DNA of 64,000 nt from Leptolinea tardivitalis (GTDB lineage: Bacteria > Chloroflexota > Anaerolineae > Anaerolineales > Anaerolineaceae), in the NCBI RefSeq assembly GCF_001050275.1, contig NZ_BBYA01000008.1, positions 558,001 to 622,000 of the forward strand. The letters run 5' to 3'. Made by a program: the position numbers and the translations under genes. Shown piece after piece: positions 1-64,000 of the stretch (the first letter of the stretch is position 1; every line of letters starts with the position of its first letter). The notes beneath the pieces are model-generated. The model was not told the DNA's origin. It worked only from the letters and a program-made list of their open reading frames with translations, and searched no databases.

Positions 1-1754
1 AATTCGACAACACGTTTGCTGTGGCCGGCTGTTTCACGTTCCCGTAATTCCAATGCATTTGACCAGCCTTCCAGGGTAGCTTCATATGCATTGGCCAATT
101 CAATGGATTTATGCTGAACAGCCTCTTCTGCTTTCTTCCGCTCTGTGATATCAAGAATGATACAAAAGACAAGATTCTCTTTTTTTATTTGAACAGGTGT
201 TGCGTGGATTTCGACTACGCGAGTTTCTCCGTTGCTGAGTTGTAATGTTTGAACAAATTTAGTTTGCCCTTCTCCAAAAAAACTATTGGTCATGGATTGA
301 ATAGGCCAATCAGAAAACTCATCTATTTCATCCAATTTCAATTTCCGCATTTGTTCAATTGTGTACCCGTAAAAATCTGCTGCAGATTGGTTTAAATCAA
401 CAATTTGATTGTTCTCTGGAGAAATCAACACCATAGCGACATCATGATTTTCAAACATGATGTGAAAACGATGTTCACTTTCTATTAATGCTTCCTGCGT
501 ATTTTTCCACTGGGTAAAATCTCGTGAAACAAGAAGCGCGCGTTTCTTATCCAAAGGCGAGATCACCCCGGAAAACCAGCTTGTTTTGCCATCGATGGAA
601 ACCGTATATTCGGATATTTCGGGTTTCTGTGTCGATAGAACGTTTTTAATCACGTTCAAGACATTTTCACCGGATTTATCTGGAATAAGATCTTTTACAT
701 GTTTCCCAACGATTTTCCTGTCTAATAAGGGAATCTTTTCCCTTGATTTGATCGGCAGGTCCAAAAAAAATCCATTTGTGTCAATGACAAGGACGAGGTC
801 TTGCATAGCTTCGAACAGCGCATTAAGTTCTCTGGTTCTATCTGATACACGCTGTTGCAGGATTCTATTTGAGAATAATAACAAAAGTGCACAGAAAGAT
901 ATGAATCCTGCACCTATCAACAGGTACCGAGAATTCTGCGGGGAGATCATTCGGGTCCCCAACCACCTTACATTGATCGTGTTGCTTTCCAAAGATGAAA
1001 TCTGTTTGAAACCACTTTCAACTGTATTCAAAAGTGTCAGATTCCCCTTTTTCACTGCACGATGAAATTGACCGGTATAAAGCGGGCTGGATGAATTGAA
1101 TTCGGATTGAATACCGTATTTATTTATGAAATATTCGGCAGGTGGTTTATCTACTACAAAGACCAATACTTGATGGTTTCTGGCAGCCTGGATAATGGAT
1201 TCATAGCTATCAAACTCGAGAAATTCTTCAATTCCTTGTGTTCGCAAATAAGAAACCGCATAATCCTGTTTTTTTACACCAACCTTGAAGCCTTTTAATG
1301 AAGCAGCATCCGTCAAACCGCTGATATTGTTTTTAAAATATATCGGAACTTCAATATCAGTATACGGTGCGGAAAAATCGAGATACTCCAGACGTTCTGC
1401 ATTCATGAAAGCAGTATCTATCACATCAAACTTCCCGGCTTTCATTTCTTGAATGGCTTTTTCCCATTTCATTGTAGAGATTTCTACTTTGATGCCAGTT
1501 TTTTGTTCCCACAGTCTCCATTCATCGATCAGGATACCCTGTGGATTCCCATTTTTATCTAGAAATGTATACGGAGGGTAGTTGTCATCCATTACAACAC
1601 GAATCGTCTCAATATTGGATGGATCGGAATTCTTTTTTGTCAGTCCCGAAAAAAAAGCAAAAAACAAAAGACAGAGCACAACTAAAGCACCTGTCTTAAA
1701 AATCCGACTTCTTGAGTCAACCGTTAAAACAAAATGTGGGAAGTTTGATCCCAT
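1..1754 (-). CDS. Membrane sensor: solute-binding domain, two PAS domains, start of an HD-GYP domain (3' end cut off)
   Basis: The reading frame enters at the left window edge with no stop, so the C-terminus is missing; about 584 codons are visible from ATG 1754. The N-terminus has a membrane helix (about residues 18-38). Next comes a family-3 periplasmic solute-binding domain (about 55-285) that includes the sequence VMDDNYPPYTFLDKNG, a second helix (about 290-315), two PAS domains with a DITERKKAEEA linker, and finally GWSNALELRERETAGHSKRV, the usual opening of an HD-GYP cyclic-di-GMP phosphodiesterase. Known family logic: ligand sensing outside the cell controls c-di-GMP hydrolysis inside. 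The catalytic HD and GYP residues lie outside the window, so activity cannot be judged. Confidence 0.85.
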   Translation of the reverse strand, partial: MGSNFPHFVLTVDSRSRIFKTGALVVLCLLFFAFFSGLTKKNSDPSNIETIRVVMDDNYPPYTFLDKNGNPQGILIDEWRLWEQKTGIKVEISTMKWEKAIQEMKAGKFDVIDTAFMNAERLEYLDFSAPYTDIEVPIYFKNNISGLTDAASLKGFKVGVKKQDYAVSYLRTQGIEEFLEFDSYESIIQAARNHQVLVFVVDKPPAEYFINKYGIQSEFNSSSPLYTGQFHRAVKKGNLTLLNTVESGFKQISSLESNTINVRWLGTRMISPQNSRYLLIGAGFISFCALLLLFSNRILQQRVSDRTRELNALFEAMQDLVLVIDTNGFFLDLPIKSREKIPLLDRKIVGKHVKDLIPDKSGENVLNVIKNVLSTQKPEISEYTVSIDGKTSWFSGVISPLDKKRALLVSRDFTQWKNTQEALIESEHRFHIMFENHDVAMVLISPENNQIVDLNQSAADFYGYTIEQMRKLKLDEIDEFSDWPIQSMTNSFFGEGQTKFVQTLQLSNGETRVVEIHATPVQIKKENLVFCIILDITERKKAEEAVQHKSIELANAYEATLEGWSNALELRERETAGHSKRVVE

Positions 1755-1857
1755 ATTGATTAACTTATCGTCTAATTTAGATAGAAGGTAAGAGAATTCG
1801 ACATCATTTTTCCTTACATTTTTGTTATATTTTTCAGGAAAAGAGGAATTAAGTAGA

Positions 1858-1904
1858 TAAAGGACAAGGCAACTTGGATTTTGTCAAAGTTGCCTTGTCC
1901 TTTA
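1858..1904 (-). terminator. Long hairpin between tRNA-Asp and the sensor gene
   Basis: Positions 1858-1875 and 1887-1904 form a perfect 18-bp inverted repeat around an 11-nt loop. It lies just downstream of tRNA-Asp on the minus strand and upstream of the sensor start at 1754. No strong T-run follows, so it may be a terminator with weak U-tract or an RNA-processing signal for the tRNA. Confidence 0.6.
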
Positions 1905-1917
1905 CTTCAAAATACTC

Positions 1918-1993
1918 TGGCGGGAGCGACGGGGTTCGAACCCGCGATCTCGGCCTTGACAGGGCCGCATGTTAGCCGCTACACCACGCCCCC
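1918..1993 (-). tRNA. tRNA-Asp (anticodon GTC), CCA encoded
   Basis: The minus strand folds into a cloverleaf. The 7-bp acceptor stem GGGGGCG/CGCTCCC has one G-T pair, the T-loop is GGTTCGAACC, and the anticodon loop CTGTCAA carries GTC. The discriminator G at 1921 is followed by CCA (1920-1918), so the 3' CCA is encoded. The mature molecule without CCA spans 1921-1993. Confidence 0.95.
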
Positions 1994-2069
1994 GAGCGAT
2001 TTGAATATTATCATAAGGGGATTCTTTCGTCAACCCATTTGCATAATCGGTTTATAATCCTCTTGTACT

Positions 2070-2474
2070 ATGAATCACGACTTTCCACGCTTACCTGTTC
2101 TGCTTACTTCTTTATTTCTCACCGTAACCGGCCTGGGGGGACTGGCCGTGATTATCATTAATACGGTTCCTACGCTGGGTCCTCGCTGGCTTTTTTATTT
2201 TTTTCTCTTCCTCAGTATTTCAGGCCTTAGTATGCCGGCGACCGATTTTTTAAATCGTCGTTTTCCCTCCAGACCTCGGGCTGGAGCCAATGTTATAGTT
2301 CGCCAGTCTGTGTGGGTTGGAGTATATGGATGCATATTGGCCTGGCTTCAATTTGGACGGATTCTAAATTCTGGATTAGTGTTATTTCTGGCAACCGGAA
2401 TTATCGCCATTGAATTGCTTATCCGGATGAACGAACGAAGCCGGTATGAACTAACCGTGCACGATGAAAACTAA
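2070..2474 (+). CDS. Small four-helix membrane protein of unknown function
   Basis: This 134-residue protein has about four hydrophobic segments (near residues 10-30, 38-56, 76-95 and 100-118) joined by short basic loops, and no recognisable catalytic motif. Its stop overlaps the selA start by 11 bp, which suggests translational coupling. A TATAAT hexamer at 2053-2058 lies only about 12 bp upstream of the ATG and no clear Shine-Dalgarno sequence is visible, so the transcript could be nearly leaderless. I do not recognise the family, and linkage to selA is the only hint of its role. Confidence 0.75.
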   Translation: MNHDFPRLPVLLTSLFLTVTGLGGLAVIIINTVPTLGPRWLFYFFLFLSISGLSMPATDFLNRRFPSRPRAGANVIVRQSVWVGVYGCILAWLQFGRILNSGLVLFLATGIIAIELLIRMNERSRYELTVHDEN

Positions 2475-3846
2475 TCTTGCTGACATTCCTTCAGTTGAAC
2501 GGATTTTGCAATTCCCTCATATAAAAGAATGTATAACAAATTTTGGCCGCCCACTGGTATTGGGTGAAATTCGGATTGTTCTAGATACTATCCGTAAAAA
2601 CGCAGAAAAGGGGTGTGAAATTCCCGAGAATGACGAATTGATCCGTCAATTGGATGCTTCTCTGCAAGAAATTGAAAATAAATCAACTCGGCCAGTCATT
2701 AATGCGACTGGAGTGATTCTACATACAAATCTTGGCAGAGCTCCGCTTAGTCAGTCAGCTATATCCGCGATGCAAGAAAGTTCTGCCGGGTATTCCTCAT
2801 TGGAATTTGATATTCTCACGGGAAGCCGGCGTAAACGGACTGAACCTGCCGAATATTTACTAAAAAAACTGCTCGGTATTGATGAAGCGTTGATTGTAAA
2901 CAACAATGCATCTGCGGTCATGCTGGTATTATCTGCTTTGGCTTCCAATAGAAAAGTAGTTATAGCCCGAAGTCAGATTGTAGAAATAGGTGGTGGATTT
3001 CGATTACCTGATATTCTGAAACAATCGGGCGCTCATCTGATAGAAATAGGAACGACCAATCAGATACGTCTCACAGATTATGAAAATGGAATTCGAGAGG
3101 GCGGAAAGCTGATTTTACGAACTCATCCTTCGAATTTTAAGATCATCGGATATACCGGTGAACCAAAACTCACTGAGATCTGCAAATTGGCATCAAGTTT
3201 AAAAATACCTGTTGTTGATGATCTCGGTTCCGGGGCTATTCTAGATACAACAAAATTCGGTCTTGCACATGAGCCTATGGTTCAAGAGTCTTTGATGGCT
3301 GGTGCCGATGTTGTCTGTTTTTCCGGGGACAAGCTTCTGGGAGGACCTCAGTCAGGAATCATTGTTGGCAAGAAAGAATATCTTGGAAAGATAAAAAAGC
3401 ATCCACTTGCTCGAGCCTTAAGAGCAGATAAAGTATTGCTTTCTGGCCTTGAAGCAACCCTTAAGGAATATCTGAAAGATAAAGCTGAAGAAAGAATACC
3501 CGTATGGAAAATGATCTCTGAAAAAGAGAATTCTTTGAAAAAACGTGCTGAGGCATGGTCAGAGAAAATTGGTTTCGGGATGGTAATTTCAGGGAAGTCA
3601 ACAATTGGGGGTGGCAGTTTGCCGGAAGAAACTTTACCAACCTGGTTGTTTTCGTTACAGGTAAAGCATCCCGACGCATTTTTGAAGAAATTGCGTTATT
3701 CCACCTTGCCTATTCTGGCGCGCATTCAGAATGACTTGATTGTATTTGACCCCCGTACTGTTTTGGAAGAACAAGACGAAGTATTGGTATCATCCATTAT
3801 TAAAATCTTGCAGGAAACTAGAGAAAACTATGAAAAACGAACTTGA
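2464..3846 (+). CDS. selA: L-seryl-tRNA(Sec) selenium transferase SelA
   Basis: SelA converts seryl-tRNA(Sec) to selenocysteinyl-tRNA(Sec) using selenophosphate, as a PLP enzyme in the cytoplasm. The 460-residue length fits the family (about 460). The N-terminal helical tRNA-binding part is followed by the INATGVILHTNLGRAPLS segment, and the PLP lysine is probably K290 in FSGDKLLGGPQSG. Known partners are SelB, SelD and tRNA-Sec; none lies in this window, so the selenocysteine pathway must be completed elsewhere if it works. The frame overlaps its upstream neighbour by 11 bp and the following peptidase by 17 bp. Confidence 0.95.
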   Translation: MKTNLADIPSVERILQFPHIKECITNFGRPLVLGEIRIVLDTIRKNAEKGCEIPENDELIRQLDASLQEIENKSTRPVINATGVILHTNLGRAPLSQSAISAMQESSAGYSSLEFDILTGSRRKRTEPAEYLLKKLLGIDEALIVNNNASAVMLVLSALASNRKVVIARSQIVEIGGGFRLPDILKQSGAHLIEIGTTNQIRLTDYENGIREGGKLILRTHPSNFKIIGYTGEPKLTEICKLASSLKIPVVDDLGSGAILDTTKFGLAHEPMVQESLMAGADVVCFSGDKLLGGPQSGIIVGKKEYLGKIKKHPLARALRADKVLLSGLEATLKEYLKDKAEERIPVWKMISEKENSLKKRAEAWSEKIGFGMVISGKSTIGGGSLPEETLPTWLFSLQVKHPDAFLKKLRYSTLPILARIQNDLIVFDPRTVLEEQDEVLVSSIIKILQETRENYEKRT

Positions 3847-5065
3847 ACAACTGATGAAATCCAATGGAATTGCAGCCATATTAATTACGGGTGCAGCAGA
3901 CCACAACCCGGCTATGACGTATTTTACCGGTCATGTACATGTATCTCATGGGGACCTGGTTATTAAACCCGGAGAAAAACCCATTCTCTTCCATGATCCA
4001 ATGGAAAGGGAAGAAGCTGCCAAAACCGGATGCGTATTGAAGTCATACCTTAACCATCCGTACGCCGAATTGGTCAAAGAAACGAATGGTGATAAATCAA
4101 AGATGGATGCGCGAAAATTCGCCCATGTCCTGGAAGATTGTGGTGTCACATCTGGAAAAGTGGTTTTATATGGGCAGAGCGATGCAGGTAAGGCTTATTC
4201 GGCGATTAAAGGAGTTATTGAATATTTGCCAGACGTTGAATTTCAGGCTGATTGGGATGAGAACCTGCTTTACAAAGCCATGACAACCAAAGATGAAAAT
4301 GAATTGAACCAGATCAGAGATATGGGTCGGGTTACTACCGATGTTGTTGGAAGAGTGGCTGATTTCCTATCTCAACAAAAATCAAAGGGTAATCAGTTGG
4401 TCAAAAAGTCGGGAGAACCGGTGACAATTGGCGAAGTTAAGAATATGATCAACCTCTGGCTGGCCGAAGGTGGTGCTGAAAACCCGGAAGCCACAATTTT
4501 TTCACTGGGGCGTGATGCCGGAATTCCCCATTCAACGGGAACAAATTCTGAAGGATTACGCCTGGGAGAGACAATCGTTTTCGATATTTTCCCCTGTCAA
4601 TTTGGAGGCGGTTTTTTCTATGATTTCACCAGAACCTGGTGTCTGGGGTACGCACCCGATAATGTAGTAAAACTTTATGATGATGTAAAAAAAGTATATG
4701 ATACTGTTGTTTCGGAACTCAAACCGAATACACTATGCAATTCCTATCAAAAAAGGACCTGTGAACTATATGAGAATATGGGGCATCCAACCATGCGTAC
4801 CCATAAAAATACCGAGGTGGGATACAACCATTCCATAGGTCATGGTGTCGGATTACGTATTCATGAAAAACCCTGGTTTGGTGATAAGGCCGATGAAACC
4901 GATGTTTTGAAACCTGGTTCGGTTTTCACTATTGAACCCGGTTTGTATTATCCGGATAAAGGTATGGGCGTCAGAATAGAAGACACCTACTGTGTGAATC
5001 ATAAAAATCAGATTGAGTTGATGGCCGAATACCCGTATGATCTTGTGCTCCCTATTCGATCTTGA
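3830..5065 (+). CDS. M24 family peptidase (Xaa-Pro aminopeptidase type)
   Basis: The protein is a probable cytoplasmic metallopeptidase that removes N-terminal residues next to proline. The C-terminal pita-bread domain shows the usual ligand pattern: D in VFDIFP, D in YDFTRTW, H in GHGVGL, E in TIEPGLYYP and E in VRIEDT. The N-terminal creatinase-like domain occupies about residues 1-165. I place the start at ATG 3830 (411 aa), inside the selA 3' end. An upstream in-frame ATG at 3740 would add 30 residues that merely read through selA in another frame. Substrate is not determinable, and creatinase or prolidase relatives remain possible. Confidence 0.85.
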   Translation: MKNELEQLMKSNGIAAILITGAADHNPAMTYFTGHVHVSHGDLVIKPGEKPILFHDPMEREEAAKTGCVLKSYLNHPYAELVKETNGDKSKMDARKFAHVLEDCGVTSGKVVLYGQSDAGKAYSAIKGVIEYLPDVEFQADWDENLLYKAMTTKDENELNQIRDMGRVTTDVVGRVADFLSQQKSKGNQLVKKSGEPVTIGEVKNMINLWLAEGGAENPEATIFSLGRDAGIPHSTGTNSEGLRLGETIVFDIFPCQFGGGFFYDFTRTWCLGYAPDNVVKLYDDVKKVYDTVVSELKPNTLCNSYQKRTCELYENMGHPTMRTHKNTEVGYNHSIGHGVGLRIHEKPWFGDKADETDVLKPGSVFTIEPGLYYPDKGMGVRIEDTYCVNHKNQIELMAEYPYDLVLPIRS

Positions 5066-5082
5066 ATTTATAATGGAACAAT

Positions 5083-6111
5083 ATGACAGAAATTAAAACG
5101 GCAAGAATACTTGGAATCGAATCGTCCTGCGATGAAACCGCTGCTGCGGTAATTGAAAATGGGAACAATCTGTTAGCCAGTTCAGTTGCTACACAGATTG
5201 AACTGCATAAAAAATTTGGCGGTGTTTTTCCCGAAGTCGCTTCAAGGCAGCATACGTTGAGTATCTACCCCATTATTGAAGAAACCCTGCTGAAAGCACA
5301 TCTGAGTTGGGATGATATTGATGCCATTGCGGCTACCCGCGGCCCCGGATTAGCTGGTTCTCTGGTGGTAGGATTTAACGCGGCCAAGGGAATTGCTCTG
5401 GCTCGAAACCTTCCATTGATAGGGGTAAATCATCTCGAAGGGCATATTTATTCCGCCTGGGTGAAACCGGAAATTTCTGACCGGTTTACACCTCCAGAAT
5501 TTCCGGTGATGGCTTTGCTGGTTTCCGGTGGTCACACTGAATTGAATTTGATGGAAGGTCATCTGAACTACCGTCGTTTGGGAGCTACTCTCGATGATGC
5601 CGCAGGTGAAGCTTTCGATAAGGTTGCCCGCCTGCTCGGATTGCCTTATCCGGGCGGGCCATCCATCCAGAAGGCTGCAGAGACTGGCAATCCAACGGCA
5701 TTCAATTTCCCGAGGGCCAGGTTGGAAGGTGGCTGGGATTTTTCTTTCAGTGGTTTGAAAACAGCTGTTTTGCGCACAATCAAACATATGGAAGAAGACG
5801 GTAAAGATATTCCCGTTGCTGATATGGCCGCCAGTTTTCAAGAGGCGGTAGTAGATGTTTTACTTACAAAGACAATGGCAGCGGCACGTGAATACAAGGT
5901 AAAGGAAATTGTTGTTGCAGGCGGAGTTTCCGCCAATAAGGCGCTGCGTTCGGCTTTTACAGGACAGGGAGAATTTCCCGTTCACATACCCCCGCTTTAC
6001 CTTTGCACCGATAATGCAGCCATGATTGCCTCAGCCGGATATTACCGGTTTGTTCACGGCCATATTGATTCTCTGGATATGGACGTTTTACCAAATTGGC
6101 CGTTAAGCTGA
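5083..6111 (+). CDS. tsaD: tRNA N6-threonylcarbamoyladenosine transferase TsaD
   Basis: TsaD transfers the threonylcarbamoyl group to A37 of ANN-decoding tRNAs, with TsaB and TsaE as partners. The 342-residue length is typical. Visible marks are the ASKHA opening [13 protein letters not shown], the metal-binding H117 and H121 in NHLEGHIYS, the VSGGHTEL phosphate loop, the [12 protein letters not shown] motif and the late aspartate in CTDNAAMIA. It begins 17 bp after the peptidase gene and probably shares its transcript. No key residue is missing. Confidence 0.97.
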
Positions 6112-6182
6112 ATGGTTTCAAACGTCCCACGGCAATATTTTTGAGCAATAAGCACTTTTTTATTCGTATCAAAGGAGAACTG

Positions 6183-6593
6183 ATGGACGCAAAAGTAATC
6201 TGGAAAAATAAAATGAGTTTTGATGGAACATCGGATTCTGGATTTGTTGTTCCGCTTGGGACAGATCCGGAATTGGGTGGCGATAATGATGGCTTCCGTC
6301 CGCTGGAATTATTTGCCATTGGGCTGGGTGGCTGCACCGGAATGGATGTCGTCTCAATTCTTGCAAAAAAGAAACAAAAGATTCATACCTTTGAAGTGAA
6401 GGTTCATGTTGATAAATCTACCGATCACCCAAAGGTATTTACCAAAGTGGAAGTGGAATATATCGTTTCAGGTGAAGATATTGACCGTGCAGCCGTTGAA
6501 CGTGCCGTTGAATTATCTGTTACAAAATATTGTCCGGCACAAGCCATGTTATCAAAATCCGTACCAATTACTCATAAAATCACAATCAAGTGA
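6183..6593 (+). CDS. OsmC/Ohr family peroxide-reducing protein
   Basis: OsmC-family proteins reduce organic hydroperoxides with two cysteines. This 136-residue protein keeps both: C51 in LGGCTGMDV and C117 in KYCPAQAM. The start at 6183 is chosen because an AAAGGAG Shine-Dalgarno lies just upstream; a longer frame from 6096 has no such site. It is last in the run from the small membrane protein through tsaD and ends at a strong terminator. Membership of the OsmC subgroup, rather than Ohr, is suggested by the short N-terminus but is not certain. Confidence 0.9.
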   Translation: MDAKVIWKNKMSFDGTSDSGFVVPLGTDPELGGDNDGFRPLELFAIGLGGCTGMDVVSILAKKKQKIHTFEVKVHVDKSTDHPKVFTKVEVEYIVSGEDIDRAAVERAVELSVTKYCPAQAMLSKSVPITHKITIK

Positions 6594-6606
6594 TATCGCG
6601 ATATCC

Positions 6607-6637
6607 AAAAAAGCAAACTTCATCAGTTTGCTTTTTT
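6607..6637. terminator. Bidirectional rho-independent terminator
   Basis: A 13-bp stem (6607-6619 with 6625-6637) with a 5-nt loop carries an A-run on one side and a T-run on the other. It lies between the convergent OsmC gene and the LysM/M23 gene, so it can stop transcripts from both directions. Confidence 0.85.
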
Positions 6638-6639
6638 TA

Positions 6640-8121
6640 TTACGGTGCCTCTGATTGAATTTGACTGGCAGCATCTGAACACTCACAAGCTTCAACAATT
6701 CGGCTATATTTTGTTAGTGTACCCTGGTATGGTACCTTTCCATTTTTTGCCACCCAACCTTCAATATCAAAAGGAATGGGACCATCTGCCGGAATCCATT
6801 CCCCGTTATATTTTCGGGCGATGTGAATATGTGTTCCGGTTGCATGACCACCTTCACAAGAAGGTCTTCCGATGCGGTCGCCAGCTTTTACTCTGACGCC
6901 TGCTTTTATTTGATCCGAGGAAGCCAGGTGAAGATAAAAAATAACCCATCCAGTACGCTCATCACCATCGCCATCAAGATCCAACACGGCTATAGCCGGT
7001 TCTGATCTTGAAATGATGCCATCGGCCATAGCCACAACAATTTCTGACGTTTCAGAGCATCCTCCAACTACAGCCGGAGGGGCAAAATCAATGGCAGCCA
7101 ATGGAGCATCTTCACCCCAGGCAGAGTGCGGTCCACCGGTATATGCCCAGGATTTGCCTCCTAGAAAAGGAAACCTTAATGGAGGTTGTTTTAAGCTACC
7201 GGGAATAAAGTTTGTATCACCAGCCCATGGGTCTCCAAACATTTTCTTGTATGTAAGGTAGAGGCCTTCGGGGCTGATGGATTTTTTATACTCGTTTTGT
7301 GGCAAAACTCGGGCAAAATAATACTGAATAGCCACTGAACCGGCATTTTGCCAGGGATCAGGACGTTCCAGCTGCCCATCTGACAGATCAAATATTTTTA
7401 ATTTGCCAATTCGCCAGTCATAGTATCCATTGCATAAATAATTCACTGCCCAACTGAGCTGCAGATAAAGTCCTTTGTGTGCAGTATCTTTGAATCCGAG
7501 AGGATAATTTTCAATATCAACATCTGTTTTTGAACCAGAAAGGGCACCCGTCTGGTACTCAATAATTGCCAGGATCAACCTGGGACTTACACTATAATTT
7601 TGTGCCAGTAGATTTACCAATTCGCCGCCACGCCGGTTAGCTCCAGAAGCATAGGTAGTGTAGTTTTTTAACCATCCCGGTTGTTCGTTAACGTATGCCA
7701 CCGGATCAAACCCAATTTGTGCTGGCCCGTAAACAAATTCACTATCAGGAATGATTTGGAATGGAGTTCCCCACAATGACTGGTAGTAAATAGGAATTTT
7801 CATAGGGAAACCCGGCGGCATGGTCGATGCGTCATTGGGGATGATGGGGTTGGCTTCATGAATTTCTTTTATGGTGGTATTGAAATGAGAAGCCAGGCCG
7901 GGAAGTGTGTCGCCCGATCGTGCTGTGTAATCAATCAATTGCCCGGGGGTAAAAGCCTGACGTTGTGGAAGGGGAGTTGCCGTAGCCTCCCCCTCTTCTA
8001 CTTCATTTCCATCAGAGGGTGGTAGAGCTTCTTCTTCTGCAAGAGGCGGGGTAACACAGGCAGTAATCTGGAATAGCAAAAAAAATGCTGCCATCCAATG
8101 TGATAATTTCATTCGATCCAT
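6640..8121 (-). CDS. LysM/M23A-type metallopeptidase lipoprotein (copy 3 of the tandem set)
   Basis: A lipoprotein signal ends at FQITAC with C22. An acidic Pro/Thr linker is followed by a LysM domain (about 62-112), a conserved region of about 200 residues with no assigned family, and a C-terminal M23 peptidase. Zinc-site candidates are H in GGPHSAWG, D thirteen residues later in AAIDFAPP, and the last H of TGTHIH; CEGG precedes the HxH. The H-to-D spacing matches LasA/beta-lytic (M23A) enzymes as I recall them. The predicted role is cell-wall cleavage at the outer face of the membrane. It follows its paralogue by 7 bp and is last in the run. Confidence 0.85.
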   Translation of the reverse strand: MDRMKLSHWMAAFFLLFQITACVTPPLAEEEALPPSDGNEVEEGEATATPLPQRQAFTPGQLIDYTARSGDTLPGLASHFNTTIKEIHEANPIIPNDASTMPPGFPMKIPIYYQSLWGTPFQIIPDSEFVYGPAQIGFDPVAYVNEQPGWLKNYTTYASGANRRGGELVNLLAQNYSVSPRLILAIIEYQTGALSGSKTDVDIENYPLGFKDTAHKGLYLQLSWAVNYLCNGYYDWRIGKLKIFDLSDGQLERPDPWQNAGSVAIQYYFARVLPQNEYKKSISPEGLYLTYKKMFGDPWAGDTNFIPGSLKQPPLRFPFLGGKSWAYTGGPHSAWGEDAPLAAIDFAPPAVVGGCSETSEIVVAMADGIISRSEPAIAVLDLDGDGDERTGWVIFYLHLASSDQIKAGVRVKAGDRIGRPSCEGGHATGTHIHIARKYNGEWIPADGPIPFDIEGWVAKNGKVPYQGTLTKYSRIVEACECSDAASQIQSEAP

Positions 8122-8128
8122 TTTTTGG

Positions 8129-9937
8129 TTATTTTTTAGGGCGGTTGGTTAGTGTATACATTGTTCCACTGGTATTTGCCTCAGCGACCATGCCGTCTTT
8201 AGTCATTTCACCTAGATACGGCTGATTTCCAGCATGGGCCTTCCATCCGCTTAATACAAATGGCATAGGGCTATCGGCCAATATCCACTCGCCATTATAT
8301 TTTCTGGCAATATGGACATGTGTACCGGTTGCCTGGCCGCCTTCACAGGATGGATGGCCTATGCGATCATCTTGATTTAACCAGGTACCCACAGGAACCC
8401 GGTCTTTCGTGGCGATGTGGAGATAAAGAATAGCCCAACCAGTCTGTTCAAAACCATCACCATCTAAATCTTCTATTACCACACCATTGGCAGAGCGTAC
8501 TACCAGACCGGGGGCAGATGCAGTGACCCATTCAATTGACTCTGCACAACCGTGGAAGTTGCTGGGAGGGGCAAAATCAAGGGCAGCCAGTGCACCATCA
8601 GGTCCCCAGGCGGAATGCGGTCCGCCGCTAAAACTCCAACTTTGACCAGGTTTAAAAGGCAGTTCAAGCACGGGTTGTTTCAGGTCTGTTGGATAAAGTG
8701 GTTCGTATTTTTGGGCGCGCAGCCAGGGATTCCCAAACATGCGTTCATGCAGTTCAGACAGGTTTCCAGGAGAATAAAGAGATGCTCCCCACTCGTCTTG
8801 ATTGGCTATCTGGGAGAACAAATATTGGACAGCTACAGTTCCAGCGTTCAACTCTGGCGCCAGTCTCATGTTGGATCCATCGGGGAATTTCAAGTTGGTG
8901 ATCAAACCAGCCCTCCACCCATAATATCCGATAGAAAATTGTTGCACAGCCCAGCTCAGTTGATGATACAGGTGCTGATACATCATTGGTTTTAGTGTAA
9001 TCGGATATTCCTGTTCCAATGTGGAGGGATTTTTATTGGTTACCCAATGGCTGCGGTATTCCAATAGACTTAATAAAATTCTCGGGTTAATGGAATTTTC
9101 AATAGCCACACGTTGGATAACCTGGGCACCAGTATGCCAGCCGCTGGAAAGATATTCTTTATACGTGCTTAAGTACCCGCCATTTTGATTTACAAAATCT
9201 TCAATATTTAAATCAAGGGCGGAAGGTGAATAAACTACTTCACTATCGGGCATTAATATTCCACCCGGGCCTGTTTTATCCAATTGTTTGGGGATCACCA
9301 ATAATTGGTTTGGATTTAATAGATCTTTTTCAGGAATGTCTTGTGGAGATGTGATACTGTCTGCTGTAACACCAAACCGGACAGCCAATGCCGGAAGGGT
9401 ATCTCCTGCCTGAGAATAATACAGGATCATTTTCTGATTCTTATTATCGAAAGATCCCATAGGGGGGATTGTTGGAGAAATCAGAGGTGTTCGTGTAACA
9501 GAAGGGAATGCTGATGTTGGGGCTGTTGTTGAGGCGGGTGGAAAAGGCGTAGCTGTTGTAAGTTCTGTGGGAATTTCACTTGGGATGTTGGTATGAGTGG
9601 GTGCAATTGACTGAGTGTCTGCCGGTATTTCCGGTTTCTGAGTATGAACGGGAATTTCCTCCAGTGTTTTTGAAGGCAACGAAACCAGAGGTGTTGGCGT
9701 AGATTTATGCGAAGGAGAATGAAGGCCATCCGCTCCCGTTGTTTTTCCGGGGTTTCCCTGTACTTGAGCTGATCGCGTGCTGGCGAAAATATTTGTCTGT
9801 GCTGTAGCTGTTAAATCTACAGGACTTGAATAGGCTGGGGCACATGCGGAAAGGATTAGACACAGGGAAACAACCAGTGCAGCGAATCGATTACCTCTTG
9901 ATCTGGTTCTCTGCCTGGCGTCCGTTAATGGCTTCAA
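8129..9937 (-). CDS. LysM/M23A-type metallopeptidase lipoprotein (copy 2)
   Basis: This protein has the same architecture as its two neighbours, with a longer Ser/Thr/Pro-rich linker of roughly 110 residues before the LysM domain. The lipobox is LSAC. The open frame extends upstream to an ATG at 10048, but that would overlap the preceding gene by 158 bp and put about 70 residues before the lipid cysteine. I prefer the TTG at 9937, which gives a 602-residue protein with a basic n-region and lipid C32. The peptidase keeps GGPHSAWG, ALDFAPP, CEGG and TGTHVH, so the zinc site looks intact. Start confidence is moderate; family confidence is high. Confidence 0.8.
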   Translation of the reverse strand: MKPLTDARQRTRSRGNRFAALVVSLCLILSACAPAYSSPVDLTATAQTNIFASTRSAQVQGNPGKTTGADGLHSPSHKSTPTPLVSLPSKTLEEIPVHTQKPEIPADTQSIAPTHTNIPSEIPTELTTATPFPPASTTAPTSAFPSVTRTPLISPTIPPMGSFDNKNQKMILYYSQAGDTLPALAVRFGVTADSITSPQDIPEKDLLNPNQLLVIPKQLDKTGPGGILMPDSEVVYSPSALDLNIEDFVNQNGGYLSTYKEYLSSGWHTGAQVIQRVAIENSINPRILLSLLEYRSHWVTNKNPSTLEQEYPITLKPMMYQHLYHQLSWAVQQFSIGYYGWRAGLITNLKFPDGSNMRLAPELNAGTVAVQYLFSQIANQDEWGASLYSPGNLSELHERMFGNPWLRAQKYEPLYPTDLKQPVLELPFKPGQSWSFSGGPHSAWGPDGALAALDFAPPSNFHGCAESIEWVTASAPGLVVRSANGVVIEDLDGDGFEQTGWAILYLHIATKDRVPVGTWLNQDDRIGHPSCEGGQATGTHVHIARKYNGEWILADSPMPFVLSGWKAHAGNQPYLGEMTKDGMVAEANTSGTMYTLTNRPKK

Positions 9938-11405
9938 TACTCTTATTGTCACGGGTAAGTTCACCGTCGTATTCCGTTCCCTGGCCTGAAGATTTCCAGC
10001 CATCCAAGTTGAAGGGAATTGTCCCATCCGCTGCAATCCACGTGCCATTATACCTTCTGGCGAAATGTAAATGTGTTCCAGTAGAAACGCCGCCCTCGCA
10101 GGATGGATGCCCTATGTGATCTCCTGCTTTTACTACAGTGCCTCGCTTTACACGGTCACGAGATTCAATATGCATGTAAAGAAGTGACCAACCAGTCTGT
10201 TCTTTTCCATCATTATCCAGATCTTCTATAACAGCACCGTTATCTGCGCGGATAATGGTGCCGTCGGCGGCAGCAACCACCCAATCGTCAGATGAGTTGC
10301 AGCCCAGCATATCACCCGGTGGGGCAAAGTCCAAAGCTCCCCAGGCGGCACCATCGCCCCAGGCAGCATGCGGCCCTCCAGTAAAAGACCATTCGACATC
10401 TGGTTCAAACGGAAGTTGAAGTTTAGGTTGTCGCAATCCCCTGGGAAGAAGCGGCTCCATTCCAAGATCAAATGGATATTGAAAAATGAACTGGTATTGG
10501 GCAATCAGTCCATGCGCTGTGATGGCATTTTCCCAGGCCGGGTTGGCCAGCATTTTACTGAAGAAATATTGAACTCCAGCAGTGCCGGCATTTATGGTTG
10601 GGTTTGGAGTAATCACACTCCCATCTGCAAGAATGAAGTTGGAAAGGGCATTCGCCTGCCACAGATAAAAACCCTTGTTCAAGTTATTTGCCGCAAAACT
10701 CAATTGCCGGTATAGACCTTTATAATTGTCATCTTCAAAGCCTAATGGGAAAGTAACTTGATCTGCTGCCGGACGCGGATTGGTAATCCAACCGCTCATG
10801 TATTCCATTAAACACAGAAGAAGCCTGGGATTGACAGAGTATTCTCTGGCAATTTTGTTAACAATTTCTACCCCTGCTAACTGAACACCATCTACTTCTT
10901 CGGAATAATTTGTCAGGTAACCCTGCCGGCCTTCCATGAAAGTAGCCACACTGAAATCAACTACGGTTGGACCGTAGACCAGTTCAGAATCAGGAATAAT
11001 CTTAAATCCTGGCGCCTGTCCAACAGGTTTGGCCGGTGGAATATCAATTTCCTGACCTATACTCAGCATATTTTCATCGAGAATATCATTTTCTTCGATC
11101 AGGTCTTCAAGGGAAACGCCATGATCACGGGCGATTTTTCCGTAGGTATCATTTGCCTGGGCATAATACTTGACAGGATCTGAACGAAGAGTCGGTAATG
11201 TATGCGGAGCATCGGGCGTAGGGGTAGGAGCAGGTTCACCGGGCTTTCGAACAGGATTACGAGCGGCCTGCGTCGCCAGGACTGATACGGTGGCCTGGAT
11301 CTTTTCATCATCCGTCATTTCTGGAAGGATCGCATTTCGAACGCAGGCTAATGATGCTCCTGCCAGGATCATTATTGATACAGCAATACGTTGACTATGA
11401 CGCAT
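9891..11405 (-). CDS. LysM/M23A-type metallopeptidase lipoprotein (copy 1)
   Basis: The signal peptide ends in GASLAC (lipid C21). A TPTPTP linker is followed by a LysM domain (about 78-125), the shared middle region with the helix NPRLLLCLMEYMSGW, and the M23 domain. Zinc-site motifs are GGPHAAWG, GALDFAPP, CEGG and TGTHLHF. The protein is 504 residues long. It begins 4 bp after the HIT gene, and its end overlaps the next paralogue by about 47 bp. The motif pattern points to an active wall endopeptidase anchored in the membrane. Confidence 0.85.
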   Translation of the reverse strand: MRHSQRIAVSIMILAGASLACVRNAILPEMTDDEKIQATVSVLATQAARNPVRKPGEPAPTPTPDAPHTLPTLRSDPVKYYAQANDTYGKIARDHGVSLEDLIEENDILDENMLSIGQEIDIPPAKPVGQAPGFKIIPDSELVYGPTVVDFSVATFMEGRQGYLTNYSEEVDGVQLAGVEIVNKIAREYSVNPRLLLCLMEYMSGWITNPRPAADQVTFPLGFEDDNYKGLYRQLSFAANNLNKGFYLWQANALSNFILADGSVITPNPTINAGTAGVQYFFSKMLANPAWENAITAHGLIAQYQFIFQYPFDLGMEPLLPRGLRQPKLQLPFEPDVEWSFTGGPHAAWGDGAAWGALDFAPPGDMLGCNSSDDWVVAAADGTIIRADNGAVIEDLDNDGKEQTGWSLLYMHIESRDRVKRGTVVKAGDHIGHPSCEGGVSTGTHLHFARRYNGTWIAADGTIPFNLDGWKSSGQGTEYDGELTRDNKSIEAINGRQAENQIKR

Positions 11406-11409
11406 GAGC

Positions 11410-11757
11410 TCATCCTCCCATCAGGGGCATGGCTTTACCTCCCAGCAGGTGAACATGCAGATGGTGAACCGATTGCCCGGCATTCGGACCGGTATTAATC
11501 ACCAACCGGTAACCATCTTCAGATAATCCTTTGTCATAGGCTAACTGACGGGCGGTTAATATCAAGCGGCTGATTGTCAGTTGATATTCATCTGACAATG
11601 AATTGATTGAATCTAAGTGTTTATTTGGAATAACCAAAATGTGAACCGGAGCTTTTGGGAATCTGTCATTAAAGGCAGTGACCAAATCATCCTGATAAAG
11701 AAGTTCTGTCGGTTGACGTCCTGCAATGATTTCACAAAAGATGCATGGTGAGGTCAT
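11410..11757 (-). CDS. HIT family nucleotide hydrolase
   Basis: HIT proteins of this size hydrolyse adenosine phosphoramidates or related nucleotides. The 115-residue protein ends with the HIT triad H99-L-H101-V-H103-LL near the C-terminus and has a C5-x2-C8 pair that, with downstream histidines, often binds zinc in the HinT/PKCI branch. The C-terminus is short after the triad, ending in KAMPLMGG. It lies 18 bp after the deacetylase-like gene and 4 bp before the LysM set, so it is probably co-transcribed although its function seems unrelated to wall turnover. Confidence 0.92.
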   Translation of the reverse strand: MTSPCIFCEIIAGRQPTELLYQDDLVTAFNDRFPKAPVHILVIPNKHLDSINSLSDEYQLTISRLILTARQLAYDKGLSEDGYRLVINTGPNAGQSVHHLHVHLLGGKAMPLMGG

Positions 11758-11775
11758 ATTCGCCTGAATTTTCGA

Positions 11776-12981
11776 TTATTGAGCGGCCAATGTAGGTATT
11801 TCACCTGTTTTTGCTTTACACACAATATCGTAATAGGCCAATTCACTTGCTTTGGATTGTTCAGCCGCCGCTGCTGCTTCTTTTCCGGTAAGACGAACTT
11901 CATCCAAACGGTAATAGGCATCAGTATCCCAGAAACGGGGAAGGGTCATCATCGGATCACCCGCCGGTCCCTCAGGTGCATAACCGGGACGTTGAAGGTC
12001 AACTTCATCTGCCTGGGGAATCCAGTTATACATGACTGGACTACGAGGATTGGTAGTGAAACCTGCTTTATACCCAGCTTCACGGGCTATTTCTGCTCCA
12101 CGTTTGGAAAATCCACCTCCTGGCCAGATGTAGGCAATTGGAGTAACCCCAATATCGCGTTGCATGCTTTCTTTGGACCCTACAATCTCACTTTTAATAT
12201 ATTCATCGGTTGAATTATTACCTATAGGTATATTATGAACAACGCCATGCGCCTGATAGTCAACATAACCGGCAGCTACCAGATTGCGTTGATCCTGGAT
12301 TAAGTCCTGTGTATTGTCCTTAAAACTGATCCATGCATTGATTACCGGCCAACCCCATTTGTCGTAATAAGGTTTAAAGTTTTGATCAAAATATTGTGCA
12401 TAGTGTCGGTCGTCTACAATCAATAGAACGGAACGGTTTGGGATTTTTGCATTGTCGTACATGAAATCGACGAACTGTTTCATGTTAATTGCCTGAAATC
12501 CCAGTTCATTCAACGATTTCATCAATATTTTGAAATTTGTTGAGGTTATATCGTTTTCTTTAGCTGCCGTCTCTTGAGCAATGCCATGGAACATTATCGG
12601 CATCACAATAGTTCCTGGTGCACTTTTGTTTGGATCCCAACGATTTTTCAAATAGGTACAGGTATCACTAATATAAGTCCGTGGAATATCCACGGGTTTC
12701 AGGAATTGTGATCGATATACTTCAGGCAATGGGGGCGGTGTGATATTAGGATCAACAGTAGGGACGGGTGTTTCAGTTGGAGGAGCCGGAGTGGCTGTTG
12801 GAGCTGGAACACCATAGGTCGCCGTTAGAAGGGCATCTTGAAATTGTTTGGTGAGATCGATTTCAGGCTGAGCTGATACCGTGTTAAACGAACTGCCGCA
12901 AGCGGAAAGGAGCATCATTCCTGGAAGGACGAAACTCCAGATTATCCGATTGCGGCGATTAAAAGAATGTTGTGTGATCAT
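11776..12981 (-). CDS. Polysaccharide-deacetylase-like lipoprotein
   Basis: A lipoprotein signal (lipid C28 in LLSACGSS) is followed by a Thr/Pro-rich linker and a NodB-like domain. The segment LLIVDDRHYAQYF resembles motif 1 and AHGVVHN resembles the H-x3-H zinc motif, so de-N-acetylation of a surface glycan is plausible. Motif 1 is usually TFDD; the V-DD form makes this a divergent member. Position ahead of three wall peptidases supports a cell-wall role. The start codon lies inside a 13-bp inverted repeat that could affect translation. Confidence 0.75.
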   Translation of the reverse strand: MITQHSFNRRNRIIWSFVLPGMMLLSACGSSFNTVSAQPEIDLTKQFQDALLTATYGVPAPTATPAPPTETPVPTVDPNITPPPLPEVYRSQFLKPVDIPRTYISDTCTYLKNRWDPNKSAPGTIVMPIMFHGIAQETAAKENDITSTNFKILMKSLNELGFQAINMKQFVDFMYDNAKIPNRSVLLIVDDRHYAQYFDQNFKPYYDKWGWPVINAWISFKDNTQDLIQDQRNLVAAGYVDYQAHGVVHNIPIGNNSTDEYIKSEIVGSKESMQRDIGVTPIAYIWPGGGFSKRGAEIAREAGYKAGFTTNPRSPVMYNWIPQADEVDLQRPGYAPEGPAGDPMMTLPRFWDTDAYYRLDEVRLTGKEAAAAAEQSKASELAYYDIVCKAKTGEIPTLAAQ

Positions 12982-13016
12982 ATGCTAAATTCTACCAGCA
13001 AGTATGATCACACAAA
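12969..13016. promoter_or_regulatory. Inverted repeat burying a start codon
   Basis: Positions 12970-12982 and 13003-13015 pair as 13 bp (TTGTGTGATCATA and its complement) around a 20-nt loop. The left arm holds the ATG (12981-12979) of the deacetylase-like gene. As RNA, the hairpin could hide the start codon; as DNA, it could be a dimeric operator. Both roles are inference. Confidence 0.5.
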
Positions 13017-13033
13017 CATGGAATTATGAGAAT

Positions 13034-14128
13034 CTACGCCTGTTCAGTCTGCTCACCGCGGATGAAAGCTTCTACCATTTCGCGGCAAACACTGTCGCGA
13101 AATTGTTTCGGAGGAGTCTTCATGAAATAGGAAGAAGGTCCAATTACCGGGCCAGACATACCGCGGTCAAGGGCGATCTTGGCGCAGCGAACAGCATCGA
13201 TGACGACACCGGCAGAGTTCGGAGAATCCCAGACTTCCAGTTTGGTTTCCAGATTCAAGGGAACTTCACCAAAAGTGGTACCTTCCATGCGGATATAGCA
13301 CCACTTGCGGTCTGTCAGCCAGGGGACATAATCACTCGGACCTACATGGATGGCATCCGCAGGAAGCGGGGAGGGCAGCTGGCTTTGAACGGAACCGGTT
13401 TTGGAGATTTTCTTTGATTCAAGGCGTTCGCGTTCGAGCATGTTCATAAAATCGGTATTGCCACCGAAGTTGAGTTGGTATGTGCGTTCAAGTTTGACGC
13501 CGCGGTCAACAAACAGGCTGGTGAGGGTACGATGCACGATGGTGGCACCCACCTGACTCTTGATATCATCACCGATGATCGGAAGCCCGCGTTGTTTAAA
13601 CCGTTCACCCCAGTATTCAGAACTGGCTATGAATACGGGAATACAGTTGACCATTGCACAGCCGGCATCCAGGATCTGTTCGGCATACCATTTTGTGGCC
13701 ATTTCTGATCCGACGGGCAGATAACTAACAACAACATCCGTCTTGGTATCTTTCAGGATTTTGACAATATCCGCGGTGGGGCCAGGGGCTTTTGTCAAAA
13801 TTTGAGACAGATACTTGCCAAGTCCATCGTGGGTCATGCCGCGATACACGGGCACGTTCAAATTGGGGACATCAGAGAATTTGAACGTATTGTTGGGATA
13901 GGCAAAAATGGCTTCCGAGAGGTCTTTGCCTACTTTAGTATCGACTACATCAAAAGCAGCAGTGAATTCAATATCGCTGATATGGTAGCCGCCAAGATTG
14001 ACATGCATCAACCCTGGAACACGTTCGGTTTCTTTAACGTTGCGGTAGAACTGCACACCCTGTACAAAGGATGATGCGCAGTTACCGACACCAATGATGG
14101 CGACACGTACTTTTTTACTGGTTGTCAT
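13034..14128 (-). CDS. ino1: Inositol-3-phosphate synthase (actinobacterial type)
   Basis: The enzyme makes 1L-myo-inositol-1-phosphate from glucose-6-phosphate with NAD, the first step to inositol lipids and related solutes. The nucleotide-binding loop [18 protein letters not shown] opens the protein and [17 protein letters not shown] matches the active-site region of the short bacterial form. I choose ATG 14128 (364 aa) because AAGGAG lies 9 nt upstream; the earlier ATG at 14149 would place that ribosome site inside the coding region. It is divergent from a TetR gene and heads the minus-strand run toward the wall enzymes. Confidence 0.93.
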
Positions 14129-14226
14129 ACGATTAAGCTCCTTATTCATTTAGAAGTACCTGAAGATGTTGTGTCTTTAAAATTATAGTCTTCATAAGAA
14201 AATTACGTCAAAAAAAGAGCCATTTA

Positions 14227-14240
14227 ATCAAACAATTGAT
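14227..14240. promoter_or_regulatory. Operator-like inverted repeat (distal)
   Basis: ATCAA-ACAA-TTGAT is a 5-4-5 inverted repeat in the ino1/tetR divergent region. A closely related 14-bp element starts exactly 43 bp downstream, about four helical turns. Probable binding sites for the adjacent TetR protein, by analogy only. Confidence 0.5.
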
Positions 14241-14269
14241 AGAATAATATGGAATCTTGTTAAAAAACT

Positions 14270-14283
14270 ATCAAACATTTGAT
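14270..14283. promoter_or_regulatory. Operator-like perfect palindrome (proximal)
   Basis: ATCAAACATTTGAT is a perfect 6-2-6 inverted repeat immediately upstream of the tetR ATG at 14288. It resembles the element at 14227-14240. Its placement suggests autorepression and possibly control of the divergent ino1 gene. Confidence 0.55.
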
Positions 14284-14287
14284 TGAC

Positions 14288-14872
14288 ATGGAAATTATTA
14301 TGGAAATTGATAAACAGAATACTGATTTAAAAAAATTAGCTTTGATCAAAGCAGCGTGTAATCTCATTGCCATAAAAGGGTTTGAAGGCTTGCGAATTCG
14401 AGAAATTGCTGCCAATGTGGGAATAAATGCGGCTACGTTGTACTACTACTATCCAACAAAAGAAGCATTAATCGACGACTTGGTTTCGTATGTTTTTAAT
14501 CAAATGAGAATTTTTGAAGAAGAAGCACCAGGTACACCCAGAGAACAACTGCATGCGCACCTTACTCGTTTATATCGAAAAATGTTAGATGAACCTGGAA
14601 TCTTTGCTGTTTTTATTGAAATTCAATTACGTATGGAAAGAACTGACAATCATGAGACTTTCAAAAGTTTCACGAATGCCTGGCATGTTAAACTGGAAAA
14701 ACTGATTCAAACGGGAATCAAGCAGGGTTATTGGCCTAATTATCTGGAGGCGGATCATGCCGCGAACACCATAATCATGCTCATGCAGGGAGCGTTTCTG
14801 ACGGTTTCATCCAATCCTCGAAGGGTTGAAAATTCGATTGCCCAACTTGAACGTTGGCTGATTGGACGATAA
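14288..14872 (+). CDS. TetR/AcrR family transcriptional regulator
   Basis: The N-terminal helix-turn-helix is clear: IREIAANVGINAATLYYYY followed by PTKEALIDDL (about residues 35-65). The C-terminal ligand domain is unassigned. The first plausible ATG is 14288 (194 aa); a TTG at 14279 lies inside the palindrome and is less likely. The gene is divergent from ino1 and followed, after a 279-bp gap, by hppA. Neither neighbour identifies the inducer. Probably a repressor that binds the twin palindromes in front of it. Confidence 0.88.
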   Translation: MEIIMEIDKQNTDLKKLALIKAACNLIAIKGFEGLRIREIAANVGINAATLYYYYPTKEALIDDLVSYVFNQMRIFEEEAPGTPREQLHAHLTRLYRKMLDEPGIFAVFIEIQLRMERTDNHETFKSFTNAWHVKLEKLIQTGIKQGYWPNYLEADHAANTIIMLMQGAFLTVSSNPRRVENSIAQLERWLIGR

Positions 14873-14901
14873 TTACTGAAAACCTCTCCTTTTTTAAAAA
14901 G

Positions 14902-14915
14902 TTATAGAACTATAA
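14902..14915. repeat. Short perfect palindrome downstream of tetR
   Basis: TTATAGAACTATAA is a perfect 6-2-6 palindrome in the AT-rich gap 14873-15151. It is about 235 bp before hppA and could be an operator, though AT-rich DNA makes chance palindromes common. Confidence 0.3.
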
Positions 14916-15037
14916 ATACTTCTTTTAAAACTATCGTCTAATAGGGAAAAGGAAAATTATTCAACCCGTCTGAAAAGCACTTGAAAAAAACAAAATGGAT
15001 AAGTAATTCAAAGATTTCGAACAAAAAATAACAATAT

Positions 15038-15067
15038 TGACTAAATATAAAACATTAAGTTATAATT
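15038..15067 (+). promoter_or_regulatory. Sigma-70-type promoter for hppA
   Basis: TTGACT at 15038-15043 and TATAAT at 15062-15067 are separated by 18 bp, about 85 bp upstream of the hppA ATG. This is the best promoter match in the surrounding gap. Confidence 0.6.
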
Positions 15068-15151
15068 AAAAAATGCGCAATTTTTTCTGTCTTCGATGGA
15101 ATACTGCGTTTTATCAAAGCTCATTTTTAATCCCAATTGCTGGAGGATTTT

Positions 15152-17455
15152 ATGAATATCTTTGATTTGGCTCGACATGGCCTTAACGGCTTCGAGCAAA
15201 CTGCTGTTTGGTGTGTGATGGCCGTCGCGTTCATCAGTCTGGCATATGCCTGGCTGCTGCGTAGTACCGTCATGAAAAAGGATAAAGGCTCTTCCAAAAT
15301 GCAGGAAGTTTGGGAAGCCATCCGCATTGGTGCTGATAGTTATTTGAACCGCCAGCTGAAGACTATTCTTCCGGCCATTGGTTTATTAACTATCGCCATG
15401 TTCCTGAGTGTTTTTGTTTCAGAACCTACGGCTGAATCCATTAAGGAATTTGGCGCCGATAACGCTAGAATTATCATCGCCATCGGCCGAACCCTGGCAT
15501 TCATTCTGGGTTCAACCTTCTCCTTGCTGGTTGGGCAGTTGGGCATGCGCATGGCCATCCAGGCGAATGTGCGTGTTTCTTCCGCTGCACGCCGCGGTTT
15601 CAATGAAGCCCTGACCATTGCTTACTATGCCGGTACCATCACCGGTATGCTGACCGACGGTCTGGGATTGATGGGTGGAACGCTCATCTTCATCATTTTT
15701 GGCACAGCTGCTCCTGATGTGCTGCTTGGCTTTGGCTTTGGCGGTACATTACTGGCCATGTTTATGCGCGTTGGCGGTGGTATTTACACCAAGGCTGCTG
15801 ATGTTGGTGCCGACCTGGTAGGTAAGGTTGAAAAGGATATTCCCGAAGATGATCCCCGCAACGCAGCTGTTGTGGCCGACCTTGTTGGTGACAATGTTGG
15901 TGACTGCGCCGGTATGGCTGCCGATATCTTTGAATCCTATGAGGTGACCATCGTTTCTGCGTTGATCCTGGGTATCACCCTGGTTGCCATGGATCCCTCC
16001 CACAGCCTTAAGTGGATTGTTTACCCTCTGATGATTCGTGGTATCGGTGTGATTTCCTCCATGATCGGTACCTTCACTGTTCCTATCTGGGAGAAAATCC
16101 CGGTGAAATTCCTGCAGGCTCACGATGCGGAAGAATCCATGTTCCGCTCCTATGAAGTCTCCAGTGTGATCACTGTCTGTATTTCATTCATTGTTGCCAA
16201 TGCTTACGCTCATGATTGGCGGCTGGCTGTTTTGACAACCATCGGTGTTGGTCTGGCTGTTGCCTTCAACCCATTGACCTCTTACTTCACTTCCACAAAG
16301 AAGGCACCGGTCAAAGAGATTGTTCAATCCACCACCACCGGTCCAGCCACCACTATTTTGACCGGTCTGTCAGTGGGTATGGAATCCAGTGTATGGGCTC
16401 TTGTTGTTATTGCTGTTTCCTTTATCTTTGGACTGGCTTTATATGCGGCTGAAGGTCCTACCTATGTTCTGTACGGCATTGCCATCATTGGAATTGGTAT
16501 GCTCTCTCATACCGGTAACAATGTTGCCATGGACTCCTACGGCCCCATTTCTGACAATGCCAATGGTATTGGTGAAATGGCCTGGCATGACCTGAACGAT
16601 GAAGAAACCATAAAAGCCCGCCAGATTATGGCTGACCTGGATGCCGTAGGTAATACCACCAAAGCTATTACCAAGGGTGTTGCCATTGCATCCGCCGTTA
16701 TTGCAGCGGTTTCTCTGTTCGGTTCATTCATCACAGATGTTGCCAAAGTACAGACTCAGCTGGGTCTGCCTGTTCTGAACTCCATCCGTGTCTCTGAAAC
16801 CAAAGTTTTCATCGGTTTACTCCTGGGCGGCGCTTTACCCTGGTTAATCAGCTCACTGTCCATCCGGTCAGTTTCACGTGCTGCCAGTGAAATTGTGGAA
16901 GAAGTCCGCAAACAATTCCATATTCCCGGTATTATGGAAGGCACTGTAAAACCCGATTATGCCAAGGTTGTGGAAATCTCCACTCGTTCTTCACAGAAAG
17001 AACTAATCCCGATGGTAACCATCTCCATCGCCATGCCTCTGCTGGTTGGCCTGATTCTGCAGGTGGAAGCCCTGGGTGGTTTCCTCGCCGGTGTGATTCT
17101 TTCCGGTCAACTCCTGGCTGTCTTTATGTCCAATGCCGGTGGTGCGTGGGATAATTCCAAGAAAGCCATCGAAGATGAACCGCGTGACCTGGCTGCTAAT
17201 ACTGGCAAGGGTTCTGAACGTCACAAAGCCGGTGTGGTTGGTGATACCGTTGGTGATCCTTTGAAAGATACCGCTGGTCCCGCTTTGAACCCGATGATCA
17301 AAGTGGTGAACATGGTCAGTCTGCTGGCCGCCCCGATCATTGTGAAATACGAAAATCTGGGAATCGGCGGCTGGATTGTGGTAGTTTTGATTGCTGCTTT
17401 GACCATCTGGGCTATCTCTCAGTCCAAGAAACCTGTTGTTAAGATCGAGCAGTAA
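15152..17455 (+). CDS. hppA: Membrane-bound proton-pumping pyrophosphatase (K+-independent type)
   Basis: HppA couples pyrophosphate hydrolysis to ion export across the membrane, with about 16 helices. The ATG at 15152 follows GGAGG at 15142-15146 and gives 767 residues. The pyrophosphate site is intact: DVGADLVGKVEKDIPEDDPR, DNVGDCAGMAADIFESYE and the late DTVGDPLKDTAGPA. In GNTTKAITKG the Lys (K504) and Thr (T507) sit where K+-independent H+-pumps have Lys/Thr and K+-dependent enzymes have Ala and Gly/Ala. The predicted role is energy conservation from biosynthetic pyrophosphate. A strong terminator follows. Confidence 0.96.
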   Translation: MNIFDLARHGLNGFEQTAVWCVMAVAFISLAYAWLLRSTVMKKDKGSSKMQEVWEAIRIGADSYLNRQLKTILPAIGLLTIAMFLSVFVSEPTAESIKEFGADNARIIIAIGRTLAFILGSTFSLLVGQLGMRMAIQANVRVSSAARRGFNEALTIAYYAGTITGMLTDGLGLMGGTLIFIIFGTAAPDVLLGFGFGGTLLAMFMRVGGGIYTKAADVGADLVGKVEKDIPEDDPRNAAVVADLVGDNVGDCAGMAADIFESYEVTIVSALILGITLVAMDPSHSLKWIVYPLMIRGIGVISSMIGTFTVPIWEKIPVKFLQAHDAEESMFRSYEVSSVITVCISFIVANAYAHDWRLAVLTTIGVGLAVAFNPLTSYFTSTKKAPVKEIVQSTTTGPATTILTGLSVGMESSVWALVVIAVSFIFGLALYAAEGPTYVLYGIAIIGIGMLSHTGNNVAMDSYGPISDNANGIGEMAWHDLNDEETIKARQIMADLDAVGNTTKAITKGVAIASAVIAAVSLFGSFITDVAKVQTQLGLPVLNSIRVSETKVFIGLLLGGALPWLISSLSIRSVSRAASEIVEEVRKQFHIPGIMEGTVKPDYAKVVEISTRSSQKELIPMVTISIAMPLLVGLILQVEALGGFLAGVILSGQLLAVFMSNAGGAWDNSKKAIEDEPRDLAANTGKGSERHKAGVVGDTVGDPLKDTAGPALNPMIKVVNMVSLLAAPIIVKYENLGIGGWIVVVLIAALTIWAISQSKKPVVKIEQ

Positions 17456-17475
17456 TAAAAGTTGGAAAAGTAACG

Positions 17476-17507
17476 AAGAAGCGGAACCCTAAAAGGTTCC
17501 GCTTCTT
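17476..17507 (+). terminator. Rho-independent terminator after hppA
   Basis: A 13-bp stem (17476-17488 with 17495-17507) rich in G-C pairs has a 6-nt loop and is followed by a T-rich tract. It isolates hppA from the next gene. Confidence 0.9.
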
Positions 17508-17557
17508 TTATTTTTATTTTGATAGAATCAACAAAAAAGATGAACAAGGAGATTCCC

Positions 17558-17869
17558 ATGCATATCGTCCATGTTTTTGTTCATGTGAAACCTGATCGTA
17601 TAGGCGAATTTATATCTGCAACCAAAAAAAATGCAGAGAACAGTCTGAAAGAACCTGGTGTAGACCGGTTTGATGTAATTCAGGATGCCAAAGATGATAC
17701 CCAATTTGTCTTATGTGAGGTTTACAAATCTCCAGAAGATGCAATAAAACACAAGGAAACAGAGCATTATCGTATTTGGAGAGATACTGTGACTGACATG
17801 ATGGTTGAACCGAGGAACGGGGTACTTTATAAAAACATCTTTCCAGGGGATGACAGGTGGGCTTCATGA
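17558..17869 (+). CDS. Antibiotic biosynthesis monooxygenase (ABM) domain protein
   Basis: This small alpha/beta dimeric-barrel protein of 103 residues begins MHIVHVFVHVKPDRIGEF and contains VLCEVYKSPEDAIKHKETEHY, as in putative quinol monooxygenases (YgiN/LsrG-like). The ATG at 17558 has AAGGAG at a good distance; an upstream frame from 17519 lies in the terminator tail and is discarded. Its stop overlaps the alcohol dehydrogenase start as ATGA, so the pair is probably translated together. The substrate is unknown. Confidence 0.85.
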   Translation: MHIVHVFVHVKPDRIGEFISATKKNAENSLKEPGVDRFDVIQDAKDDTQFVLCEVYKSPEDAIKHKETEHYRIWRDTVTDMMVEPRNGVLYKNIFPGDDRWAS

Positions 17870-19023
17870 ATTCTTTTGAATTTGTAACTTCTCCCCGGAT
17901 TATTTTTGGAAAAGGTTCGCTTAAGAACGGTATTCAGGCAGCCAGTGGATTTGGTAAGAAAGCTTTACTAGTACACGGGACGAAAGCCGCTCCATTGGAG
18001 ACGATTCTTTCCATTCTTCATTCAGAGAGTATAAAGTATACCGATTTTTGTGTTGACCATGAACCGTCAGTTGAACTTGTGCAACAAATGGTGGCTCTAG
18101 CGCGGGCCAATAATTGTGAATTTGTCATTGCATTTGGCGGTGGAAGTGTGCTGGATGCTGGAAAAGCCACATCTGCCATGTTGACCAATGAGGGTGATTT
18201 ATTGGATTATCTTGAAGTTGTAGGGAAAAATCAACCTCTGCAGAAACCTGCGGCTCCCTGTGTGGCCATTCCGACGACGGCAGGTACTGGTGCTGAAGTT
18301 ACCCGAAATGCTGTTCTGGCTGTACATGAGAAGAAAGTAAAAGTCAGTCTACGATCTAATTTCATTCTTCCCAGATTGGCAATCATTGATCCGGAATTAA
18401 CATATTCTCTGCCTCCTCTGGTAACCGCCTACACCGGTTTGGATGCCCTTACCCAGGTGATTGAACCGTTTGTTTCTATAAAATGTAATCCCTTGATGGA
18501 TGTCATTTGCCGGGATGGAATTATCCGCAGTGCCCGGTCTTTGTATCGGGCATACCAAAATGGATTGGAAGCCGATACCCGGGAAGATCTCAGCCTTACG
18601 AGTTTGTATGGAGGTCTGGCGTTAACAAATTCAGGGTTGGGTGCTGTTCATGGTTTCGCAGCTCCCATGGGCGGAATGTATGATGCTCATCATGGAGCCA
18701 TTTGCGGAATTCTTCTCCCCGAAGTTGTACGTATGAATATTAAGGCCCTCAAAGAAAGAAAAAGCGACAGCCCGGTTTTATCACGATATTCAGAAATTGC
18801 CTGCCTGTTGACCGGGAATTCCAACGCCAGAGGAGAGGATGGCGCTGACTGGTTATCTGACCTGGTATCCCGTATGAAAATACCTCATTTATCAGACTAT
18901 AAAATCCCCAGGGAAGAATTTCCCATAATTGTTGAGAAAGCACAAAAAGCCAGCAGTATGAAGGCCAATCCGATTGTACTTACTGATGAAGAACTAACTG
19001 ATATTCTTAAGGCGACATATTAA
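17866..19023 (+). CDS. Iron-containing (group III) alcohol dehydrogenase family protein
   Basis: The NAD-binding GGGSVLDAGKA motif and the metal site are visible: D in YTGLDALTQ, H in GAVHGFAAP and H in YDAHHGAICG. The protein has 385 residues from ATG 17866, which overlaps the upstream stop (ATGA) and follows AGGTGG. Possible activities include alcohol or maleylacetate-type reduction; the exact substrate cannot be read. Coupling to an ABM monooxygenase suggests a two-step oxidation or detoxification of a small carbonyl or aromatic compound, which is inference. Confidence 0.88.
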   Translation: MNSFEFVTSPRIIFGKGSLKNGIQAASGFGKKALLVHGTKAAPLETILSILHSESIKYTDFCVDHEPSVELVQQMVALARANNCEFVIAFGGGSVLDAGKATSAMLTNEGDLLDYLEVVGKNQPLQKPAAPCVAIPTTAGTGAEVTRNAVLAVHEKKVKVSLRSNFILPRLAIIDPELTYSLPPLVTAYTGLDALTQVIEPFVSIKCNPLMDVICRDGIIRSARSLYRAYQNGLEADTREDLSLTSLYGGLALTNSGLGAVHGFAAPMGGMYDAHHGAICGILLPEVVRMNIKALKERKSDSPVLSRYSEIACLLTGNSNARGEDGADWLSDLVSRMKIPHLSDYKIPREEFPIIVEKAQKASSMKANPIVLTDEELTDILKATY

Positions 19024-19024
19024 T

Positions 19025-19061
19025 AAAAAATGAGCCTGGTTAGAAATCAGGCTCATTTTTT
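19025..19061. terminator. Bidirectional terminator
   Basis: A 14-bp stem (19025-19038 with 19048-19061) has an A-run on one side and a T-run on the other around a 9-nt loop. It separates the convergent dehydrogenase and DegV genes. Confidence 0.9.
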
Positions 19062-19067
19062 GTCTAT

Positions 19068-19919
19068 TTATTTGGAGTCACGAATATAACTTACAGCGAT
19101 GGCTCCCGGACCGGCATGGGTCAATATGGCCGGTGGCAGACCGTAAATAGGTATGTTTTCAAATCCAAGATCAGATTTGAAATGGTCTGTGAGATAGGCG
19201 ATATCAGCCGGATCGGCTGCTTCGTGAGACAGGCATAGATGGGCGTCACCTGAGTGCGGGCAGTCTTCCATCACAATCTCGATAAGACGGGCCAAAGCTC
19301 GTTTTTTCGTACGCTGACTTTCTGCCGGTTCGGTACGACCATTAACAAGGGTCAAGATCGGTTTTACTTGCAAGATTGAACCAAACAACGCCTGAGCACC
19401 GCCAATCCGACCGCCTTTATACAGATATTCAAGGGTATCAACGAGGAAATATGTACGGCTGCGGGAAGCCAGATTCGTCACTTTTGTAAAAATTGTATCT
19501 GTATCCATTCCGTCTTTTGCGTATTGATTGGCAATTAGAACAAGCTCGCCCAAACCGCCAGCAATTGTTTTTGTATCGAGCACCCGGATATCCACTCCTG
19601 GAAATTCCAACGCTGCCACTTCTGCTGATCTGACGGTTCCACTCAAACTGGCAGATGGAGCGATCACAATGGCGGAATTTCCTTCTTCTTTGATCTTTTG
19701 ATAATATGGGTTATAAAGTTCCGGGGGCGGGGCGGCTGTTTTCGGAAGCTGACTGGAAGAACGCAGTTTCTTTAGAAAAAGGGCTGAATCCATTTCAGAA
19801 TCATCACGGTAGGATTCATTTCCAAAAATCACAATTTGGGGGAGGAATGGTATGCCCAGGTCTTTTGCCGTGGAAACCGGAATACTGGAAAGCGTATCAG
19901 CGATAATCTGGACCATCAA
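19068..19919 (-). CDS. DegV family fatty-acid-binding protein
   Basis: DegV/FakB proteins carry a fatty acid that FakA kinase phosphorylates for lipid synthesis. The 283-residue length is standard. The opening IIADTLSSIP, the serine-rich APSASLSGTV and the middle VDTLEYLYKGGRIGG match the family. No FakA gene is in the window. The gene is 80 bp downstream of the P1 peptidase on the same strand. Fatty-acid specificity cannot be judged. Confidence 0.93.
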   Translation of the reverse strand: MMVQIIADTLSSIPVSTAKDLGIPFLPQIVIFGNESYRDDSEMDSALFLKKLRSSSQLPKTAAPPPELYNPYYQKIKEEGNSAIVIAPSASLSGTVRSAEVAALEFPGVDIRVLDTKTIAGGLGELVLIANQYAKDGMDTDTIFTKVTNLASRSRTYFLVDTLEYLYKGGRIGGAQALFGSILQVKPILTLVNGRTEPAESQRTKKRALARLIEIVMEDCPHSGDAHLCLSHEAADPADIAYLTDHFKSDLGFENIPIYGLPPAILTHAGPGAIAVSYIRDSK

Positions 19920-19999
19920 GTCTTCCTTTCTTTACTAAAATGGTGAACGAGCGTTTTCTAAAGAAACTATTATATCTGACTTTTATTATTAAAACTAGA

Positions 20000-21001
20000 T
20001 TAGAGAATACTCGAACTGGGTAGACCAGCCGCCGGTTCTGCGGATTTAACTGCATTTATTACAGCCTGTGCCATGGTTTCTGCGGCAAATGCCCCAACAA
20101 TATTAATATCTGCCTTATGTTTTCCCGTTGCCAGCGCAAAAATGGTATCCCCATCAAACATGGTATGAGCCGGTCGTATGGACAATGCCAGTCCATTATG
20201 TGTCATTTGTGCCAGTTTATTTGTCTCTTCCTTATTCAAATTCGCGTTGGTGGCAATGACTCCGATCACAGTATTGGAAGCAGCAGAGGCAAAACCCATG
20301 ATGGTACGGCCAGCGAAACTTTTCATTACATTCAAGGTATCGGCAAATTTATCTTTACCGCCAATATTTATGGGGCCTGCCTGCATAGGTCGGGCTCCGG
20401 CAATAATCTGCCTTGTGGTTGGATCAACAACATCTCCAAATGCATTGACAGCCACCAATGCACTGACGATAACACCACCACCAATTTCCATACTGGCTGA
20501 TCCAATACCCGATTTCATAGCCTGTTTCATTCCGAATATTTTTCCAACGGTAGCACCTGTTCCGGCTCCCACATTACCCTGTGAAAATTCACCGGATGTT
20601 GCGTTCAAACAAGCCTGATACCCCATGTCAGCATCAGGCCGGACAGCCGGATCACCGATACCCAAATCAAATAAAACTGCTGCCGGAACAATAGGCACTC
20701 GAACAATCCCGGAATTAAAACCAATACCATGTTCTTCAAGAAATTTCATGACCCCGGTTGCTGCATCGAGGCCAAAAGCCGAACCACCGGTAAGGACTAT
20801 GGCATTAATCTTATCCACCATGTGCATGGGACGCAGAAGATCTGTTTCTCGAGTACCCGGGGCACCACCTCGTTGATCAACGCCACCAACAGCACCTTTT
20901 TCAACGAGAACCACTGTGCAGCCTGTTAGAGCATCAATATTCTGGGCATGTCCTACTTTAATCCCTTCAATATCTGTTAAAAGATTGTGCATTTCAGCCA
21001 T
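20000..21001 (-). CDS. P1 family peptidase (DmpA/NylC-like N-terminal nucleophile hydrolase)
   Basis: Members self-cleave to expose an N-terminal Ser/Thr and act as aminopeptidases or amide hydrolases. The expected nucleophile is T251 in GVIATNANL, matching the Thr of NylC-type enzymes; self-cleavage before it would give about 250- and 83-residue chains. Other family marks are GGVDQRGGAPGTRETDLL, TGGSAFGLDAATGVM and GNVGAGTGATVGK. Length is 333 residues. It is divergent from gnd across an intergenic region that contains an 18-bp palindrome. Confidence 0.93.
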   Translation of the reverse strand: MAEMHNLLTDIEGIKVGHAQNIDALTGCTVVLVEKGAVGGVDQRGGAPGTRETDLLRPMHMVDKINAIVLTGGSAFGLDAATGVMKFLEEHGIGFNSGIVRVPIVPAAVLFDLGIGDPAVRPDADMGYQACLNATSGEFSQGNVGAGTGATVGKIFGMKQAMKSGIGSASMEIGGGVIVSALVAVNAFGDVVDPTTRQIIAGARPMQAGPINIGGKDKFADTLNVMKSFAGRTIMGFASAASNTVIGVIATNANLNKEETNKLAQMTHNGLALSIRPAHTMFDGDTIFALATGKHKADINIVGAFAAETMAQAVINAVKSAEPAAGLPSSSIL

Positions 21002-21031
21002 TATTTTTCCTGCCTGAAAAATTAGAATTAT

Positions 21032-21049
21032 GATGATTATATAATCATC
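21032..21049. promoter_or_regulatory. 18-bp perfect palindrome in a divergent intergenic region
   Basis: GATGATTAT and ATAATCATC abut to form a perfect 18-bp palindrome with no spacer, between the P1 peptidase start (21001) and gnd (21091). It is a good candidate for a dimeric repressor site controlling either or both genes. No regulator gene is adjacent. Confidence 0.55.
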
Positions 21050-21090
21050 TCATAGGTATTCTTCTTATATAAAAACATTTGGAGTTAACC

Positions 21091-22002
21091 ATGAAGGTTT
21101 TCCTGATCGGACTGGGTAAGATGGGTGGAAATATGGCTCGCAGGTGGCTGTTGGCGGGTCATGATGTAATTGGATATGATCGAGATACTACCGTGGCGGA
21201 AAAACTGGCAAACGAAGGGAGGCTTATCCCGGTGACCAGTATTGCAGATGGTGTCTCAAAGCTTTCAAAGCCGAGAGTCGTGTGGCTTATGGTTCCTGCG
21301 GGCAAGGTAACAGAAGATACGATATTTCAGGTATCTCAATCGTTGTCTAAAGATGATGTGATTGTAGACGGTGGAAACAGCAACTTCAATGATAGTATGC
21401 GGATTGCCAGAGAATTGACAGAGAAAGGAATTCACTTTCTGGATGCCGGAGTTTCTGGTGGTGTCTGGGGATTGAAGGAAGGATATTCCATCATGGTGGG
21501 TGGAGAAGAGGCAGCCTTCAAAACAATTATTCCTCTCATTAAGTCCCTTGCCCCTTCAGAAACAACCGGCTGGGGGCTGGTTGGACCATCAGGGGCGGGT
21601 CATTTTACCAAGATGGTACACAACGGTATTGAATATGGGATGATGGAAGCCTTTGCCGAAGGATATGATCTGATGCAATCACGTAAGGATTTTGATTTAG
21701 ATCTTCATCAGATTTCAGAAATCTGGCGGCATAGTTCTGTCATTCGTTCCTGGCTGCTTGATCTTATCTCCCTGGCACTTGAAAACGATCAGGAGTTAAG
21801 CCATATTCAGCCCTGGATTTCAGATTCGGGAGAAGGACGATGGACGGTTAATGAGGCCATCAAGCAGGATGTACCTGCGCCGGCAATTGCTGCCGCGCTG
21901 TTTAGACGGTTTGACAGCCGGGAAGAAAATAGCTATGCATATCGTCTCATTTCTGCCATGCGTAATCAATTTGGCGGACATACCATGAAAACCGAGAAAT
22001 AA
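21091..22002 (+). CDS. gnd: 6-phosphogluconate dehydrogenase, decarboxylating, short type
   Basis: The enzyme converts 6-phosphogluconate to ribulose-5-phosphate with NAD(P)H. The Rossmann opening is FLIGLGKMGGNMARRWLLAG. Substrate-binding motifs DGGNSNF and GAGHFTKMVHNGIEYGMM are present, with catalytic Lys and Asn in KMVHNG. The 303-residue form lacks the C-terminal extension of the roughly 470-residue class. ATG 21091 has GGAG six bases upstream. zwf follows after 3 bp, so the oxidative pentose phosphate branch is one transcript. Confidence 0.95.
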   Translation: MKVFLIGLGKMGGNMARRWLLAGHDVIGYDRDTTVAEKLANEGRLIPVTSIADGVSKLSKPRVVWLMVPAGKVTEDTIFQVSQSLSKDDVIVDGGNSNFNDSMRIARELTEKGIHFLDAGVSGGVWGLKEGYSIMVGGEEAAFKTIIPLIKSLAPSETTGWGLVGPSGAGHFTKMVHNGIEYGMMEAFAEGYDLMQSRKDFDLDLHQISEIWRHSSVIRSWLLDLISLALENDQELSHIQPWISDSGEGRWTVNEAIKQDVPAPAIAAALFRRFDSREENSYAYRLISAMRNQFGGHTMKTEK

Positions 22003-22005
22003 ACT

Positions 22006-23517
22006 ATGTTCAATGATTCTGTTACCTGTGAAAGCGCTGGATCAACGGCCTTTATCATTTTTGGGGTAACTGGCGACTTGACCCGAAGAAAATTGATCCC
22101 GGCCATCTATGAATTAGCCGCAGGGCATCGTCTACCAGATCCATTCCTTATTATTGGTTTTGCCCGGAGGGATTGGACGGATGAAATCCTAAAACAGAAT
22201 CTCAAAGAGGGCATCAATCAGTACGCACAAAACCAACCTGTTGACCAGGAACTGGTGAATAAAGTTCTTTCTAATGCCGTTTATGTTTCTTCTAACTTCG
22301 ATGACCCTGAAGGATATGAAGCACTATCAAGGGTTATTGATGAAAAAGGTATCTGCAACATCATGTACTACCTGGCTACACCGCCAGATGCTTATGAAGG
22401 AATTATCAGGCAGATCGGAAAAAGTGATCTTTCGAAGCACAATGGTGGGTGGACTCGTATCGTCATTGAAAAACCATACGGACGTGACCTTGACTCTGCA
22501 ACTAATTTGGATGAGACAGTTCACGAAGTTTTCCAGGAAAATCAAATATTTCGCATAGATCATTATTTGGGAAAAGAAACAGTACAAAATATCCTCGTAT
22601 TTCGGTTTGCCAACGGTATTTTTGAGCCTCTTTGGAATAATCATTATGTTGACCATGTTCAAATTACTGTGGCAGAAAAGAATGGCGTTGGTACAAGGGC
22701 AGGGTATTACGAAGGAGCGGGTGTTATTCGGGATATTTTCCAAAACCACTTGCTTCAACTACTCAGTCTGACAGCCATGGAAGCACCTGTGGCGTTCAAT
22801 GATAAGAGCGTACGTGATGAAAAAGTGAAAATCCTGAGGTCATTGCGGCCGATGAAAGATGCAGATGTTCTGGCAAACACATACAGGGCACAATATGCGT
22901 CAGGTCTGATTGATGGGCATCGTGTACCCGGATATAAAGATGAAAATGGTGTTGCGTCCAATTCCATTACAGAAACATATATGGCAGCGCGTCTGTTCGT
23001 GGACAATTGGCGTTGGGCTGGAGTTCCATTTTATGTTCGCTCTGGCAAACGCATGCCTGCATTTCTCACCGAAATCGCCATTCATTTCAAACAAGTCCCA
23101 CTGCCGTTGTTTGACTGGCAAAATATGGCTGGAACAGCCCCCAATATTCTTGTGCTCAATCTTCAACCCGATGAAGGAATTACACTGACCTTTGGGGCAA
23201 AACGTCCCGGGCCAATTAACCAGATAGCCCCGGCACGGATGGAATTCAATTATCGCAAAGCATTTGGTGGAAATCCGCCTGAAGCCTATGTCAGATTGCT
23301 TCAAGATAGTATGGCAGGAGATGCCACACTTTTTACTCGTTCAGATGAGGTAAAAGCAGCATGGGCTTTCACCAATTCAATCCTTGAAGGTTGGGATAAG
23401 ACTCAGGTGAAAAACCTTCCTGTTTATGAAGCCGGTACGTGGGGACCACCGGGAGCGGATGATTTTATCAGTTCCAATGGCCGGTGCTGGCATGATGTAG
23501 AAACAGGCGATCAGTAA
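22006..23517 (+). CDS. zwf: Glucose-6-phosphate 1-dehydrogenase
   Basis: Zwf makes 6-phosphogluconolactone and NADPH from glucose-6-phosphate. The coenzyme loop [19 protein letters not shown] and the signature [13 protein letters not shown] with its substrate-binding residues are intact, and the 503-residue length is normal. It directly follows gnd. The 3' end overlaps the convergent zinc-ribbon gene by 7 bp. No 6-phosphogluconolactonase gene is in the immediate run, so that step must be elsewhere or spontaneous. Confidence 0.97.
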
Positions 23518-24104
23518 TCTACAGGTTTGATTGTGCCGCAATTTGGACAATATTTTTCATCAGTTTTGAAAACGTAACCGCACTTACTACATGTATGAGG
23601 CTGTATGCCACCCAGCGGTGCCCCGCAGGCTACACAATTTGATTCCCCTACCGGATTGGCGCTGCCGCAATAGTCGCATTCAAGTCTACGCAACCGTTCT
23701 GAAAGCTCCTGGCTTGCACCAACCGAACGGGCAAAAGCATCAATACAGTCCCATACCTGCTGGGTTAGTTGAAGAGATTCAATATCTGTGGCGATATCAT
23801 CCAAACGACCCAGTAAACTCCAGGGATTTCGCAATGCCGAAAAAATGGAGAAACCAAGGCTGGCAGCCACCCCAAAAAGAGCCTGCTGACCAATCTTAAC
23901 GGAGACACCATCTTCGATCTTCTGAATGATCACCGTCAGGGCTGTTTGACCGCCAGACAGTGTCTCATTGTTGGCAATTTGAACAGCCAGTTGATCATCA
24001 TTCCCCTGTTTCATGACTCTAAAAGCTCCCCGGTTGAATTGCGAATTCAACACAGTCGCGACATCTACTGGCAGGATACTTCCGTGATAATTCTTCTGGT
24101 CCAT
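23511..24104 (-). CDS. Double zinc-ribbon protein
   Basis: The 197-residue protein has an N-terminal part of unknown fold (about 1-135) with a possible short hydrophobic stretch near residues 75-95, and two C-terminal zinc ribbons with pairs CDYCG/CVACG and CSKCG/CPNCG. Such ribbons commonly mediate binding to protein or nucleic acid. I do not recognise a specific family for the N-terminal part. It is transcribed toward zwf and overlaps its end by 7 bp. Confidence 0.8.
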
Positions 24105-24188
24105 GTTTAGGTTATAATCAGCCCGTTTCGTATTTTTTTACAATCTCTAATTATATACGCAGGTATAATGTTTTGGTTGTGAATACTT

Positions 24189-24821
24189 ATGAAGAATAAA
24201 ATTATCCAATGGATATTGATAACAGGTGGAGCATCCTGTCTCTTTTTTATCCTGTTTGTAATGCAAATGACTCCTGTTAAAGCGAGCGGGCTTCCGCAAA
24301 TGCCAACTGGGTCTATTCCAACAGTAACCAGCACAGCAATGGGTGCTGCTGTTACCGTTAAATTAGATCAGGAACAGATAAATGTTCGATCCGGGCCCGG
24401 CACTTTATACCCCAAGGTTGGCGTATTACTGGCAGGACAGGTCATTCCAGCCAAAGGGAAGTCTCCAGGTGGCGAATGGATTCTGGTGGATTACCCAGGT
24501 GTAGAAGGTGGTACGGCATGGCTATATGCTCCCCTGGTGGATCTGATGCCCGGGAGCGTATTAAATGTAATTGAACCGCCCCCAACACCAACACCTCTGG
24601 TGACGGCAACCATTGATCCTACGCTGGCTGCCCAATTCATTGTTACCAGTGTTCCAACTCGTTTGCCTACTTTTACACCTCCGGCTCCCCTGCAAATCCC
24701 CACATTTCAAGCGGTGGATGTGGGAGGCAGCAGGACGGGCGTACCACCAGGTTTGGTTATCATATCCCTGATCATCGTGGGCGCTCTGCTGGGCGTAGTA
24801 TCTTTTACACAACGGCGCTAA
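24189..24821 (+). CDS. SH3-domain surface protein with N- and C-terminal membrane helices
   Basis: The 210-residue protein starts with a signal or anchor helix (about residues 6-25). A bacterial SH3 domain (about 55-120, with QINVRSGPGTLYPKVG) is followed by a Thr/Pro-rich linker (PPPTPTPLV and later TPPAPLQ) and a last helix (about 185-204) ending in QRR. The layout fits a cell-surface protein held by the membrane, possibly binding peptidoglycan. The 3' end overlaps the convergent hydrolase by 4 bp. Confidence 0.8.
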   Translation: MKNKIIQWILITGGASCLFFILFVMQMTPVKASGLPQMPTGSIPTVTSTAMGAAVTVKLDQEQINVRSGPGTLYPKVGVLLAGQVIPAKGKSPGGEWILVDYPGVEGGTAWLYAPLVDLMPGSVLNVIEPPPTPTPLVTATIDPTLAAQFIVTSVPTRLPTFTPPAPLQIPTFQAVDVGGSRTGVPPGLVIISLIIVGALLGVVSFTQRR

Positions 24822-25471
24822 TCTTTGAGAAAATTATTTAAACCATTAAAACCGGCGGCACTCAATTTATGTCCGCCGGTCTTTTCATCATATTTAACAA
24901 TGGCACCCCGGCTGGAGAAAAGGTCAACAGCTTTCCTTGATTCATCAACCGGCACAATATCATCATCTGTATTGTGTGAGATGTACATGTTTAATCCGGA
25001 AAAATCCCGATCTTTGATTAGGTCCGACATTCCAGGTGGAAGATAGCCTGCCAGTGGAGCGACCTTCACTGGTGAGGCGTTCAAACACATGGCATATGTC
25101 ATGGCAGCTCCCTGACTGAATCCAATAATATCCAGACGGGTGACAGACGAGAAATCTGGAACCCAATCAGGCATTCGCTGCATCAGACCATCAGCATTTG
25201 CCAGGAAACGGGATATATCCGGTCGTTTACCATCTTCCGGGATTCCCCAGGCATAACCGCCATCCGGAGAGTTCAATGGACCGCGAGGTGCCAACATCCA
25301 ACAATTTGCCGGCAATTTCCGAGCAAAAATCCACATGATGTTTTCATCTCCGGTCCACCCGTGAAGAAGCAGAACGACCCGGTTATTCCAGGGTTGTGTT
25401 GGAGGGCGAACTCGGGCTATCCATCCGTGAGCTTCAACCAGACTTGTTTCATCGAGAATCTTTATTTGCAC
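24818..25471 (-). CDS. Alpha/beta hydrolase (carboxylesterase/phospholipase type)
   Basis: The protein is a 217-residue serine hydrolase. The nucleophile elbow is GFSQG with S119, the acid is probably an Asp in NTDDDIVP, and the His is in GGHKLS. The oxyanion region LLLHGWTGDE precedes them. There is no signal peptide, so it is probably cytoplasmic. It overlaps a small membrane-protein gene by 23 bp, and the patatin gene overlaps that in turn, giving a lipid- or ester-cleaving cluster. Its substrate is not identifiable. Confidence 0.88.
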   Translation of the reverse strand: MQIKILDETSLVEAHGWIARVRPPTQPWNNRVVLLLHGWTGDENIMWIFARKLPANCWMLAPRGPLNSPDGGYAWGIPEDGKRPDISRFLANADGLMQRMPDWVPDFSSVTRLDIIGFSQGAAMTYAMCLNASPVKVAPLAGYLPPGMSDLIKDRDFSGLNMYISHNTDDDIVPVDESRKAVDLFSSRGAIVKYDEKTGGHKLSAAGFNGLNNFLKD

Positions 25472-25679
25472 GTTTTACAATCCAATCCATGAGCCAGATG
25501 GCTCCCATTACCAGTAAAATCGGCACCATACCAGCCAGGAGGCAAATGAGCCCCATACCTGCCGCACCGGTTCCATAAATGAGATAGATCAGTCCATCAC
25601 CAATGATGAATAATATAAGTATTCCACCGATAATCAATCGGGTAACAGTTTGAGAGTCGTACTTTTTTAAGTCAGTCAT
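25449..25679 (-). CDS. Small two-helix membrane protein
   Basis: This 76-residue protein has two hydrophobic segments (about 12-34 and 38-66) separated by a short loop, with a basic tail. It overlaps the hydrolase by 23 bp and the patatin-like gene by 4 bp, a tight arrangement that supports it being real. No known family is recognised; a membrane-linked helper for the neighbouring lipid hydrolases is possible. Confidence 0.7.
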   Translation of the reverse strand: MTDLKKYDSQTVTRLIIGGILILFIIGDGLIYLIYGTGAAGMGLICLLAGMVPILLVMGAIWLMDWIVKRANKDSR

Positions 25680-26614
25680 TCGTTGGGGGTGAACTCTTCG
25701 TCTTCTGTTCCAACCAGTCGGGCTGGTAATTCAACTTTTCGAAAATACCGACCGATGGCATTAGGCCAATCCAGGGCTTTTCGAATGTTATCCATTGATT
25801 CTTCGACAGCATCTTCTCCGATTTTAATCATTTCTTCGGCATCCACTTTATCAAGGATGTTGAATTTTTCTACCTTCGGCCGTATGATCACTTCTGGTTT
25901 ATCAATTTTCAAGCGTAATTCTGAAAGCATACGTCCGCTAATATCCATGGAACTGGTATAGATATTCATAGCCTGGGTAATGGCTAATTTCGAAAAAGTT
26001 TCCATAATTGGTCTGGGAAGCATGGAGACACTTTCCAAACCGGGTGAAGGTACATGGGCCCAGCCTTCCGGAGAGGGTGAGAGAACTACGGCGATTACCG
26101 GCAGAGTAGGTGCCAGCCATCTCACAACACTGACAGGCACTGGATCCAGAACGCCGCCATCTACCAGAAGATTGTCTCCCATTTCTTTGGGAGGAAATAC
26201 TCCCGGAATGGCCATGGTAGCCAGAACTGCATCCAGAATTTTTCCCTTGCTGATGATGACTTCCTGATAGGCTTTGATATCCACGGCGGTGCAGGCAAAT
26301 GGAATGGGTAAATCTTCAAAAGCGGTATCGCCCAGCATTTCAACCAATACATTCGCAAACCCTGAAAGATCAAGCAGGGCAGGAGCTTTATTCAAACTGA
26401 GTTTGAAGAATTCAGTTTGATCGAGATGAATTATCCGGTTGACCACATCATCCAGAGGTATCCCTTTTGCGATAACAGCACCGATAATACCGCCTGCACT
26501 GGTGCCTGCGATCGCTTTAACTGTAAGTCCCTGTTTTTGAAGGCCGCGTAATACACCCAAATGGGCAATCCCTTTTACACCACCACCACCGAGGGCAATT
26601 GCGATATCTGGCAT
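25676..26614 (-). CDS. Patatin-like phospholipase
   Basis: The patatin fold has the Ser-Asp dyad S39 in GTSAGG and D152 in VDGGVLDP, with the oxyanion motif GGGGVKGIAHLGVL at the start. Length is 312 residues, matching the RssA-like bacterial group. It probably acts on lipid acyl chains in the cytoplasm or at the membrane. It heads the minus-strand cluster with the small membrane protein and the esterase, with overlaps that imply one transcript. Confidence 0.92.
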   Translation of the reverse strand: MPDIAIALGGGGVKGIAHLGVLRGLQKQGLTVKAIAGTSAGGIIGAVIAKGIPLDDVVNRIIHLDQTEFFKLSLNKAPALLDLSGFANVLVEMLGDTAFEDLPIPFACTAVDIKAYQEVIISKGKILDAVLATMAIPGVFPPKEMGDNLLVDGGVLDPVPVSVVRWLAPTLPVIAVVLSPSPEGWAHVPSPGLESVSMLPRPIMETFSKLAITQAMNIYTSSMDISGRMLSELRLKIDKPEVIIRPKVEKFNILDKVDAEEMIKIGEDAVEESMDNIRKALDWPNAIGRYFRKVELPARLVGTEDEEFTPNE

Positions 26615-26724
26615 GATAAATTCTCCCTAAATTCTTTCAAAACATATGGTTATTATAATCAATCCAACACATAAAAATGTTACAGGCAGTGTATACTTCG
26701 TCTCCGTAATTTGAAGGAAAACAG

Positions 26725-27966
26725 ATGAAGGTTGAAATACCCTTATTGACGCGCGTTCGCCGGAATAGACTGGCGAAGAACAGTATCCACCTTTACTTAG
26801 ATATGCTATGGTTTGGCGTGCTTACAGGTAGCACGTTGGCCTTCTTATCAATTTATGCTGCCCGCATTGGTGGATCAACATTTCAAGTTGGCATGATCAA
26901 TGGTGCGCAGGCGATTGTTAATTTGCTTGTTGCCCTGCCTGCCGGTCACTTTTTAGCCAAACAACCGGTTGACCGGCTGGAATTTGTTTCAGCCTCGTTG
27001 CAAAGAATCTTTTATGGCTTCATGATCTTCATCCCGGTTCTTTTCACACAGGCTGTACAGATGAATATCATATTGATGGTTACATTCATCATGTCTATTC
27101 CGGGAACTGCACAAGCCATTGGTTTTAATGCATTGTTTGCCGATTCTATTCCTGTGAATTTTCGAGGCAGGGTAGCCGGTATTCGGAATGCCGTTCTTTC
27201 CATTACGACCATTATTACCACACTAGCCTGCGGTCAAATCTTGACTCAGATTGTTTTTCCATTAAATTATCAGATTGTATTTGGAATCGGCTTTTTGGGT
27301 GCGGCCATGAGCACAATGCATCTTGCATTTGTTAAACCGGCCTTTAAAGATGAACACGCCATAGAACAGATTCGATATGACGATAGCAAAACAAGCGCTT
27401 TCAAAGAATTACTGCGGTTTGATGTATTAAAAGGCCGATATGGCCAAAAAATTGGGCTGCTCTTTTTCTTCCATTTTTCCCAATACCTTGGCATAGCCAT
27501 CTTTCCCATTTATCAGGTCAATATTATTCATATTTCTGATGAAGTTATTTCCATTGGTACCGGTATCTTTTATGTCTTAATGTTTCTTGTATCCATACGT
27601 CTGGAGAAAATTACCCGGAAGTATGGATATAAAAAAGCTCTTGGTTTTGGTGTAGGCTTGCTGGGTTTCTTTCCTGCTTTTCTTGCATTAAGCACAGGAC
27701 CAACGCTCTATTATGTTGCCAATATTTTTGGGGGAATAGCCTGGGGATTTGTAGGTGGAACCATCTATAATTACGTACTTGAAGCGGCACCACCTGGCGG
27801 CAGGGCAGGGTATCTGGCCTGGTATAACCTGGTTTTCAATGCTGGTATTCTGGCGGGATCTCTGGGCGGGCCGTTATTAGGACAGGTTACCGATCTGCAC
27901 ATCGCCCTGTGGATTGTTTCCATTGCCCGGTTATCTGCTGGTCTGGCGCTGTTTACTTTAGGCTAG
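26725..27966 (+). CDS. MFS transporter
   Basis: The 413-residue protein has about 12 hydrophobic segments. Helix 1-2 contains the usual Gly-rich opening region and helix 4 a loop with NFRGRVAGIRNA, matching MFS motif spacing loosely. GAAGGA precedes the ATG. The gene lies 17 bp upstream of smpB and is divergent from the patatin gene. Substrate is unknown; drug, sugar and peptide exporters are all possible. Confidence 0.85.
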   Translation: MKVEIPLLTRVRRNRLAKNSIHLYLDMLWFGVLTGSTLAFLSIYAARIGGSTFQVGMINGAQAIVNLLVALPAGHFLAKQPVDRLEFVSASLQRIFYGFMIFIPVLFTQAVQMNIILMVTFIMSIPGTAQAIGFNALFADSIPVNFRGRVAGIRNAVLSITTIITTLACGQILTQIVFPLNYQIVFGIGFLGAAMSTMHLAFVKPAFKDEHAIEQIRYDDSKTSAFKELLRFDVLKGRYGQKIGLLFFFHFSQYLGIAIFPIYQVNIIHISDEVISIGTGIFYVLMFLVSIRLEKITRKYGYKKALGFGVGLLGFFPAFLALSTGPTLYYVANIFGGIAWGFVGGTIYNYVLEAAPPGGRAGYLAWYNLVFNAGILAGSLGGPLLGQVTDLHIALWIVSIARLSAGLALFTLG

Positions 27967-27983
27967 TATGTTAAAATTGTGCT

Positions 27984-28439
27984 ATGAGCATCAAAGTCGT
28001 CGCCAATAACCGAAAGGCTCATTTTGAATACTTCTTATTGGATCGATTTGAAGCCGGCATTTCACTTGCCGGAACAGAAATCAAATCCATTCGTGCCGGT
28101 CAAATTAGCCTGGCAGAAGCCTATGTAGAAGTAAATGATCATGAAGCCTGGTTGATAAATTCACATATTGCACCTTATGAAGCGGCCAGCCGCTTTAATC
28201 ATGACCCGAAACGCCCCCGTAGATTGTTATTGCATAAAAGGGAAATTCGGGAATTGTTTGATTCAGTGCGTCAAAAGGGCGTGACGGTAGTTCCTGTACA
28301 GGTTTACCTGAAAGACGGCCGGGCAAAAGTGGAAATCGCCCTGGCTAAAGGTAAGAAGTTATATGACAAGCGCGATGTTATGGCAAAACGTGATGCCGAA
28401 CGGGAAATCCGTCGCGAACAATCAGGTAAGAACGGGTAG
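27984..28439 (+). CDS. smpB: SsrA-binding protein SmpB
   Basis: SmpB carries tmRNA to stalled ribosomes for trans-translation. The 151-residue length is normal. The opening ANNRKAHFEYFLLDRFEAGI, the motif GTEIKSIRAG and the C-terminal basic tail (YDKRDVMAKRDAEREIRRE) are typical. The tmRNA gene is not visible in this window. It follows the transporter by 17 bp and precedes a membrane enzyme by 15 bp. Confidence 0.97.
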   Translation: MSIKVVANNRKAHFEYFLLDRFEAGISLAGTEIKSIRAGQISLAEAYVEVNDHEAWLINSHIAPYEAASRFNHDPKRPRRLLLHKREIRELFDSVRQKGVTVVPVQVYLKDGRAKVEIALAKGKKLYDKRDVMAKRDAEREIRREQSGKNG

Positions 28440-28454
28440 AGGCAAATTTATATA

Positions 28455-29168
28455 ATGATGAATCAATGGCTGGCCATGGTAGTTACACTGGCTCTTGCTG
28501 TCAGTTGGCTGCGATTAAATGATTTTTTTGCACATAGAGGATGGATAAGCGGGCCAACCAGCCGGAAGATCATCCATATAGGAACGGGACCGATCTTTGT
28601 TATTTGCTGGTTGCTTTTTCCTGATGAAGGATTATCCCGTTATCTGGCTGCCATTATTCCACTGATGATCTCGATGCAATTTTTACTGGTTGGTCTGGGA
28701 ATAATGAAAGATCAGGCATCTGTAGATGCCATGACCCGACGCGGTGACCGTCGAGAAATCTTACGCGGACCACTCATTTATGGAATAGCATTTGTTTTAC
28801 TGACTATGATCTATTGGAAGAATTCAGCCACAGGCATTACCGCACTGATGATGCTTAGTGGAGGGGACGGTCTGGCTGATATTATCGGAAAAAGATTTGG
28901 GAAGACTCGTCTGTCATGGTCTCCAAATAAAACCTGGGCTGGTTCAGTTGCCATGTTTCTGGGAGGCACCGGATTTGCTCTTTTTGTAATCTTCATCTTT
29001 TTGCAGGCAGGTTCATTCACTCAACCTATTCAAACATTTCTTTTACCGATGGTCTGTATCGGAATGGTTTGTACAGCCATCGAATCGCTTCCTGTAGAAG
29101 AATATGATAATGTTACCGTACCATTAATGGCTCTCTTATTGGGAAATTGGTTGCTGCCGAAAGGATAA
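28455..29168 (+). CDS. Diacylglycerol/polyprenol kinase family membrane protein
   Basis: The family uses CTP or ATP to phosphorylate lipid alcohols such as dolichol, phytol or diacylglycerol. The 237-residue protein has about six to seven helices. The diagnostic motifs are RKIIHIGTGP, GGDGLADIIGKRFG and NKTWAGSVAMFLGG, the nucleotide-binding end of this family. A CDP-diglyceride synthase role is a weaker alternative. It sits 15 bp after smpB and 7 bp before hutH. Confidence 0.82.
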   Translation: MMNQWLAMVVTLALAVSWLRLNDFFAHRGWISGPTSRKIIHIGTGPIFVICWLLFPDEGLSRYLAAIIPLMISMQFLLVGLGIMKDQASVDAMTRRGDRREILRGPLIYGIAFVLLTMIYWKNSATGITALMMLSGGDGLADIIGKRFGKTRLSWSPNKTWAGSVAMFLGGTGFALFVIFIFLQAGSFTQPIQTFLLPMVCIGMVCTAIESLPVEEYDNVTVPLMALLLGNWLLPKG

Positions 29169-29175
29169 TAAAGCT

Positions 29176-30705
29176 ATGATTGAATTGACGGGGTATGACC
29201 TGACACTCGATCAAATTGAAGACGCGGCACGAAAAGGGGAGCAAGCACAATTATCCAAACAGGCTGAAGATCAAATCGTTCAATCGCGATCATGGGTTGA
29301 CGAGATCGTGGCTTCTGAGAAACCTGTGTATGGAATAAACACTGGTTATGGGATTTTTTCTGATCGCCGGATTAATAAACAAGATGCCCGAAAATTAGCC
29401 CGGAATTTAATTTTAAGCCATGCTGTGGGAACAGGGAATTATTTACCTGAAGATATTGTCAGAGCAGCTATTTTGATTCGAGCAAATACACTGGCAAAAG
29501 GCTTTTCTGGAGCACGACCTGTCCTTATTGAACGATTGCTTGATTTGAATACCCATCGTGTCATTCCTTTAATCCCGGAAAAAGGGTCTATGGGTTCTTC
29601 GGGTGATCTGGCACCTCTCTGTCACCTTGGTTTAATCCTAACACGTGATGATGATGATAACGAAGCACTTTCTGGTGAGGCTATATTTCATGGACAGACA
29701 ATGTCTGGGAAAGCTGCCATGCAGGCGGCTGGATTGGAAAGGATCATCCTTCAACCCAAAGAAGGTCTGGCGTTAAGCAATGGGGCAACATTTTCTGCCG
29801 CCATTGCTGCACTCTGTGTTATTGATTTTGAATATTACTTGAGACTGGCTGACCTCGCTGTTTCCATGACCCTTGAATCTGTCAAAGGATGTTCGTCTGC
29901 ATTTGATGAACGGCTTCATAACGCAAGAGGCCATAAAGGGCAGATCGAGTCTGCCCGGAGGATTCGGTCAAATACTATTGGCAGTACTCTGGTAGATTCG
30001 GCTGGTCGGGTTCAGGATGCATATTCCATACGGTGTGCCCCTCAGGTTCATGGAGCCAGTCAAGATGCTTTGAACTATGTTAAAGGATTAATAGAAATTG
30101 AAATTAATGCAGCCACAGATAATCCATTGTTATTTGAATCGGGGAGTGCAATTTCTGGAGGAAATTTCCATGGAGAACCGATCGCCCAGGCAATGGATGT
30201 TTTGAAAATCGCCGCGGCTGAAATTGGGGCTATCTCTGAACGCCGTATTTTCCGTCTTCTCGATGGAAATTTGAACAGTGGTTTACCTTCGATGCTCGTG
30301 GATTCTCAGGTAGATGCAGGGTTAAATTCCGGCCTGATGATGCTGCAATACACCGCAGCTTCTCTTGTACTGGAGAATCAAGCACTGGCAGCCCCTGATT
30401 CCGTCTATTCACTGCCTACCTCGGCAAATCAGGAAGATCACAACGCTAATTCCATGAATGCAGCCCGTCATGCTCGGAGTCTATTGGAGAATCTGAAGCA
30501 CATTCTGGCAAGCGAATTATTTACAGCATCCCGTGCATTGACACAACGTTTACGCGACGAGAAAAACACCCATCTGGGAAAAGGTACAGGATATAATTAC
30601 GAACTTATTAGAAACCTTATACCTTATGAGGCTGGCGATACATACTGGGAACCAGGAATAGTTAGAATTAAAGAAATGATTGATCGGAAAGAATTCACCG
30701 GTTAA
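29176..30705 (+). CDS. hutH: Aromatic amino acid ammonia-lyase, probably HutH
   Basis: The enzyme removes ammonia from histidine to give urocanate. The 509-residue protein has VYGINTGYGIF, LSHAVGTG (H82 as in histidine-type lyases) and the active-site loop GSMGSSGDLAPL. The MIO prosthetic group normally forms from Ala-Ser-Gly; here the tripeptide is S141-S142-G143, a rare form. The later QEDHVSMG region also differs, reading NQEDHNANSM, with two extra residues. No other hut gene adjoins, so histidine as substrate is likely but unproven. It is 7 bp from the previous gene. Confidence 0.82.
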   Translation: MIELTGYDLTLDQIEDAARKGEQAQLSKQAEDQIVQSRSWVDEIVASEKPVYGINTGYGIFSDRRINKQDARKLARNLILSHAVGTGNYLPEDIVRAAILIRANTLAKGFSGARPVLIERLLDLNTHRVIPLIPEKGSMGSSGDLAPLCHLGLILTRDDDDNEALSGEAIFHGQTMSGKAAMQAAGLERIILQPKEGLALSNGATFSAAIAALCVIDFEYYLRLADLAVSMTLESVKGCSSAFDERLHNARGHKGQIESARRIRSNTIGSTLVDSAGRVQDAYSIRCAPQVHGASQDALNYVKGLIEIEINAATDNPLLFESGSAISGGNFHGEPIAQAMDVLKIAAAEIGAISERRIFRLLDGNLNSGLPSMLVDSQVDAGLNSGLMMLQYTAASLVLENQALAAPDSVYSLPTSANQEDHNANSMNAARHARSLLENLKHILASELFTASRALTQRLRDEKNTHLGKGTGYNYELIRNLIPYEAGDTYWEPGIVRIKEMIDRKEFTG

Positions 30706-30720
30706 ATGGTTGGAATTATT

Positions 30721-31806
30721 ATGACGAATAAAATCAGTCGAAGAGATTTCTTGAAATTTTCTGTTGCAGGTTTTGGTCTTGTGGCAATCAAACCCCGGCT
30801 GGATTGGCTGCAACCTGTGCAAGAGATCCCTCAAGGGGAAAACCTGGGACGAATATGTGTGGGTTCAGTAAATTTGCGAATAAGGCCGTCTGCTGATGCG
30901 CAATCTGTCGGGAAGTTGTATCAGGATCAACTGGTTCAATGGAACCGAACAGTCGTTGGAGAACTGCCCACTGGATTAATGAACAGAACCTGGGTGGAAA
31001 CTCCAAATGGCTATCTGTTCGCTGGAAGTGTTCAACCAGTGAAAAATAATCCCAACCAACCGGTTTCCACTTTGCCATCCAATGAAAAAGAAAAAGGTAT
31101 GTGGGTGGAAGTCACTGTCCCTATTGTCGACCTGTCATTGGTCAATACTGTAGCTGTGGGGAATTGGATTAATGTTGTCCAATACCCACGGCTGTACTAC
31201 AGCCAGGTAATCTGGGTGGATGATATCCGGACAACTTCTGAGGGCAAAGTCCAATATCGAGTAAATGAGAAATATGGAAACCCTGGTGATATTTTCTGGG
31301 CGGCAGCCGAAGCGTTCCGTCCAATCACAGCAGACGAATTATCGCCGATCAATCCGGATGTTTCTGACAAACGGATCGAGGTCAGTGTAGCTGAGCAAAC
31401 CCTGTCTTGTTTTGAAGGCAAAAAGGAAGTGTATTTCTGTCGTGTTTCCACTGGTGCAAAATATGATGCCGATGGAAAGTTAGTGGACAACTGGATGACT
31501 CCACCGGGACCGCATCCGATCTGGCGGAAATTATTATCCATCCATATGGCGGGTGGAGCCACCGGTAATGGTTGGGATACTCCCGGTATTGCCTGGACAA
31601 GCCTTTTTTCTGGCGAAGGCGTAGCCATTCATTCCACTTTCTGGCATAACAACTATGGAATGCCGGTATCGCATGGATGCGTAAATGCCTCACCGGAAGA
31701 CTCAAAATGGATTTTCCGTTGGACTACTCCAACAGTATCATATTATCCCGGTGATTTAACGGTTTCTATGCCGGGTGGAACAATTGTCAATGTAACTGAT
31801 GGATAA
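30721..31806 (+). CDS. L,D-transpeptidase with Tat signal
   Basis: The YkuD-type enzyme forms 3-3 cross-links in peptidoglycan. The N-terminus SRRDFLKF is a twin-arginine signal, so export is by Tat. A variant SH3-like region follows (about 40-95), and the catalytic domain ends with HSTFWHN and SHGCVNAS, the catalytic Cys being about residue 320. I choose ATG 30721 over the one at 30706, which only extends a Tat n-region. It directly follows hutH and precedes ccdA. Confidence 0.88.
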   Translation: MTNKISRRDFLKFSVAGFGLVAIKPRLDWLQPVQEIPQGENLGRICVGSVNLRIRPSADAQSVGKLYQDQLVQWNRTVVGELPTGLMNRTWVETPNGYLFAGSVQPVKNNPNQPVSTLPSNEKEKGMWVEVTVPIVDLSLVNTVAVGNWINVVQYPRLYYSQVIWVDDIRTTSEGKVQYRVNEKYGNPGDIFWAAAEAFRPITADELSPINPDVSDKRIEVSVAEQTLSCFEGKKEVYFCRVSTGAKYDADGKLVDNWMTPPGPHPIWRKLLSIHMAGGATGNGWDTPGIAWTSLFSGEGVAIHSTFWHNNYGMPVSHGCVNASPEDSKWIFRWTTPTVSYYPGDLTVSMPGGTIVNVTDG

Positions 31807-31812
31807 ATACAA

Positions 31813-32529
31813 GTGACAGTGACTATAGGGCTGGCTTTTATTGCCGGCCTGGCATCTTTCTTTACTCCCTGCGTTATATCCCTGATGCCGGCATATATCG
31901 GGTATCTGGGTGGGAGAGCTGCTTCAAATTCGACGGATGAAGTCCTGGCAAACCGATGGATGATTATTAGCCATGGGCTGTTTTTTATACTTGGATTCAG
32001 CCTTGTGTTTATTGGATTGGGTTTGGCTGCCTCTGCCATCGGGGTTTTACTGTTTGGTATACGGATTTGGCTGGCCAGAATTGGTGGTATTCTCGTTATA
32101 TTATTCGGTTTGCATTTGATTGGAGTGTTGCACATTCAATGGCTGGATTATGATTTACGGCCAACAACAAAAATTGAAAAAAATCAGGGATTATTCTCCT
32201 CGTTTTTAATGGGAGTATTTTTTTCCGCCGGTTGGTCTCCTTGTGTCGGTCCGATTCTGGGAGGAATACTGACTCTGGCAGCAAATGAAACTTCGATTTC
32301 TACCGGTTTCTGGTTGTTGACAGCCTACTCTTTAGGATTTGCCATTCCATTTTTATTAATGGCCATAGGGATAAACTGGATAAAGAATTATTGGAAATTC
32401 CCCAACCGGATTGCTCATTCCATTGAAATCATGATGGGTATCGTTCTTGTTGTGCTTGGAATATTGCTTCTTACCGGTTTGTATGAACAGCTTGCCATAT
32501 TAGGATCAGGGATAAATCTAGGGATATAG
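31813..32529 (+). CDS. ccdA: CcdA-type cytochrome c biogenesis/thiol transport protein
   Basis: CcdA carries reducing electrons from cytoplasmic thioredoxin across the membrane. The 238-residue protein has about six helices and the cysteine-bearing motifs FTPCVISLMPAYIGYLGG and GWSPCVGPILGGIL, the paired cysteines of this family. The start is a GTG at 31813. A TlpA-like thioredoxin begins 7 bp downstream and is a natural partner. Confidence 0.93.
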   Translation: MTVTIGLAFIAGLASFFTPCVISLMPAYIGYLGGRAASNSTDEVLANRWMIISHGLFFILGFSLVFIGLGLAASAIGVLLFGIRIWLARIGGILVILFGLHLIGVLHIQWLDYDLRPTTKIEKNQGLFSSFLMGVFFSAGWSPCVGPILGGILTLAANETSISTGFWLLTAYSLGFAIPFLLMAIGINWIKNYWKFPNRIAHSIEIMMGIVLVVLGILLLTGLYEQLAILGSGINLGI

Positions 32530-32536
32530 GCTTATC

Positions 32537-33103
32537 GTGAAACTGTTAAAGAACTGGTATTACGTTATTTTTATTTTGCTGGTTATCTGGTTGATTGTGG
32601 ATAATATCCAAACCAGGATGAATGAATCCAATCAAAAAACAGAAAGCAGTAATCCGTTTGCCTATCTGGTAAAGAAACCTAAGATTGGCTCACCAGTTCC
32701 TGACTTTGAATTATCTGACATAACTGGAAAAAAATACAAGATTCAAGATTTGAATGGAAAACCGGTGGTGATTAATTTTTGGGCTACCTGGTGTCCGCCT
32801 TGCAAATCTGAGTTGCCTCTTTTCCAGGACTTGAAAGCAATCCATTCTGATGACCTGGTAATCTTGGCTGTCAATATTCAAGAATCAAAAGTAACAGTAG
32901 CATCATTCATTGAAAATAACAAATATAATTTCCCTGTTCTATTGGATGAAAATGGCATGGTTACGGATGAATTTGGTGTATTTGCCTATCCTGCCACCTT
33001 TTTTATTGATAAAGAAGGTATCATTCGATCTCATTATGTTGGACAGTTGAATAAAGAATTGCTACAGAAAAATCTTGAAACCATTGGAATTGACGCATGG
33101 TAA
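32537..33103 (+). CDS. TlpA/ResA-like membrane-anchored thioredoxin
   Basis: The 188-residue protein has an N-terminal membrane helix (about 6-22) and a thioredoxin fold with WCPPC in NFWATWCPPCKSELP, so the redox cysteines face outside. The cis-proline segment AYPATFFID is present. It sits between ccdA and a DUF2085 gene, whose start overlaps its stop by 7 bp. It probably passes electrons from CcdA to exported thiols, such as those of cytochrome c maturation or the wall enzymes nearby. Confidence 0.92.
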   Translation: MKLLKNWYYVIFILLVIWLIVDNIQTRMNESNQKTESSNPFAYLVKKPKIGSPVPDFELSDITGKKYKIQDLNGKPVVINFWATWCPPCKSELPLFQDLKAIHSDDLVILAVNIQESKVTVASFIENNKYNFPVLLDENGMVTDEFGVFAYPATFFIDKEGIIRSHYVGQLNKELLQKNLETIGIDAW

Positions 33104-34107
33104 CAGTAACCCTCTACCGCAAGTCTGACAGTCAGGGATGTGACGAAGTTTTACTTTTTTTGAATGAGTTACAGGCAGATTATCCACATCAACTGGCTGT
33201 TGTTGATGCAGACCAAATTGAAATGGACCGACATGTGGAAGCCAGGACTCAATTTCCCTATATTAAAATCGGGCCATATGTAATTCATGCACCTTTTAGA
33301 AAAATGGATTTACAAATCGCCCTCGGTGCATCCATCGACCGGGCCAAACATCTTGAGAATGTTGGTGATAAAACATATCATCAGCGGATCACCCGGGGGC
33401 ATACGATTTCAAAAACAGACCGTTTTTCATACTGGCTAAGTAAACACCTTATGTTGCTTGTCAATTTAGGTATCTTCTTGTATGCCGGATTGCCATTTCT
33501 GGCTCCAGTTCTTATGAAAATTGATCTGGTGGCTCCTGCCAGAGTAATTTATGCCATGTATTCACCGCTTTGCCATCAATTGGGATTCCGTTCCTGGTTC
33601 CTTTTTGGCGAACAGTTTTATTATCCTCGTGATCTCGCGCATATTCCCGGTGTAAAAACATTTGAAGAAGAAACTGGGATTACATCGAAAGACATTTTTG
33701 AAGCCCGTGCTTTTATTGGGAATGAAAAGATGGGTTACAAAGTTGCACTTTGTGAACGAGATACGGCGATTTACGGCAGTATGCTCTTATTTGGTTTGAT
33801 ATTCGCCCTGACAGGGAAGAAAATCAAACCCATACGATGGTATTTCTGGTTGGCTTTTGGGTTGATGCCAATTGCATTGGACGGGTTTTCTCAATTACCC
33901 GGCCTGGCCGGGGGATTGCCGTCATGGGTTCTTCTTCGGGAAAGCACACCTTTACTGCGTGTAGTGACCGGTGCTTTGTTTGGAGGTACAACAGCCTGGT
34001 ATCTTTACCCATTGTTGGAAGAATCGATGCATGAAACCAGAACGCTGTTGGGTGCAAAAATGGCGATTGCAGATCAGATATCTGGTTCAACAGAAACAAA
34101 ATCATGA
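33097..34107 (+). CDS. DUF2085 membrane protein with N-terminal glutaredoxin-like domain
   Basis: Residues 1-75 resemble a thioredoxin-fold domain with VTLYRKSDSQGCDEVLLFL, where only one cysteine remains of the usual CxxC. Residues about 115-300 contain four to five membrane helices and the DUF2085 motifs, CHQLGFRSWFLFGEQF and CERDTAIYG. A longer loop separates them. Length is 336 residues. The context with ccdA and a thioredoxin makes a redox function plausible. The function of DUF2085 is unknown. Overlap with both neighbours (7 bp upstream, 4 bp downstream) supports one operon. Confidence 0.8.
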   Translation: MVTVTLYRKSDSQGCDEVLLFLNELQADYPHQLAVVDADQIEMDRHVEARTQFPYIKIGPYVIHAPFRKMDLQIALGASIDRAKHLENVGDKTYHQRITRGHTISKTDRFSYWLSKHLMLLVNLGIFLYAGLPFLAPVLMKIDLVAPARVIYAMYSPLCHQLGFRSWFLFGEQFYYPRDLAHIPGVKTFEEETGITSKDIFEARAFIGNEKMGYKVALCERDTAIYGSMLLFGLIFALTGKKIKPIRWYFWLAFGLMPIALDGFSQLPGLAGGLPSWVLLRESTPLLRVVTGALFGGTTAWYLYPLLEESMHETRTLLGAKMAIADQISGSTETKS

Positions 34108-34901
34108 CAATGAAAAAATCTGGTGGACTTTCGTATTTTGAATTTGAATCCTTTTCAAGATTTCCTGTTCATCAAGGGATTTTTTCCCGGAACGGGGGAG
34201 TGAGCCCGGAACCCTGGCGGTCATTGAATCTGGGTGGACTGAGTGGCGATACACGCGAAAATATTATCGAAAACCGAAGACGGATTTTTTCCTGTTTTAA
34301 CCTGCCAGTTGAATCCATCTTTGATGTCTGGCAGGTACATGGCAACAGGGCAATTTGTACAGAATCTCCCCGTCCGTTGGATCAGGAGCATGAAAAGGCA
34401 GATGCCATATTTACCAACAAACCGGGGATCACCCTCTTTATGCGTTTTGCCGATTGTGTACCGTTATTTTTTTATGACCCCCAAAAGCACTGCATCGGAG
34501 TTGCTCATGCAGGTCGAATCGGCACATTGAATCGTATTGCTGCGGATTGTGTTAAAACTATGCAGATGAATTTCGGTTCAAATCCAGAAGATATTTATGT
34601 TGGCATAGGTCCGTCTATTGGACCTGACCATTATGAAGTCAAAGAGGATGTTATTCAACATGCAGAAATTTGCTTCAACAATCTCGATAACATTTTAGAG
34701 ACTGATATCAACGGGAAAACGACCTTGAATCTTTGGGAAGCAAATCGACGTATTCTGATTGAAAGTGGTGTGAAGAATATTGAACTAGCCGGGATCTGTA
34801 CCGCCTGCCATACCAGGGATTGGTTTTCACACAGAGCTGAAAATGGAAATACCGGACGTTTTGGTGCCCTGCTGGCATTGAACGAGGAAAAAAATGTCTG
34901 A
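34104..34901 (+). CDS. pgeF: Laccase-domain protein (YlmD/PgeF type, polyphenol oxidase or purine nucleoside phosphorylase)
   Basis: The YfiH/YlmD family is described variously as copper oxidase, purine nucleoside phosphorylase and peptidoglycan editing factor. The 265-residue protein has the marks DVWQVHGNRA, FADCVPLFFYDP, GVAHAGRIGTLNRIA, GPSIGPDHYEV and CTACHTRDWFSHR with the typical His/Cys metal ligands. It starts with an ATGA overlap on the preceding gene and overlaps yggS by 8 bp. The conserved ylmD-ylmE-ylmG order is kept here. Confidence 0.92.
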   Translation: MTMKKSGGLSYFEFESFSRFPVHQGIFSRNGGVSPEPWRSLNLGGLSGDTRENIIENRRRIFSCFNLPVESIFDVWQVHGNRAICTESPRPLDQEHEKADAIFTNKPGITLFMRFADCVPLFFYDPQKHCIGVAHAGRIGTLNRIAADCVKTMQMNFGSNPEDIYVGIGPSIGPDHYEVKEDVIQHAEICFNNLDNILETDINGKTTLNLWEANRRILIESGVKNIELAGICTACHTRDWFSHRAENGNTGRFGALLALNEEKNV

Positions 34902-35637
34902 AATCCTTACATCTACCATAGCCGATCGTTATAAGAGAATCAGCGAGAGACTTCAAATTGCCATTACAGCTGCCGGAAGACCGATGGATTCTGTCAAAAT
35001 GCTTGTGGTTACCAAAGGGCAACCTGTAGAAAAAATCGTCGAAGCCTATAATGCCGGAGCACGTTTATTTGGAGAAAACTATCCTGAAGAAACTGCCAGA
35101 AAACTTAATACATTAACTGCTTATACGGATCTTCAAATTCATATGATAGGACATCTGCAAAGCCGAAAAGCCAGAGTGGTAGCAGAGTCCTTCTGTTATA
35201 TGCATTCTTTGGACAGGGTTTCCATTGCTCAAAAATTGAATCAAGAATTGGAATCCACAGGCCGAACTTTACCAGTACTATTGGAAATGAATGTATCAGG
35301 TGAAGAATCAAAACAGGGTTTCAATGCGTGGGATCCGCAACAATGGGGGAACTTACTAGATGAAATTGGGCAGATTGCTGCCTGTAAATCTCTTGAAATC
35401 CATGGATTGATGACCATGCCGCCCTTATCTGCCGAGGCAGAAGCGGTTCGTCCATATTTCCAAAAGTTGAGTAAACTACGTGAGTATTTGACCTTTCAAA
35501 TGCCTTCGATTGATTGGTCAGAGCTCTCGATGGGAACCAGTTCTGATTTTGAAACGGCAGTACAGGAAGGCGCTACATTCATTCGGGTAGGGACAGCTAT
35601 CATGGGCCCCCGAACATACAAAAAACTTTCTATTTGA
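34894..35637 (+). CDS. yggS: YggS/YlmE PLP-binding homeostasis protein
   Basis: The protein binds PLP without a known reaction and keeps B6 and amino acid levels in balance. Characteristic segments are MLVVTKGQPVEKI (lysine for PLP), FGENYPEE, HMIGHLQSRKAR, LLEMNVSGEESKQGF and ELSMGTSSDFETAVQEG with IRVGTAIMG. Length is 247 residues, slightly above the typical 225-235. It overlaps the upstream laccase-domain gene by 8 bp and precedes yggT by 6 bp. Confidence 0.95.
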   Translation: MSEILTSTIADRYKRISERLQIAITAAGRPMDSVKMLVVTKGQPVEKIVEAYNAGARLFGENYPEETARKLNTLTAYTDLQIHMIGHLQSRKARVVAESFCYMHSLDRVSIAQKLNQELESTGRTLPVLLEMNVSGEESKQGFNAWDPQQWGNLLDEIGQIAACKSLEIHGLMTMPPLSAEAEAVRPYFQKLSKLREYLTFQMPSIDWSELSMGTSSDFETAVQEGATFIRVGTAIMGPRTYKKLSI

Positions 35638-35643
35638 GGAAAA

Positions 35644-35904
35644 ATGGGAGATATCCTTTTTACATCACTATCACTCTTTTTTAGGGTAATTTCATTTATT
35701 GTGATCATCGATGTGCTGCTGTCATATTTTATGTCACCATACCACCCGGTACGGTCATTTTTAGACAAAATCGTAGAACCCTTACTCGATCCAATACGGC
35801 GTGTTGTTCCATCAATGGCCGGATTGGATTTTTCACCTGTGATATTGATTATCATCTTGCAGGTACTGGAATCAATAGCTGCATCACTGACTCGAGGAAT
35901 GTGA
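35644..35904 (+). CDS. YggT family membrane protein
   Basis: This 86-residue protein has two membrane helices (about 8-28 and 62-80) around the conserved loop with YFMSPYHPVRSFLDKIVEPLLDPIRRV. YggT/YlmG proteins are linked to membrane and division-site organisation. It ends the ylmD-yggS-yggT run; the wider division cluster is not in the window. No terminator is obvious in the 70 bp before the convergent zinc-ribbon gene. Confidence 0.92.
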   Translation: MGDILFTSLSLFFRVISFIVIIDVLLSYFMSPYHPVRSFLDKIVEPLLDPIRRVVPSMAGLDFSPVILIIILQVLESIAASLTRGM

Positions 35905-35974
35905 TCTATCGGGAATTTTTTGTGAAGATAATAATCAAACGAGAAGCAGGTAGATTTCTCTTATAGAAAAAGAT

Positions 35975-36676
35975 TTATCCGGCATATAAAATTCGGCCGC
36001 AGGATGTACAAATGACCAATCTCTGAGGAGATCTGGCAGCCTGCCAGTCTGCCGGGGTAAGAGTGGCTCCACAGGCGCTACAGGCCTGATCAGTTACGAG
36101 TGCAACGGCTAATCCACGTTTGGATTTTCGAAGAGAATCATATTTTTCCAATGAAATCGAATCCACGTTCTGAATAGCTGCCAGACGTTCAGTCTGCAAA
36201 TTTTCCTTCTTTTTTTCCAGGGAAGAATTTTCACCTTTTAATCCGGCAACACGGGTGGCAAAGACTGATTGCGCTTTCGTTAATTCCACCTCTATTTCGG
36301 CACGTTTCTTCTCTAAATCTTCCACCTGTATCATGGTTTTAAACTGCTCGTCATCGAGAGCAGATATTTGTTTCTTTAGGGAAGCAATATCATTTTGAAG
36401 GTCCTGGAGTTCGCGGGGTAAACGAACTTTCCCGCCATATAAGGCATGCTCGTCTTCCTGTAGTTTTAATTGAAGCTGGGAATTTTTCTCTTCCAGTTTA
36501 CGTAAGATTCCTGCGACCGAATTCAATTCGGTAGTTATTCCATCAAGTCGGTGCTGAACTTCCTCTACCAATGATTCATCTTGAATCAACCGGATAATTT
36601 CCTGCTGTCGTTGATTGATATGGTCAAGTTCAGTATCTATTTTCTGGAGTCTTGATAGTTGAAACGCTGGGTTCAT
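35975..36676 (-). CDS. Coiled-coil protein with C4 zinc ribbon (DUF164 type)
   Basis: The 233-residue protein is a long coiled coil (about 1-185) followed by a C4 zinc ribbon, CSACGATLTP and CTSCGRILYAG. This is the widespread CdsZ/DUF164 zinc-ribbon family, proposed to act with nucleic acid or ribosome-linked processes. It is convergent with yggT and divergent from the GT-C/YfhO block. A direct role for it in that block is not indicated. Confidence 0.88.
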   Translation of the reverse strand: MNPAFQLSRLQKIDTELDHINQRQQEIIRLIQDESLVEEVQHRLDGITTELNSVAGILRKLEEKNSQLQLKLQEDEHALYGGKVRLPRELQDLQNDIASLKKQISALDDEQFKTMIQVEDLEKKRAEIEVELTKAQSVFATRVAGLKGENSSLEKKKENLQTERLAAIQNVDSISLEKYDSLRKSKRGLAVALVTDQACSACGATLTPADWQAARSPQRLVICTSCGRILYAG

Positions 36677-36742
36677 CGTATTCTCTTGGAAATATGGTGG
36701 GAATGAGCAATCAAAGTGGAAGAGCGATAGAATTATATTACC

Positions 36743-38269
36743 ATGAAGAACAGATACCGCTCTTTTTTCATAGCCGCCCTTCTCGTGGTGTCTGCTTTAC
36801 CGGATATCATCGGTTGTATCCGTTCAGTCTCAGAACTTTCATATAGCGGACTGGTTTTCAACCCGATTGATGGGTATTCTTATCTGGCAAAAATGCAGAT
36901 TGGCAAATCGGGTGAATGGTTGTTCACTCTGCCATTTACGGCGAATCCTGGCGAGGGAAGGTTATTATTTCCATTCTATATCGCATCAGGGCATATTTTC
37001 GGCTGGTTGGGTATTCCCTTATCCGTGGGATTTGTCGTACTGAGATTGTTATGTTTTGGATTGCTTATCCTTTCTTTGATTCGATTGTCAGAGAAGGTGT
37101 TCAATGATAATTTTTCTCTCATTTTTCTTGTCCTCACGGCAGGCGGTGGGCTTGGATGGTTGTTATTGCCAACAGGCAATTTCGGTGCTGATTTCTGGGT
37201 GGCTGAAGCTTTTCCATTTCTATCCGGTTTAGCCAACCCTCATTTTCCGCTTGCATTATGTCTGATGGTCTTCACAATACTTCTTTTTTCTGATTCTAAT
37301 CAAGCCGCGAAGTATCCAGGCATAATGTTCTGTGGTTTTTTCCTATCAATACTATCCCCGTTTGGATTTTTCGTTAGTTGCGGTGTGTTGTCAATCAGCT
37401 GGTTATGGGAAAGAATAAATGGCCGCCAATCAGTCATTTGGCCTTTGTTAATCTTTCTGTTCTCAGGAATACCTTACGCAGCCTACCAATACTGGGCGGT
37501 AAATTCAACCCCTGAATTTGCTGCCTGGACCGCGCAGAACCAGACTCCTTCTCCAGCAGTCTGGGATGTCGCCCTGACGTTTTCTCCCTGGATTGTATTA
37601 ATTGTTTTAGGATGGCGGGGAATCTGGGCTCAAAACGAAAATCCAATCATCAGAAAATTAATTATCTGGATGGTTGTGGGATTGGTTCTGACGGTTATCC
37701 CTTTCAATTTACAGCGAAGATTCCTCATCGGTTTGTATATTCCTATTGCTTGCCTTGGATTTCTTGGATTGGACAGGGCAGCCAGTACTATCAAAATACA
37801 GGCAAGAAAACTGGCTGTAATTTGCACGGCTCTTTCATTAATTACGCCTTTTTTATTAGTTGTCATGACGTCCAGCGTCATAGCCTCACATAACCCACTT
37901 TATTATTTTCAACCTGGAGAAGTATCCGCCATCCAATGGTTATCAAAACAAGATGGGGGTAGAGATCTGGTACTGGCTGACGGACAAACAGGCAGTCTCA
38001 TTCCAGCTATCAGCCGGCTGCGGGTTTTATATGGACATCCTTTTGAAACGATCGATGCAGAAAATAAAAAAGACCAAGTAGAGGATTTCTTTTCGGGGAA
38101 AATGACTCGGGATGAAGAAGAAAAATACTTGAAGGAGAACTCTATCAAGTGGATTTTTTATGGTTCCAGGGAACAAAATCTTGGAAAACCCGATATCCTG
38201 AAGGACAAGAATCCTATAAAACAATTTGAAAACGTATCAATTTTCTCTGTAACGGAGTTAGTCCGATGA
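36743..38269 (+). CDS. GT-C-like multi-helix membrane protein A (copy 1)
   Basis: The 508-residue protein has about eleven hydrophobic segments and a soluble C-terminal domain of about 120 residues. The loop after helix 1 contains PIDGYSYLAKMQIG, like the acidic first loop in GT-C glycosyltransferases, and the end resembles the VSAIQWLSKQ...WIFYGSREQNLG pattern of such proteins. The paralogue at 40379 keeps DGxSYxAKM, LxxGGGLGWxxxP and DFFSGxxxxxE. It has no DxD motif that I can be sure of. The substrate is unknown; lipid-linked sugar transfer is inference. Confidence 0.7.
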   Translation: MKNRYRSFFIAALLVVSALPDIIGCIRSVSELSYSGLVFNPIDGYSYLAKMQIGKSGEWLFTLPFTANPGEGRLLFPFYIASGHIFGWLGIPLSVGFVVLRLLCFGLLILSLIRLSEKVFNDNFSLIFLVLTAGGGLGWLLLPTGNFGADFWVAEAFPFLSGLANPHFPLALCLMVFTILLFSDSNQAAKYPGIMFCGFFLSILSPFGFFVSCGVLSISWLWERINGRQSVIWPLLIFLFSGIPYAAYQYWAVNSTPEFAAWTAQNQTPSPAVWDVALTFSPWIVLIVLGWRGIWAQNENPIIRKLIIWMVVGLVLTVIPFNLQRRFLIGLYIPIACLGFLGLDRAASTIKIQARKLAVICTALSLITPFLLVVMTSSVIASHNPLYYFQPGEVSAIQWLSKQDGGRDLVLADGQTGSLIPAISRLRVLYGHPFETIDAENKKDQVEDFFSGKMTRDEEEKYLKENSIKWIFYGSREQNLGKPDILKDKNPIKQFENVSIFSVTELVR

Positions 38270-40386
38270 AAATTTGGCGATGGAAGTTTTTTGCACTTCT
38301 CCTGCCGGCTGTTCCAATTTTGCTCGCATGGAATCAATTTATTGTTCCATCAGGAACACATGTTTCCGATATTCTGATTTCCCATTACCCCAATTTATTG
38401 TTAATTCAAAGGTCTCTGGCATCAGGTGGTGGGTTTCCGTTATGGTCACCATTGATTCTTAGTGGTTATCCGCTTGACGCCAATCCACTATCAACACTAT
38501 GGTACCCTCCGGCATGGATAAGTCTATTATTCTCTCTTCCCCTGGGAATAAATCTCGTTATGGCGTTACATATCATTATAGGGGTAGCCGGGTACTGGCA
38601 ATTACTTCGGAGATTGAACCTTTCAACAGGTATCACTTTTTTGGGCAGTATCCTATTTGGTTTTTTACCAGCCGGTTATGCCCATATCATTGCCGGACAT
38701 TTCACATGGATCTGTGCGGCTGCCTGGTTCCCCTGGTTGGCGGCATTTTCAATTCAAAAAGCCAGATCAAAATGGGAAAGGATTTCCCTTCCGGCATTTT
38801 GTTTCGGGTTGATGATGTTGGCAGATTTGAGGTTTTCTGCCTATGCCGGCGCCTTCTGGATAATTCTATTGGCAGCAAGAATGTTTATCAATACACCAAA
38901 CCATTCGAGAAGAGACCGGCTAATTCCTATGATTCGTGCTGGTGGAATAGTAGTGCTTGCTGCAGGGATGAGCGCCATTGTGTGGTTGCCGTTATTGGAA
39001 TACACAGGTGCAAGTACACGTGTTCTGATGGGCAATGACGATATTTTCTATCTATCCTTACCTCCCGTTCAACTGACAGGACTGGTTGTACCAGGTCATC
39101 CAACTTCCATGGAGTGGATTTTTTACCCGGGATCAGTCTGCCTTTTACTCGGGATGATTGCATATTCTTTTATCAAAGAAAAGAGAGACCTATGGGTGTG
39201 GACAGGTTTATCTGTGCTTTTTCTCCTGTGGTCTTTTGGTGATGCGATCCCGGTTAATCGTTGGCTGGTTGGACTACCCGGACTGTCATTATTGCGTGTA
39301 CCTGCCCGCGGACTGTACTTCTTCAATTTTGCCCTACTTACTGGTGCCATGATTTCTCTTGATCATCTTATAGAGCATAATCCTGAAAAAGCTGTTTTCC
39401 TCAGGTTATCAACTCTTTTCTTTACTATTTTGGTGATCTTATTACAAGTGTTTATTATTGTTACCAATCCTGAGAAGAACGGCTTTTTAATCTGGCATAT
39501 GATTTTCTGGATAATCGCAGCCAGTTTAATCTTGTTATATTCTTACCGGAAGATAACAGCAAAGTTGTTTCTACTTGGAGTGTTTACAGTGGCGATTTCA
39601 GATGCTGCCTTTGTGTGCATCCGCCTCATGGACCGGCTGCCTGTCACAGAAGCTCTCTCGTTAGGCCAGGCAGAAGCCAGATATGTAATTTCAGAAGGAA
39701 AAAACACTGGGCGGATTTTCTCACCTTCCTATTCCATTCCTCAGCAAACTGCCGCATTTTGGGGATTGGAAATAGCCGATGGAATAGATCCTTTGCAACT
39801 TCGGACTTATTCAAACTTTATCCATGACTCCAATGTGATTGTTGACGATAATTATTCTGTTACTCTCCCGCCGTTTAAATCAGGTGATCCTTCGATAGAT
39901 AATATTGACATAAAACCTGATGCCAGAGCGTTGGGACTTCTCAATATACATTACCTTGTTTCATCATTTCCCATTAAACAGGATGGATGGTCATTATCCA
40001 AACAATTGGATCATGCCTATATTTATAAAAACCCGATGGCACGAGGTTGGGCATGGCTTGAGAATGGAGATGATGGAGAATCATATTTATCCATTGGAAA
40101 TGACCAGATTTCCAGGCAGAATAACAGAATCACCATACAAACTACAGGCCCGGGCAAACTGGTTGCCTCTGAGATTAATTATCCTGGATGGCAGGTGTGG
40201 GTAGATGGCAAATTAGCCCAGATTCAACCAGCTTATACGATATTACGTTCTGTATCATTAGAAGGTGGGCCACATAAGGTTGAATTTGTATATTATCCGG
40301 TTACCCTGATTATCGGAGCCATTGTAAGTCTTGTTTCCATTTTGATCATTTTTTTGCTTTCAAAAAAGACTATCGCCTATGTTTGA
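38266..40386 (+). CDS. YfhO-like membrane protein B (copy 1)
   Basis: The 706-residue protein has about 12 to 14 helices. The first loop GTHVSDILISHYPNLLLI and the C-terminal beta-sandwich segment INYPGWQVWVDGKLAQ (with the YPGWxxxVDGxxx motif) match YfhO/GtrC-type proteins. Bacillus YfhO adds a sugar to lipoteichoic acid, so a lipid-linked sugar transfer at the outer membrane face is the working idea. The start overlaps the preceding gene as ATGA and its end overlaps the next by 8 bp. Confidence 0.8.
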   Translation: MKIWRWKFFALLLPAVPILLAWNQFIVPSGTHVSDILISHYPNLLLIQRSLASGGGFPLWSPLILSGYPLDANPLSTLWYPPAWISLLFSLPLGINLVMALHIIIGVAGYWQLLRRLNLSTGITFLGSILFGFLPAGYAHIIAGHFTWICAAAWFPWLAAFSIQKARSKWERISLPAFCFGLMMLADLRFSAYAGAFWIILLAARMFINTPNHSRRDRLIPMIRAGGIVVLAAGMSAIVWLPLLEYTGASTRVLMGNDDIFYLSLPPVQLTGLVVPGHPTSMEWIFYPGSVCLLLGMIAYSFIKEKRDLWVWTGLSVLFLLWSFGDAIPVNRWLVGLPGLSLLRVPARGLYFFNFALLTGAMISLDHLIEHNPEKAVFLRLSTLFFTILVILLQVFIIVTNPEKNGFLIWHMIFWIIAASLILLYSYRKITAKLFLLGVFTVAISDAAFVCIRLMDRLPVTEALSLGQAEARYVISEGKNTGRIFSPSYSIPQQTAAFWGLEIADGIDPLQLRTYSNFIHDSNVIVDDNYSVTLPPFKSGDPSIDNIDIKPDARALGLLNIHYLVSSFPIKQDGWSLSKQLDHAYIYKNPMARGWAWLENGDDGESYLSIGNDQISRQNNRITIQTTGPGKLVASEINYPGWQVWVDGKLAQIQPAYTILRSVSLEGGPHKVEFVYYPVTLIIGAIVSLVSILIIFLLSKKTIAYV

Positions 40387-41977
40387 AAAAGAAAACCGTC
40401 GCTGGTTAATTTCTGCTTCGATCATTATCCTATTTTTTACTTCTGTCCCCTATCTCATGGGATATTTCAAACAGGGAACAGAATGGCACTTCACAGGATT
40501 CCTTTTCGGTGTAGAAGATGGCAACTCTTATATTGCTAAAATGCTGTCTGGTACGTATGGAAGCTGGTTATTTAAATCGCCATATACTGCCATACCTCAA
40601 AAGGGTGTCCTGGCGTTCTTACCGTATATTATTATGGGAAAATTAGCCTTTCCACCGGAGGTTCATGACCAGCTTGTAGCACTTTTTCAGATTTTCCGGT
40701 GGGTTGCGGGAGGATTACTGATTTTTTCTGTATATTTATTCGCCGGCCTCTTTAGTGCGAATGAAAACCAGAAACGTTGGGCTTCTCTGGTAATTCTTCT
40801 TGGCGGCGGTCTCGGCTGGATCGGTTGGATGATGCTGCCGGAAACAGGAGCCTGGAGACTTCCACTTGAAGTATATTCCCCTGAGGCATTCGGCTTCCTG
40901 TCAATTCTTGGATTACCACATCTCGCGGCAGCGCGCGCTTTTCTTTTATTCGGTTTATTCTTTTATATAAAGGAAGAACATAGGTCTTCAGTAGTAGGCG
41001 ATTCCGTCAAAGGAGGTTTATGTTGGTTGACGGCTGGTTTTTTCCAACCTCTGGCTATTGTTGTTGGTTATGGAATACTGGCATGGCATATTTTGTTGGT
41101 TTTTTTGATCAATAGGAATAATCGCTTAAAAGAATTCGAGAAATACTTAAAAAAAGCCATAATTCTTGGTTCTATTTCAGTACCGTGGGTGATCTACAAT
41201 TTCCTTTTCTTCCAATCAGATGATTACTTAAGAGCATGGTACACACAGAATGTGATCCAATCACCGCCAATTTGGGATTACCTGTGGTCATTTGGACTAT
41301 TTCTCGGAGCCTCAATCCCTGCTGTTATCTGGATAATTCGTAATAAAAGAGAACAACAATCAATTCTTCTTGCATGGGTACTCAGCGCCTGTTCTCTGGC
41401 ATATTTCCCCTATAATGTTCAACGACGGTTTATTGATGGCATCTGGATTGCATTGGTCTTGTTGGTGTTTCTCTCTTATGAACTAGTGCAAAAAAACGTA
41501 TGGAAGAACGTGATAAAAATTCTTGTCGGTTCGACAGGTGCGGCTACACTGTTGGTTTTAATGGTCATCCTGAAGGGTGTATGGACACTTCAAATGCCAG
41601 TCTACCGGCCGGCGGGTGAAGTACAGTTTTTCAACACCATCATTGACAGAATTAAACCGGGCAGCATCGTGTTATGCAGTTATGAAACAGCCAACACATT
41701 ACCTGCCTGGGATCCCGTTTTTGTACTTGCCGGTCATGGACCAGAAAGTGCGAACCTGTCCACAGTATTACCAGAAGTGAAAGATTTCTTTTCGGGTCAA
41801 AAGGACATTGAGTGGCAAAAGAATTTTATTAAACAATATTCCATCAACTTCATAATTTCTGGTCCACTCGAACAAAAACTTGGTGTTTGGGAACAGAAGT
41901 ACGCCCGCCATTACACGCAAGTAGTGGAAGTAAACGGGTATTCAGTTTATCGATCGGAACCTATAAATGGTGAGTAA
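40379..41977 (+). CDS. GT-C-like multi-helix membrane protein A' (copy 2)
   Basis: This 532-residue paralogue of the gene at 36743 has the same order of about eleven helices and a soluble tail. Shared marks are EDGNSYIAKMLSG, LGGGLGWIGW, NVQRRFIDGIW, and KDFFSGQKD. Sequence similarity between the copies is moderate, so the duplication is not recent. It is placed between the two YfhO-like genes, with an 8-bp overlap upstream. Function is inferred as for copy 1. Confidence 0.72.
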   Translation: MFEKENRRWLISASIIILFFTSVPYLMGYFKQGTEWHFTGFLFGVEDGNSYIAKMLSGTYGSWLFKSPYTAIPQKGVLAFLPYIIMGKLAFPPEVHDQLVALFQIFRWVAGGLLIFSVYLFAGLFSANENQKRWASLVILLGGGLGWIGWMMLPETGAWRLPLEVYSPEAFGFLSILGLPHLAAARAFLLFGLFFYIKEEHRSSVVGDSVKGGLCWLTAGFFQPLAIVVGYGILAWHILLVFLINRNNRLKEFEKYLKKAIILGSISVPWVIYNFLFFQSDDYLRAWYTQNVIQSPPIWDYLWSFGLFLGASIPAVIWIIRNKREQQSILLAWVLSACSLAYFPYNVQRRFIDGIWIALVLLVFLSYELVQKNVWKNVIKILVGSTGAATLLVLMVILKGVWTLQMPVYRPAGEVQFFNTIIDRIKPGSIVLCSYETANTLPAWDPVFVLAGHGPESANLSTVLPEVKDFFSGQKDIEWQKNFIKQYSINFIISGPLEQKLGVWEQKYARHYTQVVEVNGYSVYRSEPINGE

Positions 41978-41987
41978 GGGAAAAGAA

Positions 41988-44330
41988 ATGGACGAGAAGT
42001 CTTCCCGTTGGGTATACGCTCCGATTATTCTTGCTCCCATCCTGCTGTTCTTGCCGGTATTGATACCGGGTAAAGCTCTATTCTGGGGTATTACATCCAT
42101 ACAATTCATTCCCTGGCATTGGGAAGCACTCAGAGCCCTTCAGAATGGAGAATTGCCTCTCTGGAACATATGGAACGGTATGGGAGCCCCACTGGCTGCC
42201 AATTACCAGTCTGCCGTATTTTATCCGCCCACATGGTTGACGTTGCTGGCAGGTTGGTTGGGTGGTTTGCAGGCCATGGCATGGTCGCACGGATTGTTGA
42301 TTGTTTTGCATCTCATCTGGGCTGGCTGGGGGATGAAAAAACTCTCTGAGTTTTTGGGGTTACATCCGATTCCACAGGCAATCTGCGGGCTTTCATTCAG
42401 TTTATGCGGTTATTTCACCGCTCGAAGCAGCTTTCTGACAATGGTGCAGGCGGCAGCATGGCTTCCCTGGATCATTCTGGCTGCCAGCCGAATTGCAGCA
42501 CCGATTCGGAATGAAAAGAATATTGAAGAGAAAATTCAATTACAAACCGCAATACCTCTCGCCCTTGCTTTTACTGGACAGTGGTTGAGCGGACATGCCC
42601 AGATTTCATGGTATTCACTTCTATTTTGTATGGCATGGTTGATGACAGGTGCCCTTATCAATGGTGGGGTCAAAAAACTGCTGCAGATTATCCTGCCGGT
42701 TGGACTTGCAGGAGTATTGGCTTTTCTGATCAGTTCAATTCAATTGGTCCCAACTATAGAATACTTTCTTCAATCGCAGCGTTCAGGAATTATTGATTAT
42801 CAAACAGCCCTCTCGTATTCTTTCTGGCCATGGCGGGTTATTACCTGGATTTTTCCAGAGATTTTTGGAAATCCAGGACGCGGCGATTACTGGGGCTATG
42901 CCAGTTTTTGGGAGGATGCTGTCTATTTCGGCCTACTGCCGTTTGGATTGGCGTTGTATTATATTTTCAAAAAGAAAAACGATCCATCTGGAAGCCCGAT
43001 AAAACCACTTTTCTGGTTTTGTATCATATCCTCACTTATTATTTTTATCCTGGCTCTGGGATGGAATACACCTGTTTTTATCTGGCTGTTTAAAAATGTA
43101 CCAACATTTGGTTCCTTCAATGGTCCAACCAGGTGGATGATTCTGGTTGAGTTTTGCCTGATCCTGTTGGCAGGTTTAGGGGCAAATGAATGGATAAAGC
43201 ACTCGATAATTTCTTCAAAAATAATCAACTTGAGTCTGGCAGGAATGCTGGCTTTGCTTCTCAGTACAACAGCGGCTATTATCTATCTTCCTGAAATAAA
43301 ATTCTCCTTTAAATTCGCTATGATTTCTGCTGGCTTGATAGCCTGTAGTTATCTGGTTCTGATTAAATTGAAATCAACGATGGTTTCAAAATGGGGAATA
43401 CATCGATGGCAAAATGCATTTGTTTTATTACTGGCAATTGATCTTATTTGGGCAGGAAGTCAACTGAATCCGGTAGTTTCTTCAGAAATATATCTTCCCG
43501 AAGAAACTTCCAGAGAGCAAAAGATAAACGCAAGTGGGAGATATTTCATCTCAACTGTAGACGAAAGAGCTCAACGGTTTGATCGCTTTTTTAAATTCAA
43601 CGATATTCGACCAGATATAGATTGGAATAATCTGGTCAGAGATTACCTGCCAAATTCCAACATTTTCTCTTCACAAGAAATGGTAAACAACTTTGATCCG
43701 ATGCTGCCAGACCGTTACCTTGATTACTTAAATACACTTGAATCAGCGACACCGGAAAATCGTGAAAAATTGCTTTCTCTTGCCAATGTGACCCATGTGG
43801 CTGAAGTACCTTCGAAAGAATTGTCAAAAATCCGATGGCAAAAAATGGAGCCTTTTCCTTCCATACGTATGGTTTATTGTGCGGTATCTGTCAAAAATGC
43901 CGGAACAGCACTTGATTGGGTGAAATCCGCAGTAAGATCTGACCTACTAGACAAAATCGTGGTTGAAGATCATGATACTCAACAGCCTCATTGTGATAAC
44001 ACTATTCAACAATCCACAGTAACAATCGAACGGATAAAGAAATCAACCTGGCAGACAATCTCAATAAAAAACAATCCTGCGGAAGGATGGCTTTTTCTGG
44101 CCGATAGCTGGTATCCAGGGTGGAGAGCAACTGTAGATGGAAATCCTGTGAGTTTATTTTCCGCAGACTTCGCTTTTATGGCTCTTCAAGTTCCAGCCGG
44201 CGATCACATCGTACAAATTAATTACCAACCAATTTCCTTTTTAATAGGTACATTCTTTTCAATCATGGGTATTATTGGAGCTATTATTATGAAATTCGTT
44301 GTTAAGAAATCCGCTGGAGGATCTCAATGA
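41988..44330 (+). CDS. YfhO-like membrane protein B' (copy 2)
   Basis: The 780-residue protein has about 12 helices and a large outer C-terminal domain. ATG 41988 follows AAGGG; an earlier ATG at 41967 overlaps the neighbour more and is less favoured. The first loop includes FIPWHWEALRALQNGELPLWN and the end SWYPGWRATVDGNPVS, close to the YPGWxxxVDG of copy 1. This supports a duplicated pair. MoxR begins with an ATGA overlap at its end. Confidence 0.8.
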   Translation: MDEKSSRWVYAPIILAPILLFLPVLIPGKALFWGITSIQFIPWHWEALRALQNGELPLWNIWNGMGAPLAANYQSAVFYPPTWLTLLAGWLGGLQAMAWSHGLLIVLHLIWAGWGMKKLSEFLGLHPIPQAICGLSFSLCGYFTARSSFLTMVQAAAWLPWIILAASRIAAPIRNEKNIEEKIQLQTAIPLALAFTGQWLSGHAQISWYSLLFCMAWLMTGALINGGVKKLLQIILPVGLAGVLAFLISSIQLVPTIEYFLQSQRSGIIDYQTALSYSFWPWRVITWIFPEIFGNPGRGDYWGYASFWEDAVYFGLLPFGLALYYIFKKKNDPSGSPIKPLFWFCIISSLIIFILALGWNTPVFIWLFKNVPTFGSFNGPTRWMILVEFCLILLAGLGANEWIKHSIISSKIINLSLAGMLALLLSTTAAIIYLPEIKFSFKFAMISAGLIACSYLVLIKLKSTMVSKWGIHRWQNAFVLLLAIDLIWAGSQLNPVVSSEIYLPEETSREQKINASGRYFISTVDERAQRFDRFFKFNDIRPDIDWNNLVRDYLPNSNIFSSQEMVNNFDPMLPDRYLDYLNTLESATPENREKLLSLANVTHVAEVPSKELSKIRWQKMEPFPSIRMVYCAVSVKNAGTALDWVKSAVRSDLLDKIVVEDHDTQQPHCDNTIQQSTVTIERIKKSTWQTISIKNNPAEGWLFLADSWYPGWRATVDGNPVSLFSADFAFMALQVPAGDHIVQINYQPISFLIGTFFSIMGIIGAIIMKFVVKKSAGGSQ

Positions 44331-45301
44331 AAGAAGAAGAAAACATCAAACAGGCACAGGAGCTTGGAATACGGATTCTTACCAACCTTGAACAGGTGAT
44401 TTTTGGAAAAAGACCAGTTCTTGAACTTGTTGTAATTGGTCTTTTATCCGAAGGTCATATCCTGATAGAAGATGTCCCCGGCGTTGGAAAAACTATTTTA
44501 GCCAGAAGTTTAGCCATATCTACAGGCTGCAAGTATTCCCGAATTCAATTTACACCGGATTTATTGCCAAGCGATATTACCGGTGTATCTATTTATGATC
44601 AAAAGAAAAATCAATTTGAATTCAGGCCTGGTCCGGTTTTTACTCAGATATTGCTGGCTGATGAAATTAACCGGGCTACACCCAAAGCTCAATCTGCTTT
44701 ATTGGAAGCGATGGGAGAAACTCAGGTTTCTGTTGATAATATGACCAGAGAATTACCTCGACCGTTTTATGTTATTGCCACTCAGAACCCTGTAGAATAT
44801 GAAGGCGTATATCCCTTGCCTGAATCTCAAATGGACCGTTTCCTGTTAAGAACATCAATGGGATATCCAGAATTGGATGTAGAAGCGGCAATTTTGGAGA
44901 GAATGCAGGTGGAACATCCCATTAATTCACTAAAGGCAGTTGTCTCAGCAGATGAAATTCTCAAAGCGCAGACAATTGTCCGGAAAATCTATGTGGCTCC
45001 CAGTGTGAGGAATTATCTTTTAGCTATCATTCAGGCCACGAGGAAACATAATGACATTATTCTGGGTGCCAGTCCTCGCGCCAGCCTGGGTTTGATTCGG
45101 GCATCACAGGCTTCCGCGGTTTTGGAAGGAAGAAGCTACATTACACCGGATGATGTGAAAAAACTGGCAAGCGCTGTACTTTCTCACAGACTTGTTCTGA
45201 ATCCAGAAGCCAGAATGAGCAATATGAACCGAAACACAGTTATGAACGAAATTCTGGATGGCATTCGGGCTCCATTGCGTGATGAAACTCTTCCGCGGTA
45301 G
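44327..45301 (+). CDS. MoxR family AAA ATPase
   Basis: The 324-residue ATPase has Walker A VPGVGKTIL, Walker B LLADEINRATPKAQSALLEAM, the sensor region YVIATQNPVEYEGVYPLPESQMDRFL and an arginine finger region. GGAGG precedes the ATG by six bases. MoxR proteins act as chaperones or assembly factors, often with a DUF58 partner, here directly downstream with a 20-bp overlap. Its link to the YfhO pairs is by operon position only. Confidence 0.93.
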   Translation: MKEEENIKQAQELGIRILTNLEQVIFGKRPVLELVVIGLLSEGHILIEDVPGVGKTILARSLAISTGCKYSRIQFTPDLLPSDITGVSIYDQKKNQFEFRPGPVFTQILLADEINRATPKAQSALLEAMGETQVSVDNMTRELPRPFYVIATQNPVEYEGVYPLPESQMDRFLLRTSMGYPELDVEAAILERMQVEHPINSLKAVVSADEILKAQTIVRKIYVAPSVRNYLLAIIQATRKHNDIILGASPRASLGLIRASQASAVLEGRSYITPDDVKKLASAVLSHRLVLNPEARMSNMNRNTVMNEILDGIRAPLRDETLPR

Positions 45302-46574
45302 ACTCGCTCAGAAAATTCATCCCGGAAGAAATTTCTGGGGTTTACTTGTCATTGCGGGTTTTCTTCTACTAACCCGGATGTTATTTGACGAGTCATTTTT
45401 TCTTAATTCGCTTTATGTTGTGGTGATCTATATTGTTTTCGCGTTCATATTTACATTCTTTGCATTAGATCACATCAGTATAGAACGGCGGTCCAGATAT
45501 CACAAAAGACAGGTTGGTGATCTCTATGAAGAAAATCTGGATATCGTCAACAAATCGATACTTCCTGCTTTTTGGATGCAAATTAGAGATTGCTCGGATT
45601 TGAATGTAACCCAGTCAAAACGAATTATTGGTTATCTTGGCGGCCGGCAATCCAGGATTATTCGATTGAGCAGCATATTACAGAGAAGAGGAAATATCGC
45701 ATTATCGCCAATTGAAATTATCACATCAGATCCACTGGGATGTTTTTATGCCATCCACCAGATTAGAACTGAGGGATCTTTAATCATACTTCCTTACCGG
45801 GTTGATTTATCCGCTGTTTCGGTAAGAAAACGGCAAAATGAGGAAGGCAGATCCTCAAAAATCGCGATACACCAGAATTCCATGATCAGCGGATCTGTGC
45901 GCGAATATTTGGATGGAGATCCTTTTAATCGGATACACTGGCCGACAACAGCCAGACGGGGAAATCTTCACACGAAACTACCAGACGAATCCGAACAGAA
46001 AATTGTCTGGTTATGCCTTGATTGTAATAAAAAGGTACAAACCAACAGGGCAGTACGTGTTGAAGAAGAACAAATAGACTTTCTTGATGCGGAAAAATTA
46101 CATTCTTCTTATGCCTTGCCGCCTGATTCTTTTGAGGCGGCTGTCTCCATAACAGGTTCTCTGGCAACTACATGGCTGAAAAAAGGAATTGCGGTTGGAT
46201 TGGCATTAAACCAGCAACCGTTTCAACTGATTTCTCCAGGATATGGAATCAGGCAGCAAACTGAGATTTTAAATCTATTGACATTTATTCGGGCTAATTC
46301 ACAACACCCTCTTGTTGCTTTGTTGAACAATCTGTCACCACAGCTTAATTCGAGTGTAATCTGTTTTCTGGTAACACCAGATGATTCGGGCGAATTAGTA
46401 CAATTCGCATATCAATTAAAGCAAAGAGGTATTGATATCCGAATCGTAGCCATAAATAAGGCCAGTTTTACTTCAGGATATAAAAGAATACCAGCTAATG
46501 GTATCTGGGGGAAATTCAGAAAGACCGATTTTGAGTATGGAGATTCGCTAAATAAACTGGTGGATGTTTTATAG
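45282..46574 (+). CDS. DUF58 domain protein
   Basis: This 430-residue protein has two N-terminal membrane helices (about 15-32 and 38-60) and a DUF58 domain with the usual SGSVREYLDGDPFNRIHWPTTARRG. DUF58 proteins commonly partner MoxR ATPases. A von Willebrand-like fold often follows, but none is evident here. The start ATG 45282 overlaps moxR by 20 bp; an in-frame ATG at 45258 is also possible. The gene ends the long plus-strand block. Confidence 0.88.
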   Translation: MKLFRGRLAQKIHPGRNFWGLLVIAGFLLLTRMLFDESFFLNSLYVVVIYIVFAFIFTFFALDHISIERRSRYHKRQVGDLYEENLDIVNKSILPAFWMQIRDCSDLNVTQSKRIIGYLGGRQSRIIRLSSILQRRGNIALSPIEIITSDPLGCFYAIHQIRTEGSLIILPYRVDLSAVSVRKRQNEEGRSSKIAIHQNSMISGSVREYLDGDPFNRIHWPTTARRGNLHTKLPDESEQKIVWLCLDCNKKVQTNRAVRVEEEQIDFLDAEKLHSSYALPPDSFEAAVSITGSLATTWLKKGIAVGLALNQQPFQLISPGYGIRQQTEILNLLTFIRANSQHPLVALLNNLSPQLNSSVICFLVTPDDSGELVQFAYQLKQRGIDIRIVAINKASFTSGYKRIPANGIWGKFRKTDFEYGDSLNKLVDVL

Positions 46575-46594
46575 AGAATAAGATAATTCTGTCA

Positions 46595-47038
46595 TTACTT
46601 CAGGTATTTCGTGAAAGGGATGACATTCATTTGTTCATAACCGTTATGTTTATAAAACTCGGCAGTTTTAATATTTCCCGGTACCACAAACAGGTAAACT
46701 TTCGAGCATCCTGTTTTCAGTAATTCAGATTCTACTCGAGATAGTAATTCAGAACCAAGGTGACGTTTCTGATATTTTGGTAGTACGGCAAGATGGTAGA
46801 TCAAACCCCGGCGTCCGTCAAACCCTCCCATGACGGTACCAATGATCTCATTCTTCCTTTCAGCCACAAAGAAGAGGCCAGGGCTCTTTTGAATGAGTCT
46901 TTCGATTTCTTCCATCTGATCAGAAAAAGACACATGTATACCTTCACCAACAGAAGTCCATAATCTGTAGACCTCAGAGTAATCCTCTGGATGACGATAT
47001 TCGCGAATAAGAATATCCGAGAGATTTTGTGCTGTCAT
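46595..47038 (-). CDS. GNAT family N-acetyltransferase
   Basis: The 147-residue protein has the acetyl-CoA-binding region VLPKYQKRHLGSELLSRVES and FYKHNGYEQ, typical of YpeA/RimI-like enzymes. The substrate is unknown. It is 13 bp after the PHP-domain gene and ends 21 bp from the convergent DUF58 gene, with no obvious terminator between. Confidence 0.88.
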   Translation of the reverse strand: MTAQNLSDILIREYRHPEDYSEVYRLWTSVGEGIHVSFSDQMEEIERLIQKSPGLFFVAERKNEIIGTVMGGFDGRRGLIYHLAVLPKYQKRHLGSELLSRVESELLKTGCSKVYLFVVPGNIKTAEFYKHNGYEQMNVIPFTKYLK

Positions 47039-47050
47039 ATTTCAATTTTT

Positions 47051-48832
47051 TTAAGAAGGCTCACTGGAGTTTTCGTCTTCTTCTGTTAATAATTTCCAGC
47101 CTCCGTGAATGCCATTTGGTGTAACGCCAAAGAAGAACCGATAACCATCATCAGGAAGGCGCTGGACAAGATCAAATGTGGGGGTCTTACCTTGTTGATA
47201 ACGCTTAAGAAGTCCAAATTCACCATTCCAGTAGGCTGTTCGCGGGTCAAATTCTCCTTCAAGTTCCATATACCGGCTGATGGCATAATGCCATAACCGA
47301 CGGGCTGAGCGCTGGGTTACATTTTTTACCATGGAACCATTTCGCAGGTCTCGCATGGTAAAGTAACGAGTTCCCTGGCGTTCTTCCACACTGGCTACTT
47401 CTACACCGGTTCTAGGCGTGGTCTCATCAGGTCTTGGAAATTCTTTCTCCTCAATGGAGGTTATTTCAGGTACTGCATCTGATCCGGGTTCAAGATGGAT
47501 GACAACCTGACGGGCTTTTCCGCGGGTAACCAATCCTACTATCTCATCGCGCACAGCCAGACCGGTTTCAGCTTCACTGCGAACATAGATTTTATTGTCT
47601 TCCACAGCATATGGTGCATCGTCACCGCGTGGAATTATGACACGGATAATTTTTTTTCCACGGGTTTCCTGAACATCAAGATGACAGGTAAGGGCAGGGC
47701 TTATACGTTTGGAAATTTCTTTTTCCAAAAGATTAATATTTTGTTCGGGATCTGAGATACCGATGGGTGGTTTGTGTGGATCTGCACCAGTTCCGATGTA
47801 CAGAGTTCCGCCATTCGTGTTGGCAAACGCACAGATGTCTGCGATAATGTTGTACAACTTGCCGCCACGGACTGTCATCGATTCATGAAAATCTTGGATG
47901 ATGTTGGCGCCTTCTTCCTGTGAGGCGTGGATGAAGTCAAATGCCGGTTCTTCCTTTAGACGGTGGGGACGTGTTCGAGAAAAATCATTTGATCCAAACA
48001 GATCTTTGAGAGCTTTAAAACTGACTTCAGGAATCAGAACATCTGTTGCCCGATCGCCAATACCAAGATTCTTCTTTCGCAAAGGATCTGCCGTCAAACG
48101 GTGAGCATCGGAACCTTGAATACAATGCATACGGCGGGGATATTCAGGTTTCGTACCGTTAAAAAAAGCTGCTGTTGAACGGGGAGCTTTTGTATCAAGA
48201 TCGGTGACTTCCAAAGCATCCAGAGCCTCATCTTGCGTATAGGCAATTTTTGTCTGGCCTCCAAAATTGAAACCCCGCATGGCTACACCATTGCTTGAAT
48301 TGGCATGGGCTGCAATAACAATACCGCCAGCCGATTGGATTTTTTGATAGGCTGTCAATACATCAACAGTGGCTCCAACTGTAGCTGAACCATCATCCAA
48401 TATTGTTCCTGGAATTTTCAAATCAAGAAGAAGGTGTTCAATATCACGCACGGGGGTATTTTGCGAAAAAACCCCAATAATGTGAAACCCGAAGGTCGCC
48501 GTAAATTCAATGCCAGGAAGAACCAGGATTTTTTTTAATAACCGCCGATATTCCAAAAGACGGTTCTTTTCATCAGGAAGAAGTCGGTTGAGTTTTTCTA
48601 ATAATTCGAGTTGCTCAATTTCATTCTGCATTGACCGGTAACCGGCAATTGTGTTGTGATCTGTAAAAGCGATAATATCAAGATTTCGCTGCTCAGCCCT
48701 CTGGATGAGTTCCAAATAGGAAATCTCAGGTTGTTGAAAATCGCTGGATGCCGGTGTATGGATATGTAGATCCATAGTCCGCCATTGATTGGAAGGTTCA
48801 ACTTTTTTCCCCGCAGATTTTTGTTTATTCAA
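47051..48832 (-). CDS. PHP phosphoesterase domain fused to AlbA_2/Schlafen-like domain
   Basis: Residues about 15-290 form a PHP domain with metal motifs [28 protein letters not shown] and GSDAHR. Residues about 310-440 match an AlbA_2 domain ([43 protein letters not shown]). The end (about 470-590) is unassigned. The fusion joins a phosphoesterase fold to a nucleic-acid-associated one in a single 593-residue chain, so nuclease or nucleotide hydrolysis on RNA/DNA is a plausible but unproven guess. It is 21 bp downstream of the response regulator gene. Confidence 0.82.
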
Positions 48833-48853
48833 AAGGATGTCTCCTTATAGATT

Positions 48854-49225
48854 TCATAATAATTTCTTTATCAAATTAATCAGGTCATCTGGCATATAGG
48901 GTTTCATTAAAAATGCATCTGCACCGGCTTTCATGCTTTCCTGTTTCTTATCCGAACCAGAACTCATGATTATTTTTACATTTTTTAATTCGTCCATTTT
49001 GCGTAGTTGATCCAATAATGCCAGGCCACTGGTGCCGGGAAGATTCACATCCATCAAGATTACATCTGGAGTAATGTCTTTTATTAATTGAATAGGGTCA
49101 TCCAAAGGGAAGGATGGCCCGGTTACCAAAAAGTTCTCCAATTCAAGTAATGTTTGCAACAAAGAACGCATCATTGCATTATCTTCCAGTATGAGAACTT
49201 TTTGTTTTTCATCCATAGAGGTCAT
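48854..49225 (-). CDS. Single-domain response regulator (CheY-like)
   Basis: The 123-residue receiver has the acidic pocket ILEDNAMMR, the phospho-Asp in [16 protein letters not shown] in [10 protein letters not shown] and the Lys in FLMKPYMP. No output domain is present. Its start overlaps the lon stop as ATGA, which suggests translational coupling to a protease. A cognate kinase is not adjacent. Confidence 0.93.
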
Positions 49226-51780
49226 TTTTTCGCTTTCTTCTTGGGAATGGCGATTTTTATTACATCATCCATATGTTCAACAAGATGAAATTCCATATCT
49301 TTACGAATTTCCTGAGGAATGTCATCAAGATCAGGCTCGTTCAATTTAGGAAGAATAATTGTTTTCAAACCAGCCCGATGGGCAGCCAACATTTTTTCCT
49401 TGATACCACCAACAGGAAGAATTTGCCCGCGAAGTGTAATTTCACCTGTCATACCCAGATCTGCACGAATGGGACGATCGGTAAGCAGGGAAATTAGAGC
49501 AGTTGTCATGGTTACACCGGCAGAAGGGCCATCTTTGGGTGTGGCACCTGCGGGTACATGTAGATGAATGTCTTCTTTTTGAAAGAATTGTGGGTCAATA
49601 TTCATCTCTTTGGCATGCGACCGCACAAATGTAAGTGCTGCATGTGCAGATTCTTGCATGACTGTTCCAATTGAACCGGTAATCTGAAATCCTTTTGAGC
49701 CTGGCATTTTGGACGCTTCAATGAAGAGGATATCTCCACCGGTTGGTGTCCAGGCTAAACCGGTGGCCACGCCCGGGATGGATGTTCGACGTTCTATCTC
49801 TTCATTACCCATAAATTTGGGACGTCCAAGCAAATTATGGACTTCCTTTTCTCCGATTTTTCCTCTGTGTCTTTTCCCTTCAGAGATAGTAGTGACTATC
49901 TTTCGGCAAATTGCCCCAATTTCTCGTTCCAGGTTCCTGACTCCGGCTTCACGTGTGTACTGCCGGATGATAGACAAAATCCCATCATCGTCAAGCTTAA
50001 TTTCTTTATTCAGCAGACCATTTTCTGCTATCTGTCGGGGGATGAGGTAATTACGGGCTATGTTTAGTTTTTCTTGTTCTGTATAGCCAGCAATCTGGAT
50101 GACTTCCATACGGTCAAGAAGTGGTGCCGGGATAGTCTCAAGCGTGTTGGCTGTGGTGATAAACATCACCTGAGACAGGTCAAACGCCACTTCAAGATAA
50201 TGATCGCGAAATTCAAAATTCTGTTCCGGATCAAGTACTTCCAGTAGAGCAGAGGCTGGATCGCCGTGGAAATCAAATCCCAATTTGTCAATTTCATCGA
50301 GCATGAACACCGGATTATATGATTCAACCCTGCGTAATGCCTGTAGAATACGGCCTGGAAGCGCACCAATGTATGTTCGGCGATGGCCGCGAATTTCAGC
50401 TTCATCTCGCATACCACCAAGTGAAATTCGGATGAACTTTCTACCAAGTGCACGGGCTATGGATTGTCCCAGTGAAGTTTTCCCTACCCCTGGAGGACCA
50501 ACAAAACAAAGAATGACCCCTTCACGCTCTTTTCGAATCAGATCGTTCCTTTTTGCAGAGTCTAATTCTGTTTTGCGTTCAAGACGCAATTTCCGAACGG
50601 CCAGATATTCAAGGATCCGTTCTTTAACATCATTAAGACCGTAATGATCCTCATCCAACACTTTGCGGGCATTAATGATATCCAGATTGTCTTCAGTTGA
50701 TTTTTTCCAGGGCAGGGCAGCCAGCCACTCTATATAAGATCGAATGACACCATATTCTGCTGCGGCTGTAGGTAGACGTGAGAGACGTTCCAGCTCACGA
50801 TTTGCCTGTTTGAGGGCTTCTTCCGGCATTTCGGCTTCATCAATACTTTTTCGAAGATCATTGATATCTTCGGTTTGTTCATCACCTTCGCCAAGTTCTT
50901 TTTGTATGGCCTTTAATTGTTCACGAAGAAAATAATCTCGTTGAACTTTCTCGATCTCTGACCGGGCTTCATTTTGAATTTTCTGCCCCAGATCGAGAAC
51001 TTCGCTTTCACGAACCAAAATGGAAACAAGTTTCCGGAGTTTTTCGTCAACGGGGTCCAATTCGAGAATTGCCTGCGCATCGGCTAATTCCATGCGTTCA
51101 AAATTCGCGATGGAATAGGCCGTTTGAAGAGGATCCGAGATATTTGTTATGGAATCTACCAACTCCCGTGGTATGGACGGGATCATTTTTGCAATATGCT
51201 CAAATTGATCCCTGGCATTACGGGCCAATGCTTCAGTTTCGAGACTTTCTGAAACAACTTCGGTTGCTGGTGTTATTTTCGCTACCAGATAAGGTTCCAG
51301 GGAGGTAAATTCTCCAAGGTGAAAACGGCTGATTCCCTGGATTAGGATACGTATGGTTCCATCTGGCGTACGGAACAGACGATGAATAATTGCCACTGTT
51401 CCGACTGAATATAAATCTTCTGGACCAGGATTTTCCAGTTCTGGATTTTTTGCGGTAACCAGTCCAATGATCCGATTCCCGGACACTACGTCATCCACAA
51501 GCCGTATGGAACGAGGTTGACCAATTGTCAATGGGACGGCTGTTTGTGGATAAACGACCAATCCACGCAGCGGTAATATGGGTAATGTCTCAGGTATTGA
51601 TAAAACCCCGTCATTTCCAGACTCGGGATTCTCAATCGGATTTTCTTCTGTTTTTACCAGATTATTTGTATCAGACAAAGATAATCCTAGAAACAAGTCA
51701 CCAAGATTTTGAATCATATTTTCATCTTCAAACCAATTCAGGATTTCTTTCAAATTTGCATTCCAACGTGAGGCGACCAT
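49222..51780 (-). CDS. lon: ATP-dependent protease Lon
   Basis: The 852-residue protein has the N-terminal substrate domain (about 60-260), Walker [13 protein letters not shown], Walker [11 protein letters not shown], and a Ser/Lys protease with catalytic S753 in KDGPSAGV and K796 in GGIKEKML (43 residues apart, as in E. coli). The N-terminal extension of about 60 residues before [10 protein letters not shown] is longer than in many homologues. An ATG at 51717 could shorten it. It sits directly behind hsp20, supporting joint control by heat or unfolded protein. Confidence 0.97.
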
Positions 51781-51787
51781 TCGATGA

Positions 51788-52165
51788 TCAGGCTTCCTTA
51801 TCTTTTATGTGAATTTCTTGAGGTACTGCTTTGGCAATGTTAATCGTTAAGAATCCATCGATATACTCAGCTTTAATGGAATCACGGTCAACAGGTTGAA
51901 GAATTTTCACTTCTATTTGAAATTCTCCAAAATGAATTTCCATTTGATGAAAAGCGTGATTTTTCATTGGATCATGCCGTATACCACTTACAAACAGGGT
52001 ATTATGGTCCATCCGTATTGAAAAATCTTTTTCATTTACTCCGGCAATTTCTACCCGGATAATAAATTCTTTCTTCGTTTCAACCACATCCACCGGAGGG
52101 CGGTAGCTGTTATTTTCATACGAAACCCGAAGGTTGAACATACCAGAACGTGGATATTCAAACAT
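51788..52165 (-). CDS. Small heat-shock protein (Hsp20)
   Basis: The 125-residue protein has the alpha-crystallin domain with [25 protein letters not shown] and ends with [15 protein letters not shown], similar to the C-terminal I-x-I region. It holds unfolded proteins for refolding or for Lon, which follows 7 bp later. The tpx gene begins 27 bp upstream. No CIRCE-like or HrcA site is evident upstream of the group. Confidence 0.93.
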
Positions 52166-52192
52166 TCTTACCTTCTTTGATCTTTTACCCGA

Positions 52193-52711
52193 TTACAGTG
52201 CATTTCGTGCAGTCTCAAGCACTTCAGAATAATCAGGTTCGTCACCGAGATTCTGCGAATAATTTGCATAGATTATCTTATACTTTTTGTCGATAACAAA
52301 AACTGCATTGCGTAATACACGATGCTCCTTAATTAAACAACCATATTTTTTCCCAAAATTTGTCTTCAAATGATCTGAAATTACAATTATCTGATCAATT
52401 CCAGCCGTAGCACAATATCTTTTTTGTGCATATGGCAGATCAGTACTGATAATTAGTATGGATATTACTTTTGAAAGATTTCCAGCTTCTTCATTGAAGC
52501 GGCTGATTTCACGATTACATACTTCCATTTCCACTGAAGGGACGGAAACAATTATCCGTACCTTTCCTCTGGTCATTTTTAAAATATCCAGATATGTCCA
52601 ATCTTGAAGATGCGCCTTAAAAGATGGGGCTTGTTGACCGATTTTGATATCTTCCCCAATAATCGTGGCATCTTTATTGTCAAATCGGATGAGCCCCTTA
52701 CGTTCCAACAT
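52193..52711 (-). CDS. tpx: Tpx-like peroxiredoxin with altered active site
   Basis: The 172-residue protein matches thiol peroxidase. The peroxidatic C65 lies in VPSVEMEVCNREISRFN and the resolving C100 in AQKRYCATAG, 35 residues apart. The usual P-x3-T/S-x2-C motif keeps P58 but has M62 in place of the conserved Thr. The late Arg in LRNAVFVIDK is present. It may be a slower peroxidase or a redox sensor. It is 32 bp downstream of tRNA-Arg and first of the protein-quality group. Confidence 0.88.
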   Translation of the reverse strand: MLERKGLIRFDNKDATIIGEDIKIGQQAPSFKAHLQDWTYLDILKMTRGKVRIIVSVPSVEMEVCNREISRFNEEAGNLSKVISILIISTDLPYAQKRYCATAGIDQIIVISDHLKTNFGKKYGCLIKEHRVLRNAVFVIDKKYKIIYANYSQNLGDEPDYSEVLETARNAL

Positions 52712-52743
52712 CCAAATCCTCCAATAATGTCAACGTACAAAGG

Positions 52744-52816
52744 CGCCCCCGGTGGGAGTCGAACCCACAACCAACAGCTTAGAAGGCTGGTGCTCTGTCC
52801 ATTGCGCTACAGGGGC
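52744..52816 (-). tRNA. tRNA-Arg (anticodon TCT)
   Basis: The minus strand gives the acceptor stem GCCCCTG/CGGGGGC with one T-G pair, the T-loop GGTTCGACTCC, and the anticodon loop CTTCTAA with TCT. Full CCA is not encoded (CCT follows the discriminator G). It lies just upstream of tpx with no terminator between. Confidence 0.95.
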
Positions 52817-52984
52817 AAGTAACAACACTTAATATCGAAAATTGACTTCAAATTTGCATTGAAACCAACGCATTATTTTCTATTCTTTACATCGTCAATT
52901 ATAGTCGATTTGATATTGATGCGAATAGATTTTTTAGATTTTTGTACAAGAATTCTATAAGAAATTTTCCATTTTCCAAACAAT

Positions 52985-53018
52985 AACCGGGATGTCTGTT
53001 ACTTTAGGCATCCCGGTT
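52985..53018 (-). terminator. Hairpin terminator after the NBR1-Ig lipoprotein gene
   Basis: Positions 52985-52996 pair with 53007-53018 (10 perfect plus two weaker pairs) around a 10-nt loop, 22 bp downstream of the minus-strand stop at 53041. The trailing U-tract is weak. The rest of the 220-bp gap before tRNA-Arg shows nothing clear. Confidence 0.6.
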
Positions 53019-53040
53019 TCAAATTCAAGAAGAGTTTTTC

Positions 53041-54213
53041 CTACGGAGTAATGATCGGGCTAAAGATAAACGCATAGTTATCTGAACTACCTTCCATCGG
53101 ATAGATATAGAAGAGGAAGGATGTCGCTTTACCCGTCATTCCATACTGGTTATTCTGGGTTAGCTTGATAGATATCTCCTCCCATTCACCAAATCCGTGA
53201 ACTCGGTTAACCAATTCCTGTTCTTCACCACCTTCAATAGAATATGTTAACCGGAAGCGGAAATTACATTTTGTATAACCTTCCAGACATCCAAAGTGAA
53301 AGATCAGGTTGGAATATTCGGGCACAACAATGGGTGGAAATTGACCAACAATAAAGCTGTTTGATTCTTTAGGAGGAACCATGACGATTGCCGGATCATT
53401 TTCTTTGATACCACCTTCGATAGCCGGGGCCGTGTTAATATACATGAAGCCTCTGGGATCATTCTTCGTCCCAGGGCAGGGAAGGACGCCAGCCGAACTG
53501 GTCCAGGTTGCGCTGCAGGCATTGGCGATGAAATTGTAGGTTTTGCCTACATAGATTTCAGACCAGATAGATTGTTCCTTTCCCTTGTTATCCATAATGC
53601 CAAATACCTGGCCGTTCTTATTCATTAATTTCCATTGACTGAACACATGAGAGCCGATTTCTTGAGGGGCAGTCAGAGTAACAGATACATGAGCTGTTTG
53701 CCCGGGAAGGATATTCTCTGTCGTTAAGGGTACACGGTTGGGAGCACTCATCTGATTGGCACCAATCCATACCAGACTGTAATCGGATGTCCAGGTACAG
53801 GATCCCGCATTACGAACTGCCCATGTTTTTACGAATTGTGTTCCAGGGGGAACCATTGTTCCATCGGGAATGGTGATGTCGCCCACATACGATGCATAAT
53901 CAGTGCATTTCCCGGGAGCCAGAGTATTCGTAGGTTTCACAGCAGCCGCCTGCGCTGCTGGTTGGGCAGCTGCTGTTGGCGCAACAGTGTTTTCCTGGGT
54001 GGCTGTAGGAGCTGTTGTTGCCGTCGGTTTGGCTTCATCTGTTTTTTGAACCTCGGCAACTTTTGTCGTTAAAGCTGACAGGGTTTGAGCAACGGCTGCA
54101 TTGATTTGATTCTGAACATCCATCGAATCAGGAGTAGATTCCTGTGCCGTGCAAGATGTCAGTAAAATTGCCACCAACAAAAAGGCGGTTGTAATTTTCC
54201 GTAATTTTGTCAT
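53041..54213 (-). CDS. NBR1-Ig domain lipoprotein
   Basis: The 390-residue protein has a lipoprotein signal (lipid C21 in LLTSCTAQ), a Thr/Ala/Pro-rich linker and an NBR1-like Ig domain (about 115-235; VKTWAVRNAGSCTWTSDYSL and QWKLMNKNGQVFG). The last third has no assigned domain. The ATG 54213 follows AAGGA seven bases earlier; an upstream frame from 54246 is rejected. NBR1-Ig surface proteins are common in Chloroflexi. Function is unknown, perhaps adhesion or wall binding. Confidence 0.85.
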   Translation of the reverse strand: MTKLRKITTAFLLVAILLTSCTAQESTPDSMDVQNQINAAVAQTLSALTTKVAEVQKTDEAKPTATTAPTATQENTVAPTAAAQPAAQAAAVKPTNTLAPGKCTDYASYVGDITIPDGTMVPPGTQFVKTWAVRNAGSCTWTSDYSLVWIGANQMSAPNRVPLTTENILPGQTAHVSVTLTAPQEIGSHVFSQWKLMNKNGQVFGIMDNKGKEQSIWSEIYVGKTYNFIANACSATWTSSAGVLPCPGTKNDPRGFMYINTAPAIEGGIKENDPAIVMVPPKESNSFIVGQFPPIVVPEYSNLIFHFGCLEGYTKCNFRFRLTYSIEGGEEQELVNRVHGFGEWEEISIKLTQNNQYGMTGKATSFLFYIYPMEGSSDNYAFIFSPIITP

Positions 54214-55429
54214 AAGAATTTCCTTCGCTCTTTGTGTATAGCTCAATTGACAATAGAATTATACATGGTTTCAATTTGCATACAGTTGCAAGGAATAGAC
54301 CATACAAAAAGAACATGGCTGGGTAAATAATCTCAACCTTAAAAAGAAGAAATCACTAATTTCTGAAAATGGTTGTTCAGATTGATTTCGCGTAATGTGT
54401 CGTTCGGATTATGTAGTATTTAGCAGAACGAGGGTAGGTTTCCTTTCTGAATGATTCCAATAAAATGAGAGACTTTAATAACATCAAAAAAACGATTCAC
54501 TTTCATTAATACTGGGGATATATTGATCATATTCGATCAACTCATATATATTGGGTGAAATTCCATTGTTGGAATATTTCCAGCAAGTTGTTATTATGTA
54601 TTTGAAATCTGAGTAATGCGCTTTATTTTTACAATGGGTGTAAGAAGTCAACGGAATGAGTTGTCAAAGAAAATGAAGCACTTAAGCAAAGAAAACAAAA
54701 ACAAAATATTCTCCTGATTAATACTATCTTTTTTACCATAAGACATCAGACTGACTAACTGTATTCATCAACTTGAATGAAAAACATCAAATAAATCATT
54801 GTAAATAAACTCTGAATTTTCTATCATAAGACGGCAATAATCTACGGACACAATTATCCATAAAATTGATAGCAGGGTAACCACAGGCAGAATGAACCAA
54901 ATTTTGTTTTACACAATTTTTTCAGCTTTTTTAATTCATCGGGTGATATGGCCAAATCATCAAACGATTACATCAAGCCAAAGAATTGAAGAAACATGAG
55001 GGTTATGATTAACCAGCAGTATTTTGACAGATATTTGTATTTGACCCCTAAATACTACAATATCCATAATGAAGATTTCGCGTGTGATTGTTTGTTAATT
55101 TACAGGGGGAATGCCTTGATAAAAAATTACAACAATGGAAAAAGTACCTCCCGTGGAACCAGAACCTTGAAAAGTGTCTAAGCAAAATTTCTCTGATGAT
55201 AAATACATCCAGGTGATAAATAGAAACTTTCAATTTCACCAGGGCTATGGAACATCAAAGATTTGCCAGCGCAGGGGATAAGTAGGAGTATTTCTTATGG
55301 AATTTGGACTCATTATGGCATTTTAATCATGACATGATCTAGTAATCCGGCACTCAGATGCAAAGATATCTGAATGTATTTACCCAATTCAAAGAGAATG
55401 TAATCAATCGAAGATTGGATTAGGACATA
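54214..55429. other. 1.2 kb AT-rich region without a supported gene
   Basis: The stretch is notably AT-rich and carries no convincing coding frame. The longest candidate, 54996-55181 (61 codons), lacks a good ribosome site and homologous motifs. A nine-codon frame at 55297-55326 does follow AGGAG at 55284-55288 and lies about 100 bp before the kinase gene, so it could be a leader peptide, but no attenuator hairpin is evident. A short inverted repeat, TGATC-N6-GATCA, occurs near 54523-54538. The region may hold the kinase promoter. Confidence 0.6.
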
Positions 55430-58400
55430 ATGAGAGATCCGGATAAACAAGAAAAACTTTCCCATAATAGGGCTCGATCATCCAAAGTTCCTACCACCAT
55501 ATCTGATGTTGGAGGGATGCCTGACGGTATGGACTTCATGACAGATGCGGAACAAATACGAGATCTACATAAATTGATCACCCTGGGCATACTACACATT
55601 GATATAGATGGCATCGTCACACAGGCGAATCCGGCAATTTCTCGAATATTTAATATTCACACCCAGGAAATTGTTGGTCGGTCATTTATTAACCCACGAT
55701 ACAGGTATTTTTACGAAGATGGCTTAGAAATTCCAACAAACAAACATCCATTTTTTATTATGTTAAAGTCAGGCAAACAGTTACATAACAAAACTATTGG
55801 ATTGTTTGATACAGTCTCTCAAATATTTCGATGGCTACTTGTCAATTCTTACCCTGATTTTCTACCTGGGAACGAACAACCATTCCAAACAGTTGTAACC
55901 CTTATTGATGTCTCTACTATAAAAACCATTGTAGAGACTTTTGGAAGGTATGAAACCCTTCTCAATCTAGCCATGGTTGCCTCAGATCTTGGCATTTGGA
56001 AACAATCTTTCGAATCAGATGTTTTTTATCTTGATGATACTACTCGCCGTCATTTTGGTTTTAATGCGGAAAAAATTCAAATTAACGATGTTCTGAATCG
56101 GATTCACGTGGAAGACGTGAATCGAGTCAAAGAAGTCGCTGTATCGGCAATAAAAAACCGGGTAACATCCCCAATCCATACAGAGTTTCGAGTTATTCAT
56201 CCAGATGGTTCGCTAAAGTGGCTTTCAGTTAATGCGATTCTGCAATTCACGAATATGAATTCAGAGCCCGTTGCCTGCATAACTGTTGGAACTTCGAATG
56301 ACATCACAGAACGCAAACTGGCCGATGAAGCTCTTCAGCGAAAAAACCGGGCTTTCTTTTTAATAAGCAATTGCGATCAGGCGCTGGTCAAGATCAGTGA
56401 TGAAATTGAATTGCTGAATGAGATCTGCCGTATTTGTGTTGAGGATGGCGATTACCTTATGGCCTGGGTAGGTTACAGAAATACTGAGGTTGATAAAGTC
56501 ATTAGCCCTAAGGCACAATTCGGATTTGATAATGGATTCCTTAGTTCGATAAATCTCTCCTTGGATGAAACTGGATGCAGGAATAACCCAACGATAAAAG
56601 CGATTTGCAGCGGCAAAGTTTGCTTTGTCCAGAACATTCAAAATGACCAAGAGTATCTTTGGGATCGTGACGAAGCTTTCAAGCGGGGATTCAACGCTTG
56701 CATCGCACTGCCTATTATCCTTGAAAACAAGGTCATCGGTGCTTTTACATTATTCGCACGCAAAGCTGACAGTTTTACAGTAGAAGAAGTTGACCTCTTA
56801 GAAAACCTGATGAATGATCTATCCTTTACCATTAATTCCATCAGAGCTCGTGTCAGGCAAAATCGATTGGAAGTGGAATTACAAAAATCCGAATCAAGAA
56901 ATAGACTGGCGCAACAATCGGCTCAGGTTGGGATTTGGGAATGGGATATAAAAACCGATACTCTGTTCTGGTCAGATGAAATATATCGGATTTTTCAAAA
57001 GAAAAAAGATGAATTCATTCCAACCAATGAGTCTATTTTTGAATGTGTTCTCCCTGAAGATAGACAACGCGTATTTTCTGAAATGCAAAAATCTATATCA
57101 AAGGGAGGATTTTTTGAAATTGAATATCGAATTCATGATCGCAAAGAAGAAATTTTGTGGATTAATGTTAAAGGTAATGTGAGCATTGATGAAAAAGGAA
57201 GACCGATTTTAGCTGTAGGGACAATTCAAGATATAACGCACCGAAAGAAGGCAGAAGAAGAGATCATTCAGGCAAATCATAAATACCAGCTCATATCTGA
57301 ATACACCAATGATGTAATCTGGGTTATGGATGTATCAACAGAGGCTTTTTCTTTTATCAGTCCATCAATTAAAAAACTTCTGGGTTATTCTGTTGATGAG
57401 ATGATGAGACAAAAAATGTCTAATGTGCTCACACAGGATTCTTATCAACGAGTGAAAACTGTTCTTGCGAATAGTATTCCGGATTATCTGGATGGAAAGA
57501 ATTCCACATCATTAATACTAGAGTTGGATCAAATCCGTAAAGATGGATCAACAATATCCACTGAAGTTACAGTATCTGAGGTATATGATGATCAGGGAAA
57601 TTTACAGGTCATCGGAATCACCCGGGATATTACAGAACGAAAGCGTGCTGAGGCAATTATCCGCGAGGAACGTAATCTATTTCGGATATTAATGGACAAC
57701 ATCCCTGATGCTATTTATTTTAAGAATCTACAAAGCAGATTTATCCGAATTAATAAAGCAGGTGCAGCCATATTTGGTTTGAAAGATGTAAATCAGGCTG
57801 TAGGAAAAACAGATTTTGACTTTTTCAAGGAAGAACATGCCAAACCTGCTATGGATGCTGAAAGGCAGATAATCCAAACCGGTAAATCGATAATTGATCT
57901 GGAAGAAAAAGAGACATTTCCTGATGGTCGCATACGTTGGATATCTACTTCAAAAATGCCACTACGAAACAGTGCTGGAGAAATCATAGGAACTTTTGGT
58001 ATTTCACACGATATCACTAAACGAAAAGAAGCTGAGCTGGCATTAAAACAACGAATTTTAGAAATGGAAACGGTATACAACTTATCTAATTATTTAAGAT
58101 CAGCTGACACCGTTAAAGAATTGTTGCAGATGTTATTGTCAGAAACACTGCGGATTATCGATTGCTATGATGGAGCCATTTTTCTGTACGAACCGGAGAC
58201 TAAAAAACTTGTTCTTTATACGGCTATTGGATGGTTTGAGCAATTGGCTGGTCTGACCCTCAATTCGGATGAAGGTATTCATGGACACGTTTTCTCTACT
58301 AATAAACCATATTTTGTAATTAATATGCAGGAGGATGAGATTCTTTCACAAAAGGTTAAAAACTTCATTCCCAAAAATCAAAATGGTGGTTTCTTTCCTA

Positions 58401-59842
58401 TTGAGTGCAAAGAAGGAATAATTGGGGTACTTAGTATTTTTTTCCCTTCTCCGAGAACAATCAATGAGATTGAAGAAAGACTCGTGGGAATCATTTTGCA
58501 ATTAGCCGGTAATGCCATCCTCCGTTCACGGCTTACAGAAAAATTAAAACTCTCAAATTTAAACCTTCAGGAAGAAATCAATCAGCGTATTACTTTCCAG
58601 CGTATGTTGGCCGCAGAGAAAGAGCTCTTATCCACAACAATCATGAGCCTGGCAGAAGGGGTGATCATTACAAATAATGATGGGATGATCATCCTTTTCA
58701 ACCGATCTGCAGAAATTATTACTGGGTATGACACACAAGAAATAATTAATAAACCCCTGAATGATGTATTCCGCATTTTAGACCCGAACACTCACCAACC
58801 TATTCAGAACCTGATCGAGAATTTGGAAATAAATACCAAATTTCAGCAACAGAATTCAGGTTATAAGACCAATACCTTGATCCAGAAATCAGGTGAAAGA
58901 ATTCTGATAGTAGGAAGTATCAAGATCTTAAAATCACCTGAGGGGAAATCAATGGGCCATGTGGTCGTATTTCAAGATGTGACTGAAAGGATGAAAGCAG
59001 AAGCTCAATCTGCCCTCTCACAAAAAATGGAGGCCATAGGTCAAATGGCTGCCGGAATCGCGCATGAGATTAACACTCCGATTCAGTATGTGGGAGATAA
59101 CTTGAGATTTCTTCAAAAAACCATATTTCGGTTTGAAGAAGTCATGAATGCTTACCAAAGTTTGGAGTTGGAGACAGGTCACATAATCCAACAGGCACAA
59201 TTAGATAAAGTGGAAGATGTAAAAAAGCGTACTCGAATCGAGCATTATCTCAGTGAAAGTACTGTTGCAGTGAATGAATCGCTGGAAGGAGTTGAACGTG
59301 TTCGAAAAATTGTTATGGCTATGCGAGAGTTTTCACACCCTTCAGATAGAGAGAAAAAAATGGCAGATATCAATCATGGTATTGAGACGACAGTTGCCAT
59401 TTCACGAAATGAATGGAAGTATTCTGCCGAATTGGTTACTAATCTGGATCCTAATCTCCCTGCCGTTTTCTGTCAGATTGATGAAATTAACCAGGTAATT
59501 CTTAATATGATTGTTAATGCTGTACAGGCAATACAAGAAAAACATCCACCAGAATCAGGTGAAAAGGGGACAATAACAATAAGTACCTATAAAATTGAAA
59601 ATCAAATCGCTATAAAAATTCAGGATACTGGAATTGGTATTCCCGAAGACATCAGGAAAAGAATATTTGATCCATTTTTTACTACGAAGGGTGTGGGGAA
59701 AGGAACCGGCCAAGGACTTTCTCTGGCCCATCAGATCATTGTCCAAAAGCACAAAGGAAAAATCTACGTAGATTCTAATGTTGGCGAAGGAACAACATTT
59801 ACAATCGAATTACCAATTAATGTATCAGAGAGTACAACCTGA
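55430..59842 (+). CDS. Soluble multi-PAS/GAF sensor histidine kinase
   Basis: The 1470-residue cytoplasmic kinase has no membrane helix. Order of domains by rough residue: PAS 48-160, PAS 165-300, GAF 305-470, PAS 490-613, PAS 617-745, PAS 750-873, GAF 875-1045, PAS 1060-1193, HisKA with H1212 in HEINTPIQY, and ATPase 1340-1467 with DTGIGIP and GTGQGLSLAH. The final receiver of hybrid kinases is absent. The next gene starts by sharing one base with its stop, so the two downstream response regulators are likely partners. The sensed signals are unknown. Confidence 0.93.
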   Translation: MRDPDKQEKLSHNRARSSKVPTTISDVGGMPDGMDFMTDAEQIRDLHKLITLGILHIDIDGIVTQANPAISRIFNIHTQEIVGRSFINPRYRYFYEDGLEIPTNKHPFFIMLKSGKQLHNKTIGLFDTVSQIFRWLLVNSYPDFLPGNEQPFQTVVTLIDVSTIKTIVETFGRYETLLNLAMVASDLGIWKQSFESDVFYLDDTTRRHFGFNAEKIQINDVLNRIHVEDVNRVKEVAVSAIKNRVTSPIHTEFRVIHPDGSLKWLSVNAILQFTNMNSEPVACITVGTSNDITERKLADEALQRKNRAFFLISNCDQALVKISDEIELLNEICRICVEDGDYLMAWVGYRNTEVDKVISPKAQFGFDNGFLSSINLSLDETGCRNNPTIKAICSGKVCFVQNIQNDQEYLWDRDEAFKRGFNACIALPIILENKVIGAFTLFARKADSFTVEEVDLLENLMNDLSFTINSIRARVRQNRLEVELQKSESRNRLAQQSAQVGIWEWDIKTDTLFWSDEIYRIFQKKKDEFIPTNESIFECVLPEDRQRVFSEMQKSISKGGFFEIEYRIHDRKEEILWINVKGNVSIDEKGRPILAVGTIQDITHRKKAEEEIIQANHKYQLISEYTNDVIWVMDVSTEAFSFISPSIKKLLGYSVDEMMRQKMSNVLTQDSYQRVKTVLANSIPDYLDGKNSTSLILELDQIRKDGSTISTEVTVSEVYDDQGNLQVIGITRDITERKRAEAIIREERNLFRILMDNIPDAIYFKNLQSRFIRINKAGAAIFGLKDVNQAVGKTDFDFFKEEHAKPAMDAERQIIQTGKSIIDLEEKETFPDGRIRWISTSKMPLRNSAGEIIGTFGISHDITKRKEAELALKQRILEMETVYNLSNYLRSADTVKELLQMLLSETLRIIDCYDGAIFLYEPETKKLVLYTAIGWFEQLAGLTLNSDEGIHGHVFSTNKPYFVINMQEDEILSQKVKNFIPKNQNGGFFPIECKEGIIGVLSIFFPSPRTINEIEERLVGIILQLAGNAILRSRLTEKLKLSNLNLQEEINQRITFQRMLAAEKELLSTTIMSLAEGVIITNNDGMIILFNRSAEIITGYDTQEIINKPLNDVFRILDPNTHQPIQNLIENLEINTKFQQQNSGYKTNTLIQKSGERILIVGSIKILKSPEGKSMGHVVVFQDVTERMKAEAQSALSQKMEAIGQMAAGIAHEINTPIQYVGDNLRFLQKTIFRFEEVMNAYQSLELETGHIIQQAQLDKVEDVKKRTRIEHYLSESTVAVNESLEGVERVRKIVMAMREFSHPSDREKKMADINHGIETTVAISRNEWKYSAELVTNLDPNLPAVFCQIDEINQVILNMIVNAVQAIQEKHPPESGEKGTITISTYKIENQIAIKIQDTGIGIPEDIRKRIFDPFFTTKGVGKGTGQGLSLAHQIIVQKHKGKIYVDSNVGEGTTFTIELPINVSESTT

Positions 59843-61065
59843 TGGGAAATCAAATCCATTCGATATTGTTTGTTGATGATGACCCAAAGATACTTCAGGG
59901 GTTAAAGAGATCTGTGGAAGAATACAGTGATCACTGGAGGACTGATTTTGCATCAACCGCAAAAGAGGCATTACAGAAACTTTCCAACGAACCTTTTGAT
60001 GCCATAATCGCAGATATACAGATGCCTATGATGGATGGAATTCAGCTTCTAGATCTTGTAAGCAGGACATATCCGGGCGTAATGCGTTTTGTTCTTTCCG
60101 GCAATGTTACTGATACTCAGGCAATGCGATCCACATCAGTGGTACATCAAATGATTGCAAAACCCAGTGATATTGACCACATTTTCGTAATTGTTGAAAG
60201 GGCTTGCCGTCTACGTGACTTGGTAGCTAACCCTGAATTAAAAAAATTGATCACAGAAATTAAACGTTTACCCAGCGTTCCTGTTTTATATAATCAATTG
60301 ATTAAAGAGCTGGATTCGCCAAACGCCAGTACACAAATTATAGGCAATATTATTGCCAAAGATACGGCAATGACAGCGAAAATTCTTCAATTGGTCAATT
60401 CTGCCTTTTTTTGTTTGTCGGAAAACATCAACAGCCCACAACGGGCTGTTTCCATACTGGGGTTTAATACAGTTAAAGCGCTGGTTTTAGGTATTTGTAT
60501 ATTTTCAGAATATCAGGAATATGGAATAAATCCTGTCGGTATTAATTCGATATGGAAACACTCCTTGCTTGTGAGTAGTGTCGCCTATACGCTGGCTCAG
60601 AAATTAAACATGTCAATTCAAGATCAAGAAAATGCCAGGATTTCTGGCATATTGCATGATATTGGGAAACTGGCTTTATTGAGTTTCCCTGAATTTATGA
60701 ATCAAATTTATACCAATGGCAGGGGGGAAATTTCATTGGAAGAAGAATATAGAATGTTGAAGACATCTCATGCCGAAATCGGTGGATATCTGCTTGCTAT
60801 GTGGGGGATACCTACTCCAATAGTGGATTCTGTCACATTTCACCATCGACCTTATTCAATAGTAAGAGAAGATCCAGATCTACTTTCCGTAATGTATGTG
60901 GCCAATGGTCTGGCAAATATGGTAAAGAATGAAATTGAAATCAATTACTCTTCGTATTTGGATATGTCATACCTGAAGAGAAACGGCCTTGTCAACTATC
61001 TAGATGAATGGACAGAGGTTGCCAAAAGTATTTATATCAGCTCAACTGAAAATAAGGAATCATAG
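59842..61065 (+). CDS. Response regulator with HDOD domain
   Basis: The 407-residue protein has a receiver (about 6-120; VDDDP, D58 in IADIQMPMMDG, K in IAKPSD) and an HDOD domain (about 130-330) with the RLPSVPVLYNQLI opening and a retained HD in GILHDIGKLAL. HDOD proteins often relay signals and lack HD-GYP phosphodiesterase activity. It overlaps the kinase stop by one base and is followed after 20 bp by another response regulator, with a GAGGGG site upstream of that gene. Confidence 0.92.
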   Translation: MGNQIHSILFVDDDPKILQGLKRSVEEYSDHWRTDFASTAKEALQKLSNEPFDAIIADIQMPMMDGIQLLDLVSRTYPGVMRFVLSGNVTDTQAMRSTSVVHQMIAKPSDIDHIFVIVERACRLRDLVANPELKKLITEIKRLPSVPVLYNQLIKELDSPNASTQIIGNIIAKDTAMTAKILQLVNSAFFCLSENINSPQRAVSILGFNTVKALVLGICIFSEYQEYGINPVGINSIWKHSLLVSSVAYTLAQKLNMSIQDQENARISGILHDIGKLALLSFPEFMNQIYTNGRGEISLEEEYRMLKTSHAEIGGYLLAMWGIPTPIVDSVTFHHRPYSIVREDPDLLSVMYVANGLANMVKNEIEINYSSYLDMSYLKRNGLVNYLDEWTEVAKSIYISSTENKES

Positions 61066-61085
61066 TTAATTACGAGGGGAAATCT

Positions 61086-62264
61086 ATGACTGAAAAAACA
61101 ATCTTAATAGTGGATGACGAAATAAATGTATTATCTTCCCTTTCCCGGACTTTATTTGAAGAGGATTTGGGAGAAATTTTCACCGCGAAAAACGGACATG
61201 ATGCAATAAGTATCATAAAGGAAAAATCTATCCCCAATGTGATCATATCCGATTATCACATGCCCGGGATGAATGGAATTAATCTTTTAGCAAAAGTTAA
61301 AGAAATTGCTCCAGACACTACTCGAGTTTTATTGACAGGGGCTGCCGATATGGGTATGGCTCTGGAAGCCGTGAATAAAGGGAACATTTTTCGGTTTCTA
61401 CTCAAACCTTGCCCATCAGATGTTTTTATACAGGCTGTAAAAGACGCGGTGCGATATAACCAGCTAATTCTGAGTGAACGAGATTTGCTATCAAAAACTT
61501 TAAATGGCAGTATCAAAGTTTTGGTTGACATACTTGAAGCCCAGAGTCCTTTCATTTTTACACAAGCAACACGCCTTCGAAAACTGGCACATAATCTTGC
61601 AGAAGCACTGGATATGCAGGAAAGAATGTGGGAAATCGAGCTGGCAGTATTATTATCTCAAATTGGGGCAGTTACAATCCCACAAGAGCTTTTACTCAAG
61701 AACTACCAGAAGAAAGAATTGTTGGATGGTGAGCGCGAAATAATCAATTCAATACCCCGGGTTGGCCGGCAGTTACTGATGAATATTCCACGCATGGAAA
61801 CAATCGCAGAGGCCGTAGGCGATCAGAATTGTGTATTTTGGGATATAACTGAGCCTGGTTCTCCGTATAGAAAAGACATTTCAATCGTCTCACGTATTTT
61901 AAAAATAGTTTTGGATTATGACCGTTTTCGCGGAAATCTGATCAGTTCAGTCGCGGCCATTAATGCAATGAAAGCACGAGAGACTGAATATGACCCGAAA
62001 ATTTTCAGCGTTTTTTGCACAAAGGTGCTTCAGATAGATGAACAATTGGCATACTACGCTACAAAACCCAAATTGGGGGAAAAACAAATTTATATTGATG
62101 ATCTTAAAACAGGAATGGTTCTCACAAGGGATGTTGTAGATAGAAATGGAATTTTGATTGTCGCAAAAAATACAATTATCACAGAAGTATTACTTTATAA
62201 ATTAATCAATTACTTCCGTTCACAAGCTTTAATTACCCCGATTTTCATCGAGATTGATCTCTAA
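61086..62264 (+). CDS. Response regulator with degenerate HD-GYP domain
   Basis: The 392-residue protein has a receiver (about 5-120; D56 in IISDYHMPGMNG, K107 in LLKPCP) and a C-terminal HD-GYP-like domain. The domain keeps the frame IELAVLLSQIGAVTIPQELL, but HD is replaced by S191-Q192 and no HHE or GYP motif can be found, so phosphodiesterase activity is unlikely. The last segment (about 335-390, DLKTGMVLTRDVVDRNG) is intact. It may bind c-di-GMP or signal by protein contact. It follows the HDOD gene by 20 bp. Confidence 0.88.
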   Translation: MTEKTILIVDDEINVLSSLSRTLFEEDLGEIFTAKNGHDAISIIKEKSIPNVIISDYHMPGMNGINLLAKVKEIAPDTTRVLLTGAADMGMALEAVNKGNIFRFLLKPCPSDVFIQAVKDAVRYNQLILSERDLLSKTLNGSIKVLVDILEAQSPFIFTQATRLRKLAHNLAEALDMQERMWEIELAVLLSQIGAVTIPQELLLKNYQKKELLDGEREIINSIPRVGRQLLMNIPRMETIAEAVGDQNCVFWDITEPGSPYRKDISIVSRILKIVLDYDRFRGNLISSVAAINAMKARETEYDPKIFSVFCTKVLQIDEQLAYYATKPKLGEKQIYIDDLKTGMVLTRDVVDRNGILIVAKNTIITEVLLYKLINYFRSQALITPIFIEIDL

Positions 62265-62428
62265 TCGGTTTCTAAATTATGAATAGGGGATATGTAAAAA
62301 GGCTCGCCCAATGTTCCCTTCTTCAACCATATTGTATGTAGTAGCTAAAGGCGTAATTATTACATCCAGAATCTTTGAGTCTCTTTTTGAAACTGATTTT
62401 GGATTTTTTACAGAATAGATGCTTATTG

Positions 62429-62479
62429 TAAACTGCACCCCAGACGTTGGATGATACCAACCGAATGGGGTGCAGTTTA
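62429..62479. terminator. Two-step hairpin between convergent genes
   Basis: An outer 14-bp stem (62429-62442 with 62466-62479) encloses a small internal loop and an inner 5-bp stem (GTTGG 62446-62450 with CCAAC 62457-62461). It lies between the response regulator and the ABC transporter gene. No T-run of note follows, so it may act as a weak bidirectional terminator. The rest of the 256-bp gap shows nothing else. Confidence 0.6.
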
Positions 62480-62520
62480 TTAATAACGATCATTCTCTTG
62501 TTACATAATGTAAAAACAAA

Positions 62521-64000
62521 CTAGATGGTGCTTACTTCCGGTTTCAGAGAACCAGCCATCATTAACCCCAATTCTTCGCGGGTGACTTTATCGGCCGGGA
62601 GGATGGCTACAATCTCACCATGATACATAACGGCAATACGATCGGAAAGTGCCATAATTTCATCCAACTCGGCCGAAATCAATACCACACCAATCCCTTC
62701 ATCGCGCATTTGAACGATCTCATGGTGGATATATTCAATTGAACCAACATCCAAACCGCGTGTAGGCTGATTGGCAACCAGGAATTTGATATTCCTCGAA
62801 AGTTCGCGTGCAACAATTACTTTTTGTTGATTACCGCCGGATAATTTGGAAGTGGGGACATAGGGACTTGGGGTGCGAATATCGAACCGTTTGATCAAAT
62901 TCTCTGCATTTGTCCCAATTGCCGAGTTTTGAAGAACTCCCCTCCGACAAAATGGCGAAACGTAGTATGAGCACAAGACCAGGTTATCTGAAATCGGGTA
63001 TTGCATCACAAAACCGTGTTTTTGACGATCTTCCGGGATATGGCCCATACCTTTTTCTACCAGATCACGCGGAGGATGATTGAAGACATTTTGGTCTTGA
63101 ATTCTGATTTCACCAGAAATGGCATGACGAAGTCCTGTCATCGCTTCTGCCAGTTCGGTTTGTCCGTTTCCCTGCACACCGGCTATACCCAGTATCTCGC
63201 CCTTTCGGACTTCAAAGCTGACACCGCGAACCGTTTCGATTTTCCGGTCATCCTGTACATGAAGGTCCTTCACACTTAAAACAACATCACCGGGTTTTGC
63301 CGGAGTTTTATCGACCTTCAGAATAACAGTGCGGCCGACCATCTGGGAAGCCAGTGCCTGTTCATTTGTCTGTTTCGGATCATCTGTAGCTATCACTTTT
63401 CCACCACGCATTACCGTAATTCTGTCTGCGATGGAAAGAACCTCTTTCAATTTGTGAGTGATGAATATTACAGAAATACCCTGATCCACCAGCTTGCGAA
63501 TGATAATGAAAAGATCTTCCACTTCCTGTGGAGTCAGTACCGCGGTAGGTTCATCGAGGATAAGAATCTCCGCTTTCCGATAGAGAGCTTTGATAATTTC
63601 AACACGCTGCTGAATACCCACCGGAAGGTCGTGTACCAGAGAGGTTGGATCAATTTCCAAGCCATACTGAGTGGAAAGCTCTTTCAAGTCTTTATTAACC
63701 TGCACTATGTCGAGAACACCATTACGCAATTTCTCTGACCCAAGCATGATATTCTCAGCTACCGTGAAAACGGGAACGAGCATGAAATGCTGGTGAACCA
63801 TTCCGATACCGCAGGCAATAGCGTCTTTAGGTGAATGAAAATGGGTAGCCTTCCCATTAATCAATATTTCTCCGTCATCCGGTGATGTCAATCCGTAGAT
63901 AATATTCATCAATGTAGATTTCCCGGCACCGTTTTCCCCCAGTAATGCGTGAATTTCACCTTTTCTCAGATTGAAATCTACATGGTCATTGGCCAGAACA
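62521..64000 (-). CDS. Nucleoside/simple-sugar ABC transporter ATPase (N-terminus cut off)
   Basis: Two ABC ATPase domains occur in one chain, as in RbsA- and NupO/YufO-type proteins. The first Walker A, LLGENGAGKSTLMN, is about 20 residues into the visible frame, so about 15 residues are missing at the right window edge. The MVHQHFMLVPVFTVAENIMLG segment is close to the nucleoside (BmpA-linked) group. The second half has GIAGVQGNGQTELAEAMTG and LSGGNQQKV, with VANQPTRGLDVG instead of the usual SEPTRGLD. Permease and binding-protein genes must lie outside. Confidence 0.92.
   Translation of the reverse strand, partial: VLANDHVDFNLRKGEIHALLGENGAGKSTLMNIIYGLTSPDDGEILINGKATHFHSPKDAIACGIGMVHQHFMLVPVFTVAENIMLGSEKLRNGVLDIVQVNKDLKELSTQYGLEIDPTSLVHDLPVGIQQRVEIIKALYRKAEILILDEPTAVLTPQEVEDLFIIIRKLVDQGISVIFITHKLKEVLSIADRITVMRGGKVIATDDPKQTNEQALASQMVGRTVILKVDKTPAKPGDVVLSVKDLHVQDDRKIETVRGVSFEVRKGEILGIAGVQGNGQTELAEAMTGLRHAISGEIRIQDQNVFNHPPRDLVEKGMGHIPEDRQKHGFVMQYPISDNLVLCSYYVSPFCRRGVLQNSAIGTNAENLIKRFDIRTPSPYVPTSKLSGGNQQKVIVARELSRNIKFLVANQPTRGLDVGSIEYIHHEIVQMRDEGIGVVLISAELDEIMALSDRIAVMYHGEIVAILPADKVTREELGLMMAGSLKPEVSTI

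Follow-up and report, generated by a model that had tools for sequence, protein, structure and literature searches.

The window, a stretch of 64,000 nucleotides from Leptolinea tardivitalis, contains three adjacent genes on the minus strand (positions 1, 2 and 3; Table 1). The encoded proteins share one order, as the initial annotation had described and as gene calls, Pfam and alignment confirmed: a lipobox, a Thr/Pro linker, a LysM domain, a middle region of about 200 residues and an M23 domain. LysM scored above the Pfam cut-off in all three proteins; Peptidase_M23 passed its cut-off for the products of the genes at 6640 and 9891 but fell short for the gene at 8129 (18.8 of 28.7 bits). When the three proteins were searched against NCBIfam, LysM and M23 models matched far below their cut-offs. 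The lipoboxes were read by eye as ITAC (gene at 6640), LSAC (gene at 8129) and SLAC (gene at 9891), the Ser at -3 of the last being off consensus. The first ATG of gene 2 (10048) runs 158 bases into the upstream gene, and it is plausible that the true start is instead a TTG at 9937, which would give a KPLTDARQ... signal peptide. In a full-length alignment, the identity of the protein from the gene at 6640 with its two paralogues was 40 and 39%. Because identity reaches about 40% over the full length and the same layout recurs across the order, the shared layout is not due to chance.

Table 1. Positions of the three-gene cassette, its predicted domains and the upstream neighbours in the window
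Feature	Position	Strand	Remarks
Gene 3, position 3, P0001	6640..8121	minus	shortest linker: 40 residues, Cys22 to LysM
Gene 3, putative M23A catalytic domain	6697..7188 (ends approximate)	minus	H332, D345, H398, H431, H433; acidic loop D381-D383-D385; C355 and C422
Gene 3, pro-domain-like region	7150..7776	minus	E188, Q190, N259 (P0001 numbering)
Gene 2, position 2, P0002	8129..10048	minus	longest linker: 138 residues, Cys69 to LysM
Gene 2, pro-domain-like region	8639..9277	minus	
Gene 1, position 1, P0003	9891..11405	minus	lipobox SLAC/C21, Thr/Pro linker, LysM 83-123; pro-domain-like region ~129-325; putative M23A catalytic domain ~326-490
Gene 1, putative M23A catalytic domain and C-terminal subdomain	9936..10430 (ends approximate)	minus	
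Gene 1, pro-domain-like region and first M23 residues	10392..11021	minus	lysozyme-like fold predicted
HIT-family protein (named by eye)	11410..11757	minus	match upstream in 15 of the 49 complete triples; little upstream sequence in some
Polysaccharide-deacetylase lipoprotein, PgaB-like region	11776..12981	minus	match upstream in 16 of the 49 complete triples; little upstream sequence in some

The HIT and deacetylase neighbours lie outside the conserved core, and the neighbourhood gave no clue to function, as neighbours varied in the 14 loci read. A promoter and terminator scan gave counts near those of shuffled sequences (16 against a mean of 15.7, and 10 against 7.9). A promoter-like site with 11 of 12 matching positions was seen at 14211-14182 on the minus strand, upstream of the gene at 13034-14149. 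In the organism's own genome we found ten M23 matches and no NlpC/P60 match at E <= 0.001; the other M23 proteins could do the same job as the three studied here. Among the titles listed by literature searches, none was on these proteins.

Kinship of the catalytic domain with LasA-type enzymes

When the M23 parts were compared with PDB sequences, Blp, pseudoalterin and LasA filled the top three places for all three proteins, in varying order, above LytU. The E-values for the position-1 protein were 2.2e-10 (Blp), 3e-9 (pseudoalterin) and 3.1e-8 (LasA), followed by LytU (1.1e-4) and lysostaphin (4.8e-4); for the gene-6640 protein the lead of M23A over the next match was small (4.1e-5 versus 4.9e-4). 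The predicted model of the position-1 protein (pLDDT 96.2, pTM 0.93) gave VIA Z-scores of 20.2 with LasA, 20.0 with pseudoalterin and 19.2 with Blp, the next being DipM with 12.9, in lists that re-align Foldseek's own candidates, so that a family missing from them may still be related. The alignments to M23A structures covered model residues 263/264-443, the C-terminal subdomain included. These comparisons support kinship with the LasA/beta-lytic (M23A) enzymes, at the level of sequence for all three proteins and at the level of the predicted fold for the position-1 protein. The same kinship had been proposed in the initial annotation, and it was M23A rather than M23B structures that ranked first in both kinds of search.

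The motifs on which that proposal was built were recovered in the alignment: the His and Asp of GGPH(S/A)AWG...DFAPP are 13 residues apart in all three proteins, and CEGG precedes TGTHxH in each (CEGGxxTGTHxH). The H(x)12D spacing was found in 107 of 112 aligned members, the three window proteins counted in, and LasA is described as having a long H(x)12D motif (PMC9662197). The zinc ligands and both catalytic His were intact in 199 of 207 rows (six substituted, two cut off), and the window's three genes keep all five active-site residues. No degenerate zinc site of the kind seen in NlpD/EnvC-like LytM factors was found in these genes. NlpD has a lipoprotein-LysM-M23 layout, and this resemblance could suggest that the three proteins are non-catalytic regulators that activate other hydrolases, as could a fourth paralogue encoded by this genome, in which the HxH motif lacks its first His. 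The retention of the complete active site in the three genes and in nearly all rows makes such a role very improbable.

The domain also has features of its own. A conserved acidic loop, DxDxDGxExTGW, overlooked in the initial annotation, is formed by about six extra residues; at this place the LasA-type sequences in the comparison have a short turn. The Cys of CEGG is conserved, as in the LasA-type Cys pair; the strand Cys of that pair is absent and another invariant Cys follows DFAPP instead, the pair being a feature of known structures outside the definition of the M23A subfamily, and the Cys residues here being placed by sequence.

The middle region and the M23A pro-domain

Pfam assigned no family to the middle region of the three proteins, and its relationship had been missed in the initial annotation. 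With the search space set to 10,000, a profile of the region found secreted proteins of Chloroflexota at E-values of 3.4e-19 and 4e-18. One of them, P0005, had strong matches to M23A structures only (Blp, 1.3e-35). The pro-domain of the cassette family matched the pro-regions of secreted Chloroflexota proteins at 2.6e-21. In a single hhalign comparison the secreted Chloroflexota pro-regions matched those of two Vibrionaceae proteins (92%, E 6.4e-7), one of which is LasA-like from residue 193 onward (2.8e-72). Compared directly, the cassette pro-domain and the Vibrionaceae pro-regions gave a weak match (29%, 5.8e-4) that was above all 100 column shuffles. Judged from these profile comparisons, the middle region and the pro-domain of secreted M23A enzymes are homologous, the link running through intermediate sequences. 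Two Chloroflexota M23 proteins from outside the class, L120 and L121, likewise carry a pro-domain homologue before M23; they differ in having an ordinary M23 domain with HxxxD spacing (by eye; Pfam 1.8e-24 in L120), and L120 has a Golvesin_C end, unlike the cassette proteins.

The publications consulted describe the M23A pro-domain only as a propeptide of LasA-type enzymes that serves folding or latency. The propeptide is reported as required for secretory production of beta-lytic protease, and LasA, pseudoalterin and beta-lytic protease are described as not self-maturing (PMC8715609). The retained pro-domain could hold the enzyme inactive. It would also suit a zymogen made for release, in which proteolysis at the pro/M23 junction would free the M23A domain to leave the cell in soluble form and lyse other bacteria, the anchor serving only to hold a store; lysis of other bacteria is described for LasA and beta-lytic protease, and secreted-looking M23A relatives were found in the phylum. 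However, the junction residues are near-invariant (Q in 204 and P in 204 of 207), unlike a variable exposed linker, the profile ends place the pro-domain and M23 only 1-12 residues apart, and LysM together with position-specific linkers suggests a fixed role. We therefore consider release of the enzyme unlikely.

When the pro-domain was searched with Foldseek against the PDB, about 47 of the first 50 rows were, by their titles, lysozyme-fold glycan hydrolases, and the closest likeness was to LytB, AtlE, goose-type lysozyme and MltF/MltC/MltE, no single match being significant (best PDB E 0.094, viral 0.034; best Z 8.3, in VIA lists that again re-align Foldseek's own candidates). By sequence, a short stretch around SVNPRLLLALLEYQSGW resembles SLT; the score was 32.7 over 32 columns only, 0 of 150 shuffles scored as high, and control slices gave 19.2 (LysM) and 14.3 (M23). 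GH73 did not stand above shuffles by sequence, 1 of 150 scoring as high. The secreted and Vibrionaceae pro-regions showed no significant match to SLT, and the pro-domain profile, run against PDB sequences, gave nothing at E <= 10. Among the 112 members, Pfam returned 17 weak families in 1-4 members each, the best E being 0.028 (DUF7548); SLT (0.17) and Glucosaminidase (0.037) appeared in one member each, which is unremarkable since all 17 families were similarly weak.

In the 32-column alignment Gln190 stands in the catalytic Glu column of SLT (of 207 rows, 124 have Q, 27 R, 19 E and 12 H). A Glu two residues earlier, E188 of P0001, is present in 186 of 207 rows; it was considered as the catalytic residue and is not supported by this alignment. 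A bifunctional wall hydrolase, in which the middle domain of the M23A endopeptidase is itself active as a lysozyme-like glycosidase or transglycosylase, would agree with the Foldseek rows and with the conservation of E188, but the catalytic column holds Glu in 19 rows only and the structural matches are individually not significant; we find this reading quite improbable. The pro-domain may well be a catalytically dead lysozyme-like fold. If so, the origin of M23A propeptides would be explained. We put forward tentatively, as an idea somewhat more apt to be wrong than right, that the M23A pro-domain in general is a lysozyme fold minus its catalytic Glu, that M23A arose from a two-headed wall hydrolase, and that the Anaerolineales keep the dead glycosidase as a glycan reader which fixes the depth in the wall at which each of three tethered endopeptidases sits.

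Copy number, linker length and proposed role

The initial annotation regarded the triplication as unusual. It was found that three genes are present in 39 of the 50 interior clusters (78 loci), so the triple is the commonest arrangement among the loci found, and it is old. The proteins split by position into three separate clades, and in a tree of 154 rows the grouping by position across genera required 4 label changes, the minimum being 2. The triple apparently descends from two old tandem duplications. A recent local amplification of no special meaning might be suggested by the tandem, overlapping and similar genes, but the copies are only about 40% identical and orthologues group by position across genera; this evidence of old duplication contradicts it and leaves it hardly credible. 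Near-full-length matches were obtained in all 36 genomes of the order that were drawn, the organism's own included (E <= 4.7e-166), and such retention in every sampled genome of one Chloroflexota order suggests that the cassette has a housekeeping function in the wall.

Across genomes, each position has its own linker length, with medians of 65 (position 1), 76 (position 2) and 38 (position 3), and in all 28 triples that could be scored the position 3 linker was the shortest. The earlier suggestion that the three proteins differ in their reach across the wall thereby gains circumstantial support, the position-specific lengths being observed and the reach itself read from them. The lipobox pattern was absent from 23 of the 150 proteins in triples. 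In one locus (L056) the position 2 protein looked, by eye, membrane-spanning.

It seems fairly likely that the three proteins are paralogous M23A-type zinc endopeptidases which, held by their anchors at fixed distances from the membrane, cleave the peptide cross-links of the cell's own peptidoglycan. Ornithine-containing walls are the usual type among members of the phylum (PMC3368417). Each protein would be exported as a lipoprotein, its N-terminal Cys serving as the anchor; the Thr/Pro linker would then give reach into the wall and LysM would dock on the glycan. The M23A pro-domain, kept between LysM and the catalytic domain, may aid the folding of the latter and might also provide latency or a further contact with glycan. 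Two old tandem duplications would have given three non-redundant copies with position-specific linker lengths, which therefore probably act at different depths or stages. The M23A enzymes of the publications consulted act as secreted proteases, bacteriolytic or elastolytic; in the present proteins the same pro-domain and catalytic unit appear to have become a membrane-tethered cassette, and its position-specific linkers make the idea of a 'molecular ruler' testable.

The cassette proteins share with Blp, LasA and pseudoalterin the predicted catalytic fold, HxH, the CEGG-type end and the C-terminal subdomain, with LasA the H(x)12D spacing, and with M23A enzymes an N-terminal pro-domain linked through intermediates. 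Unlike Blp, LasA and pseudoalterin, they have a predicted lipid anchor, a linker, LysM and three tandem copies. MepM and NlpD are LysM-M23B proteins, and with proteins of that kind, such as DipM, the cassette proteins share the presence of LysM and M23 at the envelope; the M23 fold match to DipM is lower (Z 12.9), and NCBIfam models of the LysM-M23B kind match here far below their cut-offs. Unlike lysozyme-fold glycosidases, their pro-domains mostly have Gln or Arg in the column of the catalytic Glu.

The cassette and its catalytic domains

The proteins of cassette genes 1, 2 and 3 (P0003, P0002 and P0001; positions 1-3) share one layout: behind a lipoprotein-type signal come a linker rich in Thr and Pro, a single LysM, a region of about 200 residues and M23. 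The middle region received no Pfam name in any of the three in a Pfam scan, and the M23 of P0002 fell short of the Pfam threshold. P0001 shares 40 and 39% identity with the other two proteins.

Features of the window
Feature	Position	Strand	Description
Gene 1, P0003	9891-11405	minus	504 residues; first in transcription order
Gene 2, P0002	8129-10048	minus	639 residues; second in transcription order; start codon uncertain
Gene 3, P0001	6640-8121	minus	493 residues; last in transcription order
Deacetylase lipoprotein	11776-12981		polysaccharide deacetylase, PgaB-like region, Thr/Pro linker; just upstream of cassette and HIT gene
SHGCVN protein	30706-31806		motif of L,D-transpeptidases; by this motif, likely another wall enzyme
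Membrane protein group	36743-44330		four consecutive large multi-membrane proteins, then a MoxR-like ATPase (by eye)

The initial annotation had assigned the catalytic domains to M23A, the subfamily of LasA, beta-lytic protease (Blp) and pseudoalterin, and the His-Asp spacing and motifs that it described were seen in all three proteins. When solved structures were searched by sequence, the best matches of P0003 were Blp (2.2e-10), pseudoalterin (3e-9) and LasA (3.1e-8), followed by LytU (1.1e-4), lysostaphin and LytM. The same trio was on top for P0002 (4.6e-10 to 6.7e-5; LytU, 0.05) and, by a narrow margin, for P0001 (4e-6 to 4.1e-5; LytU, 4.9e-4). P0003 was modelled with AlphaFold2 over residues 62-504 (alignment of 112 members; pLDDT 96.2, pTM 0.93). 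For this model Foldseek put the same trio in the first three places, and VIA scored LasA at Z 20.2, pseudoalterin at 20.0 and Blp at 19.2, with 160-162 residues aligned at 2.2-2.4 Å; the next entry stood at 12.9. LasA is described as having an H(x)12D motif (PMC9662197), and this spacing occurs in 107 of the 112 members. Because of the structure-search ranking, the P0003 fold and the spacing, we call the cassette proteins predicted M23A-type peptidases; the earlier assignment holds by sequence for all three and by predicted fold for P0003.

The middle region

A profile of the middle region matched the N-terminal parts of L122 and L123 (3.4e-19 and 4e-18, search space set to 10,000), two Chloroflexota proteins that look secreted and whose pro-region runs on into a LasA-type M23 domain; against solved structures the L122 protein matched Blp, LasA and pseudoalterin with E-values between 1.3e-35 and 2.3e-29. 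In hhalign, where E-values refer to single comparisons, the L122/L123 pro-regions matched those of Salinivibrio and Photobacterium (92%, 6.4e-7). From residue 193 onward, the Salinivibrio protein aligns to the mature chain of LasA (2.8e-72), and since the match begins there, we read the preceding ~190 residues as signal and propeptide. Compared directly with the Vibrionaceae pro-regions, the family gave a weak match (29%, 5.8e-4) that beat 100 of 100 column shuffles (best 0.011). Because this chain of alignments leads from the family through secreted Chloroflexota proteins to LasA-like propeptides of Vibrionaceae, we take the middle region, by way of these intermediates, to be an M23A pro-domain.

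The propeptide of beta-lytic protease is described as required for secretory production and removed by host proteases (PMC8715609). Removal in the family is doubtful, because the pro-domain/M23 junction is short and almost invariant (Q in 204 and P in 204 of 207 sequences), and the pro-domain seems to stay in place in the cassette proteins. Two Chloroflexota proteins from outside the class (L120:1029-2933 and L121:880-2733) pair the same pro-domain with an ordinary M23 of HxxxD spacing, as judged by eye, so the pro-domain can also occur without an M23A catalytic domain; L120 additionally carries Golvesin_C. L122, L123 and L124 are very long secreted-looking proteins in which pro-domain and LasA-type M23 are followed by long tails, that of L123 with OmpL47-type and Ig-like repeats. 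In Salinivibrio (L133:2391-2945), an M4 metallopeptidase gene follows the LasA-like M23 gene, and its product is a candidate maturation partner.

The pro-domain modelled alone (pLDDT 95.4) found nothing in the PDB with Foldseek at E <= 0.001 (best 0.094). Going by their titles, roughly 47 of the top 50 rows were hydrolases of peptidoglycan or chitin with the lysozyme fold; 2vcv was not, and 8ej5 and 6o43 were ambiguous. The top VIA rows were LytB (Z 8.3), MltF (7.8) and AtlE (7.5), a size that, by the tool's own warning, can reflect a common arrangement. In the viral structure library, with a best E of 0.034, names were given for 36 of the top 50 rows, by our count 20 as transglycosylase, GEWL or glucosaminidase, five as lysin, endolysin, lytic or peptidoglycan hydrolase and 11 otherwise. 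In hhalign against 30 SLT domains taken from the order's genomes, the pro-domain scored 32.7, which none of 150 shuffles reached (top 21.1), with the reversed alignment at 14.4 and two unrelated slices at 19.2 and 14.3; the probability was just 39.7%, over 32 columns. The SLT catalytic Glu column falls on P0001 Q190 (Q 124, R 27, E 19 and H 12 of 207), two residues after a conserved family Glu (P0001 E188). The secreted and Vibrionaceae pro-regions gave no significant hhalign match to SLT. The GH73 comparison did not rise above its shuffles, 1 of 150 scoring as high. Our hypothesis, from predicted fold and alignment, is that the pro-domain is probably a dead lysozyme-like fold.

Linkers, distribution and descent

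Linkers were compared in 150 proteins of 50 triples (49 loci and the window), and a lipobox was found in 127 of them with our own pattern in stop-to-stop frames. The median Cys-to-LysM distance was 65 at position 1 (n=40), 76 at position 2 (n=38) and 38 at position 3 (n=49); in the window, the distances are 55, 138 and 40. Where all three were measured, position 3 was shortest in 28 of 28 triples and position 2 longest in 19. The earlier idea that linker length sets different reach thus rests on a conserved position trait, reach itself being the putative effect. At position 2 of L056 (3914-5545), an N-terminal membrane helix apparently replaces the lipobox.

The contig scan was seeded with two short query motifs, and distant relatives elsewhere may escape it. 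From 120 confirmed matches in genome contigs the best 80 entered the analysis, giving 78 loci titled as Chloroflexi or groups we place there (77) or Patescibacteria (1). Among 50 clusters from these best-80 loci, each at least 1500 bases from locus ends, 39 had three genes (one with a fragment), four had four reading frames (two with fragments), three had two and four had one. Across 400 genomes of the phylum, with four candidates scored per genome, near-full-length matches (E <= 4.7e-166) were present in 10 of 10 genomes of the same taxonomic family, own included, and in all 26 others of the order; in other orders of the class, 11 of 19 genomes had matches with E below 1e-90. The top match from beyond the class in this sample (2e-36) was a secreted relative.

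Mapping position onto a 207-sequence tree takes four changes over 154 labelled rows (minimum two), both surplus changes coming from the fragmented locus L054. In a tree of 66 rows rooted on nine members from other orders, position 1 splits first and positions 2 and 3 are sisters (SH-aLRT: root, 85; position 1, 89; positions 2 plus 3, 99). The nine outgroup members look untandemised in loci of 4-9 kb, with four candidates per genome scored; in one genome, G128, a further and diverged match lies on a separate contig.

Neighbours, paralogues and comparison with LasA

Upstream of the triples, a HIT match was found in 15 of 49 and a deacetylase match in 16 of 49, some having little upstream sequence; in 14 loci that were read in more detail, the neighbours differ. 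A search of the own genome gave 10 M23 matches and, at E <= 0.001, no NlpC/P60 match. The near-full-length fourth paralogue of this genome (G000:C14:178207-179547; L082, L130) has Asn for the first His of HxH, with the zinc ligands kept. This His is also Asn in members of L042, L057 and L064 and Ser in L061, and both His are gone at position 2 of L067; pseudo-peptidases may have arisen repeatedly. Five other genomes of the taxonomic family also have fourth copies (L135-L139); these group with position 2, the own-genome copy with position 3.

Two things are surprising: that a triple with ruler-like linkers is conserved, and that the pro-domain looks lysozyme-like. The functional roles of both are putative. 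The catalytic domain carries a DxDxD...(T/S)GW loop in 111 of 112 members, whereas LasA, Blp, pseudoalterin and the secreted relatives have a short turn where the family has about six extra residues, as counted on alignments. The three loop Asp are nearly invariant among 152 position-labelled rows; in other orders of the class the pattern is not universal, occurring in six of eight members (L143-L150). The pattern looks like calcium loops, calcium binding being putative. From strand order, the acidic loop would sit at loop 2 of the groove wall. Loop 2 is described as contributing to one of the walls of the active groove (PMC9783410). The CEGG Cys is kept as in LasA, but its LasA-type partner is absent and another invariant Cys comes after DFAPP, because of which the disulfide of the M23 domain may be rewired. 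Set beside LasA, Blp and pseudoalterin, the cassette is a new variant of M23A enzymes: tethered, LysM-bearing and triplicated.
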